Shown piece after piece: positions 1 through 64,000 of a stretch of DNA of 64,000 bases. The position numbers and the translations under genes were made by a program. How positions within the stretch are numbered: position 1 is the stretch's first letter; each line of letters opens with the position of its first letter. This DNA comes from an uncultured Gammaproteobacteria bacterium (GTDB lineage: Bacteria; Pseudomonadota; Gammaproteobacteria; Steroidobacterales; Woeseiaceae), in the NCBI GenBank assembly GCA_937899415.1, contig CALBPI010000001.1:1-64000 (forward strand), written 5' to 3'. Below the pieces are notes generated by a model that made no database searches, had not been told where the DNA came from, and worked only from the letters and a program-made list of their open reading frames with translations.

Positions 1-1
1 G

Positions 2-175
2 CAGAGCGAAGTGGGCCCGCTGAGCACGCAGCTGGATCTGCTCGCAGACCAGATGACGATGGCGCGCGGTGAGATTGGTGACTATGTGGTGGTCTTCCAG
101 TCGGGCGCCTACGGCCCCACGGCAAGCCCCATCAACTTCCTGAGCCATCCGCACCCGCGCGAAGTTCTAGTCTGA
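2..175 (+). CDS. PLP-dependent decarboxylase, exosortase A-associated (3' end only)
   Basis: Only the last 57 codons are present; the gene enters from the left edge. The translated tail contains GDYVVVFQSGAYGPTASP and FLSHPHPREVLV. This matches the C-terminal barrel of ornithine/diaminopimelate-decarboxylase-like enzymes, in the subgroup found beside exosortase A genes. The GAYG segment belongs to the family's conserved C-terminal active-site region. It fits the neighbouring acyl carrier protein and hydrolases. It converges with the acyltransferase gene and overlaps it by 9 nt. The assignment to the exosortase subgroup rests on context and on the characteristic ending. Confidence 0.85.
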   Translation, partial: QSEVGPLSTQLDLLADQMTMARGEIGDYVVVFQSGAYGPTASPINFLSHPHPREVLV

Positions 176-1246
176 GGCGCGGCCCAGCAGCCGTTTGCCA
201 ACCCGCCTGACAAGCGCCGCCGCGATCGCGGCGCGCCCGCGCAGCGTCGTGCGGTTCATGGCCCGAAGACCGATCATGCGACCGTTTTGCGTCATCCAGT
301 CGCGCTTGTAAGCCTCGCTGCCAACGCCATAATCGATGACCTTGATCCCCGAACGGGAAAGCGTGTCGCGGAACAATTCACCCGACAGCACAGAGCCGGC
401 TGACGCATGCTTGTACGCCTCGTCATGGGCCAGTTTGTAGATCACCGACCTGCCCGGTTCATGCAGCCAGACCTGGGCGGCCACAGGCGTGTCGTCGAGG
501 TACAGCACACCGAGCGTCAGCGCGCCCAGCGATGCCGCCACGCCGATGAGCCCGGGCATGAACCGCTCGAAGGGTTCGGGGTCTTTCCAGGACCGGTTGT
601 AGATAGCCACGTAGTCTTCGATGGCCTGATCAAGCTCTGGTCCCGGCTCACGCAACAAACGAATACGCATGTCGTGCTGCCGGCCGAGCCGCCGCGCCTT
701 TCGGTGCAGGGTATTGCGGAGCTTTGAGGGCAGCGCCTGAAGCAAGGCGTCGTAACTGCCCTCAAGCGCATCGAGGTCTGGCCGTGTCCAGTTGTCGAAC
801 TGGAAAAAGGTCTCGCACGAGAAGCCGGCGTTGATAAACGCAGCGGTCGCGTCTTCGGTCTCGGCGTCACCCTCAAACAGCAACGACAAGTCCACAACCG
901 CGTATTGCTCACTCGCAATGTGTGCGGCAATCGCCGCCAGGGCCCGGGCACGCAGCTCGCGGTCGGACGCACCACCCGAAAGCCCAAACTCGAGCGTGTA
1001 GAAGTTGGTCAGGCTGGAGAGGACACCGGGCCGCTCGTCGCGCACCGCGCAAAACAGCGCAACGGGCGCATCACCGCCGCCCCCGTAGACGTAGATTCTC
1101 GGCGAAATTGCATCGGCAAGGGCCTCGGTGTAGAGGTTCTCGAACCATTGCAGGGAACGCTGAAAGCGGGGCTCGGCGGGAAAACGTAGCGCAGCGCTCA
1201 CCTCCTCGGGCAAGGCCGATAGTTGTTCGAATACCCGTACGCTCAA
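167..1246 (-). CDS. GNAT/FemAB-like acyltransferase
   Basis: A 359-aa protein. Its second half (about residues 165-310) looks like the GNAT fold of the BioF2/FemAB-like group, with GVLYLDDTPVAAQVWLHE followed by YKLAHDEAYKHASAGSVL and IDYGVGSEAYKRDW. Such proteins transfer acyl or aminoacyl groups, and in exopolysaccharide loci they are thought to modify sugars or lipid-linked precursors; the substrate here is unknown. The start is a TTG at 1246 preceded by GGGG about 6 nt upstream; no better in-frame ATG is visible. It has no signal peptide, so it is probably cytoplasmic. It is distinct from the canonical XrtA FemAB protein at 20711-21793. Confidence 0.75.
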   Translation of the reverse strand: MSVRVFEQLSALPEEVSAALRFPAEPRFQRSLQWFENLYTEALADAISPRIYVYGGGGDAPVALFCAVRDERPGVLSSLTNFYTLEFGLSGGASDRELRARALAAIAAHIASEQYAVVDLSLLFEGDAETEDATAAFINAGFSCETFFQFDNWTRPDLDALEGSYDALLQALPSKLRNTLHRKARRLGRQHDMRIRLLREPGPELDQAIEDYVAIYNRSWKDPEPFERFMPGLIGVAASLGALTLGVLYLDDTPVAAQVWLHEPGRSVIYKLAHDEAYKHASAGSVLSGELFRDTLSRSGIKVIDYGVGSEAYKRDWMTQNGRMIGLRAMNRTTLRGRAAIAAALVRRVGKRLLGRASD

Positions 1247-1339
1247 GGCGACCCCAAGTCGGCAACGTGCAGAGCCTGCGCCGAATACTCGACGCTATGC
1301 TGAATCGTATCAGATCGTGAGGCGCCCGGGCGCAGGCCT

Positions 1340-1360
1340 GGTGCGCCGTTTAGGCGCACC
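1340..1360 (-). terminator. GC-rich hairpin, possible terminator
   Basis: A perfect 8-bp stem (GGTGCGCC / GGCGCACC) with a 5-nt loop lies just downstream of the beta-helix lipoprotein gene, which is read on the minus strand. No U-tract follows, so it may be a weak or Rho-assisted terminator, or an mRNA-stabilising hairpin. Confidence 0.4.
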
Positions 1361-1372
1361 GCGGCAACAGTC

Positions 1373-3436
1373 CTAGTTGCCGGCCTCGTAGGCGCCCACA
1401 TCGGGTGCGCCATCCACGGGACGCGCCTCACGCTGGGCGTTGTCGACGTATTCGTAGATCGGCGCCAGTGACTGGCCTGCCGCGGCGCCAACGGCCACGC
1501 CCCCATCAATCCCGGCGGAACCCGGATTGAGGCGGTAGTCGTAGTTGCTACGATCCACGAAGCTCGGCGAGGTACCGGTTATGTTGCCGCCAGAGGCCGT
1601 CGGCGACTTGCCACTGTAGGTGCTGCCTGCGTCGTAGAAGATGTTGTTGTAGGACTCGAGAATCGTCGTGCCGCCATTCGATTGCACGAACGTCCCCGAA
1701 AATCGGTCGTTGACGATCGTGTTGTGGGACAGGTAGAGCTCGTGGTCACGCCCACCAGAGAGGCCCTCGGCCCCGTATGCGATGATTGCCGAGTTCGGTG
1801 AATTGGGTCCCTGCTGGATGATGTTGCCGATCACAAAGGTACGACCGCCATTGGGTACGTCAATGTTGTAGCTGCCGTTACCCGTCGCTTCGTCCATGAG
1901 CCGGTTGTAAACGATGATGTTCTCGCGGGCACGGGTCTTGAGCGCGTGACCGAAGTTTGCGCGACGCGAGTTGTTGTAGCGGAACACGAGCCGGTCGCCT
2001 TGTTGACTGCCCGCAACGACGTAGACGTTGTGGGTAAAGCCCTGGTCGCCGAGCCCGTTGTTGTCGAATTCCGAGTACTCGAAGGTCAGCGTGCCGATCG
2101 CCTCACCCAGGTAGCCGTTTTCGTTGTCATGGAAGTAACCGTTACACACCGTCAGGTCGCGGCCTTCACCGCGGATGCCAGCACCGTTCTCACTCGGTAC
2201 CGTCACACCCGAGAACTCGATGTTCTCGATACGGATGTCCGTACCGCGGGTCACGAAGAGTCCCTTGCCATTCTTCAGGTCGTTACCCGACTCGAAGGGA
2301 ATTTCCTGCGTGGCGCGCACATGGGCGCGACCGCCGACGCCGCGCACGACGATGTTGTCTTCGCGGAACACGATAATGTTGTCGTCGTAGACCCCGGCGT
2401 CCACTTCAATGACGCCACCGTCCTGCAAGGCGTCTGCCGCTGCCATGATATCGGCGTACTGCTTGCCGGGGCCGACCTGCAGCAGCTGCTGCGGACCGAC
2501 GTTAGCAACCGTGCCATTGCCGTCCACGGTCACCTGCTGGGTGCCTATGAAGCTCAGGCTGTCGTTGCCGCCCGGCTGATCTGATGCCGCGTCCGGTGTA
2601 AAGGCCAGCGTGTAGTCGCCGGGGTTCAACGTATCGATCGCGTAGCCGAACTCGCAGCTGTTTTCGAATTGAAGCACGTCCGCGGTCACGATCGGGTCAC
2701 CGGCGTCGCCATCGATGTCGTCGGGCGTCGCGCCGGCCGGGAAGACGTAGACGCGATTCACGCCCTGCTCCGCGATGCGACTCGAGTCAATCTTGCCGCT
2801 GAGCGTGGCGCTGCCGCCGCCGCCCCCGGGTGCCACCTGAACCGTGACCGACTCCTGCGCCGTGCCACCGGGGCCATCACAGCTCAGGATAAAGACGGCT
2901 GTGTCCTGCAAAGGCGCGGTCTGCTCGCTGCCGGACAGCGGCTTGCTCCCTGACCAGTCGCCCGAAGCCGTGCAGGTTGTCGCGTCGGCACTGTTCCAGC
3001 TGATCGTCGCCGCCGCATTGAGCGCCACCGAGCCTGGGGATGCCAGCAGCGTCAGCGACGGCATCGGCGGCGGCGGATTGTCGACAAACACGGAGCGGGT
3101 CTGGCTCACCGCACCACCATCACCCTGGCAGCTCAGTGTGAACTGGGCGTCCTGGGTCATATTGGAAATCGTCTCGGAACCGTCGAGCGCCTTGTCACCC
3201 GTCCAGCCGCCACTGGCGCTGCAGGCCGTCGTGTTCTGCGAGGACCAGGTCAGCGTTACTGACTCTCCGGACTGCACCTGCAGCGACGAGGCGGAAAAAG
3301 ACAACGTTGGCGCAGGCGGCGGCGTCGCTGTGTTGTCGGGGCCGGGATCATCACCACCGCCGCCGCCACAGGCAGCGACCAAAGAGGCCGCACCCGCCAC
3401 GGCGAGCAGTCGCCAATGCGTTTGACGTGTTGCCAT
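1373..3436 (-). CDS. Secreted lipoprotein with Ig-like repeats and right-handed beta-helix
   Basis: The 687-aa protein starts at the ATG at 3436, which has a GGAGG ribosome-binding site. Its N-terminus, MATRQTHWRLLAV followed by LVAAC, is a lipoprotein signal with a lipobox. A poly-Gly/Pro linker follows, then two approximately 80-aa Ig-like repeats carrying the signature C-x-A-S-G-x-W-[ST]-G (about residues 40-200). The C-terminal half is a parallel beta-helix: VGPGKQYADIMAAADAL and VIEVDAGVYDDNIIV begin a ladder of short Asn/Gly-rich coils. Beta-helix proteins often bind, cut or epimerise polysaccharides; no catalytic residues can be assigned here. It lies 22 nt downstream of the next secreted-protein gene and is probably co-transcribed with it under the c-di-GMP riboswitch. 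Confidence 0.8.
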   Translation of the reverse strand: MATRQTHWRLLAVAGAASLVAACGGGGGDDPGPDNTATPPPAPTLSFSASSLQVQSGESVTLTWSSQNTTACSASGGWTGDKALDGSETISNMTQDAQFTLSCQGDGGAVSQTRSVFVDNPPPPMPSLTLLASPGSVALNAAATISWNSADATTCTASGDWSGSKPLSGSEQTAPLQDTAVFILSCDGPGGTAQESVTVQVAPGGGGGSATLSGKIDSSRIAEQGVNRVYVFPAGATPDDIDGDAGDPIVTADVLQFENSCEFGYAIDTLNPGDYTLAFTPDAASDQPGGNDSLSFIGTQQVTVDGNGTVANVGPQQLLQVGPGKQYADIMAAADALQDGGVIEVDAGVYDDNIIVFREDNIVVRGVGGRAHVRATQEIPFESGNDLKNGKGLFVTRGTDIRIENIEFSGVTVPSENGAGIRGEGRDLTVCNGYFHDNENGYLGEAIGTLTFEYSEFDNNGLGDQGFTHNVYVVAGSQQGDRLVFRYNNSRRANFGHALKTRARENIIVYNRLMDEATGNGSYNIDVPNGGRTFVIGNIIQQGPNSPNSAIIAYGAEGLSGGRDHELYLSHNTIVNDRFSGTFVQSNGGTTILESYNNIFYDAGSTYSGKSPTASGGNITGTSPSFVDRSNYDYRLNPGSAGIDGGVAVGAAAGQSLAPIYEYVDNAQREARPVDGAPDVGAYEAGN

Positions 3437-3458
3437 CGTCCGGTTCCTCCGAGGTGCG

Positions 3459-6164
3459 TCAGGCCGCGAGACGCGCGGCACGACGCCGGCGCGCAACGAG
3501 CCCGGAGCCCAACACCAGCAGCCAGAGCGGCGCTACCGCACCACCGCCGCCGGAGTCGTCACCACCCGTGGCGCCGCCGCCCGAGCCGCCACCACCGGAA
3601 CCGCCCCCGCCGGAGCCACCGCCACCCGTGCTCGCGTTCACCGTCACGGATACCGACCGGCTGACATCGCCGCCCGCACCCGTACAGTTGAGCGTGAAGC
3701 TCTGGTTGCTCGTGAGGTTGGTCATGGTCTCGTTGCCATTGAGCGGCTTGCTGCCCGACCAGTCGCCCGAAGCCGTGCAGCTCGTGGCGTTATCGGCTGT
3801 CCAGCTCAGCGATACGGATTCGCCGCTCTCAATAGTGTTCTGGTCGCTCGAGAAACTCAGCGTCGGCGCCTCGGGCGGAGGCGGTGGTGGTGGCGGTGTG
3901 CTCACCGTCACCACGGCGCTGTCGGAGCTTGAGCCCAATGTGTTGCTCTGGCAGGTCAGCGTGTAGGTCGCGTTCTCGTCGATGTTGTCGATGGTCTCGG
4001 AACCCGACGTCGCCTTGTTGCCGGCCCAGTCGCCTGAGGCACTGCAGGTGTCAGCGTTCTCGCTGGTCCAGCTCAGTGTCGTTGACCCCCCTGGCTGGAC
4101 CGACGTGGGGTTTGCCGAGATCCCCACCGTTAACTGCGGACTGCCCAGATTGTGTGGCACCACGCCCCAGATGGGATTGTTGCCGTAACTGGGACTGACG
4201 CCCGATGCCTGCGACAGGTTCCAGGCCTGTACGCCACCCGCGACGCCTGAGTCGAATGCTGCCGCAACCGCGGGCTGAAGGTTCGCAAACCAGTACGTGG
4301 TGCTGGTCTGGTCGCCCGTCATCCCGTTCGCACCAACACCCAGAGCCGATGACATCTGCGAACTACCGCAGGCGATACTGGCCACAGACGATGCCGTGTT
4401 CTCGTAAACGGTACGCCAGTCATCATAGAAATTGCTCGACCCGCCCGGACCGACTCGCCAGGTGTAGCGCGGCGCCGACTGGAAGCAATAGCCATTGTCA
4501 TCGTCGCCCATCAGGCCGATCGGGAACTGAATTTTGTAGTCGCGAAACGGAATCGCGTCTGTGAAGCCAAGGTCAACGAGGTACTGCGACGTCCAGGACA
4601 TGAAATAGTCGTAGAAGCGGTACTGGTCCGTACCCTCAGCCATCGACATCGCGCCGAGGTTGTTCTTGGCGGGGCCGCCCGGGCTTACGTATTTGGCCGT
4701 GTCATTGGCGATGTTCTTGCTGAGCTTGTCGAGCAGGTACGCCTTGTACGGGTGATCATCCGGGGTGATGTAGGCCGCCTGCGCGAGCGAACGGTAGGCC
4801 CAGGCCTGACCGCGAAGCGAGCCCGTGTACCACCAGCCATCGCTGCCGTTGCGGTAGTTCGCATTGGTCCAGATGAGATTAAAAGCCGACCAGAAGTGTG
4901 ACTCTTCGAGGTAGTAGTAATCCCCCGACACCACGTAGGGCAGGTAACCGACAGACGGTTGGTGCGACGAGCCACTCCCTTCGAAATAGGGGGAGTCACT
5001 TGACGGTTCGGGAATCGCGGGATTGCTGCCTGCTGAATCCGCCAGCGAAGAATTGGGGTAGTCATCGATGGTAATCGGCAAGCCCGTTTGCTCATCACGA
5101 AGGTGAATGCTGTAAGCGCCACCGCCGTCGGCATTCGCGTTCATGAAATTAAAGGCACGAACATCCGTGCTTACGGCATAGACCGCGTCCCAGCGCGGCA
5201 GCGGCCCGATGCCGTCCTGATAACCGGTGGCGTCCATGTTGTCGGTGTGGTCACCGTTATCCATGGGTGCCGTCGACTGACGCACACCGTTCAGGTAGCT
5301 CTGGCTGGGATTGACATCGACGTAGCGCGGAATCGCCTTCGTCGATTGCAGGTAGTCGTGGTCGTGCTTCGCGTAGAGTTCAGGGTCACCGCCCCACCAC
5401 ACGACGCGGTGCCACCGCGCCCGCGAGTAATGCGTCAGCGAATTCTGATAGCTGCTCGCGCCAGGAACACTGATCGTGACGTCGTAGCTGCGATTCTGCG
5501 CGCCCGGTACGAACGACCAGTTGTTCTCGAACACCACGTCCACACGGGCGCGCGAGACGGGCTGACCGTCGTATGCGCGGATGTGGAAGTAGACCGCAAG
5601 GTGCGGGTGCTCATTGCCGGAGCCATCGACGACGGCCCCACCACCGATCCACTCGGATACCAGCGGGCCTTCAAGCCATTGGCTTGCGCCAGCAAGCGCA
5701 TCGCGGGCGGAGGCCGTGTACTGCGTGCCGCCGACGTTCATGGTGACCGTCGTGTCAAAGGTTGATGCGAGCACGTCGGCAGCTGTCACCGCGGAGCCCG
5801 AAAGGCCGCTGCTGGCCGTCGCGAGCGTCACCGTGTCATTGGCGCTGGCAGAAACCGTGTCCAGCGACAGCGTCAGGATGGCGTGCCGCAGTGACCCGTC
5901 CGCGTGCGCGGCTTTCTTGTCGACCTGGAGCGGAATCGAACCGCCGTCCGATCGCGTCGCAACGAGCGATTCGTTGGCCGCGACGTCGCCGGGGCGGAAC
6001 ACATGGCCGAAGGTCAGGTGGGTGTTGCTCTTGGACTGATTCTCGAGGTTCTGAACCTGGAGCGTCGTCACGGGCGCGGCCTGAGCCGCGGCACTCGCGA
6101 GGATCGCCACGACGGCGATCATGCGTGCGCGCCAGCGAGCGCCCACGGTGGGGGAATTAAACAC
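3459..6164 (-). CDS. Secreted protein with Ig-like repeats and GlyGly-CTERM-like anchor
   Basis: About 901 aa from the GTG at 6164, which has GGAGA 8 nt upstream and gives a proper signal peptide (RWRAR, then a hydrophobic stretch ending AAAQA). In-frame ATGs at 6230 and 6122 are alternatives. The large N-terminal part (about 30-620) is rich in Trp/Tyr and glycine, and stretches such as WWYTGSLRGQAWAYRSLAQAA suggest a helical toroid-like carbohydrate-active domain; I do not recognise the family with certainty. Two Ig-like repeats with C-x-A-S-G-D-W follow, homologous to those in the downstream lipoprotein. The end is a Gly/Ser-rich linker, a hydrophobic helix (VAPLWLLVLGSGLVA) and an Arg cluster. 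This is the GlyGly-CTERM layout, not PEP-CTERM. The gene is likely controlled by c-di-GMP through the leader RNA upstream. Confidence 0.75.
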   Translation of the reverse strand: MFNSPTVGARWRARMIAVVAILASAAAQAAPVTTLQVQNLENQSKSNTHLTFGHVFRPGDVAANESLVATRSDGGSIPLQVDKKAAHADGSLRHAILTLSLDTVSASANDTVTLATASSGLSGSAVTAADVLASTFDTTVTMNVGGTQYTASARDALAGASQWLEGPLVSEWIGGGAVVDGSGNEHPHLAVYFHIRAYDGQPVSRARVDVVFENNWSFVPGAQNRSYDVTISVPGASSYQNSLTHYSRARWHRVVWWGGDPELYAKHDHDYLQSTKAIPRYVDVNPSQSYLNGVRQSTAPMDNGDHTDNMDATGYQDGIGPLPRWDAVYAVSTDVRAFNFMNANADGGGAYSIHLRDEQTGLPITIDDYPNSSLADSAGSNPAIPEPSSDSPYFEGSGSSHQPSVGYLPYVVSGDYYYLEESHFWSAFNLIWTNANYRNGSDGWWYTGSLRGQAWAYRSLAQAAYITPDDHPYKAYLLDKLSKNIANDTAKYVSPGGPAKNNLGAMSMAEGTDQYRFYDYFMSWTSQYLVDLGFTDAIPFRDYKIQFPIGLMGDDDNGYCFQSAPRYTWRVGPGGSSNFYDDWRTVYENTASSVASIACGSSQMSSALGVGANGMTGDQTSTTYWFANLQPAVAAAFDSGVAGGVQAWNLSQASGVSPSYGNNPIWGVVPHNLGSPQLTVGISANPTSVQPGGSTTLSWTSENADTCSASGDWAGNKATSGSETIDNIDENATYTLTCQSNTLGSSSDSAVVTVSTPPPPPPPPEAPTLSFSSDQNTIESGESVSLSWTADNATSCTASGDWSGSKPLNGNETMTNLTSNQSFTLNCTGAGGDVSRSVSVTVNASTGGGGSGGGGSGGGGSGGGATGGDDSGGGGAVAPLWLLVLGSGLVARRRRAARLAA

Positions 6165-6347
6165 GTGTCTGCATCTCCATGCTGAAGTCGGGTCGTTCAG
6201 TGACGAAATACCGTTTGCCTGCACATTCATCGCTTTCAGTGCTGCTGCAGAAATCAACAGAGATGGAAATTTGGGTCGGAGGGTTGTTTTCCAGATCGCC
6301 CGAAACCGTCCAATACGGCCGGAACGACGCTGCCAGACCCGAATTTT

Positions 6348-6427
6348 CCTAGCGGCCCCGCTGTCTGTCCCAGGGACAGATCGGTGGCTTTGCGTCTCTG
6401 CTTCGCAACAGATTTGCCTTTGTTAGG
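6348..6427 (-). promoter_or_regulatory. Cyclic-di-GMP-I (GEMM) riboswitch aptamer
   Basis: Read on the minus strand, the segment carries the GEMM-I hallmarks in order. They are the closing helix CCTA/TAGG, then GGCAAATC, a hairpin with a GCGAAG-type tetraloop (TCTG/CAGA stem), the invariant GAGACGCAAAGCCACCG, a short hairpin CTGTCC/GGACAG, and CAGCGGGGCCGCTAGG. This lines up closely with the Vc2 aptamer of Vibrio cholerae as I remember it. The base matching Vc2 G20, which separates c-di-GMP from cGAMP sensors, is G. The aptamer ends about 180 nt before the GTG start of the downstream secreted protein. Whether the expression platform turns the gene on or off cannot be read with certainty. Confidence 0.88.
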
Positions 6428-6518
6428 TGAGTCGACCTTAGCGAGTCGAAAGTGCGAAGGCAACGCGCCCGAAAGGCCTTTTTGGACAGAATCCGACGCG
6501 CGTCACAGAGCGCAGGTA

Positions 6519-6535
6519 TTCAAGCGACGTGCCAA
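6519..6535 (-). promoter_or_regulatory. Sigma-54 (RpoN)-like promoter
   Basis: The minus strand reads TTGGCACGTCGCTTGAA. This matches the -24/-12 consensus TTGGCACG-N4-TTGC with correct spacing and one change (GA instead of GC at -13/-12). The predicted start near 6508 gives a leader that includes the c-di-GMP aptamer. Sigma-54 control is known for PEP-CTERM/EPS genes served by the PrsK/PrsR two-component system, and prsK is in this window. Confidence 0.55.
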
Positions 6536-6598
6536 CTCGCGCCCTTCTTTGAAAAACATGCGCTTACTTCAATAAGCTACAAATCGCCTGATCGCGAT

Positions 6599-6700
6599 TG
6601 TCGGTGTCTGGCGACATCTGTTTGAGTATTTAACTTAACTGGATGATATTTAACATTTTTCGGGTGTCGGCAACCGGAGACGCGTGTCAGAGACCTGACA
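6599..6700 (-). promoter_or_regulatory. Two TGTCR palindromes, candidate enhancer sites
   Basis: TGTCG-N8-CGACA (6599-6616) and TGTCA-N6-TGACA (6685-6700) lie about 65 and 150 bp upstream of the sigma-54-like promoter. That is the usual distance for sites bound by sigma-54 activators such as PrsR. The assignment is inferred from position and symmetry only. Confidence 0.3.
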
Positions 6701-6812
6701 ATGGGTGGATTCAGCAACCAGCTTGAAGGCCGGTTTTGCGCAGATTTCGCGTTGTGTGGACCCCGTCACACCCTGCTCTGGGCGCCGCTACCCATTTTGC
6801 GCGAATCTTCTT

Positions 6813-6821
6813 TGCTAAAAT
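6813..6821 (+). promoter_or_regulatory. Extended -10 promoter element for the TPR/ACP operon
   Basis: TTGCTAAAAT contains the extended -10 form TGnTAAAAT. There is no good -35 box, as is usual for extended -10 promoters. A start near 6828 leaves a leader of about 37 nt before the ATG at 6865 and supports that start over the upstream in-frame codon at 6736. Confidence 0.4.
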
Positions 6822-6864
6822 CAGGTCACATACTCAGGGGTCACCAGTACATCGGGAACCACAC

Positions 6865-7530
6865 ATGCTAGGCAGGCTTACACGCTCCTCAGCAATGGTC
6901 GCAACGGCGATCATTGCCGCCGCTTGCGCCCTCGCACCAACCGCCGTCGCACAGCTCGACCCGGAATGCGGACGGCTGGACAATGCCTATGGCCCGTACG
7001 ACTACACGAATGGCATGCACCGTCGCGAGTACCTGCGCATCGTGGAACTGCGCCACTTCACGCCCAAGGTGGAAGGTCTCATCGCGGGCGAGTCGGGCGG
7101 CCTGATCCACGACATCGATTACACGCTGCGCGCTTTCCCCAACCATCACCGCGCGCTCTACGCGATGGTGCGGTTTCAGCTCAAGGACCCCGTGCGCCCG
7201 GGCTCTCGTTACTACACGGCACGTTGCTACCTTGAGCGTGCCACAACGTTCAAGCCGGACGACCCCATTCCACGGCTGCTTTACGGTATCTACCTGCAGG
7301 GCAAAGACGACCTTGAGGGCGCGCGTGACCAGTACGAAATGGCGTTGCGCATCGACCCGCAATCCGCTGAGGTCAACTACAACGCCGGACTCCTGTACCT
7401 GAAGCTCGGCGAGCACGAGAAAGCGCTGCAGGCGGCACACACGGCCTATGCCAACGGGCACCAGTTGCCCGGGCTGCGTAACCAGCTCAAACGCCGCGGC
7501 TTGTGGCAACCTCCGGCTGACAGCAGCTGA
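6865..7530 (+). CDS. Periplasmic TPR-repeat protein
   Basis: A 221-aa protein. The ATG at 6865 is chosen because it opens a clear signal peptide (MLGRLTRSSAMVATAIIAAA, then PTAVAQ). The C-terminal half contains about three tetratricopeptide units, seen in YGIYLQGKDDLEGARDQYE and NYNAGLLYLKLGEHEKALQA, each with the helix-turn-helix spacing and Ala/Gly/Tyr positions of TPRs. It probably scaffolds protein contacts in the periplasm or outer membrane. It is first in the plus-strand operon that continues with the acyl carrier protein and hydrolases, so a role in the exosortase/EPS pathway is inferred from context only. Confidence 0.75.
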   Translation: MLGRLTRSSAMVATAIIAAACALAPTAVAQLDPECGRLDNAYGPYDYTNGMHRREYLRIVELRHFTPKVEGLIAGESGGLIHDIDYTLRAFPNHHRALYAMVRFQLKDPVRPGSRYYTARCYLERATTFKPDDPIPRLLYGIYLQGKDDLEGARDQYEMALRIDPQSAEVNYNAGLLYLKLGEHEKALQAAHTAYANGHQLPGLRNQLKRRGLWQPPADSS

Positions 7531-7619
7531 CCCGTTCTCAATTCGCACGAGACGCGCACTCGAAGCGTGCGTCGCGCCGCGTGCAGCACTCAAACGTACA
7601 CCGCGGCACAACCACCACC

Positions 7620-7871
7620 ATGACTACGCTCGAAGCCGTTCGCACCGAGATCCGGACTGTCCTGCAGCTGGGTCCCGACTTTGACCAAGCCGACGCATCC
7701 ACACCACTGCTCGGCAGCATTCCGGAACTGGATTCGATGGCCGTCGTATCCATCCTGACGGCATTCGAAGATGTCTTCGATATCGACATCGAAGATGACG
7801 ACATCGACGCCGAGACCTTTGCAACGCTGGGTTCACTGGCCGAGTTTGTCGAACAGAAACGCGCCGCATGA
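7620..7871 (+). CDS. Acyl carrier protein, exosortase A locus
   Basis: An 83-aa acidic protein with the acyl-carrier fold. The phosphopantetheine attachment site is Ser39 in the motif ELDSMAVV (usual form DSL). The C-terminus is rich in Asp/Glu (FDIDIEDDDID). It would carry acyl or aminoacyl groups as a thioester, probably working with the upstream PLP decarboxylase and an acyl-CoA ligase that usually lies further upstream, beyond this window. The ATG at 7620 is preferred over the in-frame GTG at 7581, which would add an uncharacteristic His/Thr extension. The stop overlaps the start of the next gene by 4 nt. Confidence 0.88.
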   Translation: MTTLEAVRTEIRTVLQLGPDFDQADASTPLLGSIPELDSMAVVSILTAFEDVFDIDIEDDDIDAETFATLGSLAEFVEQKRAA

Positions 7872-8671
7872 CGCGAGCCGTGCGGCATGCCGAGTTCATC
7901 GGCGCCGGCACGGCGAGACGGTTTCTCATGGCGTACGCGCCGAGCGACGCGGCGCCACAACGCTGTTACCTCGTCGCCCCCGCCTTTGCCGAAGAGATGA
8001 ACCGCTCCCGAGACGCCTTGCGAGAGTTTGCGCTGGCAGCAGCGGACCAGGGTGCGGCCACGCACATTCTCGACCTGCGAGGCACGGGCGACAGCCCTGG
8101 CGAATTCGGTGACTACAGCGTCGACGACTGGTGCAACGACCTGCTTGCGGCCGTCGAAGACGCGCGCACGCGCTACGGGGCGACGCTCATCACACTGCTC
8201 GGCATTCGATTCGGCGCCCTGCTTGCAGCCCGCGTCGCGGCACAGGCACAAGTGACGGACCTGTTGTTTTGGCAGCCCGCCACGGAAGGCAAACGCCTGA
8301 TGCGCGAGTTTCTGCGGGTCTGGAGCGCAGCCAACATGGGCGTGGACGAAGATGCCCGCACGGTACTCGCCCGGGAAGGCACATTGGAAGTGGCCGGCTA
8401 CCGCATCGACCCGTCGCTGGTTGAGGCCATTGACGCGATGACGCTCTCACTGCCCGAGGGCAACACGATGCAGGTGCACTGGCTGGAAGCCGGCGCCGCT
8501 GTCTCGCCGCGCAGCGAACGCCACATTCAAGGCCTGCGGGATGCTGGCCACGACATCGCATCACGCAGCGTCGACTGCCCGCCCTTCTGGCGCGTCCAGG
8601 AACGTGTCGACGCCACGGCGCTCGTGACCGCAAGCTTGCTGGCACCCGACCCGGCGCTCAGTCATGGCTGA
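7868..8671 (+). CDS. Alpha/beta hydrolase 2, exosortase A-associated
   Basis: A 267-aa alpha/beta-hydrolase-fold protein. It shows the family's DLRGTGDSPGEFGDYSVDDW stretch near residue 70 and ends with the expected short C-terminal region. The nucleophile elbow reads LLGIRFGALLA, so the usual GxSxG serine is replaced (GIRFG). This suggests the protein is non-catalytic or uses another residue. Start and stop overlap the flanking genes by 4 and 8 nt, indicating translational coupling with the carrier protein and hydrolase 1. The role is presumed to be in acyl transfer or release tied to the carrier protein; the substrate is unknown. Confidence 0.85.
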   Translation: MTRAVRHAEFIGAGTARRFLMAYAPSDAAPQRCYLVAPAFAEEMNRSRDALREFALAAADQGAATHILDLRGTGDSPGEFGDYSVDDWCNDLLAAVEDARTRYGATLITLLGIRFGALLAARVAAQAQVTDLLFWQPATEGKRLMREFLRVWSAANMGVDEDARTVLAREGTLEVAGYRIDPSLVEAIDAMTLSLPEGNTMQVHWLEAGAAVSPRSERHIQGLRDAGHDIASRSVDCPPFWRVQERVDATALVTASLLAPDPALSHG

Positions 8672-9500
8672 CGAGCGGCCGCTGTTTTTCGACACTGACG
8701 GCGCGTCGCTGTTCGGCATCCTTCATGAAGGCAATGGCGCCGCGCCGCGCCGCGGCCTCGTGCTCGTCGTCGGCGGCCCCCAATACCGTGTGGGCAGCCA
8801 TCGCCAGTTTGTACTGCTGGCGCGCGATGTCGCTGCAGCGGGATTCCCGGTGCTGCGTTTTGACTACCGCGGCATGGGTGACAGCACAGGGCCGTGCGTT
8901 GACTTCGAAGACATTGGCGACGACATCGGGGCAGCCGTCGACACACTCTGCACCCAGTGCCCGTCTGTCGAAGCCGTCACACTCTGGGGGCTTTGCGACG
9001 CTGCCTCCGCCGCGATGTTCTACGCGGGTCGCAACGCCGACTCACGCATCGATTCGCTCGTGCTCCTCAATCCCTGGGTTCGGACAGAAGCGGGCGAAGC
9101 GCGCGCACAGGCCTCGGGCTACTACGGCAGCCAGCTCACGAGCGCAGCCGCATGGCTGTCACTCCTCAGGAATCCGGGTCGCGTGTTTCGCGTGATCGCA
9201 AATCTTGTCGGCGTTGCGCGTAGATCCGTTGCCAAAGAAGATGCGCCCGAGGCTGCCCTGCCTGAACGCGTCATGACATCGCTCGATGCGTTCGCGGGCA
9301 AGGCCCTGCTCCTGATCAGCGGCAACGATTTGACGGCCAGGGAGTTTCTGAGCGCCGCCGATGCCGACGAGCGTTGTGTCCGCGCGATCGATACAGGGCG
9401 CGTGTCGCGTTGCGACCTCGCCGACGCCGACCACACATTCAGCACCGCCGCATGGCGCGACTGGGTGGCGCAGCAGACCATCGCGTGGTTGGCGCGATGA
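8664..9500 (+). CDS. Alpha/beta hydrolase 1, exosortase A-associated
   Basis: A 278-aa alpha/beta hydrolase. It has LVVGGPQYRVGSHRQF near the start (oxyanion region), FDYRGMGDSTG, and a nucleophile elbow LWGLCDAASAA in which cysteine stands where serine is usual. A late histidine in DADHTFSTAAWRDW fits the catalytic His. Cys-type hydrolases of this group accompany exosortase A systems and are thought to act as thioesterases or acyltransferases. The gene overlaps hydrolase 2 by 8 nt, so the pair is probably made in equal amounts. Confidence 0.88.
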   Translation: MADERPLFFDTDGASLFGILHEGNGAAPRRGLVLVVGGPQYRVGSHRQFVLLARDVAAAGFPVLRFDYRGMGDSTGPCVDFEDIGDDIGAAVDTLCTQCPSVEAVTLWGLCDAASAAMFYAGRNADSRIDSLVLLNPWVRTEAGEARAQASGYYGSQLTSAAAWLSLLRNPGRVFRVIANLVGVARRSVAKEDAPEAALPERVMTSLDAFAGKALLLISGNDLTAREFLSAADADERCVRAIDTGRVSRCDLADADHTFSTAAWRDWVAQQTIAWLAR

Positions 9501-9570
9501 ATGCCGCAGTCATCGCAGCAGCAGAGCAAATCGCCCAAAGCGGGCGGCCCGTCAGCACCGGAGAAAGAGG

Positions 9571-11385
9571 ATGTCGCGCGTGAGCGAGTTCATAGTCGGA
9601 CTGTTTGCAGACGAAGCTGCCGCGCAAGCTGCTGCGGCTGGCGCACCGACTGCCGATGGCGCGCCCACGATCGCCACACTGACGTCGCAGGTTCTGGCAA
9701 ACGCCTGGCTGCAAACCGCCCCGGGTACGGCGATGACGACGCGCGAGGACGGGGCTGTATTCGTGTGCAGCAATGCGCGCAGCGCGGCGCAGCTTGCCAG
9801 GCGACCCGACCCCCTGGCCGCCGACGCACTGAGTGCGGCCGTGGACAGCTTCGCCGCCTTGCAGGTGTTCCCGGACGGGCGCTTTGCGGTGGCCACCGAC
9901 CGCTTTGGCAGCCGGCCGGTTTATCAGGCCCGGTCGCGCGACGGCAGCCACTGGTTCGCGAGCGACCTGCGGCTGTTGCTCCGCATTCCGGGTGTCGACT
10001 CAACAATCGACGACCAGGCCGTTTTCAATTTCATCCATTTCCACGTTATTCCGGGCCCGCGCACCGTGTTCCGCGGTGTGAACAAACTTGGTGCCGCACA
10101 GCGCGTCAACGGCGTTGGCGCGGATGTCACGGCCCACACCCGGTACTGGCCACTGGATACTGCCGAGGTAGGCCGCGACCGCAGCACGCTGCTCTCGGAC
10201 ATCGTCGGCGGACTGCACGGCGCCGTGGAACGACTGGCAGCAGACGCGCCCAACGCCTGCTTCCTAAGCGGCGGTCTCGACAGCTCGACGATTGCGGGCA
10301 GCCTCGCGCGCCACGGTGCCACGCACGCGTTTACCATCGGCTTCGACGAGACCGGCTACGACGAGATGTCCTTCGCCAAACTTGCCGCCCGGCACTTTGG
10401 GCTTGAGCACCATACGGTGTACATCCAGCCGGATGATGTCGCGCGCCTCCTTCCCGACATCGCCAACCGTTTCGGTGAACCCTTCGGCAACATGTCCGCC
10501 ATCCCCGCCTTCACCTGCGCGACCATGGCTCGCGAGGCCGGCTTTGACACGATGTTCGCCGGTGACGGTGGCGACGAGTTTTTTGCGGGCAACGAACGTT
10601 ACGCGCGGCACCGCCTCATCAGTCACTGGCACAAGCTTCCTGGCCTGGTGCGCAAACCGCTTGAGCCCTTGCTGGTCCGGCTCATGGGCAGTCGCGTGTC
10701 GCTGTTGCACAAGATCGGCCGCTACGTCGACATCGCAAAGGACGATCTTCCCGTACGCCTGCGTGAGGACTTCGAACACTTTCAGGGCTTCGCGCCGGCG
10801 CAGATCTTCTCCGAGCGGTTCATGAGGCATGTCGATGCCGACAATCCCATGCACCTGCTGCGCACCCTCGTCGACGAAGCCGAAGGCCGCGATCTGCTGG
10901 AGACATTGCTCCAGGTCGATTGGCGTCTGACGCTCACGGACAACGATTTACGCAAGGTGCACTACGCCTGCAAAGCAGCCGGTGTCACACCCGTTTACCC
11001 CATGCTTGACCCGGACTTCGTGGCGCTGTCGCGCAGTATCCCGTCTGCCGAGAAGCTCACCGCCACCCGTCTTCGAGCCATTTTCAAGGACGCTTTTTCG
11101 GACTTCCTGCCCGAGCAGATCATCAACAAGCCCAAGCATGGCTTCGGACTGCCCTTCGGAGAGTGGTTGCGCAGCGACCCGGGGTTGCGCGACATGACGG
11201 ATACGCACCTGTCCAACGCCGCCTCTCGCGGACTCGTGCAGGCGTCATTTGTCGACAAGCTGATTGCCGCGCACCGCGACGAGCATGCGGCATACTACGG
11301 CACGATGATCGGTGCCCTGCTGATGCTGGAGCTTTGGCTGGCCGTACGGCCTGCGGGCGCGGACTGGTCGGGCGCCGCAGTTTAG
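9571..11385 (+). CDS. Asparagine-synthase-like protein lacking the glutaminase cysteine
   Basis: A 604-aa protein. The ATG at 9571 has a good GGAG/AGAGG site. The C-terminal domain has the ATP-pyrophosphatase loop FLSGGLDSSTIAGSLARHG and MFAGDGGDEFFAGNERYAR, so it should adenylate a carboxylate. The N-terminal region resembles a class II glutamine amidotransferase domain, but it begins MSRVSEFIVGLF without the required Cys2. It therefore cannot release ammonia from glutamine and may use free ammonia or an amine, as beta-lactam-synthetase-like relatives do. It is last in the plus-strand operon and converges with the deacetylase gene, overlapping it by 4 nt. Confidence 0.82.
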   Translation: MSRVSEFIVGLFADEAAAQAAAAGAPTADGAPTIATLTSQVLANAWLQTAPGTAMTTREDGAVFVCSNARSAAQLARRPDPLAADALSAAVDSFAALQVFPDGRFAVATDRFGSRPVYQARSRDGSHWFASDLRLLLRIPGVDSTIDDQAVFNFIHFHVIPGPRTVFRGVNKLGAAQRVNGVGADVTAHTRYWPLDTAEVGRDRSTLLSDIVGGLHGAVERLAADAPNACFLSGGLDSSTIAGSLARHGATHAFTIGFDETGYDEMSFAKLAARHFGLEHHTVYIQPDDVARLLPDIANRFGEPFGNMSAIPAFTCATMAREAGFDTMFAGDGGDEFFAGNERYARHRLISHWHKLPGLVRKPLEPLLVRLMGSRVSLLHKIGRYVDIAKDDLPVRLREDFEHFQGFAPAQIFSERFMRHVDADNPMHLLRTLVDEAEGRDLLETLLQVDWRLTLTDNDLRKVHYACKAAGVTPVYPMLDPDFVALSRSIPSAEKLTATRLRAIFKDAFSDFLPEQIINKPKHGFGLPFGEWLRSDPGLRDMTDTHLSNAASRGLVQASFVDKLIAAHRDEHAAYYGTMIGALLMLELWLAVRPAGADWSGAAV

Positions 11386-12359
11386 GCGGCAGCGCGCGCT
11401 GCGATGACGCGCAGCATCCAGCGCAGTGACGTCGCGTCCCAGGGATTGACGCGCGGCAAGGCAAAACGGTCGCTGCCGCGATCCGCGACGTCCCAGCGGG
11501 TCGACATCGCGTAATCAAATCCGAGCTCACGCACAAGATCGACGTCACGCTGCGTGTAGTCGTCCCCGGGTCTGCCGTTCGGATAGGCAAACCCGCTGAC
11601 CGACGCGCCCGTGATGCCTTGGAGCACTGACCGGCTTTGTTCGATCTCGCGTTTCGCGGCGGCCGCGTCCGTCTTGCAAAGGATCGGGTGCGTCACCGTG
11701 TGCGCGCCGATCTCCATGCCCGATTCGAACATGGCGCGGACGTCATCGGTTCGCATCATGAGGTGATCCGGCGCTACGACGCCGGCGTGCTCGGCGATAC
11801 GCTCAACCAGTTCGAGACGCCGCGCCGGCGTTTCATGCTTAACACGATGAATGATCTTGCGCGCCAGCGCGTCACGCGCCTCGGGCGACCCCGTCGCCTG
11901 CGTGCCGAAACCGATATCGTTGAGCTCAAGGGCATCGCGTTGCGTACGCCGCAAGCTCTCGATCACGATGTCGTTCCACATGACACCGCCGTCGAGAAAC
12001 CCCGTCGCAATGAAAAATGTCGCCGACAGCCCGTGCTTTCGCAACAGCGGCAAGGCCACGTCGTGATTGTCACGGTAACCATCATCGAAGGTAATCGCGA
12101 CCGCACCGCGCGGCAGGCGCTCGCCGGCAAACAGCGCCGACACGGCTTCGGCCAGCGGCATGACGTGGAAGTAGCGCGCCAGCAGCTCGAGCTGCCAGTC
12201 GAAGGTCGCAGCGTCGACATCATCGCCGGTGAACGCATCATGCTGCTCGTGTACGCGATGGTAGATGAGTACCGTGAGTCGATCACCAAACCAGCCGCGC
12301 GGCGCCGCCCCTGCGTACGCGCCGCCGAGCACGCGGGTTGCTCTCGAAAGCCCACTCAT
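11382..12359 (-). CDS. Polysaccharide deacetylase (NodB family)
   Basis: A 325-aa protein with the NodB homology domain. Motif 1 is VAITFDDGYRDNHDVALPLL (the catalytic base and metal Asp pair), followed by SATFFIATGFLDGGVMWND, and motif 2 is IGAHTVTHPILCKTD (metal-binding His pair). It would remove N- or O-acetyl groups from the polymer or a lipid-linked intermediate. The start ATG at 12359 forms an ATGA overlap with the upstream O-ligase gene; longer in-frame starts run into that gene. It is the last gene of the XrtA operon and separate from the canonical XrtA deacetylase at 21793. Confidence 0.88.
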   Translation of the reverse strand: MSGLSRATRVLGGAYAGAAPRGWFGDRLTVLIYHRVHEQHDAFTGDDVDAATFDWQLELLARYFHVMPLAEAVSALFAGERLPRGAVAITFDDGYRDNHDVALPLLRKHGLSATFFIATGFLDGGVMWNDIVIESLRRTQRDALELNDIGFGTQATGSPEARDALARKIIHRVKHETPARRLELVERIAEHAGVVAPDHLMMRTDDVRAMFESGMEIGAHTVTHPILCKTDAAAAKREIEQSRSVLQGITGASVSGFAYPNGRPGDDYTQRDVDLVRELGFDYAMSTRWDVADRGSDRFALPRVNPWDATSLRWMLRVIAARAAA

Positions 12360-13657
12360 CCCGGTGACGCGACCTGTCGAAACCCGGCTCTGGGCACAAA
12401 CTGCTCCCGGGCAGCCGCCGCGCGTTCGCGTCGCACGTAAGCCTTGAGTAGCACGAGAATAGCCATGAGGTGGTAGGGCAAGTCGAAATAGGCAAGCCCA
12501 AGGAACAGGCCGCCAGCCACGTAACCGGTCAACGCCACCTGCGACATGCTTGCGAGGTCCGACGCCCATTGCAGGTCAGGCCGCCCGCGGCATTTTCGTA
12601 TGACCCAGGTTCCGTTAAAGAACGTCAGGACGCCCATCGTCAAAAACAGGAACAGGCCCACGTAGCCGTGCTCACCGAGCACCTCGAAGAAGATGCTGTG
12701 CGCGTCATGGTGGTCCAGCGGATTGGGCGCGTACTTGAGGAACAAAGGCTTGGTAAACGTACCGTAGCCGCCCCCCATAAACGGGTGGTCGTTCGCGAGA
12801 TTGACGGCGAACAACCAGGCGTTGATCCGCCCCATCGCAGAGGCGTCCTCGTTGTAGTCCTGGATCGTGCTCATGCGCTCCATCCAGGCTTCGGGCATGA
12901 AGATCACCAGGAGAATGAGCGCCAGCACGGCCGGGATGGCCAGGGCCACCTTGTGCCGTGACTTGAGCCAGAGCATGCCCATCATGGCGAGCCCGCCCAA
13001 AAGTGCGCCACGCGAGTAAGAACCGACGATGGCAAATCCGGACGTGAGCATGCAACCGAGGATGAACCTCTTGACCCACTTGTTCTCCGCCTGCATGTAG
13101 AAGAAGTACATGAGCGGCATGACAATGAGCAGCGCAAACGCAATCTCGTTGTTGCCTTCGATAAACGTGCCCTCTGGCCCCCACACGAGGTAGGCACCTC
13201 CGGTGGCCACAACAAACAGACCGCCCTTGACGCCATAGAATGCAATCGAAAACGCCATCACACCGGCAAGCCACATGATCCGTTTCTTGTCGTGCATGAT
13301 GAGCAGGGTGACGAGGACCATGAGCTGGATCTTGATCGTCCGGGACAGCTCATTGGAGGCCGTCTCGGGATTGAGTGCGAACTGCGTGGTCAGCACCATC
13401 CAGAACACAAACAGCATCCAGACAATGGTCGTTGCCGTAACGGGCAAGCGCATGTTGCGCTCACGCGCGGCCAGCAAGCCAGCGAGGGTTGCCGCCGCGG
13501 AAATGGCAACGAAGGGAAAGTAGTAGGCAAAGCCCCAGGTCAGACGGTGCGGATTCAGGTAGCCGAGACACGACCAGACCAAGAGACCGACGTACGGGCG
13601 CCAGAAGCAGAAGGGAAGAAAGCCCGCGAACACCAGCAATAAGACGAGATCGCGCAT
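12356..13657 (-). CDS. Putative O-glycosylation ligase, exosortase A-associated (Wzy_C family)
   Basis: A 433-aa polytopic membrane protein with roughly ten or more hydrophobic segments. It starts MRDLVLLLVFAGFLPFCFW and continues RPYVGLLVWSCLGYLNPHR, the signature opening of the exosortase-associated O-ligase. The periplasmic loop near residues 270-330 contains the conserved HDAHSIFFEVLGEHGY, typical of O-antigen ligase/polymerase proteins. It probably transfers lipid-linked glycans to proteins or polymerises them at the periplasmic face. It lies 6 nt downstream of the GT4 gene and shares an ATGA overlap with the deacetylase. Confidence 0.9.
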   Translation of the reverse strand: MRDLVLLLVFAGFLPFCFWRPYVGLLVWSCLGYLNPHRLTWGFAYYFPFVAISAAATLAGLLAARERNMRLPVTATTIVWMLFVFWMVLTTQFALNPETASNELSRTIKIQLMVLVTLLIMHDKKRIMWLAGVMAFSIAFYGVKGGLFVVATGGAYLVWGPEGTFIEGNNEIAFALLIVMPLMYFFYMQAENKWVKRFILGCMLTSGFAIVGSYSRGALLGGLAMMGMLWLKSRHKVALAIPAVLALILLVIFMPEAWMERMSTIQDYNEDASAMGRINAWLFAVNLANDHPFMGGGYGTFTKPLFLKYAPNPLDHHDAHSIFFEVLGEHGYVGLFLFLTMGVLTFFNGTWVIRKCRGRPDLQWASDLASMSQVALTGYVAGGLFLGLAYFDLPYHLMAILVLLKAYVRRERAAAAREQFVPRAGFRQVASPG

Positions 13658-13663
13658 GCCGGC

Positions 13664-14866
13664 CTACCCCGCGACACCCGTGCCTGCACGGCTGACAGGT
13701 GCGTCTTGCCCCGCCAGGAGTGCGTTGAAGATCTTGAGCTGACCCGCGCTGGTCGCCTGCCAGCTGAAGCGTTCTGCAAAGGCACGAACGGCACCACGAG
13801 ACACAGCCGCATCGAGTACGCCGCGCGCCCGACTGGCAATGCCTGCGGCCGAGATGTCGTCAACCAGCTGACCGGCAACCGGTGCGGTCAGCACCTCATC
13901 GGCGCCGCCCACGTTGGTGGCCACAACAGGCGTCCCGCAGGCCAGACTTTCGAGGATGACGTTGGCCATGCCTTCTCGCGATGACATCAGCAACAGGCAG
14001 TCGGCATCATTGTACAGATCGACCAATTGTTGCTGTGACTGCTGGCCCAGGAATTCAACGCGATCGTGCACACCCGCCGCGCGTGCGCGCCGCTCGAGTT
14101 CGCCGCGCAGCGGACCCGTTCCCGCGATGCGAAGGTCGCAATCAGGCAGCTGCGCCAGCGCGTCGATCGCCAGGTGATGCCGTTTGCGCTCGATGAGGTA
14201 GCCCACAGACACGAGCCGACGCCGGCCTTCGCGCGGCGTAGCCGCGGCCGTGTCGTTGGGGCGGAAGAACTCGAGGTCGACGCCATTGCGCAGCACGGTG
14301 ATCTTGTCGGGGTCGACACCGAGCGCCGTCATGTCGCGTTTGAGTGCCTCACACACACTGATGACGGCACCACACTGCTGAGCCGCGCGCAGGATCTGAC
14401 GCCGCGGTCTCTCATAGTTCGGGATCAGTGTGATATCCGTGCCGCGCGCGGTCATCGTATTGGGCAAGCCAAGTTCACGCGCAATCGCCGTTGCCGCAAC
14501 ACCGTCCGGGTACACGTAGTGGGCGTCAATGAGATCGAACGCATGCGCTGCATGTAGCCGTCGAATCGTGGGCATCACGGCGCGCGCCATGAGCCAGGGC
14601 GCAATCGACATCCCCACCTTGGGGATCACGGGGTAACGCGGGTGCAACACTCGGATGCCGTACTGAGTCTCCTCACGCGGCGCGCGGGCGAAGGCGCCGT
14701 ACTCGCCGAAGCGATCCGACTTGAACGGAAACCAGGGCACCGGCGCGACCACGGTCGCTTCAAGGTCCGACGACCCCAGCAGCTGCCGCAGGCGTGCCTG
14801 AACAAACACACCCTTTGTTGGCTGCGCCGCATTCGGAAACAGCGAACTGAAGACGAGGACTCTCAT
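13664..14866 (-). CDS. GT4 glycosyltransferase, exosortase locus
   Basis: A 400-aa GT-B fold glycosyltransferase. The N-terminus, MRVLVFSSLFPNAAQPTKGV, is typical of the acceptor domain of this group. The donor domain has RLVSVGYLIERKRHHLAIDA and the EX7E motif in SSREGMANVILESLACG, with GTPVVATNVGG following. It would add a sugar from a nucleotide donor to the lipid-linked repeat unit at the cytoplasmic membrane. It overlaps the amidotransferase gene by 4 nt (ATGA). Donor specificity cannot be read from the sequence. Confidence 0.9.
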   Translation of the reverse strand: MRVLVFSSLFPNAAQPTKGVFVQARLRQLLGSSDLEATVVAPVPWFPFKSDRFGEYGAFARAPREETQYGIRVLHPRYPVIPKVGMSIAPWLMARAVMPTIRRLHAAHAFDLIDAHYVYPDGVAATAIARELGLPNTMTARGTDITLIPNYERPRRQILRAAQQCGAVISVCEALKRDMTALGVDPDKITVLRNGVDLEFFRPNDTAAATPREGRRRLVSVGYLIERKRHHLAIDALAQLPDCDLRIAGTGPLRGELERRARAAGVHDRVEFLGQQSQQQLVDLYNDADCLLLMSSREGMANVILESLACGTPVVATNVGGADEVLTAPVAGQLVDDISAAGIASRARGVLDAAVSRGAVRAFAERFSWQATSAGQLKIFNALLAGQDAPVSRAGTGVAG

Positions 14867-16767
14867 GTCGCCGGCGCGCTCGCCCCCAGGTGCCGAAGGC
14901 TACCCTCAAACATGAGCATCGCCCAAAGCACCGCGCTGTGATCGCGACGCCCGGCCTGGTGGTCGTCGACGAGCGTGGCGAGCTCCGCGTTATCGAACAG
15001 GCCACTGTCGGCAAGCGCGCCGCCGGCAATTCGTTCGCGGACCGGGTCTCGAAGCTCGTTCCGAAACCAGGACGCCACGGGCACACCGAAGCCCATCTTG
15101 TCGCGGTACAGCACGTCGTGGGGCAGCAGCGACTCGAGCGACTTCTTGAAACACACCTTGCCTTCCCGTCCCACGAGCTTGTCCTCGGGGCGCAGTCGGG
15201 CGACCCAGGCGACGAATTCATGATCGAGGATGGGCACCCGGACCTCGAGGCTGTTGGCCATACTGACGCGGTCGACCTTGGTCAGAATGTCACCGGGCAG
15301 GTAGGTCTTGAAATCGAGGTACTGCACCAGTGGCAGACCTTTGAGCTCCGGTTTGTCGGCCACAAGCCCGCGGAACGTGTCGATGGCGCGATAGCCACCG
15401 AGCGCGCGCTGCAATGACGGGCTGTAGAGCCGCTGCCTGGGCGCATCGGGATAAATGGAAACGCTGTGCAGATAGCCCGCCAGGGAGTCGCGGCCCAGCG
15501 CCTGCAGTGTCGACTTCGCACGCAGGAACTTGGGCGCGCGATCGAGCTTCGGGTAAAGCCGGCCCGCCGTGCCGAACAGTGGCCCGCGAATTGCCTGCGG
15601 CAGCAGGCGGCGCACACGCTCTTCGTAGGCATGCCAACGGTAGCGACGGTAGCCGATGAAGTTCTCGTCACCGCCATCCCCGGAAAGGGCCACCTTGACC
15701 TTGCCGCGGGCGAGCTCGCACACGCGATAGGTTGGCAACGCCGAGCTATCGGCGAAAGGCTCGTCGTAGATTTCCGGCAGGCGCTCCACGAGGCTGTAAT
15801 CGGCCGGGTCCACCTGGCGCACCTGGTGATTCGTTTCGAATTGTTTGGCCACCATCTCGGCGAATTGCGACTCGTTGTACGCCGGGTCACCAAACGAAAT
15901 CGACGAAGTGTTCACGGGCGCCTCGGACTGCTGCGCCATCAGCCCAACGACCGCGCTGGAGTCGACGCCGCCCGACAGAAACGCGCCAAGCGGTACGTCC
16001 GCAATCATGCGCAGGCCGACACTGTGGGCCAGGCGCTCCGGAATCTCGTCAATGCGTCCGTCGGCCGCTACAGGATCAGTCGGAAACTCGACGTCCCAGT
16101 AGCGCCGCGGCTCGGGCACATGGCCGCCGCGCTCAATGCGCAGTGTGTAACCGGGCGGCAGCTTGTGGACGCCCTCGAGAATGGACTTGGGGTCCGGTAC
16201 GTAGCCGAACGCGAAGAAGTCCTCGATGGCATCCGCGCGAAGACGGCGCTCAAGACCAGGGTGCTCAAGCAGCGCCTTGAGTTCGGACCCGAACACCAGG
16301 AACCCGTCGCGCGTCGTCCCGTAGTACAGCGGCTTGATGCCGATACGATCTCGCGCCAGAAACAGGCAACGGCGGTTCTCATCCCAAACGGCAAGCGCGA
16401 ACATGCCGTTGAAGCGCTCGACACAGGCCTCGCCCCAGGCGTCCCAACCGTGCACGATCACCTCCGTGTCGGAACGCGTCCGGAAGTGATAGCCCAGACC
16501 TTCGAGCTCCTGGCGCAAAGCCTCGAAGTTGTAGATCTCGCCGTTGTAGACCGTGACGACGCTGCCGTCGGTGTTGTAGATCGGCTGATCGCCGCCCTCG
16601 AGGTCGATGATCGAGAGGCGACGGTGGCCAAGACCGACACCCGGCGTGGTGTGGTAGCCCTCCCCGTCCGGCCCCCGCAGCGACAACGTGCGCGTCATGC
16701 GTTGCAGGACGTCGAGATCGATCGTGCGCGCCTCGCGCAGGTCAAGCATGCCAGCTATGCCGCACAT
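14863..16767 (-). CDS. XrtA/PEP-CTERM system amidotransferase (asparagine synthase family)
   Basis: A 634-aa class II glutamine amidotransferase/asparagine synthase. It starts MCGIAGML with the catalytic Cys2, followed by SLRGPDGEGYHTTPGVGLGH and VYNGEIYNF of the glutaminase domain. The synthetase domain carries the PP-loop GAFLSGGVDSSAVVGLMAQ and LSGDGGDENFIGYRRYRWH. It probably amidates a carboxyl group, for example a uronic acid in the polymer, using glutamine. This is the full-length enzyme, in contrast to the Cys2-less homologue at 9571. It sits between sugar transferase 2 and the GT4 gene in the XrtA operon. Confidence 0.92.
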   Translation of the reverse strand: MCGIAGMLDLREARTIDLDVLQRMTRTLSLRGPDGEGYHTTPGVGLGHRRLSIIDLEGGDQPIYNTDGSVVTVYNGEIYNFEALRQELEGLGYHFRTRSDTEVIVHGWDAWGEACVERFNGMFALAVWDENRRCLFLARDRIGIKPLYYGTTRDGFLVFGSELKALLEHPGLERRLRADAIEDFFAFGYVPDPKSILEGVHKLPPGYTLRIERGGHVPEPRRYWDVEFPTDPVAADGRIDEIPERLAHSVGLRMIADVPLGAFLSGGVDSSAVVGLMAQQSEAPVNTSSISFGDPAYNESQFAEMVAKQFETNHQVRQVDPADYSLVERLPEIYDEPFADSSALPTYRVCELARGKVKVALSGDGGDENFIGYRRYRWHAYEERVRRLLPQAIRGPLFGTAGRLYPKLDRAPKFLRAKSTLQALGRDSLAGYLHSVSIYPDAPRQRLYSPSLQRALGGYRAIDTFRGLVADKPELKGLPLVQYLDFKTYLPGDILTKVDRVSMANSLEVRVPILDHEFVAWVARLRPEDKLVGREGKVCFKKSLESLLPHDVLYRDKMGFGVPVASWFRNELRDPVRERIAGGALADSGLFDNAELATLVDDHQAGRRDHSAVLWAMLMFEGSLRHLGASAPAT

Positions 16768-16770
16768 CGA

Positions 16771-17913
16771 TCAGGCCTCCTGCTGCGGTGACAGGCCAAG
16801 GGGCAACCCGGCCACATAGAGCTCGTCATAGTTGTGCATCATCCTGTCGAGCGAAAACCGACGCAGCACGCGCTCTCGCGCTGCAGCGCCGTGTTGCGCG
16901 CGACGGTCGTCGTCTTCGAGGTAAGCGGCTATGGCGTCCGCCAGAGCCGCGCGGTCCCCGGACGATACCAATTCGCCCGTCACGCCCCGCTCGATCAGCT
17001 CACAATTCCCACCAACGTCTGTCGCTACAACGGGCAAACCGCTCGCCATGGCTTCGAGAATGGTGTTGGAGATGCCCTCATTGCGCGACGGCAGCACGAA
17101 GACGTCCAGGCTGCGCATGATGTCCGCAACGTCCGGTCGATTGCCCGCCAGCCAAACGTGGTCACTCAAGCTGTGATCTGCCACAAGGCGTTCGAGCGTC
17201 CGGCGCTCGGGTCCATCCCCGACGATCACCAGTCGTATATCGCCACGCTCGCTGTGACGCGACGCAAACCACTCGATGAGCGCATCGAAGCGCTTGATGG
17301 GGTCGAGGCGACCCACGGTGCCGACCACACGCAACGTCGCCGCACCGGGCAACGCAGCGCGCGCTCCGTCCGGCGAAAACCGCTCCGAATCGACCCCGTT
17401 GTAGATCTGCCGGACACGATCCGCACGAATACCAATGTGTTCGCGAAGCCAGCCCGCAATGTCTTCGGACACCGCCACGTAGCCATGAATGAACCGATCA
17501 CAAATGCGGCGCAGTCTGCGGTAGCGGGGATTGAGGCCCTGCGGGTCCGCATTGTCCCAGCCGTGCTCGCCGTGCAGGCGGAAAGGTACGCCGGCCAAGG
17601 CGGCAACGGGCGCAAGATCGATCGTGCCGAGATTGCGTGTGTGAACAACAGCCGGCCGCAGGCGCCGCATCAGGCGAAAGAACCGCCAGTAGCAGCCCAG
17701 GTCCTTGCCTGACTGCTTGTGCAGTTCGTGCACCGCCACAGCGGGGTCATTGATTCGATCCTGAAACGCCGTGCTCTCTGTCATGCACACGATGGCGTGG
17801 CGGTAGTGCGTCGCGGGCAGACCGTTGATCAGATTCACGAGTCCGTTTTCCATACCACCCGTGCCGAGGCGATGGATCACGTGAACGATGAGTGGGCGCG
17901 CGTCTTCGGTCAT
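16771..17913 (-). CDS. Sugar transferase 2, PEP-CTERM/EpsH1 system-associated (GT4)
   Basis: A 380-aa GT-B glycosyltransferase. It has VIHRLGTGGMENGLVNLING near the N-terminus and HTRNLGTIDLAPVAALAGV, both typical of the exosortase-linked transferase usually placed directly after xrtA, as here. The donor-site motif is PSRNEGISNTILEAMASG, followed by VATDVGGNCELI. The ATG at 17913 is preferred; an upstream in-frame ATG at 17952 would overlap xrtA and add an Arg-rich tail. The gap to the xrtA stop is 10 nt. Confidence 0.9.
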   Translation of the reverse strand: MTEDARPLIVHVIHRLGTGGMENGLVNLINGLPATHYRHAIVCMTESTAFQDRINDPAVAVHELHKQSGKDLGCYWRFFRLMRRLRPAVVHTRNLGTIDLAPVAALAGVPFRLHGEHGWDNADPQGLNPRYRRLRRICDRFIHGYVAVSEDIAGWLREHIGIRADRVRQIYNGVDSERFSPDGARAALPGAATLRVVGTVGRLDPIKRFDALIEWFASRHSERGDIRLVIVGDGPERRTLERLVADHSLSDHVWLAGNRPDVADIMRSLDVFVLPSRNEGISNTILEAMASGLPVVATDVGGNCELIERGVTGELVSSGDRAALADAIAAYLEDDDRRAQHGAAARERVLRRFSLDRMMHNYDELYVAGLPLGLSPQQEA

Positions 17914-17923
17914 CACCAGGCAC

Positions 17924-19462
17924 TCAACGCCGGGCCTGCGACGCCGCCTCATCCGCGCAGGAAGTCACCTGCGATTGGATGCGCGCGCACTCTCGCAGCG
18001 TCTCGAAGTGTGCGCGCACGTAGTCGGCGAGCAGTGCGTCGTCGTGGGCGTCGTCGGTGACCTTGACCACGGCCGTCATGAGGTCGCTGGGTCGGCCGCC
18101 GATGACACTGCGTAACGCCGAGTGCAGCTTCGCCTCAATCCGCGAATTCGTGAGGCGGCCACCGATGTCGAACCAGCTCAGCATGAGCAGGCGCTCTCCG
18201 TCCCGCTCGATCACACGCCGCTGCAGGCGCAGGCGGCTGGCGTCGGCGAGTTCGATCTCACGCTCGTCGCTTGAGATCAGGCGAAAGTCATCGCCGTCGA
18301 AGAGCCGGTTGTCATAGCGAATGATCTCGCTCTCCACCGAGTACTTGAACTGATGCACTTCCACGGCACCGCCGACGCCCGAGTAGCGCGCGGCCTGCGC
18401 CTGGTCGGGCGCCTGATAGGCGGGCGCGAACGCAAGCTGGATTTCATCGGGCCCCGACCAGCCCGACGCAGCCGCTGGCATTCGCAGGTCACCGAGTGGC
18501 TTGCCCGTCATGCTCGCGGTCATCATCGCCTCGCCGGTACGAACACCGACGAGCGCGGCCAGCACCACGGCGGCGGCACCCGCCACGCCGCGGGCGTTGC
18601 CAAGGCGCAGGGCACCACCCAGCGGGGCCTGGCGCACTTCTGACTCCCGGAACAGGCTTCCGAGTTTCACGATGAGCAGCAGGCTGATAATGAACACCAC
18701 CCAGCCATAGACGATATGGTCGTAGCCCACACCAATGGCGCCCTCGGAGTAGTGCACGAGCAACACGATGATGAAGGCGCGAACGCCATTGGCGATATTC
18801 ATGACCACGCCAGCCATCGCAATGAACGCGAGCTTGCGCCAGATCGACACGTAGGTCTGTTGCGCATACCAGGTGGCCAGCACCATCGTGACGATCAGAA
18901 AGCGGATACCGCTGCAGGCTTCGACAACTTCAAAGTTGCCGCTGGGCAGCATGAAGAAACGCTCGGTTCGGTAAACCGGTATCCCCGTCAGGTGCACGGC
19001 CGCGACCGTAAAGTCCGCAGTCACATCCATGAGCCAGGGAATCATGAACTCGCCGATGGGCACGGCAAAGAGCGTGAACAACAGGCCGAAGCGCAACCGC
19101 CATGCCGCTGCGTTGCCGAGGATCGCCCAGCACCCCGCAATGAAGAGACCCACCATTCCGTACTGGGCGACCGCCTGCACACCGACGGCCTCCCCCACGT
19201 ACCAGGCACCGGCGGCCGGGAACACGGCCAGGATGCCAAGCCACGACGGACGCCAGGCGATGTCTCCAAGGCGCTGAGCCGACTGCCACAGCGACCAGAA
19301 CGCCATGGGCAACACGAGGTAGCCATATGAAAATGTGTCTGACTGCCCCCAGATCGCCACCATGCCCCGGAACGTGGGCCAGAACACCGCCGCAACCGCC
19401 GCAAGCAATGCGGCTGCAACCGCGACGACAATCGTCGGCGAAAGCACCCTGTCCTCAGCCAC
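17924..19462 (-). CDS. xrtA: Exosortase A fused to EpsI domain
   Basis: A 512-aa protein from the GTG at 19462, which overlaps the upstream stop by 8 nt. Residues 1-275 form the multi-pass exosortase domain. The cysteine-protease-like triad is visible as Cys183 in EVVEACSGIRFL, Arg228 in NGVRAFIIVLLVHYSEG and His249 in YDHIVYGWVVF. The remainder (about 300-510) is the periplasmic EpsI domain, with AYQAPDQAQAARYSGVGG and the late WFDIGGRLTNSRIEAKL. The enzyme cuts PEP-CTERM tails and transfers the protein to a membrane or glycan anchor. No PEP-CTERM substrate is encoded in this window. Confidence 0.95.
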   Translation of the reverse strand: MAEDRVLSPTIVVAVAAALLAAVAAVFWPTFRGMVAIWGQSDTFSYGYLVLPMAFWSLWQSAQRLGDIAWRPSWLGILAVFPAAGAWYVGEAVGVQAVAQYGMVGLFIAGCWAILGNAAAWRLRFGLLFTLFAVPIGEFMIPWLMDVTADFTVAAVHLTGIPVYRTERFFMLPSGNFEVVEACSGIRFLIVTMVLATWYAQQTYVSIWRKLAFIAMAGVVMNIANGVRAFIIVLLVHYSEGAIGVGYDHIVYGWVVFIISLLLIVKLGSLFRESEVRQAPLGGALRLGNARGVAGAAAVVLAALVGVRTGEAMMTASMTGKPLGDLRMPAAASGWSGPDEIQLAFAPAYQAPDQAQAARYSGVGGAVEVHQFKYSVESEIIRYDNRLFDGDDFRLISSDEREIELADASRLRLQRRVIERDGERLLMLSWFDIGGRLTNSRIEAKLHSALRSVIGGRPSDLMTAVVKVTDDAHDDALLADYVRAHFETLRECARIQSQVTSCADEAASQARR

Positions 19463-20711
19463 GGGCCGCCACCTTCGGCGCCGACGACGCGCCGGCAACG
19501 ATGCCGGCCAGCCGCGAGAGGTTACGCCCCCAGTCGTAGTGTTCGAGTACGTATTGACGCTCGTCACCGGGCGCGCGGTCGCCCGCAAGCACGCGGAGGC
19601 AGGCAGCCGTCGTCTCGGACTCGCCATTGGCGATGGCAATGGGTGCCGTGTCGCGCGCGGCCAGCCCGGCCGCCGCCTGTGCGGAGCACACCGTGGGGCG
19701 CCCCATGGAAAGATACTCCAGCACCTTGTTCTGAATGCCACGGGCGATGCGAAGCGGCGCCAGCGCCACGGCGGCATGCTGGATGTAAGGTCGGACGTCT
19801 TCGACACGCCCCGTTACGGTGACACCGGGCAGCTTGTCGAGTGCCAGCACAGCGTCCGTCGGCGACCCGCCGACAATCCAGAACTGCGTATCGGGTGCGG
19901 CCTCGCGAACCTGCGGCAGCACGTGCTCTGCGAACCAGGCAACGGCCTCCACGTTGGCCCAGTAGTTCATCATGCCAACGAACACGAGCGGGCGCTGATC
20001 GGCAGGAAACGGATTCTCGAAGGCCTGCGCCGGGTTCATGGTCTGTGTGTCCACGCCATTCGCGATCGCGTAGTGCTTGTCGACAGTCTCGGGCGAGAGC
20101 GTGTCAAAAAGTGCAGTCTCGTTCTCGGTCACGAGCGTCACCGCGTCAAAGGCAGCTGCGATCCGGCGCTCGTAGTCGGTGAGCCGGCGCCACTCGCGAC
20201 GGTAGACCTGGCGCATGGGAAAGCGCGTGCGCTCGGCGTACTGCCGCCATTTGTCGGAATCGACATCGACGAGATCCATGATGCGGCGGTAGCCCGCATA
20301 CCGCGCATCGAGAATGAACTGCGCCATGGGCGAGGAGTACGCCACGATGCGGCGGATCGGGTGTTTGTCCAGCGTCTCATCGACCCATCGCTGCATCTTT
20401 CCGCTGGCGTAGAACGGCACGCTCAGCGGCAAACCCCTAAGCAGACCCGCGGCACTGCGCAGCGTCGCAAGCCTGCGGTTGATGCCAATGGCCTCAACGG
20501 ACACGCAGTACTGCGACAGTGTCTCCACGTGCTGCCAGTCGTCAGGGTCATCGATAAAGCAACCCAGATGTACGTCGTAGTCGCGGGCCAGATGCTCGAG
20601 AATCCGGAACGAACGAATCTTGTCACCCTTGTCGGGCGGAAACGGAATGCGATGCACGAGCAGCAGCAAGGGCTCTCGCGTGGCTCCCGTAGTGTGGTTG
20701 CCATCCCCCAT
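19455..20711 (-). CDS. Sugar transferase 1, PEP-CTERM/EpsH1 system-associated (GT4)
   Basis: A 418-aa glycosyltransferase. Its N-terminal signature LVHRIPFPPDKGDKIRSFR is diagnostic for the exosortase-linked transferase that precedes xrtA. The donor domain contains FVGMMNYWANVEAVAWFAEH and ARGIQNKVLEYLSMGRPTV, the nucleotide-sugar site region. It works at the cytoplasmic face on the lipid-linked sugar chain. Start and stop overlap the neighbours (TGATG with femAB, 8 nt with xrtA), so the segment is tightly coupled in translation. Confidence 0.93.
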   Translation of the reverse strand: MGDGNHTTGATREPLLLLVHRIPFPPDKGDKIRSFRILEHLARDYDVHLGCFIDDPDDWQHVETLSQYCVSVEAIGINRRLATLRSAAGLLRGLPLSVPFYASGKMQRWVDETLDKHPIRRIVAYSSPMAQFILDARYAGYRRIMDLVDVDSDKWRQYAERTRFPMRQVYRREWRRLTDYERRIAAAFDAVTLVTENETALFDTLSPETVDKHYAIANGVDTQTMNPAQAFENPFPADQRPLVFVGMMNYWANVEAVAWFAEHVLPQVREAAPDTQFWIVGGSPTDAVLALDKLPGVTVTGRVEDVRPYIQHAAVALAPLRIARGIQNKVLEYLSMGRPTVCSAQAAAGLAARDTAPIAIANGESETTAACLRVLAGDRAPGDERQYVLEHYDWGRNLSRLAGIVAGASSAPKVAARG

Positions 20712-21793
20712 CAGGGCAGCCGGCGAGCGAGGTACGGCCCCACCACGCCCGCAACGGGCAGCGGCAAGCGCTTCCAGAGTTTCACAAACTGGCGGTACTT
20801 GGGGCTATCCGGGTTGTGGTCTGGCAGAGAGCGGCCCGGGAGGGCACGAATGCCATAGTGGAGCTCCGACGGCTCAAAGCCCCAGTGCTCCTTAAATTTC
20901 GCAGGGCCGCTGCCGCGCTGGCTGCGGCCATAGTCGAAGACGCGGATGCCGTTCTGGCAGGCACGTTCCATGACCGACCAGTACATGAAGTCATTGCCGT
21001 AGTACTGGCGCGCCAGCGCGCCGCCGCCGCCGTAGTACGGCAAGATCTCGTCGCGGTAGATGAAGCTCATCACGCTGCACACGGTCTGCCCGTCTTTGAC
21101 GACCGTGAGGACTTCTGCCTTGTCGCCAAACATCTGCTTGATCGCCGCCAGGTAGCGGGCATTGAAAAACGGCGTGCCCAGGTTTCTCTTGCACTCGAGC
21201 AGTGTGGCGTAGAGGCGCGAGACGTCATCATCGATCTCGGCTACGAGGCCGGCTTTGATGCCCTTGCGAATCATGGCGCGCTGTTTGCGCGGCACGGCCT
21301 TCATGTTGGCGTCGGTGTCCGCCTCGATGGGCTTGCGGTAAGTGACATGCGACGTGACGGTTTGCCAGTCTTCCCGCTCAACAGCCGGCGCATCGCGGCC
21401 CCGCAGCTCCAGCGCATCGACCCGTAAATCGTTGGCCAGCTCCCAGGCTGCGTCGACAAGCGCCTGCTCCGAGGCGACGTCGGAAGCCAGCGGCCCGCCG
21501 TAAACGAGAAACGGCAGTGACACGAGCTTGCTGCCAAACAGCCAGCTCGACACGTGGGCAAGCGGCAGCACGCCCACGATGTCGCGATCACGCCGGGCAA
21601 CGAGGTAGTGCAGACGGTGACCGAGGGTATCGCCGATGACGCGACGCCAGCCCGACAAGTGATAGAACGTACCGCCGGGATGTGCATCGACGTAGGCGTC
21701 CCAGGACGCGACTGCAACGTCTTCGAGTGCCGCGACCGCGACCTCGCCAGCCGCGCCCGGTGCAGCGGCAATGCGCGCCTCGACACTAGCCAT
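20711..21793 (-). CDS. FemAB family protein, XrtA/PEP-CTERM system-associated
   Basis: A 360-aa protein of the FemAB/GNAT class. GTFYHLSGWRRVIGDTLGH and LVARRDRDIVGVLPLAHV lie near the N-terminus. PFLVYGGPLASDVASEQ follows, and the C-terminal GNAT unit has YYGGGGALARQYYGNDFMYW and VFDYGRSQRGSGPAKFK. Proteins of this group are constant members of XrtA operons and are thought to transfer an amino acid or acyl group to a glycan. The ATG at 21793 overlaps the deacetylase stop (TAATG), which fixes the start. Confidence 0.93.
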   Translation of the reverse strand: MASVEARIAAAPGAAGEVAVAALEDVAVASWDAYVDAHPGGTFYHLSGWRRVIGDTLGHRLHYLVARRDRDIVGVLPLAHVSSWLFGSKLVSLPFLVYGGPLASDVASEQALVDAAWELANDLRVDALELRGRDAPAVEREDWQTVTSHVTYRKPIEADTDANMKAVPRKQRAMIRKGIKAGLVAEIDDDVSRLYATLLECKRNLGTPFFNARYLAAIKQMFGDKAEVLTVVKDGQTVCSVMSFIYRDEILPYYGGGGALARQYYGNDFMYWSVMERACQNGIRVFDYGRSQRGSGPAKFKEHWGFEPSELHYGIRALPGRSLPDHNPDSPKYRQFVKLWKRLPLPVAGVVGPYLARRLP

Positions 21794-22725
21794 TATTCGT
21801 CTCCGAGAAAGATGCGATCCATGCGATCCCACCGAAACGTCTCGAGCAATTTTTGCAAACGCCGCTCGAATCGACCCAGGTTCACGTAGTGGCGAAACCG
21901 GGTCTTGGCCGAAATACCCGGAACGCGGGGTTGATCGGGGTCGATCTCCCAGGGGTGGAAATAGAACACGGCCGGCCGCTGTTCCTGTTCGTTGATGCGC
22001 CGGATGGCCGCCTTGGATACACCCAGCGGCAACAGGCGGAAGTAGCCACCCCCGGACACGGGGAAGTTGCGACCGGCGAAGCGAACCGTCGACATCGGAA
22101 CCTCGATCAGGCTGCTGTCGTTGACACGAAACGGCACCCGGGGCGCCGATGGCAGCCCGTAATGGTCGTGGCTCACGGGATAGATGCTGGAGCTATAGGC
22201 GTAGCCAGCCGCTTCCAGAATCGGAAATGCCCAGGCGGCTTCCGGCCCGATAGAGAAACTGGGCGCACGGTAGCCTCGCACCGCGACACCACCAATATCC
22301 TCGAGAATACCCTTGGTCCGTACAACGTCCTCACGAAACGCATCCGGGGTCAGCGACGATACGCGCTTGTGATCGTAGCCGTGGCTGGCCAGTTCGTGGC
22401 CGCCGTCGACGATGCGCCGAATCACCTCGGGAAATTGCTCGGCGACCCAACCCAGCGTGAAAAACGTCGCCTTCGTGTTGGCCGCATCAAAACGCGCCAG
22501 CAACCGGTCGATGTTGCGCGCGACCCGTGAGGGCTGGCCAGGCCAGTCATCCCGCGAAATCAGGTGCTCGAACGAAGAGACCTGAAAATAGTCCTCGACG
22601 TCGCACGACATCGCATTGGGTAAGTCGCGCCCCACCACGCGGTGTTCCAGTGTCTCGAAACGCAGCGACGACACTTCGGGTGTCGTCACACGCTCGCGAA
22701 CCACGGTTTGGGGCGCTGAGTTCAT
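21793..22725 (-). CDS. XrtA system polysaccharide deacetylase
   Basis: A 310-aa NodB-type deacetylase of the PEP-CTERM subfamily. It shows MSCDVEDYFQVSSFEHL (metal/base aspartates), KATFFTLGWVAEQFPEVIR, the His motif ELASHGYDHKRVSSLTPDAF and the arginine motif RGYRAPSFSI. It probably deacetylates N-acetyl sugars of the exported polymer. The start forms an ATGA overlap with the outer-membrane protein gene upstream. In the standard XrtA order an ExeA-like ATPase gene stands at this junction; here it is absent. Confidence 0.95.
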   Translation of the reverse strand: MNSAPQTVVRERVTTPEVSSLRFETLEHRVVGRDLPNAMSCDVEDYFQVSSFEHLISRDDWPGQPSRVARNIDRLLARFDAANTKATFFTLGWVAEQFPEVIRRIVDGGHELASHGYDHKRVSSLTPDAFREDVVRTKGILEDIGGVAVRGYRAPSFSIGPEAAWAFPILEAAGYAYSSSIYPVSHDHYGLPSAPRVPFRVNDSSLIEVPMSTVRFAGRNFPVSGGGYFRLLPLGVSKAAIRRINEQEQRPAVFYFHPWEIDPDQPRVPGISAKTRFRHYVNLGRFERRLQKLLETFRWDRMDRIFLGDE

Positions 22726-24143
22726 TTAAGCGACACGCTGAAGAACAGTCGCGCCTGGTATTCGACGTAGTCCTGCGCAACCGTGTTCTCATTGTTCTCG
22801 TCGCGGCGTGCGAGCGAGAAGCGGATGCGGGAACGCGGCGACATCGAGTACGTGGCACCTGCCGACAGGCTGAAGATCTCGTCGACACGCGGCTCGAAAT
22901 CACGACGCGCGTAATCAAGACCCGCATTCACCGACATCTTGCGGCCCAGTTGCCAGGTGGTGCGGAATGCCGCACCCGTCAAACGCTCGCCACCGAGCTG
23001 GGTGCCGTCAGCGGCAACGCGCGACGATCGATCCTCATCGAACACGCGAAATTCAACCGTTGTGCGCGCAAACTCTACGGTCGTGGTCCACTGCCCACGC
23101 TTCTGCACGAAGCGATCATCCTCGCCAGGGCGGTCCCCGAAGTTATCGAGGTTGTCCAGATCCACAATGGGTCGCCGGTCGAACAGCAACCCGGCCCGCG
23201 TGGCAGGCTCCTGCGTGTAGGTCAGCGATGTCGAGCCGCGCTTGAGTCGGTAGGTTGCCCGCACGCGGAACGAATCACCAAACGTCCGCTTCCCGGCCGC
23301 AAGCTCGAGGTCAAGGCGGCTGTTGGGCACCCACTGGAACCCGCCCTCATAGAAATCGTCTTCAAGATCACCGCTCGTGAAATCGCCAAGTGGTGTCTCG
23401 AGTCCACCGACCACGAACAATCGCAGATTGCGGCCGACCCAGTAGCCTACGTTGGCCGACGCGCGTGCGTAGGAGAATTCGAAGCCGTTCTCGTACTCTA
23501 CTTCCTGGTCCTGGTAGTTCAGGCCCCACGCAAAACCCTGCTGGGCCGCGAAATTGTTAATGTCAAAGTCGACGGTTCGCGCGTCCTGCTCCTGCAGTTC
23601 GTCGTCATCGAATTTTACTTTGAGGGCGCGGTAGGCGGCCAGCACTTGCGTATCGCCAAATCGCTGCTGCCAATAGGGGCGAATCTCAAGCACCTGCGAG
23701 TCGACCCGATTCTGGGTGACGACGACGTTGGTGATCGGGAAGCTGCCCTCGGGCGACTTGATCGTCTGGAAGTTCGTGGCGCTACCCAACAGGAACAATG
23801 ACTCAGGGATAATCGCAGCCGTCAGACTCGCGTCAAGCACATCGGCGATGTCGTCGAACTGATTGTTGTCCGCGTAGAAGTAGGCTTCGGGTGCGTACTC
23901 GATCCGCCCGAACAGTCTGTCACCCTCTGCCGTCAGCGACAGCGTCGGAATAATCGAATATACGAGCTCCGATTCTCCGCCCTCGCTCTCGAGAAACAGA
24001 TTGTCGGTGTAGACAATCCCGATGTCGGCCGATGCATTGAAATCGAAATTCTGGGCTGTCGCCGCTGGCGCAGCGCAGCTGGCCACCAGCAATGCGACGG
24101 CGGTACGCCAGACCCTATGTTTGTTCGTCGTTGTCGTTCTCAT
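22722..24143 (-). CDS. XrtA-associated outer-membrane beta-barrel protein (TIGR03016-like)
   Basis: About 473 aa from the ATG at 24143, which is preceded by GGGGGAG. A signal peptide (RTAVALLVASCAAPAATAQ) is followed by NFDFNASADIGIVYTDNLFL, the characteristic beginning of the PEP-CTERM outer-membrane protein family. The rest alternates polar and aromatic residues in many short beta strands and ends in a strand closing with FFSVSLK. It is likely an outer-membrane barrel involved in polymer export or anchoring. The 5' end overlaps the tyrosine autokinase gene by 29 nt. Confidence 0.9.
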   Translation of the reverse strand: MRTTTTNKHRVWRTAVALLVASCAAPAATAQNFDFNASADIGIVYTDNLFLESEGGESELVYSIIPTLSLTAEGDRLFGRIEYAPEAYFYADNNQFDDIADVLDASLTAAIIPESLFLLGSATNFQTIKSPEGSFPITNVVVTQNRVDSQVLEIRPYWQQRFGDTQVLAAYRALKVKFDDDELQEQDARTVDFDINNFAAQQGFAWGLNYQDQEVEYENGFEFSYARASANVGYWVGRNLRLFVVGGLETPLGDFTSGDLEDDFYEGGFQWVPNSRLDLELAAGKRTFGDSFRVRATYRLKRGSTSLTYTQEPATRAGLLFDRRPIVDLDNLDNFGDRPGEDDRFVQKRGQWTTTVEFARTTVEFRVFDEDRSSRVAADGTQLGGERLTGAAFRTTWQLGRKMSVNAGLDYARRDFEPRVDEIFSLSAGATYSMSPRSRIRFSLARRDENNENTVAQDYVEYQARLFFSVSLK

Positions 24144-25140
24144 CGTCTCCCCCGCTGCGCTTCGCTGGCGCATAGCCGTAGTAAATGCCGCCATACGGCC
24201 CGGCCGCGACGTTTCGCGACTTGTTGAGAATGGCGTTTACCGGCTTGTCTTTGTCCAACCCTTCCAGCACTTCGAGAACATCACCATGACCCGTAACGCC
24301 CGCCTCGATGACGAGCACAACCTGACCGACATGGTCGGCCAGTACCTGGGCCTCGGTCGTCAACAACATCGGTGGTGTGTCGAGGATGACCAGGCGGTCC
24401 GAAAAGGCCACCGACAGGGCCTGAATCAGCCGACGCATGCGCCGGCTCGCGAGCAGTTCCGTCGAATCCTCGCGAACGGCTCCCGCAGGAATGACGACGA
24501 TGTCGTCAATGTCCGTCCGCACAAGAAGATCATCGACAGCAATACTCTCGTCGGTTAGAAAATCCGTGATACCCGTGTTTCGCTCGAGGCCAAACGCGTG
24601 CGTGATCGTCGGCTTAAGCACGTCGGCATCAATGAGTACGGCGCCGATGTCACGCTCCTGGGCGATCGACACTGCCAGTCCGTACGAACAGAAACTCTTG
24701 CCGGCACCCGGCATGGCGCTGGTCAGCATGATGACGTTGGCGCAGTCGCCAACCATGGCACCGCGCGAAAACGCATTGGTGATCAGCGGCCGCTTGATTC
24801 GACGGTAAGACGCGGCGACGGCAGGATCCGGCTCTGGACCCGTCAGCAGACCCGCATCGAGGAGCGCCTCGCGCTCAACACTGACCACCTGCTCGGGCAC
24901 CACGACCCGGGGCAGGCTCGACGTCTCATCGAGTGACACCACCTGCGTCGGTTGCGCAGGTGCCGGGGCAGGCGCGGCGGGTTCCGCGGCGGGCGTGGCG
25001 GCTACTGGCGGTTCCGCCGGCTCGTAAGCCGGCGGCGCATCATTCACGACGCGTTGTTGCGGGCGCTTGGATTCACCCGAACCACCGGACCGCGCGCGAC
25101 TGTCCCGAATTCGCTTCAGTGCTTTCTGAACCTTGCTCAT
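24115..25140 (-). CDS. XrtA-associated tyrosine autokinase (BY-kinase)
   Basis: A 341-aa cytoplasmic P-loop kinase. After a Pro/Ala-rich N-terminal linker (about residues 35-75) it has the Walker A motif TSAMPGAGKSFCSYGLA, Walker A' GAVLIDADVLKP and Walker B DRLVILDTPPML, the set that marks bacterial tyrosine kinases. The C-terminus carries the Tyr cluster YGGIYYGYAP as a likely autophosphorylation site. It would pair with the chain-length protein encoded just upstream to control polymer length, as Wzc domains do. The C-terminus ends in an acidic DDENDNDEQT tail. Confidence 0.93.
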   Translation of the reverse strand: MSKVQKALKRIRDSRARSGGSGESKRPQQRVVNDAPPAYEPAEPPVAATPAAEPAAPAPAPAQPTQVVSLDETSSLPRVVVPEQVVSVEREALLDAGLLTGPEPDPAVAASYRRIKRPLITNAFSRGAMVGDCANVIMLTSAMPGAGKSFCSYGLAVSIAQERDIGAVLIDADVLKPTITHAFGLERNTGITDFLTDESIAVDDLLVRTDIDDIVVIPAGAVREDSTELLASRRMRRLIQALSVAFSDRLVILDTPPMLLTTEAQVLADHVGQVVLVIEAGVTGHGDVLEVLEGLDKDKPVNAILNKSRNVAAGPYGGIYYGYAPAKRSGGDDENDNDEQT

Positions 25141-25169
25141 ACCCGCATCTGTTCCTTGTGCTTCCTGGC

Positions 25170-26774
25170 TCAGCCAGCCTGAATTCTGTTCATCAATTCG
25201 GGCGCCTGTTCGGCGAACATGATCGCCCCGACAAACACGACGACGAGTACAACCAAAGCGCCAGCGATGGCCATGTGTTCGAGCCGCTTCGTGCGGCGCG
25301 TGGATCGATCCTGCACGAGCTGAACAGCACCCAGCACGGGAATACCGCTCAGCGCCGTCAGCGACGTGCCCGTAAAGAACACGGGGTTCAGGAGGTTGAA
25401 GGCAAGACCGACGGCACCGCCGATTCCGAGTGCGGCAACCAGCACCACACTCAGAAAAATGACGCGCGGCGGCCCGACGGGCGTCTGCGCCGAGAATGGC
25501 GGATCGATGATGCGGAACTGAACGTCGTCAATGGTCTCGTCGATATCGTTGCCGATATTGGCAGCCTCGAGCTGTTGCAGGAACTGCTCGTAGTTGCGTT
25601 TGACCACATCATAGTCGCGGTTGAGACGACTGAGTTCCGCCTCGACCTGCGGAATCGTATTGACCTGCTCACTGAGCCGGGCAACGGCCTGCCGGTACTG
25701 CACCGCGCGCGCCTGCAACTCGACGATCTCAAGCTCCGTGGCGCCCAGCTGAATCTTCATGTTTTGGTACACGGGATTGCGGTCCAGCGGGTTGGATCGC
25801 GCGATAAGATCATCGGGGTCGCGCGCGGCGGCGGCATCCGCCTGCTGGCGTCTGAGCAGCTCAATGGTCTCTGTGATCTGGCCAATCCGCGGGTGTTTGT
25901 CCGTGTAGACAAGCCGCAGCTCCTCGAGCTGCGCCTCAAGCTCTGCGATCTTGCCGGAGCTGAACCCCTCGTCGCCGTCCAGCGATCCGGGCACTGCGTC
26001 GCCCGTGCCGAACACGGGCACTTCACCTTCGATCTGGCGCAACAGTTCTTCGCGGCGCTGCTGCGCGAGTCGAAGCCGGCTTTCCGTTTCGCTGAGGTTG
26101 CCCTGAGCGGCCTGCAGCCGGGCAAAGAAGTCACCCTGTTGATTGGGCATGTAAGCGACGTTTTCGCGTTTGAACTGTGCCAGGCGATCCTCGGCTTCCG
26201 TCAGACGTGCCTCGTAGTCGACGATCTTGTCTTCAAGGAAGATCTGGGCTGTGCCGGACTCATTTCTGTCGGCAACGAGCGAGTCCTCGACGAAGGTGTT
26301 GACCAGCGACTCGACGACGGCCACGGCCTTATCACGGTCAGCGTCCTCGAATGAAATACTGAAGACGTTTTCGAGATTGCCTGACACGCTGATGCGTTCC
26401 TGCAGGGACGAGAGCAGGCCCTCGAATTCGCGGTCAGAATCGGCGCGAAGGTCGAGGTCCGTCTCTCGCGCCACCTTGGCGAGATTGGGTCGGCTCAGCA
26501 TTTCTCGGGTCACGATGGCGACCTCACTGAGCACGTTCTGCGTCGGCGCGAGTCCTTCAACGAACGGACGAATCGCGTTCTCGGTATCGACGTAGATCCG
26601 CGCCGTGGCCTCGTAGGTGTCGGGCATTGAGTACACCGAGAACCAGCCAAACAGGGCGACCACCCAGGCCACCGCCAGGGCACGCCACTTGTACCGCCAG
26701 GTGCCACGGACCTGACCCTCGACCATGTCGAGAACGCCGCGTAGGTCGAAGCTGTCGTCGTTGGATGCGGGCAT
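25170..26774 (-). CDS. XrtA system polysaccharide chain-length determinant (Wzz domain)
   Basis: A 534-aa inner-membrane protein. An N-terminal transmembrane helix (ALAVAWVVALFGWFSVYSM, about residues 32-50) is followed by the Wzz domain YEATARIYVDTENAIRPFVE. A long coiled-coil-rich periplasmic part (about 170-400) contains YEARLTEAEDRLAQFKREN and AELEAQLEELRLVYTDKHP. The C-terminal helices (IFLSVVLVAALGIGGAVGL and the final hydrophobic stretch) close the structure. It forms the periplasmic co-polymerase with the tyrosine kinase and export lipoprotein encoded on either side. Confidence 0.94.
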   Translation of the reverse strand: MPASNDDSFDLRGVLDMVEGQVRGTWRYKWRALAVAWVVALFGWFSVYSMPDTYEATARIYVDTENAIRPFVEGLAPTQNVLSEVAIVTREMLSRPNLAKVARETDLDLRADSDREFEGLLSSLQERISVSGNLENVFSISFEDADRDKAVAVVESLVNTFVEDSLVADRNESGTAQIFLEDKIVDYEARLTEAEDRLAQFKRENVAYMPNQQGDFFARLQAAQGNLSETESRLRLAQQRREELLRQIEGEVPVFGTGDAVPGSLDGDEGFSSGKIAELEAQLEELRLVYTDKHPRIGQITETIELLRRQQADAAAARDPDDLIARSNPLDRNPVYQNMKIQLGATELEIVELQARAVQYRQAVARLSEQVNTIPQVEAELSRLNRDYDVVKRNYEQFLQQLEAANIGNDIDETIDDVQFRIIDPPFSAQTPVGPPRVIFLSVVLVAALGIGGAVGLAFNLLNPVFFTGTSLTALSGIPVLGAVQLVQDRSTRRTKRLEHMAIAGALVVLVVVFVGAIMFAEQAPELMNRIQAG

Positions 26775-26796
26775 AGGATTCAGTCTCGCTTGTCGA

Positions 26797-27432
26797 TCAG
26801 AAGAACGACTCGGGGATAATCAGGACATCACCAGGCAACATGCGAATATTCTGGTTCATGCGGCCGTTATTCAGCAGGTCATTGATGCGCACACGAATCA
26901 CCTGTTCCTCGCCGTCCACTTTGCGCACGACCTGCGCCTTGTTACCCGCCGCGAACTCGGACAAGCCGCCCACGGCAATCATGACGTCGAGCAAGGTCAT
27001 GCCGTTGCGGTACGGCAGCGACTGCGGCTGCGTGGCTTGACCAACGACGCGAATCTGGCTTTGGAACTCACCCACGAAGTTACGCACCATCACGGTGACC
27101 GTGGGCGTACGAACGTACTCAGCCAGGGCCTGCTCGACATCACGCGCTAGCTTGGTGGGCGTCTTGCCCGCTGCCGTCAAGTCTTCAACGAGCGGTGTGG
27201 AGATATCGCCGTCGGGTCGTACAACGACATCCGTCGTGAGGTCCGGGTGGCCCCATACGAACACCGACAGGCTGTCGCCCGGCCCGATAATGTAGTCAGC
27301 GGCTTCCGCGGGCTCCGGCGCCCCCGTGATATCGGCCGCGGGGACACCGCCGGCACAACCCGCCACCAGCGTCGCCAGTGCGACGATGACTCCTGCGAAC
27401 CCCTTCATGACCTTGCTGCTCCCGCCCTTCAT
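26797..27432 (-). CDS. XrtA-associated polysaccharide export lipoprotein (Wza-like)
   Basis: A 211-aa lipoprotein with lipobox LVAGC after a signal helix. It has the Poly_export domain (YIIGPGDSLSVFVWGHPDL and VVRPDGDISTPLVEDLTA) and one SLBB unit (IRVVGQATQPQSLPYRNG, LLDVMIAVGGLSEFA). It ends in PGDVLIIPESFF. It should form or feed the outer-membrane channel for the polymer. The ATG at 27432 overlaps the prsT stop (TAATG); the ATG at 27408, with GGGAG upstream, is an equally possible start. Confidence 0.93.
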   Translation of the reverse strand: MKGGSSKVMKGFAGVIVALATLVAGCAGGVPAADITGAPEPAEAADYIIGPGDSLSVFVWGHPDLTTDVVVRPDGDISTPLVEDLTAAGKTPTKLARDVEQALAEYVRTPTVTVMVRNFVGEFQSQIRVVGQATQPQSLPYRNGMTLLDVMIAVGGLSEFAAGNKAQVVRKVDGEEQVIRVRINDLLNNGRMNQNIRMLPGDVLIIPESFF

Positions 27433-30224
27433 TACAACCGGTCGCGCAGCGCTTGCGCCTCTGCACGACCCATAAACTCGACGTCACCAGCCAGGGCGCT
27501 GTCGAGCAATTCTCTTGCGCGCTGCGCATTGCCTTGTTCCGCGGCGACGTAGGCCAGATGCCAGGCTACTTCGCGGTTCTGCGGGATCTTCGAGAACGCC
27601 GACTCGAGCAACGGCAAGGCCTCGTCGGTCTGGCCCTGTCGGGCAAGAATCCATCCAAGCGTGTCCGCAATGGCCGGGTTGTCGCCGTCGGCCTCATAGG
27701 CAGCCCGCGCATGCACCACCGCACCGTCGTTACCATTGGCGAACAGCGTCCAGGCCAGGTTGTTGCGCAACAGTGCGTTGTCCGGCGCGATGGCTACGGC
27801 CCGCTCGTACTGGGGAATCGCCTTTGCGTAGTCACCCAGCTGCTGGTAGCCCTGCGCAAGCAACACCTTGCTGGGCAGGTGATCCGGCGCCTCGGTGCTG
27901 AATGCTTCGGCCAGCGACATCGGTGACGCCAGATCGCCGGTCAAACCGGCCACAGCGTGACGCGCGGCCGTGTTCCAGGACTTGCGCCGTTGCCAGGCGC
28001 GCTCAAACGCCTCGGCAGCCGCGGCGGTCTCTTCGCGCGCGAGCTTGAGCTCACCCTCTACGAGATATGGGTAGTCGAGCGAGCCGTCTTTACTTTTCCA
28101 ATCGTCGATAAGCTGGGTGGCCTGACCGTATTCGCCGCCGCGCACATAGAGCATCGCCAGCATCATGTCCGAGCGCAGGTCACTGGCGCCGCGTCGCGTC
28201 GCGCGCCGCAGCACGGTGCGCGCGTCATCGGCCCGGTTCGACGCCAGGTAAGCCAGCGCCAGGCCGCGATAACCGCCTGGAAGCGTTTCATCCATGCCGA
28301 TGACGGCACCAAACTGCTCGGTCGCGTCTTCGACTTCGCCCGACGCGAGGCTGATTTCGCCCAGCATCAGCGCAAGGGTGGTGTCGTTGGGCGCGCTCTG
28401 CATCGCCGAGACAATCGTCGTGCGCGCAGACGACAACGCACCCTCCTCGATCTGCAAACGCGCCAGTCGCGCGGCCACCGAGGTCGCGCTCGGATCTGCC
28501 TGGACCGCACGCTTCAGCCACTCAACAGCCGCCGTGCGGTCGCCCGATAACAGCGCTACCTGCGAGAGCCCGAGGAACGCACCAACGTCATCGGGCAATA
28601 ACTCGAGCGATTGATTCAGCAAGGCATTGGCCGCGTCGTAGTCACCCTGCGATGCCGCGACACGGGCCAGGTTCTTGAGCGGCACGGGATCCTCGGGCGA
28701 CAACTCCGACGCTGCCGTAAACCGTGTCTGGGCGAGCTCGAGGTTGCCCAGCCGGATGGCAATGTCACCGGCCATCATGAGCGCCACGGGCTCCTCCGGA
28801 TAGTCGCTGGCCAGCTTGGAAGCCGTGATCGACGCCGCGTTGAAGTCGCCGCTGCGTACCTGTGTCAGCGTCATGAGGATGTCGCGACGCATGGCGACAC
28901 CCGACTCCCCGGTCTCCAGTTGCGACAGCACCTCGTCGGCCTCTTTCAGGCGACCTGCTGCCGAGTACGCCGTTGCGAGGTCGAGCAACAGCAGCGCGTT
29001 GTCGGGGAAGCGCGATACGTTGCGCTCCGCCACGAGGATCGAGTCCTCGATAGAGCCTGACGCGAGCGTGATGCGCAGTGCTGAAGACAAAGCCTCGGGG
29101 TCTTCGCTGCCCTCGATGAGCGGTGCCAGCGTGTCGATGATGGGTTCGGGGCGGTCGAGCTGCCTGCGAACTTCCGCGAGAACGAGAACGGACTCCGACC
29201 CCACACCCTCGGTGCGATAGATCGACGACAGCATCATGTCCGCCTGCGCGTATTCGCCAAGCTTGTAGTGCACGAAACCGAGCAGCTCCCGGACCTGCGG
29301 TGCATCAAACTGCTTCTGAGTCTGCTGAAGCAACGCCTTCGATGCCTCCCAGTCCTCCTCGAGGAATTCGATCTTGGCGGCGCGGAATGTCGTGCCCCAG
29401 GCCTCAGGCGCGATGGCCTGTAATTCGGACAGACGGGCGCGGGCCGTGTCGCCGTCGCTGCTGCCGAGTGCGATATCAAACAGGCCCTGGAGCGGCGCAA
29501 TGGCCTCCGACGGATTGTCGTTACTGCGGGCGATGGACAAGCCCTGCTCAAAATCTGCGGTGGCCGCATCCATCTGCTGACGGATGACGTTGTAGCGCGC
29601 GGACAGCAGCCACAGGCTGACTTCCTCCGGGGCGTCCTGCTTGAGTTGCTCGATCATGAGGCTCGCATTGTTGAGCTCACCTTTATCAAGCGCGATACCG
29701 AGCAGCGCCAGCCGCGCCTTGACCAGCGAGCTGTCCAGCCGCACGGCTTCCTCGAGCGATTCAATTGCGGCGTCGCTGTCGCCAAGCGCACGCTGCGCAC
29801 GACCCCGAAGCAGGAACAGCCCCGGCCGGTCATCCACGGCAAGACTCTCAGGCGGAAACTCCTCGAGCAGTGCTTCGAAGTTCTGTTGCAGTGCCACCGA
29901 TTGCGCGAGCTCGAGGCCGACATCGTCAAGCGTCAGACCGAGATCAAGTGCGCGGCGGAATTCCTTCTCGGCGGAAGCGCCGTCGCCAACGTTGAGCGCC
30001 GAGCGCGCTAGCAGCAATCGTGCTTCTAAGTTTCTGCTGTCGTTTTGAAGTACGGCGCGCGCATCAATGGCGGCAGCGCGGTAGTCCCCCGCCTCGAATG
30101 CCGCGTTGGCGCGCTCCATGCGGCCGGCGTCGTCTACGCCGCAGCCCGCAACGGCCATCACTGCAGCGAGGCACAGCCCCTGTCCCAGGCGACGAAGCCC
30201 CGTCTGGCGTCTTACCCGTGTCAT
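27432..30224 (-). CDS. prsT: PEP-CTERM system TPR-repeat lipoprotein PrsT
   Basis: A 930-aa lipoprotein from the ATG at 30224 (GGGGA 5 nt upstream). The signal peptide LCLAAVMAVAGC carries a lipobox. The mature part is a run of about 20 TPR units, for example RMERANAAFEAGDYRAAAID at the N-terminus and YLLASNRADDARTVLRR-like helices later, ending with YVAAEQGNAQRARELLDSAL. PrsT proteins accompany XrtA systems and are thought to scaffold the export machinery in the periplasm. It heads the large minus-strand operon behind a 350-nt leader that contains a CRP-type palindrome. Confidence 0.93.
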   Translation of the reverse strand: MTRVRRQTGLRRLGQGLCLAAVMAVAGCGVDDAGRMERANAAFEAGDYRAAAIDARAVLQNDSRNLEARLLLARSALNVGDGASAEKEFRRALDLGLTLDDVGLELAQSVALQQNFEALLEEFPPESLAVDDRPGLFLLRGRAQRALGDSDAAIESLEEAVRLDSSLVKARLALLGIALDKGELNNASLMIEQLKQDAPEEVSLWLLSARYNVIRQQMDAATADFEQGLSIARSNDNPSEAIAPLQGLFDIALGSSDGDTARARLSELQAIAPEAWGTTFRAAKIEFLEEDWEASKALLQQTQKQFDAPQVRELLGFVHYKLGEYAQADMMLSSIYRTEGVGSESVLVLAEVRRQLDRPEPIIDTLAPLIEGSEDPEALSSALRITLASGSIEDSILVAERNVSRFPDNALLLLDLATAYSAAGRLKEADEVLSQLETGESGVAMRRDILMTLTQVRSGDFNAASITASKLASDYPEEPVALMMAGDIAIRLGNLELAQTRFTAASELSPEDPVPLKNLARVAASQGDYDAANALLNQSLELLPDDVGAFLGLSQVALLSGDRTAAVEWLKRAVQADPSATSVAARLARLQIEEGALSSARTTIVSAMQSAPNDTTLALMLGEISLASGEVEDATEQFGAVIGMDETLPGGYRGLALAYLASNRADDARTVLRRATRRGASDLRSDMMLAMLYVRGGEYGQATQLIDDWKSKDGSLDYPYLVEGELKLAREETAAAAEAFERAWQRRKSWNTAARHAVAGLTGDLASPMSLAEAFSTEAPDHLPSKVLLAQGYQQLGDYAKAIPQYERAVAIAPDNALLRNNLAWTLFANGNDGAVVHARAAYEADGDNPAIADTLGWILARQGQTDEALPLLESAFSKIPQNREVAWHLAYVAAEQGNAQRARELLDSALAGDVEFMGRAEAQALRDRL

Positions 30225-30419
30225 CGTGTTCCCCACTCGTCCCCGTGCATTTGAACGGTCATGCCGGACGTCGTTCCCGAATCGTGCGGCCAGCTCGTTA
30301 CAGATCCGTTGCAAGAGCGCGGCGCTGGTCGTTGCACGGACGTCGCGGTCCGGACGCCCATCCCACCGCATCGTATCCAAGACGCGGCTCGCAAACCGTG
30401 TGGCAGGCCCGCCGCAAAG

Positions 30420-30435
30420 TGTGAACTGCGTCACA
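30420..30435. promoter_or_regulatory. CRP/FNR-family operator (perfect TGTGA-N6-TCACA)
   Basis: TGTGAACTGCGTCACA matches both half-sites of the CRP consensus exactly and is flanked by A-runs (AAAG before, AAAAC after). It lies about 185-195 bp upstream of prsT. CRP-family proteins, including c-di-GMP-responsive Clp of xanthomonads, use this site. Which family member binds here is unknown. Confidence 0.55.
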
Positions 30436-30548
30436 AAACGCCAGGCCCCCCGAAAGGGTCGCTGTCGCCACCTGGCCCGTAATCTCACAATGGTCTGACA
30501 CCAGCGAACCCCGAGGGTCCCCGGCATGGTGCCAGTTAACATATTGGC

Positions 30549-30564
30549 GGCCGCCGCTGCGGCC
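30549..30564 (-). terminator. Hairpin after the tRNA-like gene
   Basis: A 6-bp GC stem (GGCCGC / GCGGCC) with a 4-nt loop begins 17 nt after the CCA end of the tRNA-like gene. No T-run follows. It could be a processing or termination signal separating the tRNA from prsT. Confidence 0.35.
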
Positions 30565-30580
30565 TGTCCCTTGTCAAAAT

Positions 30581-30656
30581 TGGTAGGCGCGGGTAGGACT
30601 CGAACCTCCGACCATTGCCGTGTATTGGCAGTGCTCTACCCCTGAGCTACGCGCCT
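30581..30656 (-). tRNA. tRNA-like gene with aberrant anticodon loop
   Basis: The minus strand folds as a 76-nt tRNA. The 7-bp acceptor stem is perfect (AGGCGCG/CGCGCCT), with U8, a perfect D stem GCTC/GAGC, the T-loop TTCGAGT and an encoded CCA end. The anticodon arm is TGCC-AATACAC-GGCA, so position 33 is A instead of the invariant U; the anticodon would be TAC (Val) if numbering is standard. The C27-A43 pair is mismatched, and the T stem (GGAGG/CCTaCC) needs a bulged A. It may be a degenerate tRNA, a special-purpose tRNA, or a tRNA-derived RNA. Confidence 0.6.
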
Positions 30657-30763
30657 GTTTTGTTGAATCTTAAGCACATGGGCCACCCCCTTCAAGGAAC
30701 AGGCTCCGCAGTTCCTGAAACCTGCTACCCTTTCGCCGCGAACCACTACCCTGACCCGAGACC

Positions 30764-31867
30764 ATGTCGCGAATTCCTGTACATCTCGTGGCGGCCGCAC
30801 GGCCCAATTTTATGAAGGTTGCGCCGCTCTATCACGCACTCGCCGCAACCGACTGGGCAGCACCTGTCATCGTGCACACGGGCCAGCACTACGACTACAA
30901 CATGTCGGACGCGTTTTTTGCCGATCTCGGGCTGCCTGAGCCCGGATTTCACCTGGGCGTGGGGTCCGGTTCGCACGGCGAGCAGACGGGTCGCGTGATG
31001 ATCGAGTACGAGAAGGTGTGCCTGAAGCATCGCCCGGCCTGCGTGATCGTGGTCGGTGACGTCAATTCAACGATTGCCTGCGCCATGTCCGCCGCGAAAC
31101 TGCATGTACCCGTCGTCCATCTGGAGGCCGGTTTGCGCAGCAATGATCGCGGCATGCCGGAGGAACTCAATCGCCTCGCCACTGACGCGATCTCAGACCT
31201 GCTCTGGACGCCCTCACCTGACGCGGACGAGAACCTTCGCGGCGAGGGCAAACCCGACACGGCGTTTGAGTGCGTCGGCAACATCATGCTCGACTCGTTC
31301 GAGCTCTTGCGCAGCCGCATCGAGGCGGCGGGCGCAGACATCGATCTCGATCTGCCGGAGCGCTTTGGCGTCATGACGCTACACCGGCCATCGAACGTCG
31401 ACGACGAAGCGACGCTGTCACACATCATCGACGGCCTGACGCATATCGCTGCCAACCAGATTCCGCTGCTCTTCGTGGCACACCCGCGCACGCGCGAGCG
31501 CCTGACGCGGTTTAACCTGCTCGACCGGCTCACCGATGCGCCGGGGCTCACAGTGCTCGAGCCGCTGTCCTATGTCCCCTTTATGCACCTCGTCACCAAG
31601 AGCGCGCTTTGCATTACGGATTCCGGCGGTCTGCAGGAGGAAACGACCTACCTCGGCATTCCCTGCCTGACGCTGCGCCCCAACACAGAACGCCCGGTGA
31701 CGATCACGATGGGGACCAATCGGCTGGTCACGCCCGACACCCTGAAGGACAGTGTCACCGAAGCCCTGTCCGGCGCATGGCCCACGGGTCGTCGTCCCGA
31801 GCTTTGGGATGGCGCCACGGCATCGCGCTGTGTCGCGAGCCTGAAGCGCTTTCTCGACCGCGTGTAG
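30764..31867 (+). CDS. wecB: UDP-N-acetylglucosamine 2-epimerase (non-hydrolysing)
   Basis: A 367-aa enzyme of the WecB family, interconverting UDP-GlcNAc and UDP-ManNAc in the cytoplasm. Recognisable segments are AARPNFMKVAPLYHAL, HTGQHYDYNMSDAFF, VGDVNSTIACAMSAAKL, HLEAGLRSNDRGMPEELNR and the UDP site SGGLQEETTYLGIPCLTLR. Length and motifs are normal for the family. It converges with prsK, leaving only 3 nt between the stops, and supplies ManNAc-type precursors to the neighbouring pathway. Confidence 0.96.
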   Translation: MSRIPVHLVAAARPNFMKVAPLYHALAATDWAAPVIVHTGQHYDYNMSDAFFADLGLPEPGFHLGVGSGSHGEQTGRVMIEYEKVCLKHRPACVIVVGDVNSTIACAMSAAKLHVPVVHLEAGLRSNDRGMPEELNRLATDAISDLLWTPSPDADENLRGEGKPDTAFECVGNIMLDSFELLRSRIEAAGADIDLDLPERFGVMTLHRPSNVDDEATLSHIIDGLTHIAANQIPLLFVAHPRTRERLTRFNLLDRLTDAPGLTVLEPLSYVPFMHLVTKSALCITDSGGLQEETTYLGIPCLTLRPNTERPVTITMGTNRLVTPDTLKDSVTEALSGAWPTGRRPELWDGATASRCVASLKRFLDRV

Positions 31868-31870
31868 TCG

Positions 31871-33940
31871 TTAGCCCGACGCTTCCTGCAGCGAAGCGAG
31901 CAGCGGCAGCGATACGATAAACGTTGTGCCCTTGCCGGGCGCACTGTCGACGGTGACCACACCGCCGAAACTCTGCACGGCGTCGCGCGCCTGGAAGACC
32001 CCGATACCCATGCCTTGTGCGCCCTTCGTGCTCACGAAGGGCTCGAAGAGCTTGGTGTCGATGAACTCGCGCGTCATCCCGGCACCCGAATCCTGGATGT
32101 CGATACGCGCCCGCGCGGCGGTATCCTGGGCGCCTGGCTCCGCGCGCAGCGTGACCACGATCTCACCGTCCACGGGCGTTGCATCCTGTGCATTGCGCAG
32201 CAAGTGCTGGAGCGCCGAACCGAGCCGTTCGCCGTCACCGAATACGGGCATGGGATCGTCGCCCGCCTCATTGGCGAGGCGCGGTTCGGGTTGGCGGTCG
32301 CTGACATCGGCACAGACCTTCTCGAGCAAGGTCACAAGATCCAGCGAACGCGTCGTCTCGCCGGCGCGACCGGATTCGAGCTGGCCGAGCAGACGACGCA
32401 TACGCTTTACGGAGTTATCGATGGTGGCAATGGCATCATCGATGAACTCAGGATCGTCCTTGTGACGCTTGGCATTGGCTACCACCAGGGACTGCTGCGC
32501 GATGAGGTTCTTGAGATCGTGCATCACGTAGGCCGAGAACTTGTTAAAGACCTCGAACTGCCGGGCCTGGGTCAGATCGCGCTGAATCCGGCTTTGCTCC
32601 AGGAACACAGCGAGCTGGCGACCCACCGTGCGGAACAGGTCGTGGTCTTCGTAGTTGAGATCCGGCAGTCCGGCGGGCCGGATGATGGCCGCAAACCCCG
32701 TTAATGCATCGTCGAGCACGACTGGCACGATGATCCGGTCCGCAAGGAGGTCCCGCGCCTCGGCATCGTCGAGCGCGTCCCGATACGCTTTGGGGTTTTT
32801 CTGTGCCTCACGATCGTCCAGCACCCAGCCCGAGTGTTCGAGAAATGCCACGATCGGGTGTTCGGCCGCGATGCGCTCGGGTGCCTGGCCCTCACCCGCC
32901 GATGCGGCGCGCCGGTAGACACCCGTGTCAGGCTCGCGCAGCCAGAGCGCGCCGCCGTCGCTGTCGAGGATGCCAACCAGGGAGTCGAGACACAGGTCGG
33001 GCATGGGTGCCCGCGCCGAGTCCTGCGCCAGGCGCCGGATCAGCGTCATCCACTCCTCACGGTAGTCGTAGCGATTCGCGTAGAAGTGCGTTGCTAGGAA
33101 CACCTTGAGTCGGCGCCGGAGCTGCTGGGAGAACAGCATGAGCACCAGCAGGATGATGCTTGCGGAAAGGAACACGATGCGCAACGCCCCGCCCCAGTCG
33201 CCACCCAGGCGCTGCATAAATAGGCTGCCAAAGGCGACGAGCATGAGGTAGGCGCCGACACCGATGAGGCTTGCCGAATAGAACACCACCTGGCGCGAGA
33301 CGAACAAACCGGCTTCCCAGTCGGGGTTGCGCTTGAGCGCGAGCAGCAGCGGCAGGACGACTATGGCGTTGACGAAGCCACGCGCCGCCCAGATCTGTGC
33401 GTCAAGCCGTCCCGCCATGAGCAGGTTGGCGTAGGTGAACAGGTCGAAGACGAACACGGCGCCGAATGACACCGCGACAAGCGAGGCCGCACGCCGGTTG
33501 AGCAGTGACGGGTTGCGATAGACCTGCTCGACGGCGAGCAGACCCAGCAGCGAAATCGCGACGATGAAGTAGTAGGCGAACTGGAAGCCGACCGTCTGAT
33601 CGCTTGCGGTGCGCCAGCCGATAAACGCCGAAACCAGCGGGATGAGCCAGGGCAGCAACGCGAAACTGCGCCGCCAGCCCGAGCGTTCGTGCCGCTGGAT
33701 GAGTTGTCCCAGGAACAACAGAATCGCAAACGCGTGCAAACCGTCGACGGCAACCAGCGCGCCAAGGGGCATGCCACGCCCCGCCGTGAGCGCCATGCCG
33801 ACGCCCCAGGCGGCCATGATCCCGGCCAGCGCAACGAGATAGTTGAACGGCCAGCGCAGACTGCGGCCCGCAAGCAGGAACACGGCCATGCCGGCGTAGG
33901 CAAACGCCGCGATCGAATAACCCAGGGTGACGAGCGTCAT
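31871..33940 (-). CDS. prsK: XrtA/PEP-CTERM system histidine kinase PrsK
   Basis: A 689-aa membrane sensor kinase. About eight or nine transmembrane helices fill residues 1-270. A GAF-like domain follows (about 300-450). The phosphoacceptor His is near residue 473 in YVMHDLKNLIAQQSLVV. The HATPase domain has GDGERLGSALQHLLRNAQDA (N box), DSGAGMT and KGAQGMGIGVFQAR (G boxes). PrsK normally phosphorylates PrsR, a sigma-54 activator of EPS and PEP-CTERM genes. No response regulator is encoded beside it or elsewhere in this window, so the partner must lie outside. Confidence 0.93.
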   Translation of the reverse strand: MTLVTLGYSIAAFAYAGMAVFLLAGRSLRWPFNYLVALAGIMAAWGVGMALTAGRGMPLGALVAVDGLHAFAILLFLGQLIQRHERSGWRRSFALLPWLIPLVSAFIGWRTASDQTVGFQFAYYFIVAISLLGLLAVEQVYRNPSLLNRRAASLVAVSFGAVFVFDLFTYANLLMAGRLDAQIWAARGFVNAIVVLPLLLALKRNPDWEAGLFVSRQVVFYSASLIGVGAYLMLVAFGSLFMQRLGGDWGGALRIVFLSASIILLVLMLFSQQLRRRLKVFLATHFYANRYDYREEWMTLIRRLAQDSARAPMPDLCLDSLVGILDSDGGALWLREPDTGVYRRAASAGEGQAPERIAAEHPIVAFLEHSGWVLDDREAQKNPKAYRDALDDAEARDLLADRIIVPVVLDDALTGFAAIIRPAGLPDLNYEDHDLFRTVGRQLAVFLEQSRIQRDLTQARQFEVFNKFSAYVMHDLKNLIAQQSLVVANAKRHKDDPEFIDDAIATIDNSVKRMRRLLGQLESGRAGETTRSLDLVTLLEKVCADVSDRQPEPRLANEAGDDPMPVFGDGERLGSALQHLLRNAQDATPVDGEIVVTLRAEPGAQDTAARARIDIQDSGAGMTREFIDTKLFEPFVSTKGAQGMGIGVFQARDAVQSFGGVVTVDSAPGKGTTFIVSLPLLASLQEASG

Positions 33941-33980
33941 GGCGCCGACTATACCGCGCCGCGCCCGCGATGCTTACTGA

Positions 33981-35381
33981 TCAGCGCGCGCCCTTCTGCC
34001 AGAGCACGACTTCAGCAGTCTGCAGCAGGATCATGAAATCGAAGATCAGCGTGCGATTCTTGACGTAGTAGAGATCGAACTGCAGCTTCTCAAACGCGTC
34101 CTTTTCCGAGGAGCCGTAGGGGTAACAGAGCTGCGCCCAGCCCGTGATACCCGGACGCACACGGTGTCGCTCCATGTAGTAGGGCAGCTGCTCTTTGAGT
34201 CGCTCGACAAACTCCGGCCGCTCGGGGCGCGGGCCGACGACGCTCATCTGGCCGGCGAGAACGTTGAGCACCTGGGGCAGTTCGTCGATACGCAGTTTGC
34301 GAATGATGTGACCGACGCGCGTAATCCGGTCATCGTCCTCTTTGGCCCAGACGGCCTCGCCCTCGGCTTCTGCGTCCTTGCCCATGCTGCGAAACTTGAG
34401 TACGTCGAAGTCCACATTGTTTTTGCCGACACGCCGCTGGCGGTAGAAGATCGGACGGCCGTCCTCGATCAGGATGGCGATGGCCGTCAACAACATGATG
34501 GGGGACGCCAGCACGAGCACGATACCGCTTGAGACGATATCGAAAATGCGCTGCGCAACGCGCCGCGGCAGCTGGCGACGGAAGCCATTCTCAAAAATCA
34601 GCCAGCTCGGGCGAATGAGCTCGAGGTTGATCTTGCCGGTCTCGCGTTCGAGGAAGTTGATCACGTCCGTCACGTCGATCCCATCCAGCCGGCACTCGAG
34701 CAGATCCCGGATGGGCAAGGTACCGCGGCGGTCATCTACTGCGATGACAATCTCGTCGATGCGATGCTCAACCGCATAATCGTAGAGGTTGTCGGGAATT
34801 GGCTGCACCCGCTTCTCCGGGAGCTGCGCTGGCTCATCACCCGGCATAGAGAGGTAGCGAACGAGTTTGAAACCACGCTGATCGGCCATGCGCCGCAGCT
34901 TGAGAAATTGCTCGGCGCGCCTGCCGGCGCCCAGCACCAGAACGCGGCGCTTGAACAAGCTCTCATCGACGAGCTTGAGGAAGCCCAGTCGCACGGCAGC
35001 CAGGCCTGTGATCGCGATGCCCGATGATATGAGCATGACCAACGGATGGATGTAGAGCGGCGGTACGACGTAGTAGAGGAACGGCAGGAATACCGCTGTC
35101 AGCACAAATGCCACGAACAACCGGGCGAGTACGCCTGAGTAGCGCGCGCGCAGCGCGATCCGGTACAGCCCCATGGCGGCCATGGCACAGAGCAATACGA
35201 CCGTGGTGATGCCACAGCTCCAGAAGCCCCGGTCCGCGCCGCGCGTGCTGGCCGAAATGAGGCCTGACGCATCTGCGATGGTGTGCGCCAGAATCAGTGC
35301 CAGCGAGACGATGACGGCCTCGACGATGACAAGGACAAGCACGGGCAGGTGCACGTAGTGATCAAAGAGCCGAATCGCCAT
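33981..35381 (-). CDS. Initiating phosphoglycosyltransferase, PEP-CTERM system-associated (EpsB2/WcaJ type)
   Basis: A 466-aa membrane enzyme. N-terminal helices are visible in VLVLVIVEAVIVSLALILA and VLLCAMAAMGLYRIAL. A nucleotide-binding-like domain opens with RVLVLGAGRRAEQFLKLR. The C-terminal bacterial sugar transferase domain has RPIFYRQRRVGKNNVDFDVL, KFRSMG and the motif HRVRPGITGWAQLCYPYGSS. It transfers a sugar-1-phosphate to undecaprenyl phosphate, beginning repeat-unit synthesis. It lies 40 nt upstream of prsK on the same strand. Donor specificity (glucose, galactose or an amino sugar) is not readable. Confidence 0.93.
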   Translation of the reverse strand: MAIRLFDHYVHLPVLVLVIVEAVIVSLALILAHTIADASGLISASTRGADRGFWSCGITTVVLLCAMAAMGLYRIALRARYSGVLARLFVAFVLTAVFLPFLYYVVPPLYIHPLVMLISSGIAITGLAAVRLGFLKLVDESLFKRRVLVLGAGRRAEQFLKLRRMADQRGFKLVRYLSMPGDEPAQLPEKRVQPIPDNLYDYAVEHRIDEIVIAVDDRRGTLPIRDLLECRLDGIDVTDVINFLERETGKINLELIRPSWLIFENGFRRQLPRRVAQRIFDIVSSGIVLVLASPIMLLTAIAILIEDGRPIFYRQRRVGKNNVDFDVLKFRSMGKDAEAEGEAVWAKEDDDRITRVGHIIRKLRIDELPQVLNVLAGQMSVVGPRPERPEFVERLKEQLPYYMERHRVRPGITGWAQLCYPYGSSEKDAFEKLQFDLYYVKNRTLIFDFMILLQTAEVVLWQKGAR

Positions 35382-35494
35382 TAGCCAATCCCCACGCGAA
35401 TGGGCGCGCTGCGGCGCGCTGGCGCGTCGACGTTGCCCCCTGTTGCTGGTCGTCGTGCTGTCATGTGAGGTCTTTTAGGGCCTGCCGGGTCTCT

Positions 35495-35510
35495 CGGGCG
35501 ATCACGCCCG
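35495..35510 (-). terminator. Hairpin between manB and the initiating transferase
   Basis: A perfect 6-bp stem CGGGCG/CGCCCG with an ATCA loop lies in the 191-nt gap downstream of the phosphomannomutase gene. There is no U-tract, so it is a weak terminator candidate. Confidence 0.3.
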
Positions 35511-35572
35511 GACAAACTGTACCCGTTTGGCTGTGACGTTCCCGTGAACTGTCTCACCCATCCGGGCGTGAC

Positions 35573-36934
35573 TCAGGCCGCATCACCCCCGATTTGGCCC
35601 AGCAGCTCTTCGGTTTTGCGCTGCATGAGCGTGACGTCGCCGCGACTCTCGACATTGAGCCGGATAACGGGCTCCGTGTTGGACGCGCGAAGGTTGAAGC
35701 GCCAGTCCTCGAAAGCCACGCTGATCCCGTCGACCGTATCGCTGGTCACCGAGTCGGGCTCGTACTCGGCCCAGATGCGATCCATGACGGCTTGGGCGTC
35801 ATCCACGCGCCGGTTGATTTCACCACTGGCCGGGAATCGATCAATGCGCGCCGCGACCTGTGCCGACAACGGCTGGCCTTGCGACCCGATGAGCTCTGCC
35901 ACGAGCAACCAGGGCACCATCCCGCTGTCGCAGTAGTAGAACTCGCGGAAGTAGTGGTGCGCGCTCATCTCGCCGCCGTAGACGGCGTTCTCCTCACGCA
36001 TCACTTCCTTCATGAAGGAATGGCCGGACTTGCTCTGAATCACGCGCCCGCCATTGTCCGAGACGATTTCGACCGTATTCCATCTCAGGCGGGGGTCGTG
36101 GACCACACCGCCGCCGGGGTTGGCTGCGAGCAGGCTTTGCGCCAGCAAGCCCACGATGTAGTAGCCCTCGACGAAGTCGCCGCGCTCATCGAAAAAGAAG
36201 CAGCGATCGAAGTCACCGTCCCAGGCAATGCCGAGGTCGGCGCCGTGCGCCCTGACAGCCTCGGCCGTTGCGGCGCGATTCTCCGTGAGCATCGGGTTCG
36301 GCACACCGTTGGGAAACGTGCCGTCGGGCTCGTGGTTGATCTTGATGAACTCGAAGGGCAGATGCGGCTCAAGCTGGTCGAGCACCGCACCCGCGCCGCC
36401 GTTGCCCGCGTTGACGACGATCTTGAGCGGTTTGAGTGCCGAGATATCGACGTAGGACAGCAGGTGCGCCACGTAGTCGGCGCGGATGTCGACGGGCGTG
36501 CGTTTGCCCGGCATTGCCGCCACGAGCCGCTCATCGCGCTCAGCAAAGGCGCGGATGTCGGCCAGACCGGTGTCCCCACTGATGGGCCGGGCCGCGTCGC
36601 GCACGATTTTGAGGCCGTTGTAGTCCTTGGGGTTGTGGCTGGCCGTGATCATGATGCCGCCGTCGGCACCCAGCGCGCCGGTCCCGAAATAGACCATCTC
36701 GGTACCACCAAGCCCGATGTCGAGGACTTCCACACCGGCCTCGACGAGCCCGGCGGTCACGGCGTCCGCGAGCGTCTCGCTCGACAACCGGATATCGCGC
36801 CCGATGACGACGCGCTTGGCGTCAAGAAACTGCGCCGTGGCATTGGCGATCCGGTGCGCAATATCTTCATTGAGCTCGTCTGGCAGGCGGCCACGGACAT
36901 CGTAGGCCTTGAATGACGGGATCGTGATGGGCAT
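35573..36934 (-). CDS. manB: Phosphomannomutase/phosphoglucomutase
   Basis: A 453-aa alpha-D-phosphohexomutase. The ATG at 36934 has GGAG 8 nt upstream. All four active-site loops are visible: the phosphoserine loop GGIMITASHNPKDYNGLKI, the metal loop IAWDGDFDRCFFFD, the sugar loop AVYGGEMSAHHYFREFYY and the phosphate loop RASNTEPVIRLNVESRG. It converts mannose-6-phosphate to mannose-1-phosphate for the GDP-mannose pathyltransferase step encoded upstream by manC. It may also act on glucose phosphates, as AlgC-type enzymes do. Confidence 0.95.
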   Translation of the reverse strand: MPITIPSFKAYDVRGRLPDELNEDIAHRIANATAQFLDAKRVVIGRDIRLSSETLADAVTAGLVEAGVEVLDIGLGGTEMVYFGTGALGADGGIMITASHNPKDYNGLKIVRDAARPISGDTGLADIRAFAERDERLVAAMPGKRTPVDIRADYVAHLLSYVDISALKPLKIVVNAGNGGAGAVLDQLEPHLPFEFIKINHEPDGTFPNGVPNPMLTENRAATAEAVRAHGADLGIAWDGDFDRCFFFDERGDFVEGYYIVGLLAQSLLAANPGGGVVHDPRLRWNTVEIVSDNGGRVIQSKSGHSFMKEVMREENAVYGGEMSAHHYFREFYYCDSGMVPWLLVAELIGSQGQPLSAQVAARIDRFPASGEINRRVDDAQAVMDRIWAEYEPDSVTSDTVDGISVAFEDWRFNLRASNTEPVIRLNVESRGDVTLMQRKTEELLGQIGGDAA

Positions 36935-36991
36935 GGACGGCTCCGCTGCAACGTGGCGCGATGATACCACCGCCAGTCGCGGCGCAAGCGC

Positions 36992-38416
36992 TCAGGTATT
37001 GGTGCCCTCGCGGCCGTAGTTGTCCTCGAAACGGACGATGTCGTCCTCGCCGAGATAGTCACCCGACTGCACCTCGATAATGTGCACGGGTGCGTCGAAC
37101 GGATTCGCGATGCGGTGCTTCTCACCGATCGGGATGTAGGTCGACTCGTTGACCGAGAGATCGAACTCCTCGTCGCCGCGCGTAATACGCGCCTTGCCTT
37201 GGACAACGATCCAGTGCTCTGCGCGGTGGTGGTGTAACTGCAGCGACAACACGGCCCCAGGATTGACGATCAACCGTTTGACCTGGAAGTTCTCTCCCTG
37301 ATCAACGCCGTCATAACTGCCCCAAGGTCGAAACACCTGACGATGAAATGTGACTTCAGGGCGGTCATCGAGTTTGAGCTGGTCGACGATGGCCTTGACG
37401 TCCTCAGCGCGGTCCTTGGGTGCGACGAGCACGGCGTCCTTTGTCTCTACGACCACATGGTCCGCGAGACCGACGGCTGCCACCAGTCGACTTTCAGAAC
37501 TGATGAGGCTGTTGCTGCAGCCTACCTGGACGACGTCTCCCGTGACCGCATTACCCGCGTCGTCGCGATGACGCACTTCCTGCAATGACGACCAAGAGCC
37601 GACATCGCTCCAGCCTGCCGACAGTGGCACCACCATGGCGTCATCGACCCGCTCCATGACCGCATAGTCAATCGAATTCGAAGGGCTCTCGGAAAATTCC
37701 TTCTCTCCAGGACGAAGAAAATCCAGGTCTTCACGCGCTACTGCCATGCTGGCCTCGCAAGCCGCGTACATATCTGGCTCAAAGCGCAGGATCGCGTCGA
37801 GGTATCTATCAGGCCGAAACAGGAACATGCCGCTATTCCAGAGATAACGTCCCGACGCGACATAGTCTTCAGCGACGTCCCGTGCAGGTTTTTCCTTAAA
37901 GCTCAATACGGGTACGGGACCGTCCCCCGTTGGTTCAGCCTGAATGTAGCCGTAACCTGTGTGGGCTGAATCAGGCCTGATGCCAAAGGTCACCAGATGC
38001 CCCGAAACTGCGGCGTCCATGCCCCGCTCCACCGCAGCCGCGAATGCCGCCACGTCCTTGATGACGTGGTCAGCAGGCATGACCAGAATCAGCGAATCAT
38101 CGTCGCGACGCTGTGCGGCGATAGCTGCCAGTGCTACAGCAGGTGCCGTATTTCGCCCTTCCGGCTCAAGGATGATGGTCGGGTCTAAGCCGATGGCGTG
38201 CAGTTGTTCCGCCACCATGAATCGATGGGCTTCATTGCAGACCACGATCGGCGCTGCAGCGCCGTCGAGTGGCGCCGCGCGCGCTGCTGTTTGTTGCAAC
38301 ATCGTTTCGCCCGACGCCACCATGGGTAGCAATTGCTTGGGGTACGCAGCGCGGGACGCCGGCCACAACCGTGTACCGGAACCACCAGAAAGAATGACAG
38401 GCGTTACAGGAATCAC
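36992..38416 (-). CDS. manC: Mannose-1-phosphate guanylyltransferase / mannose-6-phosphate isomerase
   Basis: A 474-aa bifunctional type II enzyme. The N-terminal nucleotidyltransferase has VILSGGSGTRLWPASRAAYP, with KQLLPM following, and the substrate site FKEKPARDVAEDYVASGRYL. The C-terminal cupin isomerase domain has FRPWGSYDGVDQGENFQVKR and the metal ligands in LSLQLHHHRAEHWIVVQG. It makes GDP-mannose, feeding gmd and fcl. It lies 57 nt upstream of manB on the same strand. Confidence 0.96.
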   Translation of the reverse strand: MIPVTPVILSGGSGTRLWPASRAAYPKQLLPMVASGETMLQQTAARAAPLDGAAAPIVVCNEAHRFMVAEQLHAIGLDPTIILEPEGRNTAPAVALAAIAAQRRDDDSLILVMPADHVIKDVAAFAAAVERGMDAAVSGHLVTFGIRPDSAHTGYGYIQAEPTGDGPVPVLSFKEKPARDVAEDYVASGRYLWNSGMFLFRPDRYLDAILRFEPDMYAACEASMAVAREDLDFLRPGEKEFSESPSNSIDYAVMERVDDAMVVPLSAGWSDVGSWSSLQEVRHRDDAGNAVTGDVVQVGCSNSLISSESRLVAAVGLADHVVVETKDAVLVAPKDRAEDVKAIVDQLKLDDRPEVTFHRQVFRPWGSYDGVDQGENFQVKRLIVNPGAVLSLQLHHHRAEHWIVVQGKARITRGDEEFDLSVNESTYIPIGEKHRIANPFDAPVHIIEVQSGDYLGEDDIVRFEDNYGREGTNT

Positions 38417-38504
38417 GGTAACCCTCGCCGATCGACATCGAGACGGAGATCACATCGTCCCACACGCGCGCGACCACCCGATAAGTCAAGCTTCGGCATG
38501 CGAC

Positions 38505-39848
38505 TTAGTCCGTATTCATCACGCTCAGCCCACGCCCCACCGCGAAGTATCGTAGCCCTCGCGCGCGCATCATTGCCGGGTCGTAAAGGTTGCGGCCGTC
38601 AATAACAAGACGGTCCGCAAGGCCTGCAGCGAGCCGGTCGTAGTCGGGACTGCGAAACTCCTGCCATTCCGTCACGATCACCAGCGAATCGGCGTTGGTG
38701 ATTGCAGCGTCCGCAGTGTCACAGAGCTCGAAATCCTCGCGGGTGCCATAGATGCGGTGCGCCTCTTCGCGTGCCTCGGGGTCGTAAGCCTGAACTCTCG
38801 CGCCCGCGTCCCACAATGCCTCGATGAGTACGCGACTGGGTGCCTCGCGCATATCGTCTGTCTTGGGTTTGAAAGACAGCCCCCACACAGCGATGGTCTT
38901 GCCCGCCAAGTCGCCGCTGTATGCACGGCTGAGTTTGTCGAACAAGGTCTCTTTCTGGCGTTGGTTGACGGCTTCGACGGCATTAAGCAATTCCTCTTTG
39001 TAACCTGCCTCGTCCGCCGACCGCGCCAGCGCCTTCACATCCTTGGGGAAACAAGACCCCCCGTAGCCCGCACCCGGATAAATGAAGTGATAACCAATGC
39101 GCGGATCGGACCCGATTCCAACGCGCACACTTTCAATATCCGCGCCGAAGCGCTCGGCCAGGTTCGCCAACTCGTTCATGAAACTGATTTTTGTCGCCAG
39201 CATGGCGTTCGCCGCATATTTGGTGAGCTCGGCGGAACGCACGTCCATGACGATGAAGCGATCGTGGTTGCGGTTGAAGGGTTCGTACAATGCGCGCAAC
39301 AGTTCTGCTGTGCGCGGATTATCGGTACCCACGATGACCCGGTCGGGTTTCATAAAGTCGTTGATCGCCGCCCCCTCCTTCAGGAATTCAGGGTTGGAGA
39401 CGACGTCGAACTCGTGATCTGCGCCACGCTCCTCCAGGACCGCGCGCATCGTGTCAGCCACCTTGTCTGCCGTTCCCACCGGGACGGTCGATTTGTCGAT
39501 GACAATACGGTAATCGTCCATATGCTCGGCGATGCTGCGCGCAACGGTGAGCACGTACTTCAGATCTGCGGAGCCGTCTTCGTCTGGCGGTGTACCCACG
39601 GCGATAAACTGAAATAAGCCGTGACCCACGCCCTCGGCGATGTCAGTGGTGAACTTGAGACGACCGGCCTCCCGATTGCGGCTGATGTAGGCCTCCAACC
39701 CGGGTTCGTAGATTGGCACTTCGCCGTTATTGAGGCGCGCAATCTTCTCCGCGTCAATATCTACGCAGACGACGTCGTTTCCCATCTCGGCCATGCAGGC
39801 GCCCGTGACTAGGCCGACGTAGCCGGAGCCGAAAATCGTCAGTTTCAT
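38505..39848 (-). CDS. ugd: UDP-glucose 6-dehydrogenase
   Basis: A 447-aa nucleotide-sugar dehydrogenase. It has the Rossmann start [50 protein letters not shown] and the catalytic Cys in [36 protein letters not shown] marks the C-terminal domain. It oxidises UDP-glucose to UDP-glucuronate; GDP-mannose dehydrogenase is the alternative, but overall the motifs fit the UDP-glucose enzyme. The product would supply a uronic acid that the amidotransferase could modify. Confidence 0.93.
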
Positions 39849-39911
39849 AGCAATGCGTCAGGAATCTGAAGCCGCGAATTAAATCACACGTTACGAGATA
39901 GAGCCTAGACC

Positions 39912-40958
39912 TCAGTCACGTAAATCAACGACCCGCCGCCGCGCGCCTCTCAAGCGGCGTAAACCAGCATCCACCGCCACCCCGCACACGAGCCAACAGC
40001 CGAAGATCGCAGCCTCGGGGGCATCTGCCGCCTCAAGCGCCGCGCATAAGAGCAAGACAGCGAAACCAGCGGATACAAGGATCGTAAGCACCTGGCGACG
40101 GCCAAAGCCCCGAGCCTGGAGCACATGGTGGTAGTGATTCCTGTCGGCAGAAAATGGCGAGCGACCATCAAAGATACGACGGAAAAAGCAAGACGTAAGG
40201 TCGTACAAGGGAATCGCAACGAAGGACAACGCCACCGCGGGCGACACGAGTCCCGTGGGCGGCTGAGTCACGCTAATCATCAGCCATGCTGTGATGAAGC
40301 CCAGCACGGTGCTGCCGCCATCGCCCATAAACGCCCGTATCGATCGGTTAGCCTTTAGCGGGAAATTGAACACGAGGAACCCTACGACTACCGCAGCGCC
40401 GACGAGGGCGAGCACCGTGATTTGGCCCCCATGCCCTGCAAAGGACAGCCCCACGAGCGCGATGAGCGCCATGCTGCCAGCAAGACCATCCATGCCATCC
40501 GTCATGTTGATGGCGTTAATGAGCGCAAGCGAGAAGAAGACGGTTGCAACGAGCGCTAACGGACTCAGTGCCAACTCACCCAGAGCAAGCGGATCGCCCA
40601 GCGTGACCACACTAATCCCGGCGCCAAAATACATCAGCAAGGACGCGCCAAACTGCGTGCCGAGCCGCACCGACGCCGGAAGGTCATACCGGTCGTCGAT
40701 GAGACCGACGAGCAACAGCATCAGTGCGCCGAGCAGAAGGTAGCCGGTCTCGGCCGCGGGAACAGCGACAATCGCGCCGGCAGAAAACCCCATGTACATC
40801 GCTATGCCGCCGATCAGCGGCACTTTGCCAATGTGGCGTTTACGGCCTCCGGGCGTGTCGACGAAATTGAGGGATATGGCTAATGGCCGCAACGCCATAA
40901 GCAAAACTACGCAAAACAGGGCCGCTATCAGTGCGCCTGGGACCATCCTGATGTCCAC
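39912..40958 (-). CDS. WecA/MraY-family undecaprenyl-phosphate sugar-1-phosphate transferase
   Basis: A 348-aa polytopic membrane protein of about 10-11 helices. Diagnostic loops are RPLAISLNFVDTPGGRKRH, LLLVGLIDDRYDLPASVRL (Asp-rich Mg site), INAINMTDGMDGLAGSMAL and the cytoplasmic His motif FDGRSPFSADRNHYHHVLQA. It transfers a HexNAc-1-phosphate, probably GlcNAc-1-P, from the UDP donor to undecaprenyl phosphate. It is the second initiating enzyme in the window besides the one at 33981, consistent with two lipid-linked pathways. Confidence 0.92.
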   Translation of the reverse strand: MDIRMVPGALIAALFCVVLLMALRPLAISLNFVDTPGGRKRHIGKVPLIGGIAMYMGFSAGAIVAVPAAETGYLLLGALMLLLVGLIDDRYDLPASVRLGTQFGASLLMYFGAGISVVTLGDPLALGELALSPLALVATVFFSLALINAINMTDGMDGLAGSMALIALVGLSFAGHGGQITVLALVGAAVVVGFLVFNFPLKANRSIRAFMGDGGSTVLGFITAWLMISVTQPPTGLVSPAVALSFVAIPLYDLTSCFFRRIFDGRSPFSADRNHYHHVLQARGFGRRQVLTILVSAGFAVLLLCAALEAADAPEAAIFGCWLVCGVAVDAGLRRLRGARRRVVDLRD

Positions 40959-41125
40959 AAAAAACCACCAGTTCTTCTAGAGTTATGTCAGCACCCCCCT
41001 CCAGCCCGCTTGATTCTAATGTTACGGAAATGAAACACAAGCGGAATTAGGCGCATCCGGGGTTGTTCTAGCAGCGTACGTTACCCGTACGAGGGTTTGC
41101 CCCCAGGTTCACAGGATTGTGCCGC

Positions 41126-41974
41126 TTACCACCAGGGCGTAGCGTCGGACTGGTCCAGATCTGAAGGCCGCCGGAAAAACTGGCTCAGCTTGGTTAGAAA
41201 TTTCTGCGAGAGCTTGACCATGTTGGTGTCGCTGCCATTGCTGCGGCATGCCTTGAGCTTCTCGCGCAGGATGGTCCAGTTGCTGCGAAGCCCACCCGTA
41301 CTCGCACCGCCAGTGCGCATAAACACTAGCGTCCGGTCCAGGTGCGTCGTGGTAGCGCCGCCCTTGACGAGATGTCTCGCAACCCACTCGAAATCGCCTG
41401 CGATGCGGTAGGACTTGTCGAACCCTCCACGGCGCTCGAATAACGCTCGCCGAACGAACATCGCGGGGTGGGCAGGCATCCATCCATAGGCAACGCGTTC
41501 TACACCGAAGTCCCCGGAGTCGTAGTACCGCACGATCGACCTTAGTTCATCGCTTGAAAACATGGCGACGTTTCCCATGACGATGTCGGCGCCGGTTTCG
41601 ACGAGGCACCGTGCTACCTGCGATAGCACATCGCCGCTCGCGTAGTAGTCATCGCCGTTCAAGAAAGCAATGACATCGCCCGTCGATATCGCAAGCCCCT
41701 TGTTAAACGCGTCATAGATGCCTTCATCGCGCCCGCTATGTAATCGACTCACAGAATCATAGGAAGCCGCAATCTGCCGCGTGTTGTCCGTGGACATGCC
41801 ATCCACGACGACGTGTTCCACCTTCTCGTAGTCCTGTCGAGCGACGGACTCAATGGTCTCTCGAATCGTGTGCCCGCAATTGAACACCGCTGAGACCACG
41901 CTGATCGTGGGCAGATCGTGATCATCGATGCACGTCTCACTGCTCGTGGCGCTTGCTGAGCCCGCGCCGCTCAC
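41126..41974 (-). CDS. GT2 family glycosyltransferase
   Basis: A 282-aa GT-A enzyme. The N-terminus of the fold is LPTISVVSAVFNCGHTIRET. The Asp motifs are VVVDGMSTDNTRQIA and IAFLNGDDYYASGDVL, the latter taking the place of DXD. The C-terminal RIAGDFEWVARHLVKGGATT matches WcaA/WcaE-type transferases. The GTG at 41974 makes a GTGA overlap with the fcl stop, which fixes the start better than the longer reading from 42046. It may transfer the fucose or mannose made by its operon partners; that is inference from context. Confidence 0.88.
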   Translation of the reverse strand: MSGAGSASATSSETCIDDHDLPTISVVSAVFNCGHTIRETIESVARQDYEKVEHVVVDGMSTDNTRQIAASYDSVSRLHSGRDEGIYDAFNKGLAISTGDVIAFLNGDDYYASGDVLSQVARCLVETGADIVMGNVAMFSSDELRSIVRYYDSGDFGVERVAYGWMPAHPAMFVRRALFERRGGFDKSYRIAGDFEWVARHLVKGGATTTHLDRTLVFMRTGGASTGGLRSNWTILREKLKACRSNGSDTNMVKLSQKFLTKLSQFFRRPSDLDQSDATPWW

Positions 41975-42903
41975 GCCAAGTCTGACGCTCGGAACCAGTC
42001 GTAGGTCCGTGCGACACCTTCGCGAAGCGAAACACTCGGTCGCCAACCAAGCTCGGTAATTCGCCTCGTGTCCAGCAACTTGCGAGGCGTTCCATCGGGC
42101 TTGCTGCTGTCATATACGATGTCACCTTCGAATCCGACCACGTCGCCGATCAGACTCGCACGCTCGGCGATAGACACGTCCGAGCCCGTTCCGACGTTGA
42201 TCGGGTCAGCTTCCGAATAAACGTCTGTCAGGTACACGATGGCATCCGCCAGATCATCGACAAACAGGAACTCACGACGCGGCGAGCCACTGCCCCACAC
42301 CACGACTTCAGGATTTCCGGCGATTTTCGCCTCATGGAATTTCCTGATGAGCGCCGGAAGGACATGCGACGTCTCCAGATCAAAGTTGTCATGCGGCCCG
42401 TACAGGTTGGTGGGCATGAGCGACACCGCATCGAAACCGTATTGCTGACGATACGCAGCACACAATTTCAACCCGGCGATCTTGGCGATTGCGTACCACT
42501 GATTCGTCGGCTCGAGCGGACCCGTCAGAAGTACGTCCTCGCTCATCGGCTGCGGCGCGAGACGTGGATAGATGCAGGACGACCCAAGAAAGGTCAGCTT
42601 CTTCACCCCTGAACGGTACGCAACATCGATGACGTTATTCTGTATCTCCAGGTTGTCGAAGATGAAGTCTGCGGGATAGTCAGCATTCGCCTTGATGCCA
42701 CCGACTTTTGCGGCCGCAAGGATCACGATGTCCGGTTTCTGCTCGTGCATCCAACACGTGACCTGGGACCGGTCCATGAGGTCGAGTGTTGCCCGATCGG
42801 CCGTGAGGATGTGCTCATAGCCAGAGCGCTGCAGGCTGCGGACCACTGCCGACCCGACGAGCCCTTTGTGCCCCGCCACGAAGACTCTGCTTGTCTTATT
42901 CAT
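41971..42903 (-). CDS. fcl: GDP-L-fucose synthase
   Basis: A 310-aa short-chain dehydrogenase/epimerase. It has [20 protein letters not shown] (NADPH site), [39 protein letters not shown] and the catalytic YxxxK in [20 protein letters not shown]. It converts GDP-4-keto-6-deoxymannose, made by Gmd, to GDP-L-fucose. The ATG at 42903 overlaps the gmd stop by 8 nt. Gene order gmd-fcl-GT2 is typical of colanic-acid-like loci. Confidence 0.96.
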
Positions 42904-43987
42904 GGTATTTGTAAGTGGTGTAGCCCTCACGAGACATCAGTGCATCGCGCCGTGCCTCCTCAAGGTCGTAAGCCATCATGTCTTCGACGAGATCATCGAT
43001 AGACATTTTCGGCGACCAGTTCAATTCACGGTGCGCCTTAGATGCATCGCCGAGCAGAGTCTCGACCTCTGTGGGTCGGAAATATCTGGGATCAACCTTG
43101 ACCAGCGTCTTGCCACTCGCGGTATCGACCCCGACCTCATCGATGCCGCTACCCCGCCATTCGATGTCAATGCCGGCTACCTCCGCCGCACGGTGAACGA
43201 AATCGCGGACTGAGTACTGCTGCCCCGTGGCGATGACGTAATCGGTCGGCACGTCTTGCTGAAGCATCAACCACATCATTTCTACGTAATCCCGGGCGTG
43301 GCCCCAATCCCGCAACGCGTCGAGATTGCCAAGATAGAGTCGATCCTGAAGGCCAAGGCTGATCCTGGAAATCGCACGCGTGATCTTGCGCGTCACGAAG
43401 GTCTCTCCGCGACGGGGTGATTCGTGGATGAAGAGAATGCCGTTGCAAGCGTACATGCCATACGCTTCCATATAGTTCACGACAATCCAATAGCCATAGA
43501 GCTTGGCGACGGCGTAGGGAGAACGCGGATAGAACGGCGTCGTTTCAGACTGGGGTGTTTCCTGTACCAAGCCATAGAGCTCTGAGGTGGACGCCTGGTA
43601 GAGCTTGGTCTTCTCGGGGAGATTCAGTATGCGAATCGCCTCGAGAATCCGCAGCGTACCCAGAGCATCGGAGTTAGCTGTGTACTCAGGCGATTCGAAC
43701 GAAACGGCGACATGACTTTGAGCCGCAAGGTTGTAGATCTCGTCCGGCTGCACTTCCTGAATGATCCGGATCAGGTTGGTCGAGTCTGTCAGATCACCAT
43801 AGTGCAGAAAAAAAGAGACATCGGCTTCATGCGGATCCTTGTAGTGTTGGGCGATTCTATCGGTGTTAATCGTAGAACTCCGTCTCTTGATCCCGTGAAC
43901 GACATAGCCTTTCGACAACAAGAACTCTGCGAGATAAGACCCATCCTGGCCGGTAATACCGGTTATGAGGGCAACTGGCTTCGACAA
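42896..43987 (-). CDS. gmd: GDP-mannose 4,6-dehydratase
   Basis: A 363-aa extended SDR enzyme. It has [20 protein letters not shown], then [34 protein letters not shown], the active-site YxxxK in [19 protein letters not shown], and [20 protein letters not shown], all hallmarks of Gmd. It makes GDP-4-keto-6-deoxymannose from the GDP-mannose supplied by ManC. It is the first gene of the fucose operon; the 554-nt gap upstream should hold its promoter. Confidence 0.97.
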
Positions 43988-44541
43988 TTGGTGCTCCTTA
44001 CTTGAAGATTAAGTCAGCCTGGACCATATGACCCACAGCGTCCGCTCAATCAACGAGCACGTCTTGGGCGTCACGGTCGTCAGATGCGCCGCGCTGAAAA
44101 GTCGCCAATTGTAGCTGGTTATTTGCAGACGAACAGGAGGCAGATCAGGATGCCACCCTGTTTGTAAGCCGGAACGATCGGGCGGCCGCCGAAGTCAAGA
44201 ACGCGACGCTACAGGGAAGCCTCATTGACGAAAGGCGCTGCCCACGGGGCCCTGATCGCGCCAGAGCCAGTGGCGCCCCTTAGGCGACACACGTATCATT
44301 CTGGCCCGTCCGGGTTGGAACTCCCGTAGCTTGGCTGACACGGGCCCTACGCCCCGATAGCCGAAATCAGAGACTTAATCCTCTGTAGCACGCCCTTTCC
44401 GGATATCTTTGGCACCAAACTAAGGCATTCGCGCGTGACTCGGCATCTCTCAGATTCGCACCTATGCCCTCTCCTCGTACCAACGACTCACCCCGTTTGC
44501 GGGGTCGCCGGCATCCGAGTTTGTGAGCGACGCCGTCAAGA
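43988..44541. other. Non-coding gap between divergent gmd and wzz
   Basis: No convincing protein gene or RNA gene is seen. The region lies between divergently read genes and should hold promoters for both. A small hairpin ACCCCG-TTTG-CGGGGT sits at 44490-44505, shortly before the Wzz-like gene. No clear sigma-54 site or riboswitch was found. Confidence 0.5.
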
Positions 44542-44559
44542 ATGCCTGGAGCTTCGACT

Positions 44560-45426
44560 GTGAAAGAGCCGGTCCTGATGGATTACATTCGCGTTGTACG
44601 GCAGAGCCTGTGGCTTTGGCTTGTGATTGTCGTCTTTCACGTTGCGCTTGCAATTGCGGCCGCGTTTTACCTGTCACCGGTTTATCGATCTGAGTTGATC
44701 GTGGCACCAGTCCCGCAAGGATCGGCGAATGGCCTTCTGGGCAACGTCGCCTCTCAACTTGGCGGCTTGTCTCAGCTGGTCGGCATTCAGGATCAGGGCG
44801 CGATCGGCAAGGATGAGCTGATTGCACTCCTGGGATCGCGCGAGTTTGCCCGTGAGTTTATCCACGAGCGGAAACTCCAACCCATCCTCTTCTACAAGAT
44901 CTGGGACGCCACCACCGAGACGTGGATGGTGGACTCGGAAGAAGATGTGCCGAGCGAGATCGATGCGATCAGAGCATTCCGTGAGAACGTGATGCAAATT
45001 TCTGAGGCCAGAAGAACGACCGGACTAGTTACGGTCTCGTTCGAGTGGATCGACCGTCACCAGGCCGCAGAATGGGCGACCGCTTACCTGGAGTTCGCGA
45101 ATAACAAGATCAGGCAGCGGACCATCACTGAGGCGCAGCGAAGCATCCAGTACCTTAATGATGAACTGGCGAAAACCAGCATCGTTGAGCTTAGAACCGC
45201 CATCTACAGCCTGATCGAGACTCAGATAAACCGCATCATGGTGGCAAACGTTCGCGACGAATACGCATTCAAGATTGTCGACTCTGCGTTTGTGCCCGAC
45301 CCGGATGAATTCGTGCGCCCGAACAGGCCTTTGATCGTTCTTGGCGGCTTTGTTTTCGGGCTCCTGATGGCCACCGTTTTGGTGGTCTTACGGCAGGCTA
45401 TCCGCGATCGCGGCGACATGCAGTGA
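44560..45426 (+). CDS. Wzz-type chain-length determinant
   Basis: About 288 aa from the GTG at 44560 (GGAG 8 nt upstream); the ATGs at 44542 and 44578 are alternatives. An N-terminal transmembrane helix (LWLWLVIVVFHVALAIAAAF) is followed by the Wzz domain start PVYRSELIVAPV. A periplasmic region of about 200 aa ends in the Pro-rich VPDPDEFVRPNRPLIVLGGF and a second helix (FGLLMATVLVVLRQA). It would set the chain length of the Wzx/Wzy polymer encoded just downstream. It is shorter than the XrtA Wzz at 25170 and lacks the long coiled coil. Confidence 0.88.
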   Translation: MKEPVLMDYIRVVRQSLWLWLVIVVFHVALAIAAAFYLSPVYRSELIVAPVPQGSANGLLGNVASQLGGLSQLVGIQDQGAIGKDELIALLGSREFAREFIHERKLQPILFYKIWDATTETWMVDSEEDVPSEIDAIRAFRENVMQISEARRTTGLVTVSFEWIDRHQAAEWATAYLEFANNKIRQRTITEAQRSIQYLNDELAKTSIVELRTAIYSLIETQINRIMVANVRDEYAFKIVDSAFVPDPDEFVRPNRPLIVLGGFVFGLLMATVLVVLRQAIRDRGDMQ

Positions 45427-45487
45427 GTGAACACCGTGTGGGCCGTTCTTCTGATCGCGCAACGCCACGGCCCGCCGTTATGGCTTG

Positions 45488-47038
45488 ATGAGTGACATGG
45501 TTCAGGGAAGAAAGCTCCGCAAAGATCTGATTGGGAGCATTCTGCTCGGCCCAGGAAAACTGATCGTCCCGGTAGTCGGGTACGCAGTACTCTATCCGAT
45601 TATTCTCGCGAAGAGCGGGCAAGCGGTGCTGGGGCTCTGGTCCCTGCTCTCAGGCCTGCTGGCCATGCTGACATTGGTCGATCTGGGTTTCAGCGCGTAT
45701 CTGAAACGCAGTGCCAGTGCGTGCACGGCAGAGGATGAGTGGCGTGGCGTGGTTTGCAGGACGGGCTCCGCCGCCGCCCGTTTTTATGCACTCTCGGTTG
45801 CAGGCGGTCTCGTCATCACCGCAGCAATTATCATGGCCTTTCCGGCCGCGATCGACAGGCTCGAAGACACCTACTCCGCGGCCGCACTGGGAGCGGCAAT
45901 CGTTCTCACGCTGGTAACGGCCTTCGCGCAACTCTTATCAAGGCTGGCAGCGGCGGCGTTGGCATCGGTGCAACAGAACTATGTGGTTGAGGTGATCTCA
46001 ATCGTCTCTCCACTGATCGCGTTCCCCATCGCGATCGGTGGCGCGATCATTGGCCGGCCCGTTGAAAGCCTCGCGTTGGGATATTGCCTCGGTGCGATCG
46101 TCTCTTTCTGGACTCTGAGCGATCGGCTGTCGGTCAGTAAGAACATCAGTGTGACTGCCTTCTTAATGGCACCCGATACGACCCTCCGTAGCACCAAAGA
46201 GCTCTGGAACGTGAGCAGGGGCCTGTTTCTGGTTTCGGCCGGGTTTGCAATCCGGGAGCCCATCGTACGCTTTGTTGCCGCGTCGGTACTTGGGCTTGCC
46301 GCTGCTGCCTGGCTCGATATTGCGATGCGCCTGACGATCATGACTAAGAACGTTATCGCATCGGGAACATCTGTTCTGTTCCCAATGATCAGTGCGATGT
46401 CTGCCGATCAAAGCGACGCACGGATTGTCACCGTATCGAAGTTCTCGTTAGGTTTCTTGCTGTGCTTTGTAACCACCGCCGAACTGGCAATCCTTGCCGG
46501 ACAGGAGTGGTTCTATTCCATCTGGCTCGGGCAATTCGACGAGCTGCTTCGACGGGCAACGATCGCCTTCGCGATTTGGAACATCACAGTTATCGTAAAC
46601 GTCCCGTTCTGGCATCGGATCGTTGCAACCGGCAACGAGAGACTCGCGGCATGGTCACTCTGGTTACAAACCGGTATCGTGTTAACGCTTGTACCGCTCA
46701 GCGCCATCGTTTCTCTGTCATTCGACACCCTGTTGTTCGTGTGGCTACTGGGTGCGGTGTTGACGCAAGTCATGATCTACACGGTTGCGCAAGTAAAGTT
46801 TGCGGGTGTTTCATCGGTGCTTGGAAGCCGCTATATCCTCGCATCGCTGGCATCAACGCTTGTCGTTAGTTCCATCGTCGTCTATCGATCTTATGGTCCG
46901 GCGGTCGGATTGGGTCTCGACATGACGTCGCTCATCGCTGTTGGCGCTCACTTCTTGGTGTCATCCGTCTGTATGCACGCACTGTGGCGAGAAACCCAAC
47001 CATCGCTTTCCAGTAGCAGCGAGCCGATCCATGACTAG
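45488..47038 (+). CDS. Wzx-like lipid-linked oligosaccharide flippase
   Basis: A 516-aa polytopic membrane protein with about 12-14 hydrophobic helices and no soluble domain. Examples are LLSGLLAMLTLVDLGFSAYL, VLTLVTAFAQLLSRLAAAAL and LVVSSIVVYRSYGPAVGLGL. The pattern, including a charged N-terminus GRKLRKDLIGSILLGPG and the LGFSAYLKR segment after helix 2, fits the MATE-related polysaccharide transporter family. It likely flips undecaprenyl-linked repeat units to the periplasm. Its stop overlaps the next gene by 8 nt. Confidence 0.8.
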   Translation: MSDMVQGRKLRKDLIGSILLGPGKLIVPVVGYAVLYPIILAKSGQAVLGLWSLLSGLLAMLTLVDLGFSAYLKRSASACTAEDEWRGVVCRTGSAAARFYALSVAGGLVITAAIIMAFPAAIDRLEDTYSAAALGAAIVLTLVTAFAQLLSRLAAAALASVQQNYVVEVISIVSPLIAFPIAIGGAIIGRPVESLALGYCLGAIVSFWTLSDRLSVSKNISVTAFLMAPDTTLRSTKELWNVSRGLFLVSAGFAIREPIVRFVAASVLGLAAAAWLDIAMRLTIMTKNVIASGTSVLFPMISAMSADQSDARIVTVSKFSLGFLLCFVTTAELAILAGQEWFYSIWLGQFDELLRRATIAFAIWNITVIVNVPFWHRIVATGNERLAAWSLWLQTGIVLTLVPLSAIVSLSFDTLLFVWLLGAVLTQVMIYTVAQVKFAGVSSVLGSRYILASLASTLVVSSIVVYRSYGPAVGLGLDMTSLIAVGAHFLVSSVCMHALWRETQPSLSSSSEPIHD

Positions 47039-48299
47039 GCAATCTCTGGACTTGCATGCAAGGCAACCTCAGCCGGTGAGCGCAATAGACCTCCTGAGAG
47101 ACATGGCGATGCGGCTGACGCTCGGCGCTGCGTTTATCGCATTGATGTCAGGTAAGCTCATGCCGGTTTCGATCGGCCCCATAGGGACCTCTGTCGTAGA
47201 GCTGGGCGTCGTTGCCCTGATCGTGTCGAGCTTTCTGATCGCACGAGGGCACGACGTAACGCGGGCATTCGTGGTGTTTGCACTCATATCCGGTGTGCTG
47301 CTCGCCCTTTCTTTGCCGTTCAATCCAGTGGTTCGAGCGCTCAGAGACTACTCACAGATTTTCTTTTGTGGTGGCGTTATTGCAGGCATGTTTCTCGACC
47401 CGCGCCGATTCGTTGAGAGCCTGGTCATTGTGCTGGCCGTGATCTTGCCCTACGCCGTGCTCTACGGAGTATCTGAAGAGATCCTGTTCTTCGACGCACC
47501 CCTGGCGACCAATTTACTCTTCAACATGCGTCTTCCCGCATTGTTCCTGACCGCGGTCTTGCTCGTTGACGCATCGCGGTCTATTCGTAAGTGGTGGCAC
47601 GTCCCATTCCTGCTTGTTCTGATCGTATTGGTCGTCAAGATCCGGACGCGCGGATTCCACCTCGCCTTGATGATCGAAGTACTCACCATGCTGTTACTCA
47701 TGGCGAGAAAGGGCGGTACGAGCATTTCCCCAAAAAAGGTGGCCGCGCTCGCGGTGATCTTCGTGGGCATCGCAGCACTGCTATCCTTCAGTGCGGTGTC
47801 GCAGCGATACGCATTCGTGCAATACCTGGCCTCGGACGGGCTCGAGGCCGTCACACGGGATCCATCCCTGGGGGTGCGGTTTTTGCTGTGGGGGATCGGG
47901 CTCGTCGAGATGGGGCTTGACCCAGTCCGCCACGTGTTCGGGCTGGGATTCGGCCACTATCTGTTGCTGGACCCACGAGGGAGCGGAAATTACCAATACC
48001 TCCCCATGTGGATGATCCACAATCAGGTACTGTCGCTGTACCTGACGGGAGGCGCCATTCTGCTGATCACCTTTAGCCTATTTCTGCGGCGTCTATATCG
48101 AATTGCCGAGAACAAAGACCTGTTCATCGTCTTCGTTACCGCCTCTGTTCTTTATTCGCTCTCAACCCCGGTGCTCGGCAAGGTCGTCGATGCCACCATA
48201 TTCTGGGTATGCCTCGGAACCATCATCGGCCTGCGGCAGGCCGATGATGCGAAACAAGAAGTCGGTGATGCCGACTCTAGAGCGCGCGACGCGCAATAA
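47031..48299 (+). CDS. Wzy-like O-antigen/EPS polymerase or ligase
   Basis: A 422-aa integral membrane protein with about 10-11 helices. A large periplasmic loop (about residues 260-340) contains the Arg-rich RYAFVQYLASDGLEAVTRDP and HVFGLGFGHYLLLDPRGSG, followed by WMIHNQVLSLYLTGGAILL. That H-N near a late helix is the arrangement of Wzy/WaaL proteins. The ATG at 47031 overlaps the flippase stop. It probably polymerises the repeat units flipped by the upstream protein. Family membership is by topology rather than strong motifs. Confidence 0.78.
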   Translation: MTRQSLDLHARQPQPVSAIDLLRDMAMRLTLGAAFIALMSGKLMPVSIGPIGTSVVELGVVALIVSSFLIARGHDVTRAFVVFALISGVLLALSLPFNPVVRALRDYSQIFFCGGVIAGMFLDPRRFVESLVIVLAVILPYAVLYGVSEEILFFDAPLATNLLFNMRLPALFLTAVLLVDASRSIRKWWHVPFLLVLIVLVVKIRTRGFHLALMIEVLTMLLLMARKGGTSISPKKVAALAVIFVGIAALLSFSAVSQRYAFVQYLASDGLEAVTRDPSLGVRFLLWGIGLVEMGLDPVRHVFGLGFGHYLLLDPRGSGNYQYLPMWMIHNQVLSLYLTGGAILLITFSLFLRRLYRIAENKDLFIVFVTASVLYSLSTPVLGKVVDATIFWVCLGTIIGLRQADDAKQEVGDADSRARDAQ

Positions 48300-48311
48300 G
48301 AAATGATACCG

Positions 48312-48340
48312 GGTCGCCGCCAGGCATTTGGCAGGCGACC
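48312..48340. terminator. Bidirectional hairpin between convergent genes
   Basis: GGTCGCC (48312-48318) pairs perfectly with GGCGACC (48334-48340), and an inner GCCA/TGGC adds four more pairs around a short loop. It lies in the 58-nt gap between the convergent wzy-like and kinase-methyltransferase genes, where it can end transcription from both sides. No strong T-run is seen. Confidence 0.5.
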
Positions 48341-48357
48341 GATACCCTGTCTGTGGT

Positions 48358-49656
48358 TTACGACGGCTCTTTGGAGCAGTAGATGACGGGCCTGTCACGC
48401 TCCGTCAGCCGCACCAAACGAATCGTTGAGAAGCCCAACGCCTCCAGCTTGGAAATTTCCACTTCCGCCGAGTCGTGTCCCTCGATGACCAGCTCCTTGG
48501 CCCTCCCAAGAAAGTCCAGCAGCCTCTGTTTGTCCTCGACCCAATTGAGGACGTTAAGCGCGAACACCACGTCAGGATGGTAACCACCGAGATCCGCATC
48601 CCAGATGTCGGTCTTGTCGAGATCAACATTGCGGAAGTCAACCGGAGTTTCGAGAACCTCAGCTATTAGTTTCGCTGACTCCAGAATTTCGGCGTCGATG
48701 TCAATTGCGAGCGCCGACTCTGCGCCCTCTTCCTTGATTAGGTGGCATGAGAGCAGCGCCATGTTACATCCCAATTCAAGGACCTTCTTGCCTTTGAAGG
48801 AGGTGATTTCACGCAAATACGACCATCTCTCTACCCAGTCACGTTCGCCCGGGAATACGAACCCTTCGTGCGTGAACGTGTAATAGGCCAACGTCTGGCC
48901 GGGCGAGCTGGCTCGCGATGTTTGGGCAATCTGCCATGCTTCGGCAAGCTTTTTGGTCGCGCTTGACGCGTCATCAGGAATCTCGGGAACCGCGTCGGGA
49001 TCGGTCATCCCAAGCATCGCCTTTACCGCATTCCTCAGCCGCCGTGGAAACGGCGCCGCCAGTTTGCCGAGAAGCACTCGAATGCTGAATCCTGTTGCTG
49101 ATCTGTGCACAGGTTTACCTCCAATTGGCTTTCCAAATACTGAGCGAATTATCGCAATTGTTCGTGTGTGAATCGTCGCCTGATCGAAATCGATCAGCTT
49201 GATGTAACGGTCGTCAACGACGAGTACATTGTGATGCCGCAGGTCGTTGTGACTAATACCCAATAACGCAAGCCGGAATGCGTAAGTGGTGACAAAAAAC
49301 GCAACCCGGATGGTAAGCCAAACGGTCGCCTCCTCGACGACAAACTGATCCCCTCGAATCTTCTCCAGCGCGATAACGTCGTAGATACCGTCTGATCGAA
49401 ACTCAAAAGCTGTCGGCGTAAACGCGACATTCTCACATCGTCGCAGCACCTCATACTCCGACTCCGGAGTCGAATTCCGCAGGTGAGAAGATTCTTGCTT
49501 GTCGGTGACTACGACTTTCAGGATCCGCTCGCCCGTATCGTAGACACGGCGGTACCGGTCGTAACGACTCGTCGATATCACGTTCTTGTCAGTCAACGAG
49601 TAGCGTTCGTGAAATTCACGCCATGGATCCGCTTCGAAGTCGTCGGTATGGCTCAT
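48358..49656 (-). CDS. Kinase-like / SAM methyltransferase fusion protein
   Basis: A 432-aa two-domain protein. Residues 1-170 look like a small protein-kinase fold: Lys47 in ILKVVVTDK, a helix-C Glu in PESEYEVLRRC, the catalytic loop HNDLRHHNVLV (Asp138, Asn143) and the metal Asp156 in KLIDFDQA. Residues 255-432 are a class I methyltransferase, with motif I KKVLELGCNMALLSC (292-304), acidic LAIDIDAEIL and motif IV-like VVFALNVLNWVEDKQ. Kinase plus methyltransferase in one protein recalls WbdD, which caps O-polysaccharide with methyl phosphate; the domain order here is reversed. Polymer capping is inference. The gene reads toward wzy. Confidence 0.75.
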   Translation of the reverse strand: MSHTDDFEADPWREFHERYSLTDKNVISTSRYDRYRRVYDTGERILKVVVTDKQESSHLRNSTPESEYEVLRRCENVAFTPTAFEFRSDGIYDVIALEKIRGDQFVVEEATVWLTIRVAFFVTTYAFRLALLGISHNDLRHHNVLVVDDRYIKLIDFDQATIHTRTIAIIRSVFGKPIGGKPVHRSATGFSIRVLLGKLAAPFPRRLRNAVKAMLGMTDPDAVPEIPDDASSATKKLAEAWQIAQTSRASSPGQTLAYYTFTHEGFVFPGERDWVERWSYLREITSFKGKKVLELGCNMALLSCHLIKEEGAESALAIDIDAEILESAKLIAEVLETPVDFRNVDLDKTDIWDADLGGYHPDVVFALNVLNWVEDKQRLLDFLGRAKELVIEGHDSAEVEISKLEALGFSTIRLVRLTERDRPVIYCSKEPS

Positions 49657-50101
49657 CACCTAGTGTCTTTGGCAGCCCCCATGGCTCAGATCGTCTGTAT
49701 TCATCCGGGTTCGCGTTCGGAGCTCATGAGGACCTTGCACCTGTCCGTCTGTCTAGACTCGTGCCGTATCCCGCATCGACGCAAATCGCATCATGGTGTT
49801 AGCCGCTAGGGATACTTCTGAACGCTGCAGAGACTGATTCGCAGTGCCACCTTCTTCGGCTCGGGTGTGACGCTTGGGCGCCATTGGCAGGAACGCAAAG
49901 CGTCGCGTACAATGCCGCCGATCGTCACCTGCCATGGCGACAGCGCGGCGAAGCTTACCTTAATTTGGGTGCCCGTCCAACCGGCCCCAGCCGGGCCCGC
50001 AAATATCGCGACTTTGACCCTGTGTTTACAGCATATATGGTGCGAGTGTCGGCAGTACTTCTGGCATCAATAGCCCCACTAATTCGGTTCTGAACGCCCC
50101 C
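49657..50101. other. Divergent promoter region without genes
   Basis: This 445-nt gap separates the kinase-methyltransferase fusion (minus) from a glycosyltransferase (plus). No supported gene lies here. It contains one good sigma-70-like promoter on the plus strand (49884-49913), a second weaker one (50014-50041) and a small CCGGC/GCCGG hairpin near 49981-49994. Confidence 0.5.
49884..49913 (+). promoter_or_regulatory. Sigma-70-like promoter for the GT4 gene
   Basis: TTGGCA and TACAAT, each one mismatch from consensus, are separated by 18 nt. The start would be near 49920, leaving a leader of about 180 nt. A second candidate, TTGACC-N16-TATGGT (50014-50041), lies closer to the ATG at 50102. 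Confidence 0.5.
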
Positions 50102-51352
50102 ATGCGATTGCTCATCATCGAACCGGAAGCCGAGGGCCACCACCTGGTTCTCTATACGCGCCTGTTACTCGAGGAGTCGCTTCGCAGAGACTGGAGAGTT
50201 TCGGTGCTCACGACCGAATCGGCGGCAGGGCACGCCGCATTCAGGATACTGTCAGCCAACGCGGAAGCAGCATTTGAGACTATCGTGATTCCTGATATCC
50301 GGCCGCCATCGGGGTCCGGCTCGCTATCGCTCTTGGTTTCTCAGTTCCGCCTGTGGAAAGGGCTCGCAGCCGCGTCCGCCAGCAACAACCAGTTTCGGGA
50401 CTTTGACATTATCTACTGCGTCAACCTCGACTATTTCGAGAAGGCGCTTTCGTTGCTCGGTTCACCATTTGCCGGCCGACCGTTTTCAGGCATGTTAATG
50501 AATCCCAAGTTCCACAGAGCGGAGATGCGTATTGGTCCGGCCAGTCGCAGTGATCGCTTGTACAGCTGGTTGTTCAGGCGCCTGCTGTCATTGAACAACC
50601 TGCAGAGCGTCTTGGTGGTCGACGAGCGATTCCTTGAGTTCTGTAATCGAAGCGGGTATCCCAATGCGGGCAAAATGCGCTTTGTCCCCGATGTCGGTGA
50701 ATTGTCTGACGAACCTTCAACCGGTTTGACTCGTGGGGCTCTTGGCATCCGACCCGACGCTCTCGTTGTCTTGCTCTACGGCAGCCTTTCGAGACGAAAA
50801 GGTGTCAAGGAGCTATTGCAAGCCATCGAGGCCACGACCTCCGAAGAGGTTGTGGCGCTCGTTGCGGGAAAGCCCGACGAAGAAACCCAGGGGTTTCTTC
50901 GGTCCGAACGGTGTTATGCCATGCAGGCGACCGGAAAGCTCGTCGTTCGCGCAGGCTTCCAAAACGCAGATGAAGAAAGAAGCCTATTCGAAGCGGCCGA
51001 CGTCGTCTGGCTGGGTTATGTCGGAGGCGCCTACGGATCAAGCGGCGTTCTTTACCAGGCGGGGTCGCTCGGTCTGCCGGTCATTGCAACAGACGTGGGT
51101 CTGATCGGATGGGCCGTCACCCGGTACGACGTCGGCATCGCACTCGATCCGACCGAGGGATCAGCAGTCATTGACGCCATAAGACGACTCAGAAACGATA
51201 GCGACCTGAGGCACCGGCTCGGTTCAAACGGGCGCGAGCTCGCACATGGTCACACAGGGGTCGCGTTTGCGAAGGCGATCTGTGACGCACTGGAAAACTC
51301 TGCCGGCGACGCCAGCGGCCCGCGCGTTGTCACGGACGCACGCGCGTCGTAG
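50102..51352 (+). CDS. GT4-type glycosyltransferase
   Basis: A 416-aa GT-B protein. The N-terminal MRLLIIEPEAEGHHLVLYTR has the glycine/His pattern of acceptor domains. The donor domain starts at VVLLYGSLSRRKGVKELLQA (about residue 222) and continues VVRAGFQNADEERSLFEAAD and SSGVLYQAGSLGLPVIATDV, in which the usual first Glu of EX7E is not obvious. It lies in the low-GC variable segment and probably adds one sugar of the repeat unit. Donor and acceptor are unknown. Confidence 0.82.
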   Translation: MRLLIIEPEAEGHHLVLYTRLLLEESLRRDWRVSVLTTESAAGHAAFRILSANAEAAFETIVIPDIRPPSGSGSLSLLVSQFRLWKGLAAASASNNQFRDFDIIYCVNLDYFEKALSLLGSPFAGRPFSGMLMNPKFHRAEMRIGPASRSDRLYSWLFRRLLSLNNLQSVLVVDERFLEFCNRSGYPNAGKMRFVPDVGELSDEPSTGLTRGALGIRPDALVVLLYGSLSRRKGVKELLQAIEATTSEEVVALVAGKPDEETQGFLRSERCYAMQATGKLVVRAGFQNADEERSLFEAADVVWLGYVGGAYGSSGVLYQAGSLGLPVIATDVGLIGWAVTRYDVGIALDPTEGSAVIDAIRRLRNDSDLRHRLGSNGRELAHGHTGVAFAKAICDALENSAGDASGPRVVTDARAS

Positions 51353-51423
51353 GTCACGTTAGTTTTGTTCGGCCTTAAATCGATTCATTCATTGATGCAA
51401 ATGAAGCGTGTTCCGCAGCACTC

Positions 51424-52332
51424 ATGACTAGTGTCAACTACTACCGCGTGCAATGGGATAACTTTGACTCAGGCGGCGGCATCTTTGATTCGAAAGTCTC
51501 AGATGCGCTCAACAAGAGGTCTGCGGTTCGGGACACTCCCGTGGCGATCAAACGCGCGTGGGGGCTCCCCATCTGGAATCGAAAAACGGTTCGTGACACA
51601 GAAGATGCGAGTCGAGGATTGAATGTCGTTTCGCACGAGTGTCTGCACGACCTCGTCGATCACATGCCGGTGCACAGTTTCATCGTGCACAACTACTTCC
51701 CAGCGTTTGACTTCGAGTCTCTGCGCCTTATCAATCCAATATACAGGGTCGGCAGCCACAGGATTTTTCGAAAGATCTTCTCGGCAAGCGAACAGGTGCT
51801 GTTCCTGTCCTCCAGAGAACGTCGACTTGCCTCAGCAAGCTACCCTGAATTCGCAGATAAATTCCTGCTGACGCCGCCTGGCAGTAATTCTGCAAGTGCA
51901 TTCTTCGCCGGGGAGCGAAGCCCGGAGATTATTGATGTCCCTGGCACCGTTGATTGGATGCCAAAGAAGCTCAGCTATCGCATGAATCTCGGGCAGGGCA
52001 TTCCGGTCTTCGGTCGGATGGCCCACGGATTTGAGGATGACGCGTACATTACGATTCTCTACGACGCCTTTCTTAGCGGCTTCAAACTAAAGCTCACCGA
52101 GATAGCGAAACATGGGAAGTCTCTGGTGAGCTTCTGCGATGTGCACGAAGAGCTCGAGAGCCTTGGATTTGCTGACTTACCCTACACGCGAGTTTCAAAC
52201 CGGAACGAGCTACGTAATGCGATACTTGAGTTTCGAAGGCGTGGCGATATCGATATCGATCAGCGCCGACAGTTCTTCGAGCTTGGGCAAAAAATCTCCT
52301 GGGACAGTTTTGCAGACGCTGTGTTTACGTGA
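51424..52332 (+). CDS. Putative GT-B glycosyltransferase, unrecognised family
   Basis: A 302-aa protein. No strong family signature is recognised. Segments such as HSFIVHNYFPAFDFESLRL, VLFLSSRERRLASASYPEF, LTPPGSN and VPGTVDWMPKKLSYRM resemble the order of elements in GT4-like enzymes that have a short acceptor domain. A C-terminal EX7E motif is not clear. There is no signal peptide or membrane helix, so it is cytoplasmic. It sits 71 nt after a GT4 gene and converges with the kinase gene, so transfer of a sugar in the same repeat unit is plausible. Confidence 0.55.
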   Translation: MTSVNYYRVQWDNFDSGGGIFDSKVSDALNKRSAVRDTPVAIKRAWGLPIWNRKTVRDTEDASRGLNVVSHECLHDLVDHMPVHSFIVHNYFPAFDFESLRLINPIYRVGSHRIFRKIFSASEQVLFLSSRERRLASASYPEFADKFLLTPPGSNSASAFFAGERSPEIIDVPGTVDWMPKKLSYRMNLGQGIPVFGRMAHGFEDDAYITILYDAFLSGFKLKLTEIAKHGKSLVSFCDVHEELESLGFADLPYTRVSNRNELRNAILEFRRRGDIDIDQRRQFFELGQKISWDSFADAVFT

Positions 52333-52377
52333 CCAAAGCGCGATTAGTCGTTATCCGACGTAGCACCAGCGCGGCAC

Positions 52378-53193
52378 TCAAACGGGTCCATTCAGAGCTT
52401 CCACATGTGATGCGTACCACGCCGGTGAGTTGAATTTGGACTGAAGTGCATAGCCAATGTCGATGTCATTGAGCATCGATTCTGCAAAGTCGAGGCCTTT
52501 TCCATACCAACTCAGTGGCAGGATGCTCTCGAGGTCGATGAACGAGAGCCGCCCTTCTCTCAGGATAACGTTGTGATACGTCAGGTCGTAGAAGTAGAAT
52601 CCAGTTCGTGTCGTGACTTCACAAACAACAGGATTCAGGATATCTCCCACGTAGCGCTCAAACTCGTACCTCGATAGAACACGGCCTGAGCGAATCGCGT
52701 AGCCACGCAAATGCCCGTCCGTATCGACCAGAACGTGTTCCAAAGCCGGGCACAGAAAATCGTAGACACCGCGATCAAGCGCCTCGGGCAGAAATCGTCC
52801 TTCTCCAGCTCGGCAGAAGTGATCGTCGAAGACTTTGACGAAGAGATCGTCGCAAAGATCGTAGTAGATGATGCACCCGCGGGGAATCCACTGACCACGT
52901 CTCCCGAACCGATCAACGTCGCCACCATGTTCAGAGGCCTCGAAGCGGCGATAGATGTCATCGCGAACCACGCGGTATCGAGACCGGTCGCTAAAGTCGA
53001 AAGAAGCCAAGAGCAGCCTAGCAACCTCTTCGCGAGGCACGTCCCGACCGTGAAAGCCTCTGTTCGCCGCCGACAGTTGATCAATAACCGCCCGATCAAT
53101 ACCCCATCCAGTGCCCCTCTGGAACGCGTATTTGAGCGATCTCGCGAGGTAGGAAAGGACTCTCCGAGGTGCCCGAGTTACTGAGAAGTTCAC
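52378..53193 (-). CDS. Kinase-like protein (lipopolysaccharide-kinase type)
   Basis: A 271-aa protein from a GTG start. Kinase-fold elements are visible in order: Lys120 in DDLFVKVFDDH, Glu137 in RFLPEALDRGVYDFL, the catalytic loop FYDLTYHNVIL (Asp203, Asn208) and the metal Asp220 in LSFIDLESILP. The catalytic loop and metal Asp match those of the fusion protein at 48358, but the overall sequence differs. It would phosphorylate a sugar, for example the growing glycan. It lies 13 nt downstream of a methyltransferase gene on the same strand, making a split methyltransferase-kinase pair. Confidence 0.7.
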   Translation of the reverse strand: MNFSVTRAPRRVLSYLARSLKYAFQRGTGWGIDRAVIDQLSAANRGFHGRDVPREEVARLLLASFDFSDRSRYRVVRDDIYRRFEASEHGGDVDRFGRRGQWIPRGCIIYYDLCDDLFVKVFDDHFCRAGEGRFLPEALDRGVYDFLCPALEHVLVDTDGHLRGYAIRSGRVLSRYEFERYVGDILNPVVCEVTTRTGFYFYDLTYHNVILREGRLSFIDLESILPLSWYGKGLDFAESMLNDIDIGYALQSKFNSPAWYASHVEALNGPV

Positions 53194-53206
53194 GGAGCAA
53201 TACGCA

Positions 53207-53992
53207 CTAGCTTCTGAAAGCCCTCAAATGGTTTATCAATCCCCGTAGCTTTGTTCTTGCGGTCATGGAAAACGGTAGTCGGATCCGGGATCCCACTCTT
53301 GCGATGACGTCAGCAACTTCGAGAACGCGCTCCGGGTCGATAGCTTGAGCGGCTGACTGGATCAGAAAGAGCTTTCGATACCCTTTCCCCGGATGCTCGA
53401 TTTCCCCTAGCTCACGATACTCCGCCCGCACGCCGGAGCCCTCGATCGCACTTCTGATTACCTCGGCAACAGGCCTTCCGTCGTACCAGGATCGAATCTT
53501 GTGTGGGGTCTCGCCGGGATCGTCCTCGTTCGGGACTTCGAAAAAGGTGTATTCCGCGCCTTCGATCAGGTGGATGAATGCAGCGTTCCAGTCGTCCCGG
53601 CTCTGAAGCCGTGTGCCTATACCATCACCCATCCAGTGAAACACGCTGAGCACTAGCTGATAGTTGACGGGGCATGACTTCAGGGCAGCAAAAGTATCCG
53701 CATCGAACAGGCAATTCACCAGGTGATTATTAGTGATGCCCATTTCAGAAACTCTGGATTTGTGCTCACGCACATTGCTGTCACCCAGCATGATGCTGCC
53801 GTCAACGGCAATCACCTTGGACTCGGGAAAATCGAGTGCCGTCTTGACGCTGAACCAGCCGCTGTCACTTCCCCAGTCAATCATCGTAAACGCATCGCTG
53901 CGTAGCTGGGGGGCGATGAGCTCCCAGCGCTGCTGATACGTTTTGTCCGAGGCATAACCCCAAGAGCCATCCAGTGTCACGACAGTCTCCAC
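53207..53992 (-). CDS. SAM-dependent methyltransferase
   Basis: A 261-aa class I methyltransferase from a GTG start. Motif I is FTMIDWGSDSGWFSVKTAL (about residues 35-53), with an aspartate in place of the usual first Gly cluster spacing, followed by KVIAVDGSIML (Asp64, binding the SAM ribose). VNYQLVLSVFHWMGDGIG is the motif IV region, and EYTFFEVPNEDDPGETPH lies after it. It is the first gene of a two-gene operon with the kinase. It may methylate a sugar or the phosphate added by the kinase; the substrate is inferred from context. Confidence 0.75.
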   Translation of the reverse strand: METVVTLDGSWGYASDKTYQQRWELIAPQLRSDAFTMIDWGSDSGWFSVKTALDFPESKVIAVDGSIMLGDSNVREHKSRVSEMGITNNHLVNCLFDADTFAALKSCPVNYQLVLSVFHWMGDGIGTRLQSRDDWNAAFIHLIEGAEYTFFEVPNEDDPGETPHKIRSWYDGRPVAEVIRSAIEGSGVRAEYRELGEIEHPGKGYRKLFLIQSAAQAIDPERVLEVADVIARVGSRIRLPFSMTARTKLRGLINHLRAFRS

Positions 53993-54041
53993 GGTCTAGA
54001 AATCAGAATAGGGCGAAAGTAACACGTCGTCGCGTCGCGTT

Positions 54042-54113
54042 GGCCTGTGTATGCGCTGGGCGCCAGGGCCAAAACACAACGATCCGCGTATGCGATTCTG
54101 ACATACACAGGCC
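54042..54113. repeat. 12-bp perfect inverted repeat with competing pairing
   Basis: GGCCTGTGTATG (54042-54053) and CATACACAGGCC (54102-54113) are exact inverse copies with 48 nt between them. TTGGCC (54040-54045) can instead pair with GGCCAA (54067-54072), so two exclusive folds exist. The repeat lies 50-120 nt upstream of the methyltransferase gene, in the 221-nt gap after the SLBB gene. Confidence 0.65.
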
Positions 54114-54213
54114 TGTCAGCTATGGCGACGTGTGCACATCAGCGAACAACAGTTCAGGCAGAAAACGCGGGAGCGGGTTGACCTCGATGTGACAACATCA
54201 CACCACCACGAAA

Positions 54214-56934
54214 TCAGAACGAATTAACCGCCGCCACCGCGATCGCCAGGTTGTAAACAATCTGTGTCACGCTCGACCATAACGTCAGCGGCGCGATCCG
54301 GTCCGCGTCGATCGGAACCACGATCGTGTCTCCCGGCCGAATATCCGTACCGCCAACACGACGAAGCCACGCTGTCGTAGTGCCAGCGACAACTTGCCCG
54401 TTCGCACGAACCACATAAATCCGCTTGTCATCGGCTTTGGCCGTCAGGCCGCCACTGCGCGAGATGTAGTCATCGCGATCGAGCTCGTTGTCAAACAGAT
54501 GCGAGGTCGCGTACTGCACCTCGCCAATCACGGTCACCTCTTGCGTGCTTTGCGGCACCAGTAAGGTGTCGCCGTCTCGCAGCAAAATATCCGTTGGAGC
54601 GCCCTCGCCGCCCTCAAGCACCCCGCCGAGGTCGATCACCAGGCGGCCCGTCGCTTCGCTGTTACGCAACTGCCCAAGCAAACTCTGGCCAAGCGCAAAC
54701 GCCTGCTGCGCATCCGGCGAGAGCTGCGCGCCCTGCAATGCAAACGCAGCCAAATCAGCTTCCAGCCGAGAGGCGAGCACGTCGATCTGCTCTTCCTCAC
54801 GCTGCTTGAGAATCTCCCGCGTAAAGACACTGCCGTCCGCAAAAGAAAGCTCCGTGAGTCCCCCAGCGCGTTCGATCACCGAAACCAGTGTTTCGCCGCG
54901 CATGATCGGGTAGGAGCCAGGGAACCGCACCTCACCCTCGATGGTGACCTTTTCCTGTCCGCGCCACTCCGGAATCTCGCGGATGCTCAAATAGTCGTAG
55001 GGCTGCAGCGGCTCATCCGCTATCGCGTTCCCCGCGAGCACACCCTGCAGATCGATATCTATAAGTCGCGTCTGCCGCGAGCCGTCTTCGCCGATGACGT
55101 AGCGAGTGAGCTCGGCATCGCCAAGAAACGCGGCGTCAGTGAAGCCGCCGCCCGCGCGCACGAGGTCGCTAACTCGCATTCCGGATTCAAGCGGATAATC
55201 TCCGGGCGCCCTGACCTGCCCGCCGATGGATACCGCACGTACGTCGCCACCGTTGATCGCCTGCGCACGCAACTGCTCAAGGATCGCTTCGAGGTCAGCG
55301 CCACGTGCGGGGCCAGTCTCAAACGCAATAATCTGATCACGAGGTCGGAGTTCTGGGTCGGCATTCGTGCCGGGCGAAGCCAGCGCGGCCTCAAGATCGG
55401 CCGAGATCACCTCAATACGTCCGTCTTCGCGTGGCTCACGTCGAACCACGATGTAACCCAGATCTGCCTGCGATTTGAGCAGCGCGGGCGATGGCAACAA
55501 GCTGGTCAGCCGCAGCCCTTCCCGCCATTCATATTGCGCGGGCCGGCGTACGTGGCCCATAAGCTCCACCGAGTCATCAAGCCGATCGAGCACCGGGAAA
55601 ATGCGCAGGACGTCGCCGTCGCGAAGCCGAACCCCACGGCCGGCCTCGCTTGAGAGATCCGCATCGACGATTTGCCGATCGCCGCGCTGGGATACCCGCT
55701 CGATGCGGCCTGATGGCGCGAACGCCATGGGCGTCAAACCACCCGCGAGGCGCACGAGTTCGATGGCGGACGTCGGGCTCTCGAGTTCGTAATAAGCCGG
55801 GCGCGCCACCTCCCCTTCGACGCCCACCCGCGTGCCAACGGGCGGTACAAAAATAACATCGCCGGGCAACAGGCGTCGGTCACCACGGGTGTCCCCCCGC
55901 AGCAACAAGTCATACAGATCCAGTCGGCCAACGACCGTGCCGTTACGCTTTAGCTGAACGTCCCGAAGCGTACCGGTGGTGTTAACGCCGCCCGACAGGA
56001 ACAGCGCATTGGTCATCGTAGACAGACCGCTGACTGTGTATGAGCCTGGGCGGTTAACGTCGCCGAGAACGAAAATTCGAATCGAACGCATTTCGCCCAT
56101 GGTCACGCTGGCGCGCACACCGATCTTTTGCTCTGACACGCGGCTGACGATCTCGGCGCGGGCCGCGTTAAATGTTAGGCCAGAAACAGCAAGCGGCCCG
56201 ATCTCGGGCAACACGAGGGTGCCGTCACGTGTGACGGCCGTGTTGATCGTGCGGTTTTCCTGACCAAAGTACTCGATCACGAGTTGGTCGCCTGGACCCA
56301 TGACGTAATCTGCAGGTACAGGCACATCGGTAGCCGGCGCAAACGTCGTCGGCACATCCGAGAACAGGTCGTAACCGAAGTATTCGAGCGCCTCAACCCC
56401 AACCGGCGCGAGCGGCAGAATCTGAGCTGTTATTTCAAATGCTGCGAGTGACGGCTCTGCGCCCAGTCGAACCGAGATGTCATCAGCATCGAGACCTGCA
56501 AGCGAAATCGTCGCAACACCTGGCAATACGAGCTCGCCGGACTCCGTAAGCTCCCAGGTGCGCGTGCCTTCGAGAGCCGCCAGCGCCGGCCGCCCCTCGA
56601 GTTCCAGCGCCTCATCAGCATCCAGCTCATCAGCACCAAATGTGATGACGAGTGTCTCACCGCCCTCGATGCGCGGACGTGCCTCCTCGTCATTCTCGCC
56701 CACCTCTTCAATATCAGCGGGCCGAGAAAGCTCGGGAAACTCTGGCGCACCGCTGCCAGTCGTACCCTGCCGCCCGATGCCAAGCTCCTTGAGCAGCGCA
56801 TCTCGCTGGTCTGGGGGCAATGATTGCAGCATCTGCAGCTGCTCGGGTGTCGGCGTAGGCACCTGCGCAGAGGCTGCCGCGAACACCGCAAGTAGCAACC
56901 CGGTGCATAGAATGCGCATGGAGATTCTGTTCAT
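54214..56934 (-). CDS. Large SLBB-domain polysaccharide export protein
   Basis: About 906 aa from the ATG at 56934 (56919 is possible). A signal peptide (RILCTGLLLAVFAAASAQ) is followed by a Gln/Glu-rich linker and the Poly_export domain (ADYVMGPGDQLVIEYFGQ, RDGTLVLPEIGPLAVSGL). About six SLBB repeats follow, each opening like RIFVLGDVNRPGSYTVSGLS or VTIEGEVRFPGSYPIMRGET. The C-terminal LTLWSSVTQIVYNLAIAVAA is hydrophobic. No lipobox Cys is present, unlike Wza. It is likely the outer-membrane/periplasmic exporter for the Wzx/Wzy polymer. It lies 67 nt after wzi. Confidence 0.88.
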   Translation of the reverse strand: MNRISMRILCTGLLLAVFAAASAQVPTPTPEQLQMLQSLPPDQRDALLKELGIGRQGTTGSGAPEFPELSRPADIEEVGENDEEARPRIEGGETLVITFGADELDADEALELEGRPALAALEGTRTWELTESGELVLPGVATISLAGLDADDISVRLGAEPSLAAFEITAQILPLAPVGVEALEYFGYDLFSDVPTTFAPATDVPVPADYVMGPGDQLVIEYFGQENRTINTAVTRDGTLVLPEIGPLAVSGLTFNAARAEIVSRVSEQKIGVRASVTMGEMRSIRIFVLGDVNRPGSYTVSGLSTMTNALFLSGGVNTTGTLRDVQLKRNGTVVGRLDLYDLLLRGDTRGDRRLLPGDVIFVPPVGTRVGVEGEVARPAYYELESPTSAIELVRLAGGLTPMAFAPSGRIERVSQRGDRQIVDADLSSEAGRGVRLRDGDVLRIFPVLDRLDDSVELMGHVRRPAQYEWREGLRLTSLLPSPALLKSQADLGYIVVRREPREDGRIEVISADLEAALASPGTNADPELRPRDQIIAFETGPARGADLEAILEQLRAQAINGGDVRAVSIGGQVRAPGDYPLESGMRVSDLVRAGGGFTDAAFLGDAELTRYVIGEDGSRQTRLIDIDLQGVLAGNAIADEPLQPYDYLSIREIPEWRGQEKVTIEGEVRFPGSYPIMRGETLVSVIERAGGLTELSFADGSVFTREILKQREEEQIDVLASRLEADLAAFALQGAQLSPDAQQAFALGQSLLGQLRNSEATGRLVIDLGGVLEGGEGAPTDILLRDGDTLLVPQSTQEVTVIGEVQYATSHLFDNELDRDDYISRSGGLTAKADDKRIYVVRANGQVVAGTTTAWLRRVGGTDIRPGDTIVVPIDADRIAPLTLWSSVTQIVYNLAIAVAAVNSF

Positions 56935-57001
56935 CAGGGCGACATCAATTACGGGCGGGTTCGCCGCCCCCAAAAAGCGAGGAGTATACCGGACGAAGCG
57001 C

Positions 57002-58486
57002 CTAGAACGGCATCCGCCAGCTCACGAACAGGCGGCTGTCGTCACGCTCTACTCCTGTTACCAGGTCTTCGAATCGCGAGACGCCTGCGCCCAGCTCGAG
57101 CTCGCCGAATTCGAGCACCTTGCGGTGGCTGATTTCAAAGGCGGTGAAGTCGGCGGGCGTGCTAGTCAGCGTGTTGGCTGGATCGGGTGGACCGTCATTG
57201 TTGAGCTCCGCAATGCGCAGTATTGCGATCCAGCTGTCGCCATCAGGCTCAACCGCCATACCGCCCAGCGAGATCACTTCAGCATCATTATCGGCGCTGT
57301 GCCCGATGCTCCTCCCGCGATAGCGGTAGCCCGTCTGATAAATGGTGTTGTTGTAGCCGCAATTTGGACGTGAACTCGACTCGTAGAATTGGCAGGTCGT
57401 GCCCGCAAACTCAAGGAACCCGCGCCAACTCGTCATGGCCACTGTGCCAGAGGCCTCGACGCCGAGCTGCCCGAGGAAGCGGCTCGGGAATCCGCCTGCC
57501 TCGTCCTCACCAATCATCTGCATGTAGAACGCGCCGTTCGACGGCGCGAACTGCGGCGCCCAGCGCAGATCAACACCCGCAAGCTGATTGCCAGGCTCGT
57601 TGCTCGAGTCGATATCGTCATCACCTCGATTGTCTCGTCCGATCGCGAGCTTCACAAGCGCGTCGAGATCGCAAGGCCGGTCACCGTTCCCGCACCACTG
57701 CGCCGTGCGACTCAGGCCGATCTCAAGCGACTGGAGCGGCCGAAAATTGACCCTCAGCCCGAGGAAACGTGCATTGGGTACCGCGCGATCATCCTCGAGC
57801 TGTCCCCAGACAAAGCTCGCATCCCAGGGGCCAATCCAACGCAACCACTTCGATTTAAAGGCCGACGTGTCGTTGCGCTCGATAGATATGGCGGGAATCG
57901 GTCGCTGGTTATTGCCAAGAATGATACTGCCGTCGTAGCCAGGCCCCCACCAACGGTCCATGACCCCCGCGGAGACCATGTAGTTACCCAAAGCGACACC
58001 GACGTAAGAGCCATCGAGTCGCACGTCCTTGTCGTCATCAGGATCGCTGACGCCCGCGACACGCACCTCGGCCGCGACGCGATCGCCGAGCCAGCTCGCG
58101 CTGACGAATACATCGGTTTCTTCACGGGCGCGTCGCTCGAAGCCGCGCAACAGACCCGGCTCCGCGTCGTACTTGGCATCAACGCGATACTCGACCTGAC
58201 CAACCCGCGTCGCACGTAGTCCATGGCGGCGAACGCGCGTCAGCGCAGCCTGCTCGAAAACGCTGAGTGTCGAGAGATCTTCGAAGTCCGCGGTGTCATT
58301 GAGGATGTCACCCCACGACAGCGGCCAGCTTGTAACCGGTGCAGTGATGACCCCCGCATCGGCCAGCGTCTGGATATCATGACGCAACGCGAGGTCACCG
58401 GGCTCCACCCACGGACCCGCTGCCACCGGACGGGGCATGATTGTGAGCACCGCAGCCAATGAGGCTATGGCGAGAATTCGTTTCAT
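57002..58486 (-). CDS. Wzi-like capsule assembly outer-membrane protein
   Basis: A 494-aa protein from the ATG at 58486 (GGGAG about 6 nt upstream). A signal peptide (ILAIASLAAVLTIMPRPVAA) precedes GPWVEPGDLALRHDIQTLAD and PLSWGDIL, the typical Wzi N-terminus. GVMDRWWGPGYDGSIILGNN is the family hallmark. Many short beta strands follow, and the protein ends in a Phe-terminated strand SRLFVSWRMPF, as outer-membrane barrels do. Wzi proteins bind exported capsule to the cell surface. It is co-directional with and 67 nt upstream of the SLBB exporter gene. Confidence 0.92.
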   Translation of the reverse strand: MKRILAIASLAAVLTIMPRPVAAGPWVEPGDLALRHDIQTLADAGVITAPVTSWPLSWGDILNDTADFEDLSTLSVFEQAALTRVRRHGLRATRVGQVEYRVDAKYDAEPGLLRGFERRAREETDVFVSASWLGDRVAAEVRVAGVSDPDDDKDVRLDGSYVGVALGNYMVSAGVMDRWWGPGYDGSIILGNNQRPIPAISIERNDTSAFKSKWLRWIGPWDASFVWGQLEDDRAVPNARFLGLRVNFRPLQSLEIGLSRTAQWCGNGDRPCDLDALVKLAIGRDNRGDDDIDSSNEPGNQLAGVDLRWAPQFAPSNGAFYMQMIGEDEAGGFPSRFLGQLGVEASGTVAMTSWRGFLEFAGTTCQFYESSSRPNCGYNNTIYQTGYRYRGRSIGHSADNDAEVISLGGMAVEPDGDSWIAILRIAELNNDGPPDPANTLTSTPADFTAFEISHRKVLEFGELELGAGVSRFEDLVTGVERDDSRLFVSWRMPF

Positions 58487-58583
58487 TCTGGGCTCCCGCA
58501 TCCTGCGTTCGCGTCGGCCGCGCAGGCCTTACCGACCGCATGATACCGCCTATGACAGCGGCTCGCGGCCCCTGATGGATGGG

Positions 58584-59174
58584 TTACGCCGTCTGGCACG
58601 CGTCGTCGAAGTCAAGGCGCGGCAATCGCGGGTGCAGCGTGCTCCCATCCCCGTACCCCAGGTTGCAAAGAAAATTGACCCGGAACTGCCCGTCGGGGAA
58701 GAACTCGCCGTTGACGCCCGCCGGATCGAAACCCGACATCGGACCGCAGTCGAGACCGAATGCGCGGGCGGCGATCATGAAATACGCGCCCTGCAGTGTG
58801 CCGTTACGCATGGCGTTGTCGTAAATCGATTGCTCGCTGTCCGTAAACCAGTCGCGGGCGCCCGGGTTGTGCGGGTGCAGCTCGGGCACACGCTCATAGA
58901 ACTCCGAGTCGTAGGCGATGATGGCCGTCGCGGGTGCCGTCATGGTCTTCTCGACGTTGCCTTCGATCAGGTGTGACTTGAGGCGTGCCTTGCCCGCGTC
59001 ACTTGTGACGAATACGAAGCGCGCCGGGCAGCAGTTGGCGCTCGTGGGACCCATCTTGGTCAGGTCGTAAATCTCGCGCAGCAGGGACTCGGGCACGGGC
59101 TTGTCCAGCCAGGTCGAGTGCGTGCGGGCTTCGCCCAGAATCCTGTTGCGGGCAACTTCGCTGATGGGGTCCAT
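58584..59174 (-). CDS. rutE: RutE-like malonic semialdehyde reductase (nitroreductase family)
   Basis: A 196-aa flavin-binding nitroreductase-family protein. It has TKMGPTSANCCPARFVFVTS near residue 40, ATAIIAYDSEFYERVPELHP, and GLDCGPMSGFDPAGVNGEFF, all typical of RutE/RarE-type enzymes. These reduce malonic semialdehyde to 3-hydroxypropionate with NADPH. The other rut genes are not in the window, so the physiological substrate is uncertain. The start has GAGGA 7 nt upstream. It is unrelated to the polysaccharide genes. Confidence 0.88.
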   Translation of the reverse strand: MDPISEVARNRILGEARTHSTWLDKPVPESLLREIYDLTKMGPTSANCCPARFVFVTSDAGKARLKSHLIEGNVEKTMTAPATAIIAYDSEFYERVPELHPHNPGARDWFTDSEQSIYDNAMRNGTLQGAYFMIAARAFGLDCGPMSGFDPAGVNGEFFPDGQFRVNFLCNLGYGDGSTLHPRLPRLDFDDACQTA

Positions 59175-59213
59175 GCTCGGTCCTCAAATAGTAGTGGGCG
59201 TGGCGTCGGAGAC

Positions 59214-60044
59214 TCAGTCCGCCACGAGCGTCCATTCGGTTTCGGTGCACTGGGCGCGACCCTCCTCAAGCAGTTTCTCGAGGTGCGCCCGCAGTGAGTA
59301 TCGCGCAATGGGCCACAGCGCCGGGTCCACCTCATCGTAAACCTGCGGCAGCAGCGCGTCGATTGTGGCCGGCGCCAATGCCGCGAGTTTTTCGACCACC
59401 TTCGCCTCGCGCTCAAGCCGGTGCGCAATGATCCAGTCGATGGCGCGCTCGGGCTCAAGCAACGGCTCACCATGCCCGGGGGCGATGGTCTGCGGTGCGT
59501 AGTGCTTGAGTAGCGCCAGCGAGTCCAGGTAGGCGCGCATATTGCCGTCGGGTGCTGCGATGACCACGGTCGAGCCGTTCATGATGTGATCGCCCGTGAA
59601 CAGAATGCCCGTGGCCTTGTGCAGAAAGCAGACATGATTCGACGCGTGCCCGGGCGTATGAATCGCGACAATCTCGTGTCCCCCGACGGTCACGCTGTGC
59701 TCATGCTCGAGCACGGTGTCCGGTGCAAATGCGGCGTCATTCTCGAGCGTGGCCGGCGGCAACATGCCATACACGGCAGCACCCGTCCGCGCCGCCACGG
59801 CCGCCGCCGCTGGCGAGTGATCCCGGTGGGTGTGGGTGACGAGAATGGCGTCAAGGCGTCCATCGGCATGCGCGACCAGCGCGTCGACATGGGCGTCGAG
59901 ATCGGGGCCCGGGTCAATGAGCGCGAGACGGTCCTCGCCCACGAAATAGCTGTTGGTACCTGCACCCGTCATGGGGCCCGGATTCGGCGCCGTCAGCCGC
60001 GTGACGCCGTGCGCAATGGCAACGGCCTTTGCTGCGCCCGCCAT
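59214..60044 (-). CDS. MBL-fold metallo-hydrolase (LACTB2/glyoxalase II-like)
   Basis: A 276-aa zinc hydrolase. The metal motif is ILVTHTHRDHSPAAAAVAAR (HxHxDH). HTPGHASNHVCFLHKATGIL and FTGDHIMNGSTVVIAAPDGN complete the sites, and APGHGEPLLEPERAIDWII marks the C-terminal winged segment of the LACTB2 type. It has no signal peptide. The ATG at 60044 lies 1 nt after the Nudix gene stop, so the pair is coupled. The substrate is unknown (thioester or nucleic acid in relatives). Confidence 0.87.
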   Translation of the reverse strand: MAGAAKAVAIAHGVTRLTAPNPGPMTGAGTNSYFVGEDRLALIDPGPDLDAHVDALVAHADGRLDAILVTHTHRDHSPAAAAVAARTGAAVYGMLPPATLENDAAFAPDTVLEHEHSVTVGGHEIVAIHTPGHASNHVCFLHKATGILFTGDHIMNGSTVVIAAPDGNMRAYLDSLALLKHYAPQTIAPGHGEPLLEPERAIDWIIAHRLEREAKVVEKLAALAPATIDALLPQVYDEVDPALWPIARYSLRAHLEKLLEEGRAQCTETEWTLVAD

Positions 60045-60045
60045 A

Positions 60046-60867
60046 TCAGGGTGTCGCGGTGCGGCCGTCGGGCAGTGTAATCCGTAGCCCCGCGTTATCG
60101 CGGCTGACCACAGGCAACACTTCCTCAATCGCCGATTTGTCGAGCGCCCGTGCCGCCGCCATGGTCGCATCTACGGACTCAAAGCCGGCCAGCCAGGCCA
60201 GGTTCTCCACGGTTGGCGGGTGCAATTGCAGTCGGGGCTCGGCGCCCGGGTCAATCGCTGCGGCGGGACACACCCAGGCCGCGTCGACGGTTTCGCGCCC
60301 GTCCGCGGCACCGACCTGCCCCTCGGGCACGGCGGCCACGAAGAACCGGGTCGCATAGCGGCGCTCAAACACCACGGGCGTGGTCCAGAAACTGACGTAC
60401 TCGATCGCATCGCACATGAGCGTCAGCGACTCCGCTGCGCAGACCTCGCGCATGGTCAGCGCGTTGTTGGCGAGCGCCTGACGGTAGTCGTCATATCGAG
60501 CGCGGTGGCGTTCGTCGGCGGGCTCACAAAGCGCCCCTGTGATGTCACGGGCCAGCAGGTAGCCCGATTCCTCAAAGCACTCACGAATAGCCGCCACCCA
60601 TAAGCCAAGACCACCCGCGTCGAGACCCAGCTGGCGCGACGCCTGCGCATCATCGAGACCAAAACAATAAGGTGCCATGTCGGCCGTATGGTCGGCATCC
60701 GCTGACAAGCCACCCGGAAAGACGTGAGCACCGCCGAAATCCGCCTTGCCGTGGCGCTGCAGCATGAACACCTCCGTGCCTCTGCCCCGCGCCTTATCGC
60801 GAACCAGCATGATGGTGGCTGAGCTCACGGGCACCGTCTCAGGCGCTGCAGCGTCTCTCAATTTCAT
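60046..60867 (-). CDS. Nudix hydrolase (NUDT7/19-like)
   Basis: A 273-aa Nudix protein. ATIMLVRDKARGRGTEVFML is followed by GGAHVFPGGLSADADH, and the Nudix helix reads LWVAAIRECFEESGYLLARD (RExxEExG with Mg-binding Glu). The length and VFPGG segment fit the NUDT19/CoA-hydrolase-like group that accompanies MBL-fold genes in many proteobacteria. It probably hydrolyses CoA derivatives or another nucleoside diphosphate. The ATG at 60867 is chosen; the reading from 60942 lacks Nudix-like sequence. Confidence 0.87.
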   Translation of the reverse strand: MKLRDAAAPETVPVSSATIMLVRDKARGRGTEVFMLQRHGKADFGGAHVFPGGLSADADHTADMAPYCFGLDDAQASRQLGLDAGGLGLWVAAIRECFEESGYLLARDITGALCEPADERHRARYDDYRQALANNALTMREVCAAESLTLMCDAIEYVSFWTTPVVFERRYATRFFVAAVPEGQVGAADGRETVDAAWVCPAAAIDPGAEPRLQLHPPTVENLAWLAGFESVDATMAAARALDKSAIEEVLPVVSRDNAGLRITLPDGRTATP

Positions 60868-60945
60868 AGTTGATCTCGGCGTTACCGATTGCCGGGTCCC
60901 CGGGACGATCACCGGGCACCTTCGGCGCCTTGTGTTATACACTAA

Positions 60946-61317
<372 letters not shown>

Positions 61318-61434
61318 CTGGTCTATTCGCACCCGCGCCTGCGTCGGCGTCAGCTAGCGTCGCTCGCCTACTGAAATGTTTTGGCTGCCGCTGCGGTCAT
61401 TCCTCCCGTAACGTAAGATCACGGGCGCGACGCC

Positions 61435-62136
61435 ATGACCCACACTGCGAGCCACAACGCCACCGACTGCACGCTGGTACTGTTTACCAAGCGGCCACGG
61501 GCGGGTGTAGGCAAGCAACGCGTTGCTGCTGAAACGGATGCGACATTCGCCCTGGAATTGGCGGAACGCCTGTTCTCCTGTGCTGCCGAAGATCTCCTCG
61601 CATGGCCAGGCCCGCGCGTCATTTGCGTGGACCGCACCAATGACGTCGACTGGGCGGCCAGGCAGTGCCCGGGCGTGCGTGTGGTCGTGCAGGGTCCGGG
61701 CAACCTGGGCGCGCGCCTGCAACGTGCCACCGAAGCGCTGGCCAATAGTTCGGCGCCGATCCTGTTCATTGGCAGCGACGCGCCGACCGTGAACACCACG
61801 TATCTTCTGGAGGCCGCAAGCGCACTGACCACGCATGATGTCGCGCTGGGCGCCGCAGCGGACGGTGGCGTGGTTGCGATGGGCACGCGTGCGGGATGGC
61901 CCGAACTCGAGCCGCTGCCCTGGTCTACGGACATGTTGGGCGCCGAGCTCGCCTCAGCCTGTGAGGCGCGCGGCTCGAGTGTGCAATGGCTCGGCCCGCA
62001 CACAGACATTGACACCCCCAACGCGCTCGACGCGGTCATGGGCACGCTGGCGCTTGACGGGAGACCCGCGCGCCGCAACCTCGTGGCATGGTTACAGCGG
62101 GCGCGCCACGAACTCGAAGCGCGACACATCGCCTGA
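61435..62136 (+). CDS. DUF2064 (TIGR04282-like) nucleotidyl/glycosyltransferase
   Basis: A 233-aa protein. The N-terminal LVLFTKRPRAGVGKQRVAAE is the nucleotide-sugar-transferase-like loop. LGARLQRATEALANSSAPIL and FIGSDAPTVNTTYLLEAASA are the central motifs, and VALGAAADGGVVAMGTRAGW follows. WSTDMLGAELASACEARG and GPHTDIDTPNALDAV close the domain. The group is loosely linked with arsenosugar or other small-sugar synthesis; the function here is unproven. It is followed within 14 nt by a TVP38 gene, a common partner. Confidence 0.85.
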   Translation: MTHTASHNATDCTLVLFTKRPRAGVGKQRVAAETDATFALELAERLFSCAAEDLLAWPGPRVICVDRTNDVDWAARQCPGVRVVVQGPGNLGARLQRATEALANSSAPILFIGSDAPTVNTTYLLEAASALTTHDVALGAAADGGVVAMGTRAGWPELEPLPWSTDMLGAELASACEARGSSVQWLGPHTDIDTPNALDAVMGTLALDGRPARRNLVAWLQRARHELEARHIA

Positions 62137-62150
62137 CGAACGGAAAGATC

Positions 62151-62867
62151 ATGAACGCCAAATTCAAACTGCTCACACTGGTCGCGATCATCGCGGCGCT
62201 CGCCGTCGCGGCGACGCAATTCCCCATCGCCGAATGGCTCACGGACCTCGTGCGCTGGATCGAAGCCAACAAGGAAACGGCCTGGCTCGTCTTTATCGGT
62301 GCCTACGTCGCCGCCACCGTGCTCATGGTGCCGGGCTCAATCCTCACCGTTGCCGCTGGCTACGTATTCGGCGTGCTCTACGGCACAGCGCTCGTTTCGA
62401 TCTCGAGCATCCTGGGTGCGACACTGGCCTTTGTCATCGGCCGTGCCCTCGGTCGTGGCTGGGTGCGCAACCGGATCGGTAACGATGCGCGGCTCGCGGC
62501 CATCGACAAGGCCACCGAGCAACGTGGCTTCTTCGTCATGCTGCTGCTGCGGCTGTCGCCCATCTTCCCCTTCAATGTCATGAACTACCTCATGAGCCTG
62601 ACGGGCATGAAGCTCTCGCACTACTTCTTCGGCTCCTGGCTGGGCATGCTGCCGGGCACATTGCTCTACGTGTACATCGGCTCAGCAGCCAGCGACCTCA
62701 CGAGTCTTATCGCCGGCGAGTACGACGCCGGACCCTGGGGCCGCGTCTTCTTCATCGGCGGCCTCATCGCAACGGCGCTCGTCACCGTACTCATCGCCCG
62801 ATTTGCTTCGCGCACGCTACGCGAGACGATTGGCGTACCCACCGAATCCGCAACAGGGGAAGCCTGA
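62151..62867 (+). CDS. TVP38/TMEM64 family membrane protein
   Basis: A 238-aa protein from the ATG at 62151 (GGAAAG upstream). It has about six membrane helices. The SNARE-associated/DedA-like core is visible as MVPGSILTVAAGYVFGVLYG, ATLAFVIGRALGRGWVRNRI, and RLSPIFPFNVMNYLMSLTGM (the Arg-Pro re-entrant loop). These proteins are lipid scramblase-like or transport proteins. It is followed after 1 nt by the disulfide reductase gene, and TVP38 domains are often next to or fused with such reductases. Confidence 0.9.
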   Translation: MNAKFKLLTLVAIIAALAVAATQFPIAEWLTDLVRWIEANKETAWLVFIGAYVAATVLMVPGSILTVAAGYVFGVLYGTALVSISSILGATLAFVIGRALGRGWVRNRIGNDARLAAIDKATEQRGFFVMLLLRLSPIFPFNVMNYLMSLTGMKLSHYFFGSWLGMLPGTLLYVYIGSAASDLTSLIAGEYDAGPWGRVFFIGGLIATALVTVLIARFASRTLRETIGVPTESATGEA

Positions 62868-62868
62868 C

Positions 62869-64000
62869 ATGGACATGTACCCCGGCCAGCAACACGACAC
62901 CGAGTGGCAGGACCTCGTCTTCCCGTCGGACTACAAGAACCCGACGCCCGATCCCGAGGGTTACAACTTAGTCGTGATCGGCGCCGGCCCCGCAGGGCTC
63001 ATTGTCAGCATCGCGGCCGCCGGCCTGGGCGCTAAGGTCGCGCTGATCGAGCGCCATGCCATGGGCGGGGACTGCCTCAATGTCGGCTGCGTACCCTCGA
63101 AGGCGCTCATCGAGATGGCAGAACGCCGCCACGGTGGCGCCGACGTGTCATTTGGCGATGCCATGAGCTGGGTGCGCGAGGTTCGCGCGGGCATCTCCCA
63201 CCACGACTCGGTTGAGCGCTACACGGAAAACGGTGTCGACGTGTTTCTTGGCGAAGCTGCCTTTGAAGACGCCACGCATGTCCGCGTAGGCGACACGGTG
63301 CTTACGGCGGCCAAATTTGTGATCGCCACCGGCGCGCGTGCCGCAGTGCCACCCATCCCCGGCCTCATCGAAGCCGAACCGCGCACCAACGAGACGATCT
63401 TCGAGCTACGCGAACAGCCTGCCGTGCTCGGTGTCATCGGTGCCGGCCCTATTGGCTGCGAACTGGCACAGGCCTTTGCGCGCCTCGGCAGCGAGGTCCA
63501 CTTGTTCGAGATGGCCGATCGACCGATCCCCGTCGAGATCCCTGAGGCGGGCGAGGTGCTCGCGAAGCAGCTCGAACGAGACGGTGTTCAGCTGCACCTC
63601 AGCACCGCAGCCGAATCCATCGCGCGTGATGGCGACAAGCGCGTCGTGCGTACGGCGGACGGCGAGTTTGTTGTCGACGAATTGCTCGTCGCGCTGGGCC
63701 GAGCGCCAAACGTTGATTCGCTGAACCTCGAAGCGGCAGGCGTCAACTACGATCCCCGCAAGGGCATCACCGTCGACGACAACCTGCGCACGAGTAACTC
63801 GCGCATCTTTGCCGCCGGTGACGTGTGCTCGAAGTACCAGTTCACGAACAACGCCGACCACCAGGCTCGGATCATCATTCGCAATGCACTGTTCTTCGGT
63901 CGGGGCAAGCCCGATTCGACGCGTATCGCGCGCTGCACCTACACCGACCCGGAGATTGCGCACGTAGGCGCCGAAGAATCAGACCTGCGCGACGCAGGCG
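62869..64000 (+). CDS. FAD-dependent pyridine nucleotide-disulfide oxidoreductase (mercuric reductase-like), 3' end missing
   Basis: The reading frame is open to the right edge (377 complete codons). It starts MDMYPGQQHDTEWQDLVFP, then the FAD motif LVVIGAGPAGLIVSIAAAGL. The redox disulfide GGDCLNVGCVPSKALIEMAE follows, then the NAD motif LGVIGAGPIGCELAQAFARL and the second FAD motif RIFAAGDVCSKYQFTNNADH. It catalyses thiol/disulfide or metal reduction with NAD(P)H. Its ATG lies 1 nt after the TVP38 stop, so the two are co-transcribed. Confidence 0.92.
   Translation, partial: MDMYPGQQHDTEWQDLVFPSDYKNPTPDPEGYNLVVIGAGPAGLIVSIAAAGLGAKVALIERHAMGGDCLNVGCVPSKALIEMAERRHGGADVSFGDAMSWVREVRAGISHHDSVERYTENGVDVFLGEAAFEDATHVRVGDTVLTAAKFVIATGARAAVPPIPGLIEAEPRTNETIFELREQPAVLGVIGAGPIGCELAQAFARLGSEVHLFEMADRPIPVEIPEAGEVLAKQLERDGVQLHLSTAAESIARDGDKRVVRTADGEFVVDELLVALGRAPNVDSLNLEAAGVNYDPRKGITVDDNLRTSNSRIFAAGDVCSKYQFTNNADHQARIIIRNALFFGRGKPDSTRIARCTYTDPEIAHVGAEESDLRDAG

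Follow-up and report, generated by a model that had tools for sequence, protein, structure and literature searches.

The window analysed here, meaning the whole stretch of 64,000 nucleotides (positions 1 to 64,000 of contig CALBPI010000001.1, from an uncultured member of the Woeseiaceae, probably of marine-sediment origin), includes a two-gene operon on the minus strand that is preceded by a long leader (Table 1). The second gene begins 22 bases past the stop codon of the first. Both products read as exported (signal sequence and lipobox by eye), as had been proposed from the letters of the sequence, and the 901-aa protein includes Ig-like repeats (by eye).

Table 1. Features of the operon and its leader (positions in the window)
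Feature	Position	Strand	Basis or remark
687-aa lipoprotein, second gene	1373-3436	minus	lipobox by eye
901-aa exported protein, first gene	3459-6164	minus	PcRGLX-like N-domain (Pfam)
Shine-Dalgarno-like GGAGA	6174-6178	minus	before GTG 6164, read directly
c-di-GMP-I (GEMM-I) aptamer	6347-6427	minus	covariance models RF03167 and RF01051
Predicted transcription start	6508	minus	inferred, 12 nt past the -12 element
Sigma-54-like -24/-12 site TTGGCACGTCGCTTGAA	6519-6535	minus	≤1 mismatch to TGGCACGN4TTGCW
Perfect palindrome TGTCGCCAGACACCGACA	6599-6616	minus	starts 82 nt before the -24 element
Imperfect palindrome CGTCTCCGGTTGCCGACA	6665-6682	minus	8/10 key bases; 148 nt before the -24 element
Distal palindrome TGTCA-N6-TGACA, TGTCAGGTCTCTGACA	6685-6700	minus	starts 166 nt before the -24 element

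A GEMM-I aptamer had been proposed for this leader in the earlier, sequence-only reading, and a covariance-model search bears this out, with scores above the cut-off for both RF03167 (59.9 bits, cut-off 59, E 1.3e-11) and RF01051 (58.7 bits, cut-off 35). The quoted GACGCAAAGCC and the CCUA/UAGG helix (CCTA/TAGG in the DNA) are both present, and when the aptamer is folded alone the closing helix of the minimum-energy structure consists of exactly these four pairs. RF03167 (c-di-GMP-I-GGC) is the top Rfam name, with its cut-off exceeded by just 0.9 bit and a score slightly above that of RF01051. Its hallmark we take to be replacement of A47 by G; this G appears in the RF03167 consensus (GACGCGAA), but the window has an A (GACGCAAA), as in ordinary c-di-GMP aptamers, and the variant ligand was rejected because of the A at this position. 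The ligand contacts are presumably the equivalents of G20, A47 and C92 (position numbering), which read G, A and C in the covariance alignment and, judged from that alignment, are the ordinary c-di-GMP set. The window aptamer is thus like those of RF01051 in covariance score, P1 helix, ligand-contact letters and position, i.e. in the leader of exported-protein genes. A tetraloop and receptor are features of c-di-GMP-I riboswitches, and a GNRA loop (GCGA) is present here, but P3 is a plain hairpin without the common GTCTA[ACG]G motif found in 119 of the 175 aptamers surveyed below.

No intrinsic terminator was found on the minus strand of the window and, in relatives, 11 of 173 loci had one compared to 8 of 173 in one shuffle, which is no clear excess. 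Because of this, the RNA step would probably be at translation or Rho-dependent termination. For the 369-nt leader, lifting the aptamer constraint improves the fold by 7 kcal/mol (-126.7 versus -119.6), and the Shine-Dalgarno sequence is mostly paired in all three computed leader states, so that folding gives no on/off call.

Three c-di-GMP-I aptamers are found in the host genome (3.9 Mb, 102 contigs), namely the one in the window, one on contig C21 that precedes an oxidase-like ORF (by eye) and one on contig C99 that precedes an Ig/FnIII lipoprotein gene. Across the order, GEMM-I is present in 318 of 396 genomes. Two aptamers lie in tandem, ~120 nt apart, in L300 (G044:C21), and L098 (G026:C17) and G017:C14 each include two that are ~1 kb apart. 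One further aptamer, L091 (G050:C21:299899-299985), is preceded by a palindrome and a strong sigma-54 site and has an A at the G20 position (AAAAAGCAAACC); G20A is the cGAMP change in GEMM-I aptamers according to the available text of PMC6274999, and this aptamer is possibly a cGAMP-type sensor.

The same gene pair (41 % identity for the first and 47 % for the second protein) lies behind a GEMM-I aptamer in G009, as do homologues of the first gene in G075 and G088 (32 and 31 % identity) and a homologue of the second in G029 (46 % identity). Since GEMM-I precedes the homologues in all four, the link between riboswitch and genes is, on this comparison, conserved in this group. Judged from homologues in named records, it is not general outside the group: GEMM-I reached the cut-off at 1 of 15 loci scanned (of 80 returned), and that locus matches G009's own contig. 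Among 21 named-record homologues, there were no palindromes at ≤1 mismatch and one sigma-54 site of two mismatches.

A -24/-12-like promoter had also been claimed upstream of the aptamer, and this claim holds in part. No window site other than TTGGCACGTCGCTTGAA comes within one mismatch of the consensus, chance expectation being ~1.1 per 64 kb for both strands and 0.003–0.004 for the 438-nt upstream region on the gene's strand. The GG of the -24 element is intact (TTGGCACG), but the GC of the -12 element reads GA, i.e. the C is missing (TTGAA instead of TTGCW). With a position weight matrix (PWM) built from 16 PEP-CTERM promoters, the site scores 9.5 versus 14.7–22.1 for those promoters, and 7 of 128,000 window positions, the site itself counted, score as well. 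A site of this score was found in 2.6 % (36/1381) of native control segments of 146 nt and in 0.9 % of letter-shuffled segments after palindromes, and a loose pattern that fits TTGGCACGTCGCTTGAA gave 8 matches genome-wide versus 4 for the reversed control. Among the 175 surveyed GEMM-I loci, a PWM score of ≥9.4 within 350 nt was reached at 19 in the sense direction, 9 on the opposite strand and 16 downstream, and hence sites of the window's strength are not clearly enriched; at ≥8, the first 96 loci gave 11 sense versus 11 opposite. Taken alone, the -24/-12 site appears weak and doubtful as a promoter.

The two palindromes with TGTCR half-sites that had been noted further upstream are both there, and an imperfect one lies between them (Table 1). 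The perfect palindrome is the only TGTCG-N8-CGACA in the 64-kb window, and the identical 18-mer occurs in the pilA promoter of G063, which belongs to another family. The distal palindrome resembles CATTGTCAGGAGCTGACA of the host genome's own pilA promoter. When 150 first-order Markov surrogates of the window were examined, none included a perfect palindrome followed (at ~40–220 nt) by a sigma-54 site with ≤1 mismatch. On the plus strand, a divergently oriented gene for a TPR protein shares the region 6599-6866 with the palindromes, which could also serve that gene; no plus-strand sigma-54 site with ≤1 mismatch is found in the window.

The layout was surveyed at 175 unique GEMM-I loci, in which weak aptamers are under-sampled because the loci were drawn from the best-scoring match lists. 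Rows L076 and L080 (aptamer not located) and L129 and L137 (duplicates) were excluded, and matches with near-zero upstream sequence (e.g. G251:C42, G042:C88, G039:C179 and G261:C3) and some others were left out. A sigma-54 site (GG and GC intact, ≤1 mismatch) was present ≤350 nt upstream at 11 of the 175 loci, and the same criterion gave none on the opposite strand and none downstream. At two mismatches the figures were 15 versus 1 on the opposite strand, and a PWM score of ≥14 was found at 14 in the sense direction, 1 opposite and 2 downstream. All 11 loci carry [TC]GTC-N10-GACA or TGTC-N10-GAC[AG] farther upstream, 92–193 nt from the sigma-54 site, and the majority of them lie in front of lipoprotein genes. 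Examined separately in the first 96 loci, TGTC-N10-GACA was present within 400 nt upstream at 9 and downstream at none (shuffles: mean 0.5, maximum 3). Palindromes of two mismatches are common, both upstream (89/175) and downstream (69).

Allowing ≤2 mismatches per element, palindrome and sigma-54 site were found together at 14 loci in 14 genomes. The palindrome starts 92–94, 104–106, 170–173, 183–185 or 193 nt before the -24 element, distances that step by approximately one helical turn, and one additional pair is at 64 nt; near and far palindromes are both present at 8 of the 14. Conversely, 33 loci have a palindrome at ≤1 mismatch, and 13 of the 27 with room to look also have a strong sigma-54 site. 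Lipoprotein genes lie behind 12 of the 14, nine encoding Ig/FnIII-type sequence and three encoding other lipoproteins (beta-helix-like by eye), and the remaining two are one other exported protein and one contig that ends too soon. Pfam searches with two of the nine Ig/FnIII lipoproteins and the one on C99 found He_PIG and fn3 in 3/3; at the C99 locus, a perfect palindrome is present without a good sigma-54 site. In L241 and L258, the layout is on the opposite strand (within 700 nt), as if for divergent genes. As the relatives repeat the order palindrome, sigma-54 site, GEMM-I, lipoprotein gene, these data support, as a layout that recurs, the idea that sigma-54 and c-di-GMP control meet on one mRNA, but not the link to PrsK that had been part of it (see below). 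In the window, the spacing (Table 1) falls outside the main distance classes of the relatives, the perfect palindrome being about one helical turn closer than the common class.

PilR works with sigma-54 at pilA. When 396 genomes of the order were scanned for TGTC-N10-GACA followed after 66–96 nt by TGGCAY-N5-TTGC, 22 matches were found in 21 genomes, compared to 1 for the reversed pattern. Six are before type IV pilin (pilA) genes, with the box at 85–104 nt, six have a GEMM-I aptamer 60–190 nt downstream on the same strand, four precede lipoproteins without GEMM-I at the cut-off and six precede other or unclear genes (L284 and L304 were excluded from the RNA scan of these loci). The scan and the survey are not independent since four of the six GEMM-I matches are common to both. 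In three loci, L295, L296 and L302 (G055, G047 and G020), Ig-type lipoproteins follow a palindrome and sigma-54 site with no GEMM-I at the cut-off, and all three have a tRNA gene upstream. On contig C60 of the host genome, the PilS gene (PF25323, 89.4 bits) lies side by side with those of a pilin and of a sigma-54 response regulator at 70393-71721, and the pilin promoter includes TGTCAGGAGCTGACA and TGTCAGCCTGTGACA, then TGGCACAAGCCTTGCT. The hallmarks of PilR sites given in the available text of PMC6058289 are TGT-N11-AGA and GTCT elements. Because of these hallmarks, the same layout before pilA, the identical G063 box and the host cluster, PilR appears the likeliest activator, ahead of PrsR.

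Hence, in the reading that we prefer, and to which we give somewhat better than even chances, the leader (6164-6700) places the two exported proteins under two-input control, by a PilR/sigma-54 promoter and a c-di-GMP riboswitch. The inverted TGTC half-site boxes, ~80–170 nt before the -24 element, would serve as binding sites for a sigma-54 activator, PilR being the likeliest, and this protein would open the -24/-12 promoter despite its degenerate site. The transcript would begin near the predicted start, placing the aptamer ~80 nt into the RNA, and c-di-GMP would set the yield of the two proteins. The outcome would be surface proteins that are produced while the pilus two-component system is active, with c-di-GMP as the tuning signal. 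The palindromes lend the promoter support and would indicate an activator other than PrsR, and we consider the window promoter probably functional, with some uncertainty, though weak or recently degraded.

The most serious alternative, itself unlikely in our view, is that the riboswitch is real but a sigma-70 promoter serves it; the -24/-12 likeness would then be a remnant or a product of chance, and a different regulator would bind the palindrome. In line with this are the defect of the -12 element, the absence of a clear excess of sites at this score level and a sigma-70-like site in the window at 6670-6643 (CCGACA-16-TATCAT, 9/12; 0.3 expected). Two of the loci with homologous genes also fit, as their TGTCT-N8-AGACA palindrome is directly followed by a sigma-70-like promoter (by eye), TTTGCA-17-TATAGT in G009 (L085, ~G009:C26:10985) and TTTTCA-17-TATATT in G029 (L088, ~G029:C1:102780). 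Neither has a sigma-54 site (best PWM score 3.8), and those of G075 and G088 are weak (9.2 and 10.8). However, the perfect palindrome and the one-mismatch sigma-54 site, each the sole example in 64 kb, form a pair with a spacing of 82 nt, in the order seen in the 14 modules of relatives. In the relatives, one factor may act with both sigma-54 and sigma-70 polymerases.

That the promoter is of the sigma-54 type and is served by a third activator which reads inverted TGTC, neither PilR nor PrsR, we regard as improbable. Further candidates do exist, as a search of the genome with the PrsR model gave 33 matches, 12 of them below 1e-50. The TGTC/GACA words of 25 pilA promoters peak at 110–160 nt, rather than near 95 and 175, and those of the GEMM-I modules peak at 60–110 and 160–210 nt, and because of this difference the activator may not be PilR. 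However, the six pilA promoters among the 22 scan matches have their box at 85–104 nt.

The sequence-only reading had instead looked to the partner of PrsK, and had assigned the 901-aa protein to the surface proteins of the XrtA locus. PrsK is indeed encoded in the window (31871-33940, 585 bits), and PrsR is found at C62:21091 (707 bits). In the available text of Haft 2006 (PMC1569441), PEP-CTERM promoters combine a PrsR-linked box with sigma-54; motifs 1 and 2 have a TTTACA ending and a mean spacer of 62.8 nt. In the host genome, C58:113718 alone matched the PEP-CTERM model TIGR02595 at E ≤0.001, and the promoter of this gene (TGTCGGCATGCTTTACA, 62 nt, TTGGCCCGTCTTTTGCT; PrsR box and sigma-54 site) agrees with these motifs as they appear there. 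Read from PEP-CTERM promoters, the PrsR box of the lineage is TGTCG-N6-TTTACA, the left half of which is also TGTCG. This box is partly selected, because the search rule, matched by 17 of 30 PEP-CTERM loci, required a TTTACA-like word and because L162, which lacks TGTCG, was left out along with four second or third rows; the box PWM used one row each from 16 modules. Upstream of the operon, where a PrsR box (motif 1) would be expected 30–95 nt before -24/-12, the best PWM score was 0.0 in the orientation of the gene and 3.8 in the opposite one, versus 12.0–24.7 for the training boxes, and PrsR was rejected as the activator because the box is absent from the window. The half-sites there are instead palindromic and differently spaced, and similar palindromes precede pilA. 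Given this absence, a sigma-54 promoter driven by PrsR is very improbable. Nor does the 901-aa protein look like an XrtA substrate, since it has no NCBIfam family at E 0.001, no PEP-CTERM match and a C-terminus that forms a Gly-rich/hydrophobic/Arg tail.

Extending the preferred PilR reading, we tentatively propose, at slightly less than even chances, that in the Woeseiaceae and their order PilR drives pilA together with a regulon of surface lipoproteins (Ig/FnIII, or beta-helix by eye) whose mRNAs carry c-di-GMP-I riboswitches, the window operon being a member with a shifted and weakened promoter. This would amount to a two-key system, with pilin or surface status as the gate on transcription and c-di-GMP as the gate on the transcript. 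A recurrent module of promoter and riboswitch that brings both inputs to the same lipoprotein genes would give a defined AND-type gate, would, from sequence alone, outline a PilR regulon that extends past pilA and would point to unstudied surface proteins of mostly uncultured bacteria. The comparison of boxes also gives a means to separate PilR-type from PrsR boxes in this lineage.

The individual parts are known. GEMM-I is an established riboswitch class, and PilS-PilR and c-di-GMP both provide input to life on surfaces. Control by PilR or another sigma-54 activator joined to GEMM-I as a recurrent module was not found in a non-exhaustive literature search, and the combination appears undescribed in the literature searched; the available text of PMC10599522 mentions PilR, GEMM and riboswitch without joining them. 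c-di-GMP riboswitches precede PEP-CTERM genes according to the part of PMC12530212 that was available. The window shares with PrsK-PrsR control of PEP-CTERM genes, as far as PMC1569441 was available, the setting of an XrtA genome and a promoter of sigma-54 type in front of genes for exported proteins, but differs in the box and in the absence of a PEP-CTERM match on the protein. In Geobacter, a distant group, GEMM riboswitches likewise precede genes for FnIII-domain proteins with a presumed cell-surface location, though the accessible portions of PMC2996986 and PMC13194489 name no sigma-54 site or PilR box. A further close system is PilS-PilR control of pilA, which the window resembles in its inverted TGTC boxes upstream of -24/-12, in the 18-mer that is the box of one pilA promoter and in a host genome where PilS, response regulator and pilin genes are adjacent; it differs in its spacing of 82 nt and in its putative targets, exported proteins other than pilin that would be expressed through a riboswitch leader.
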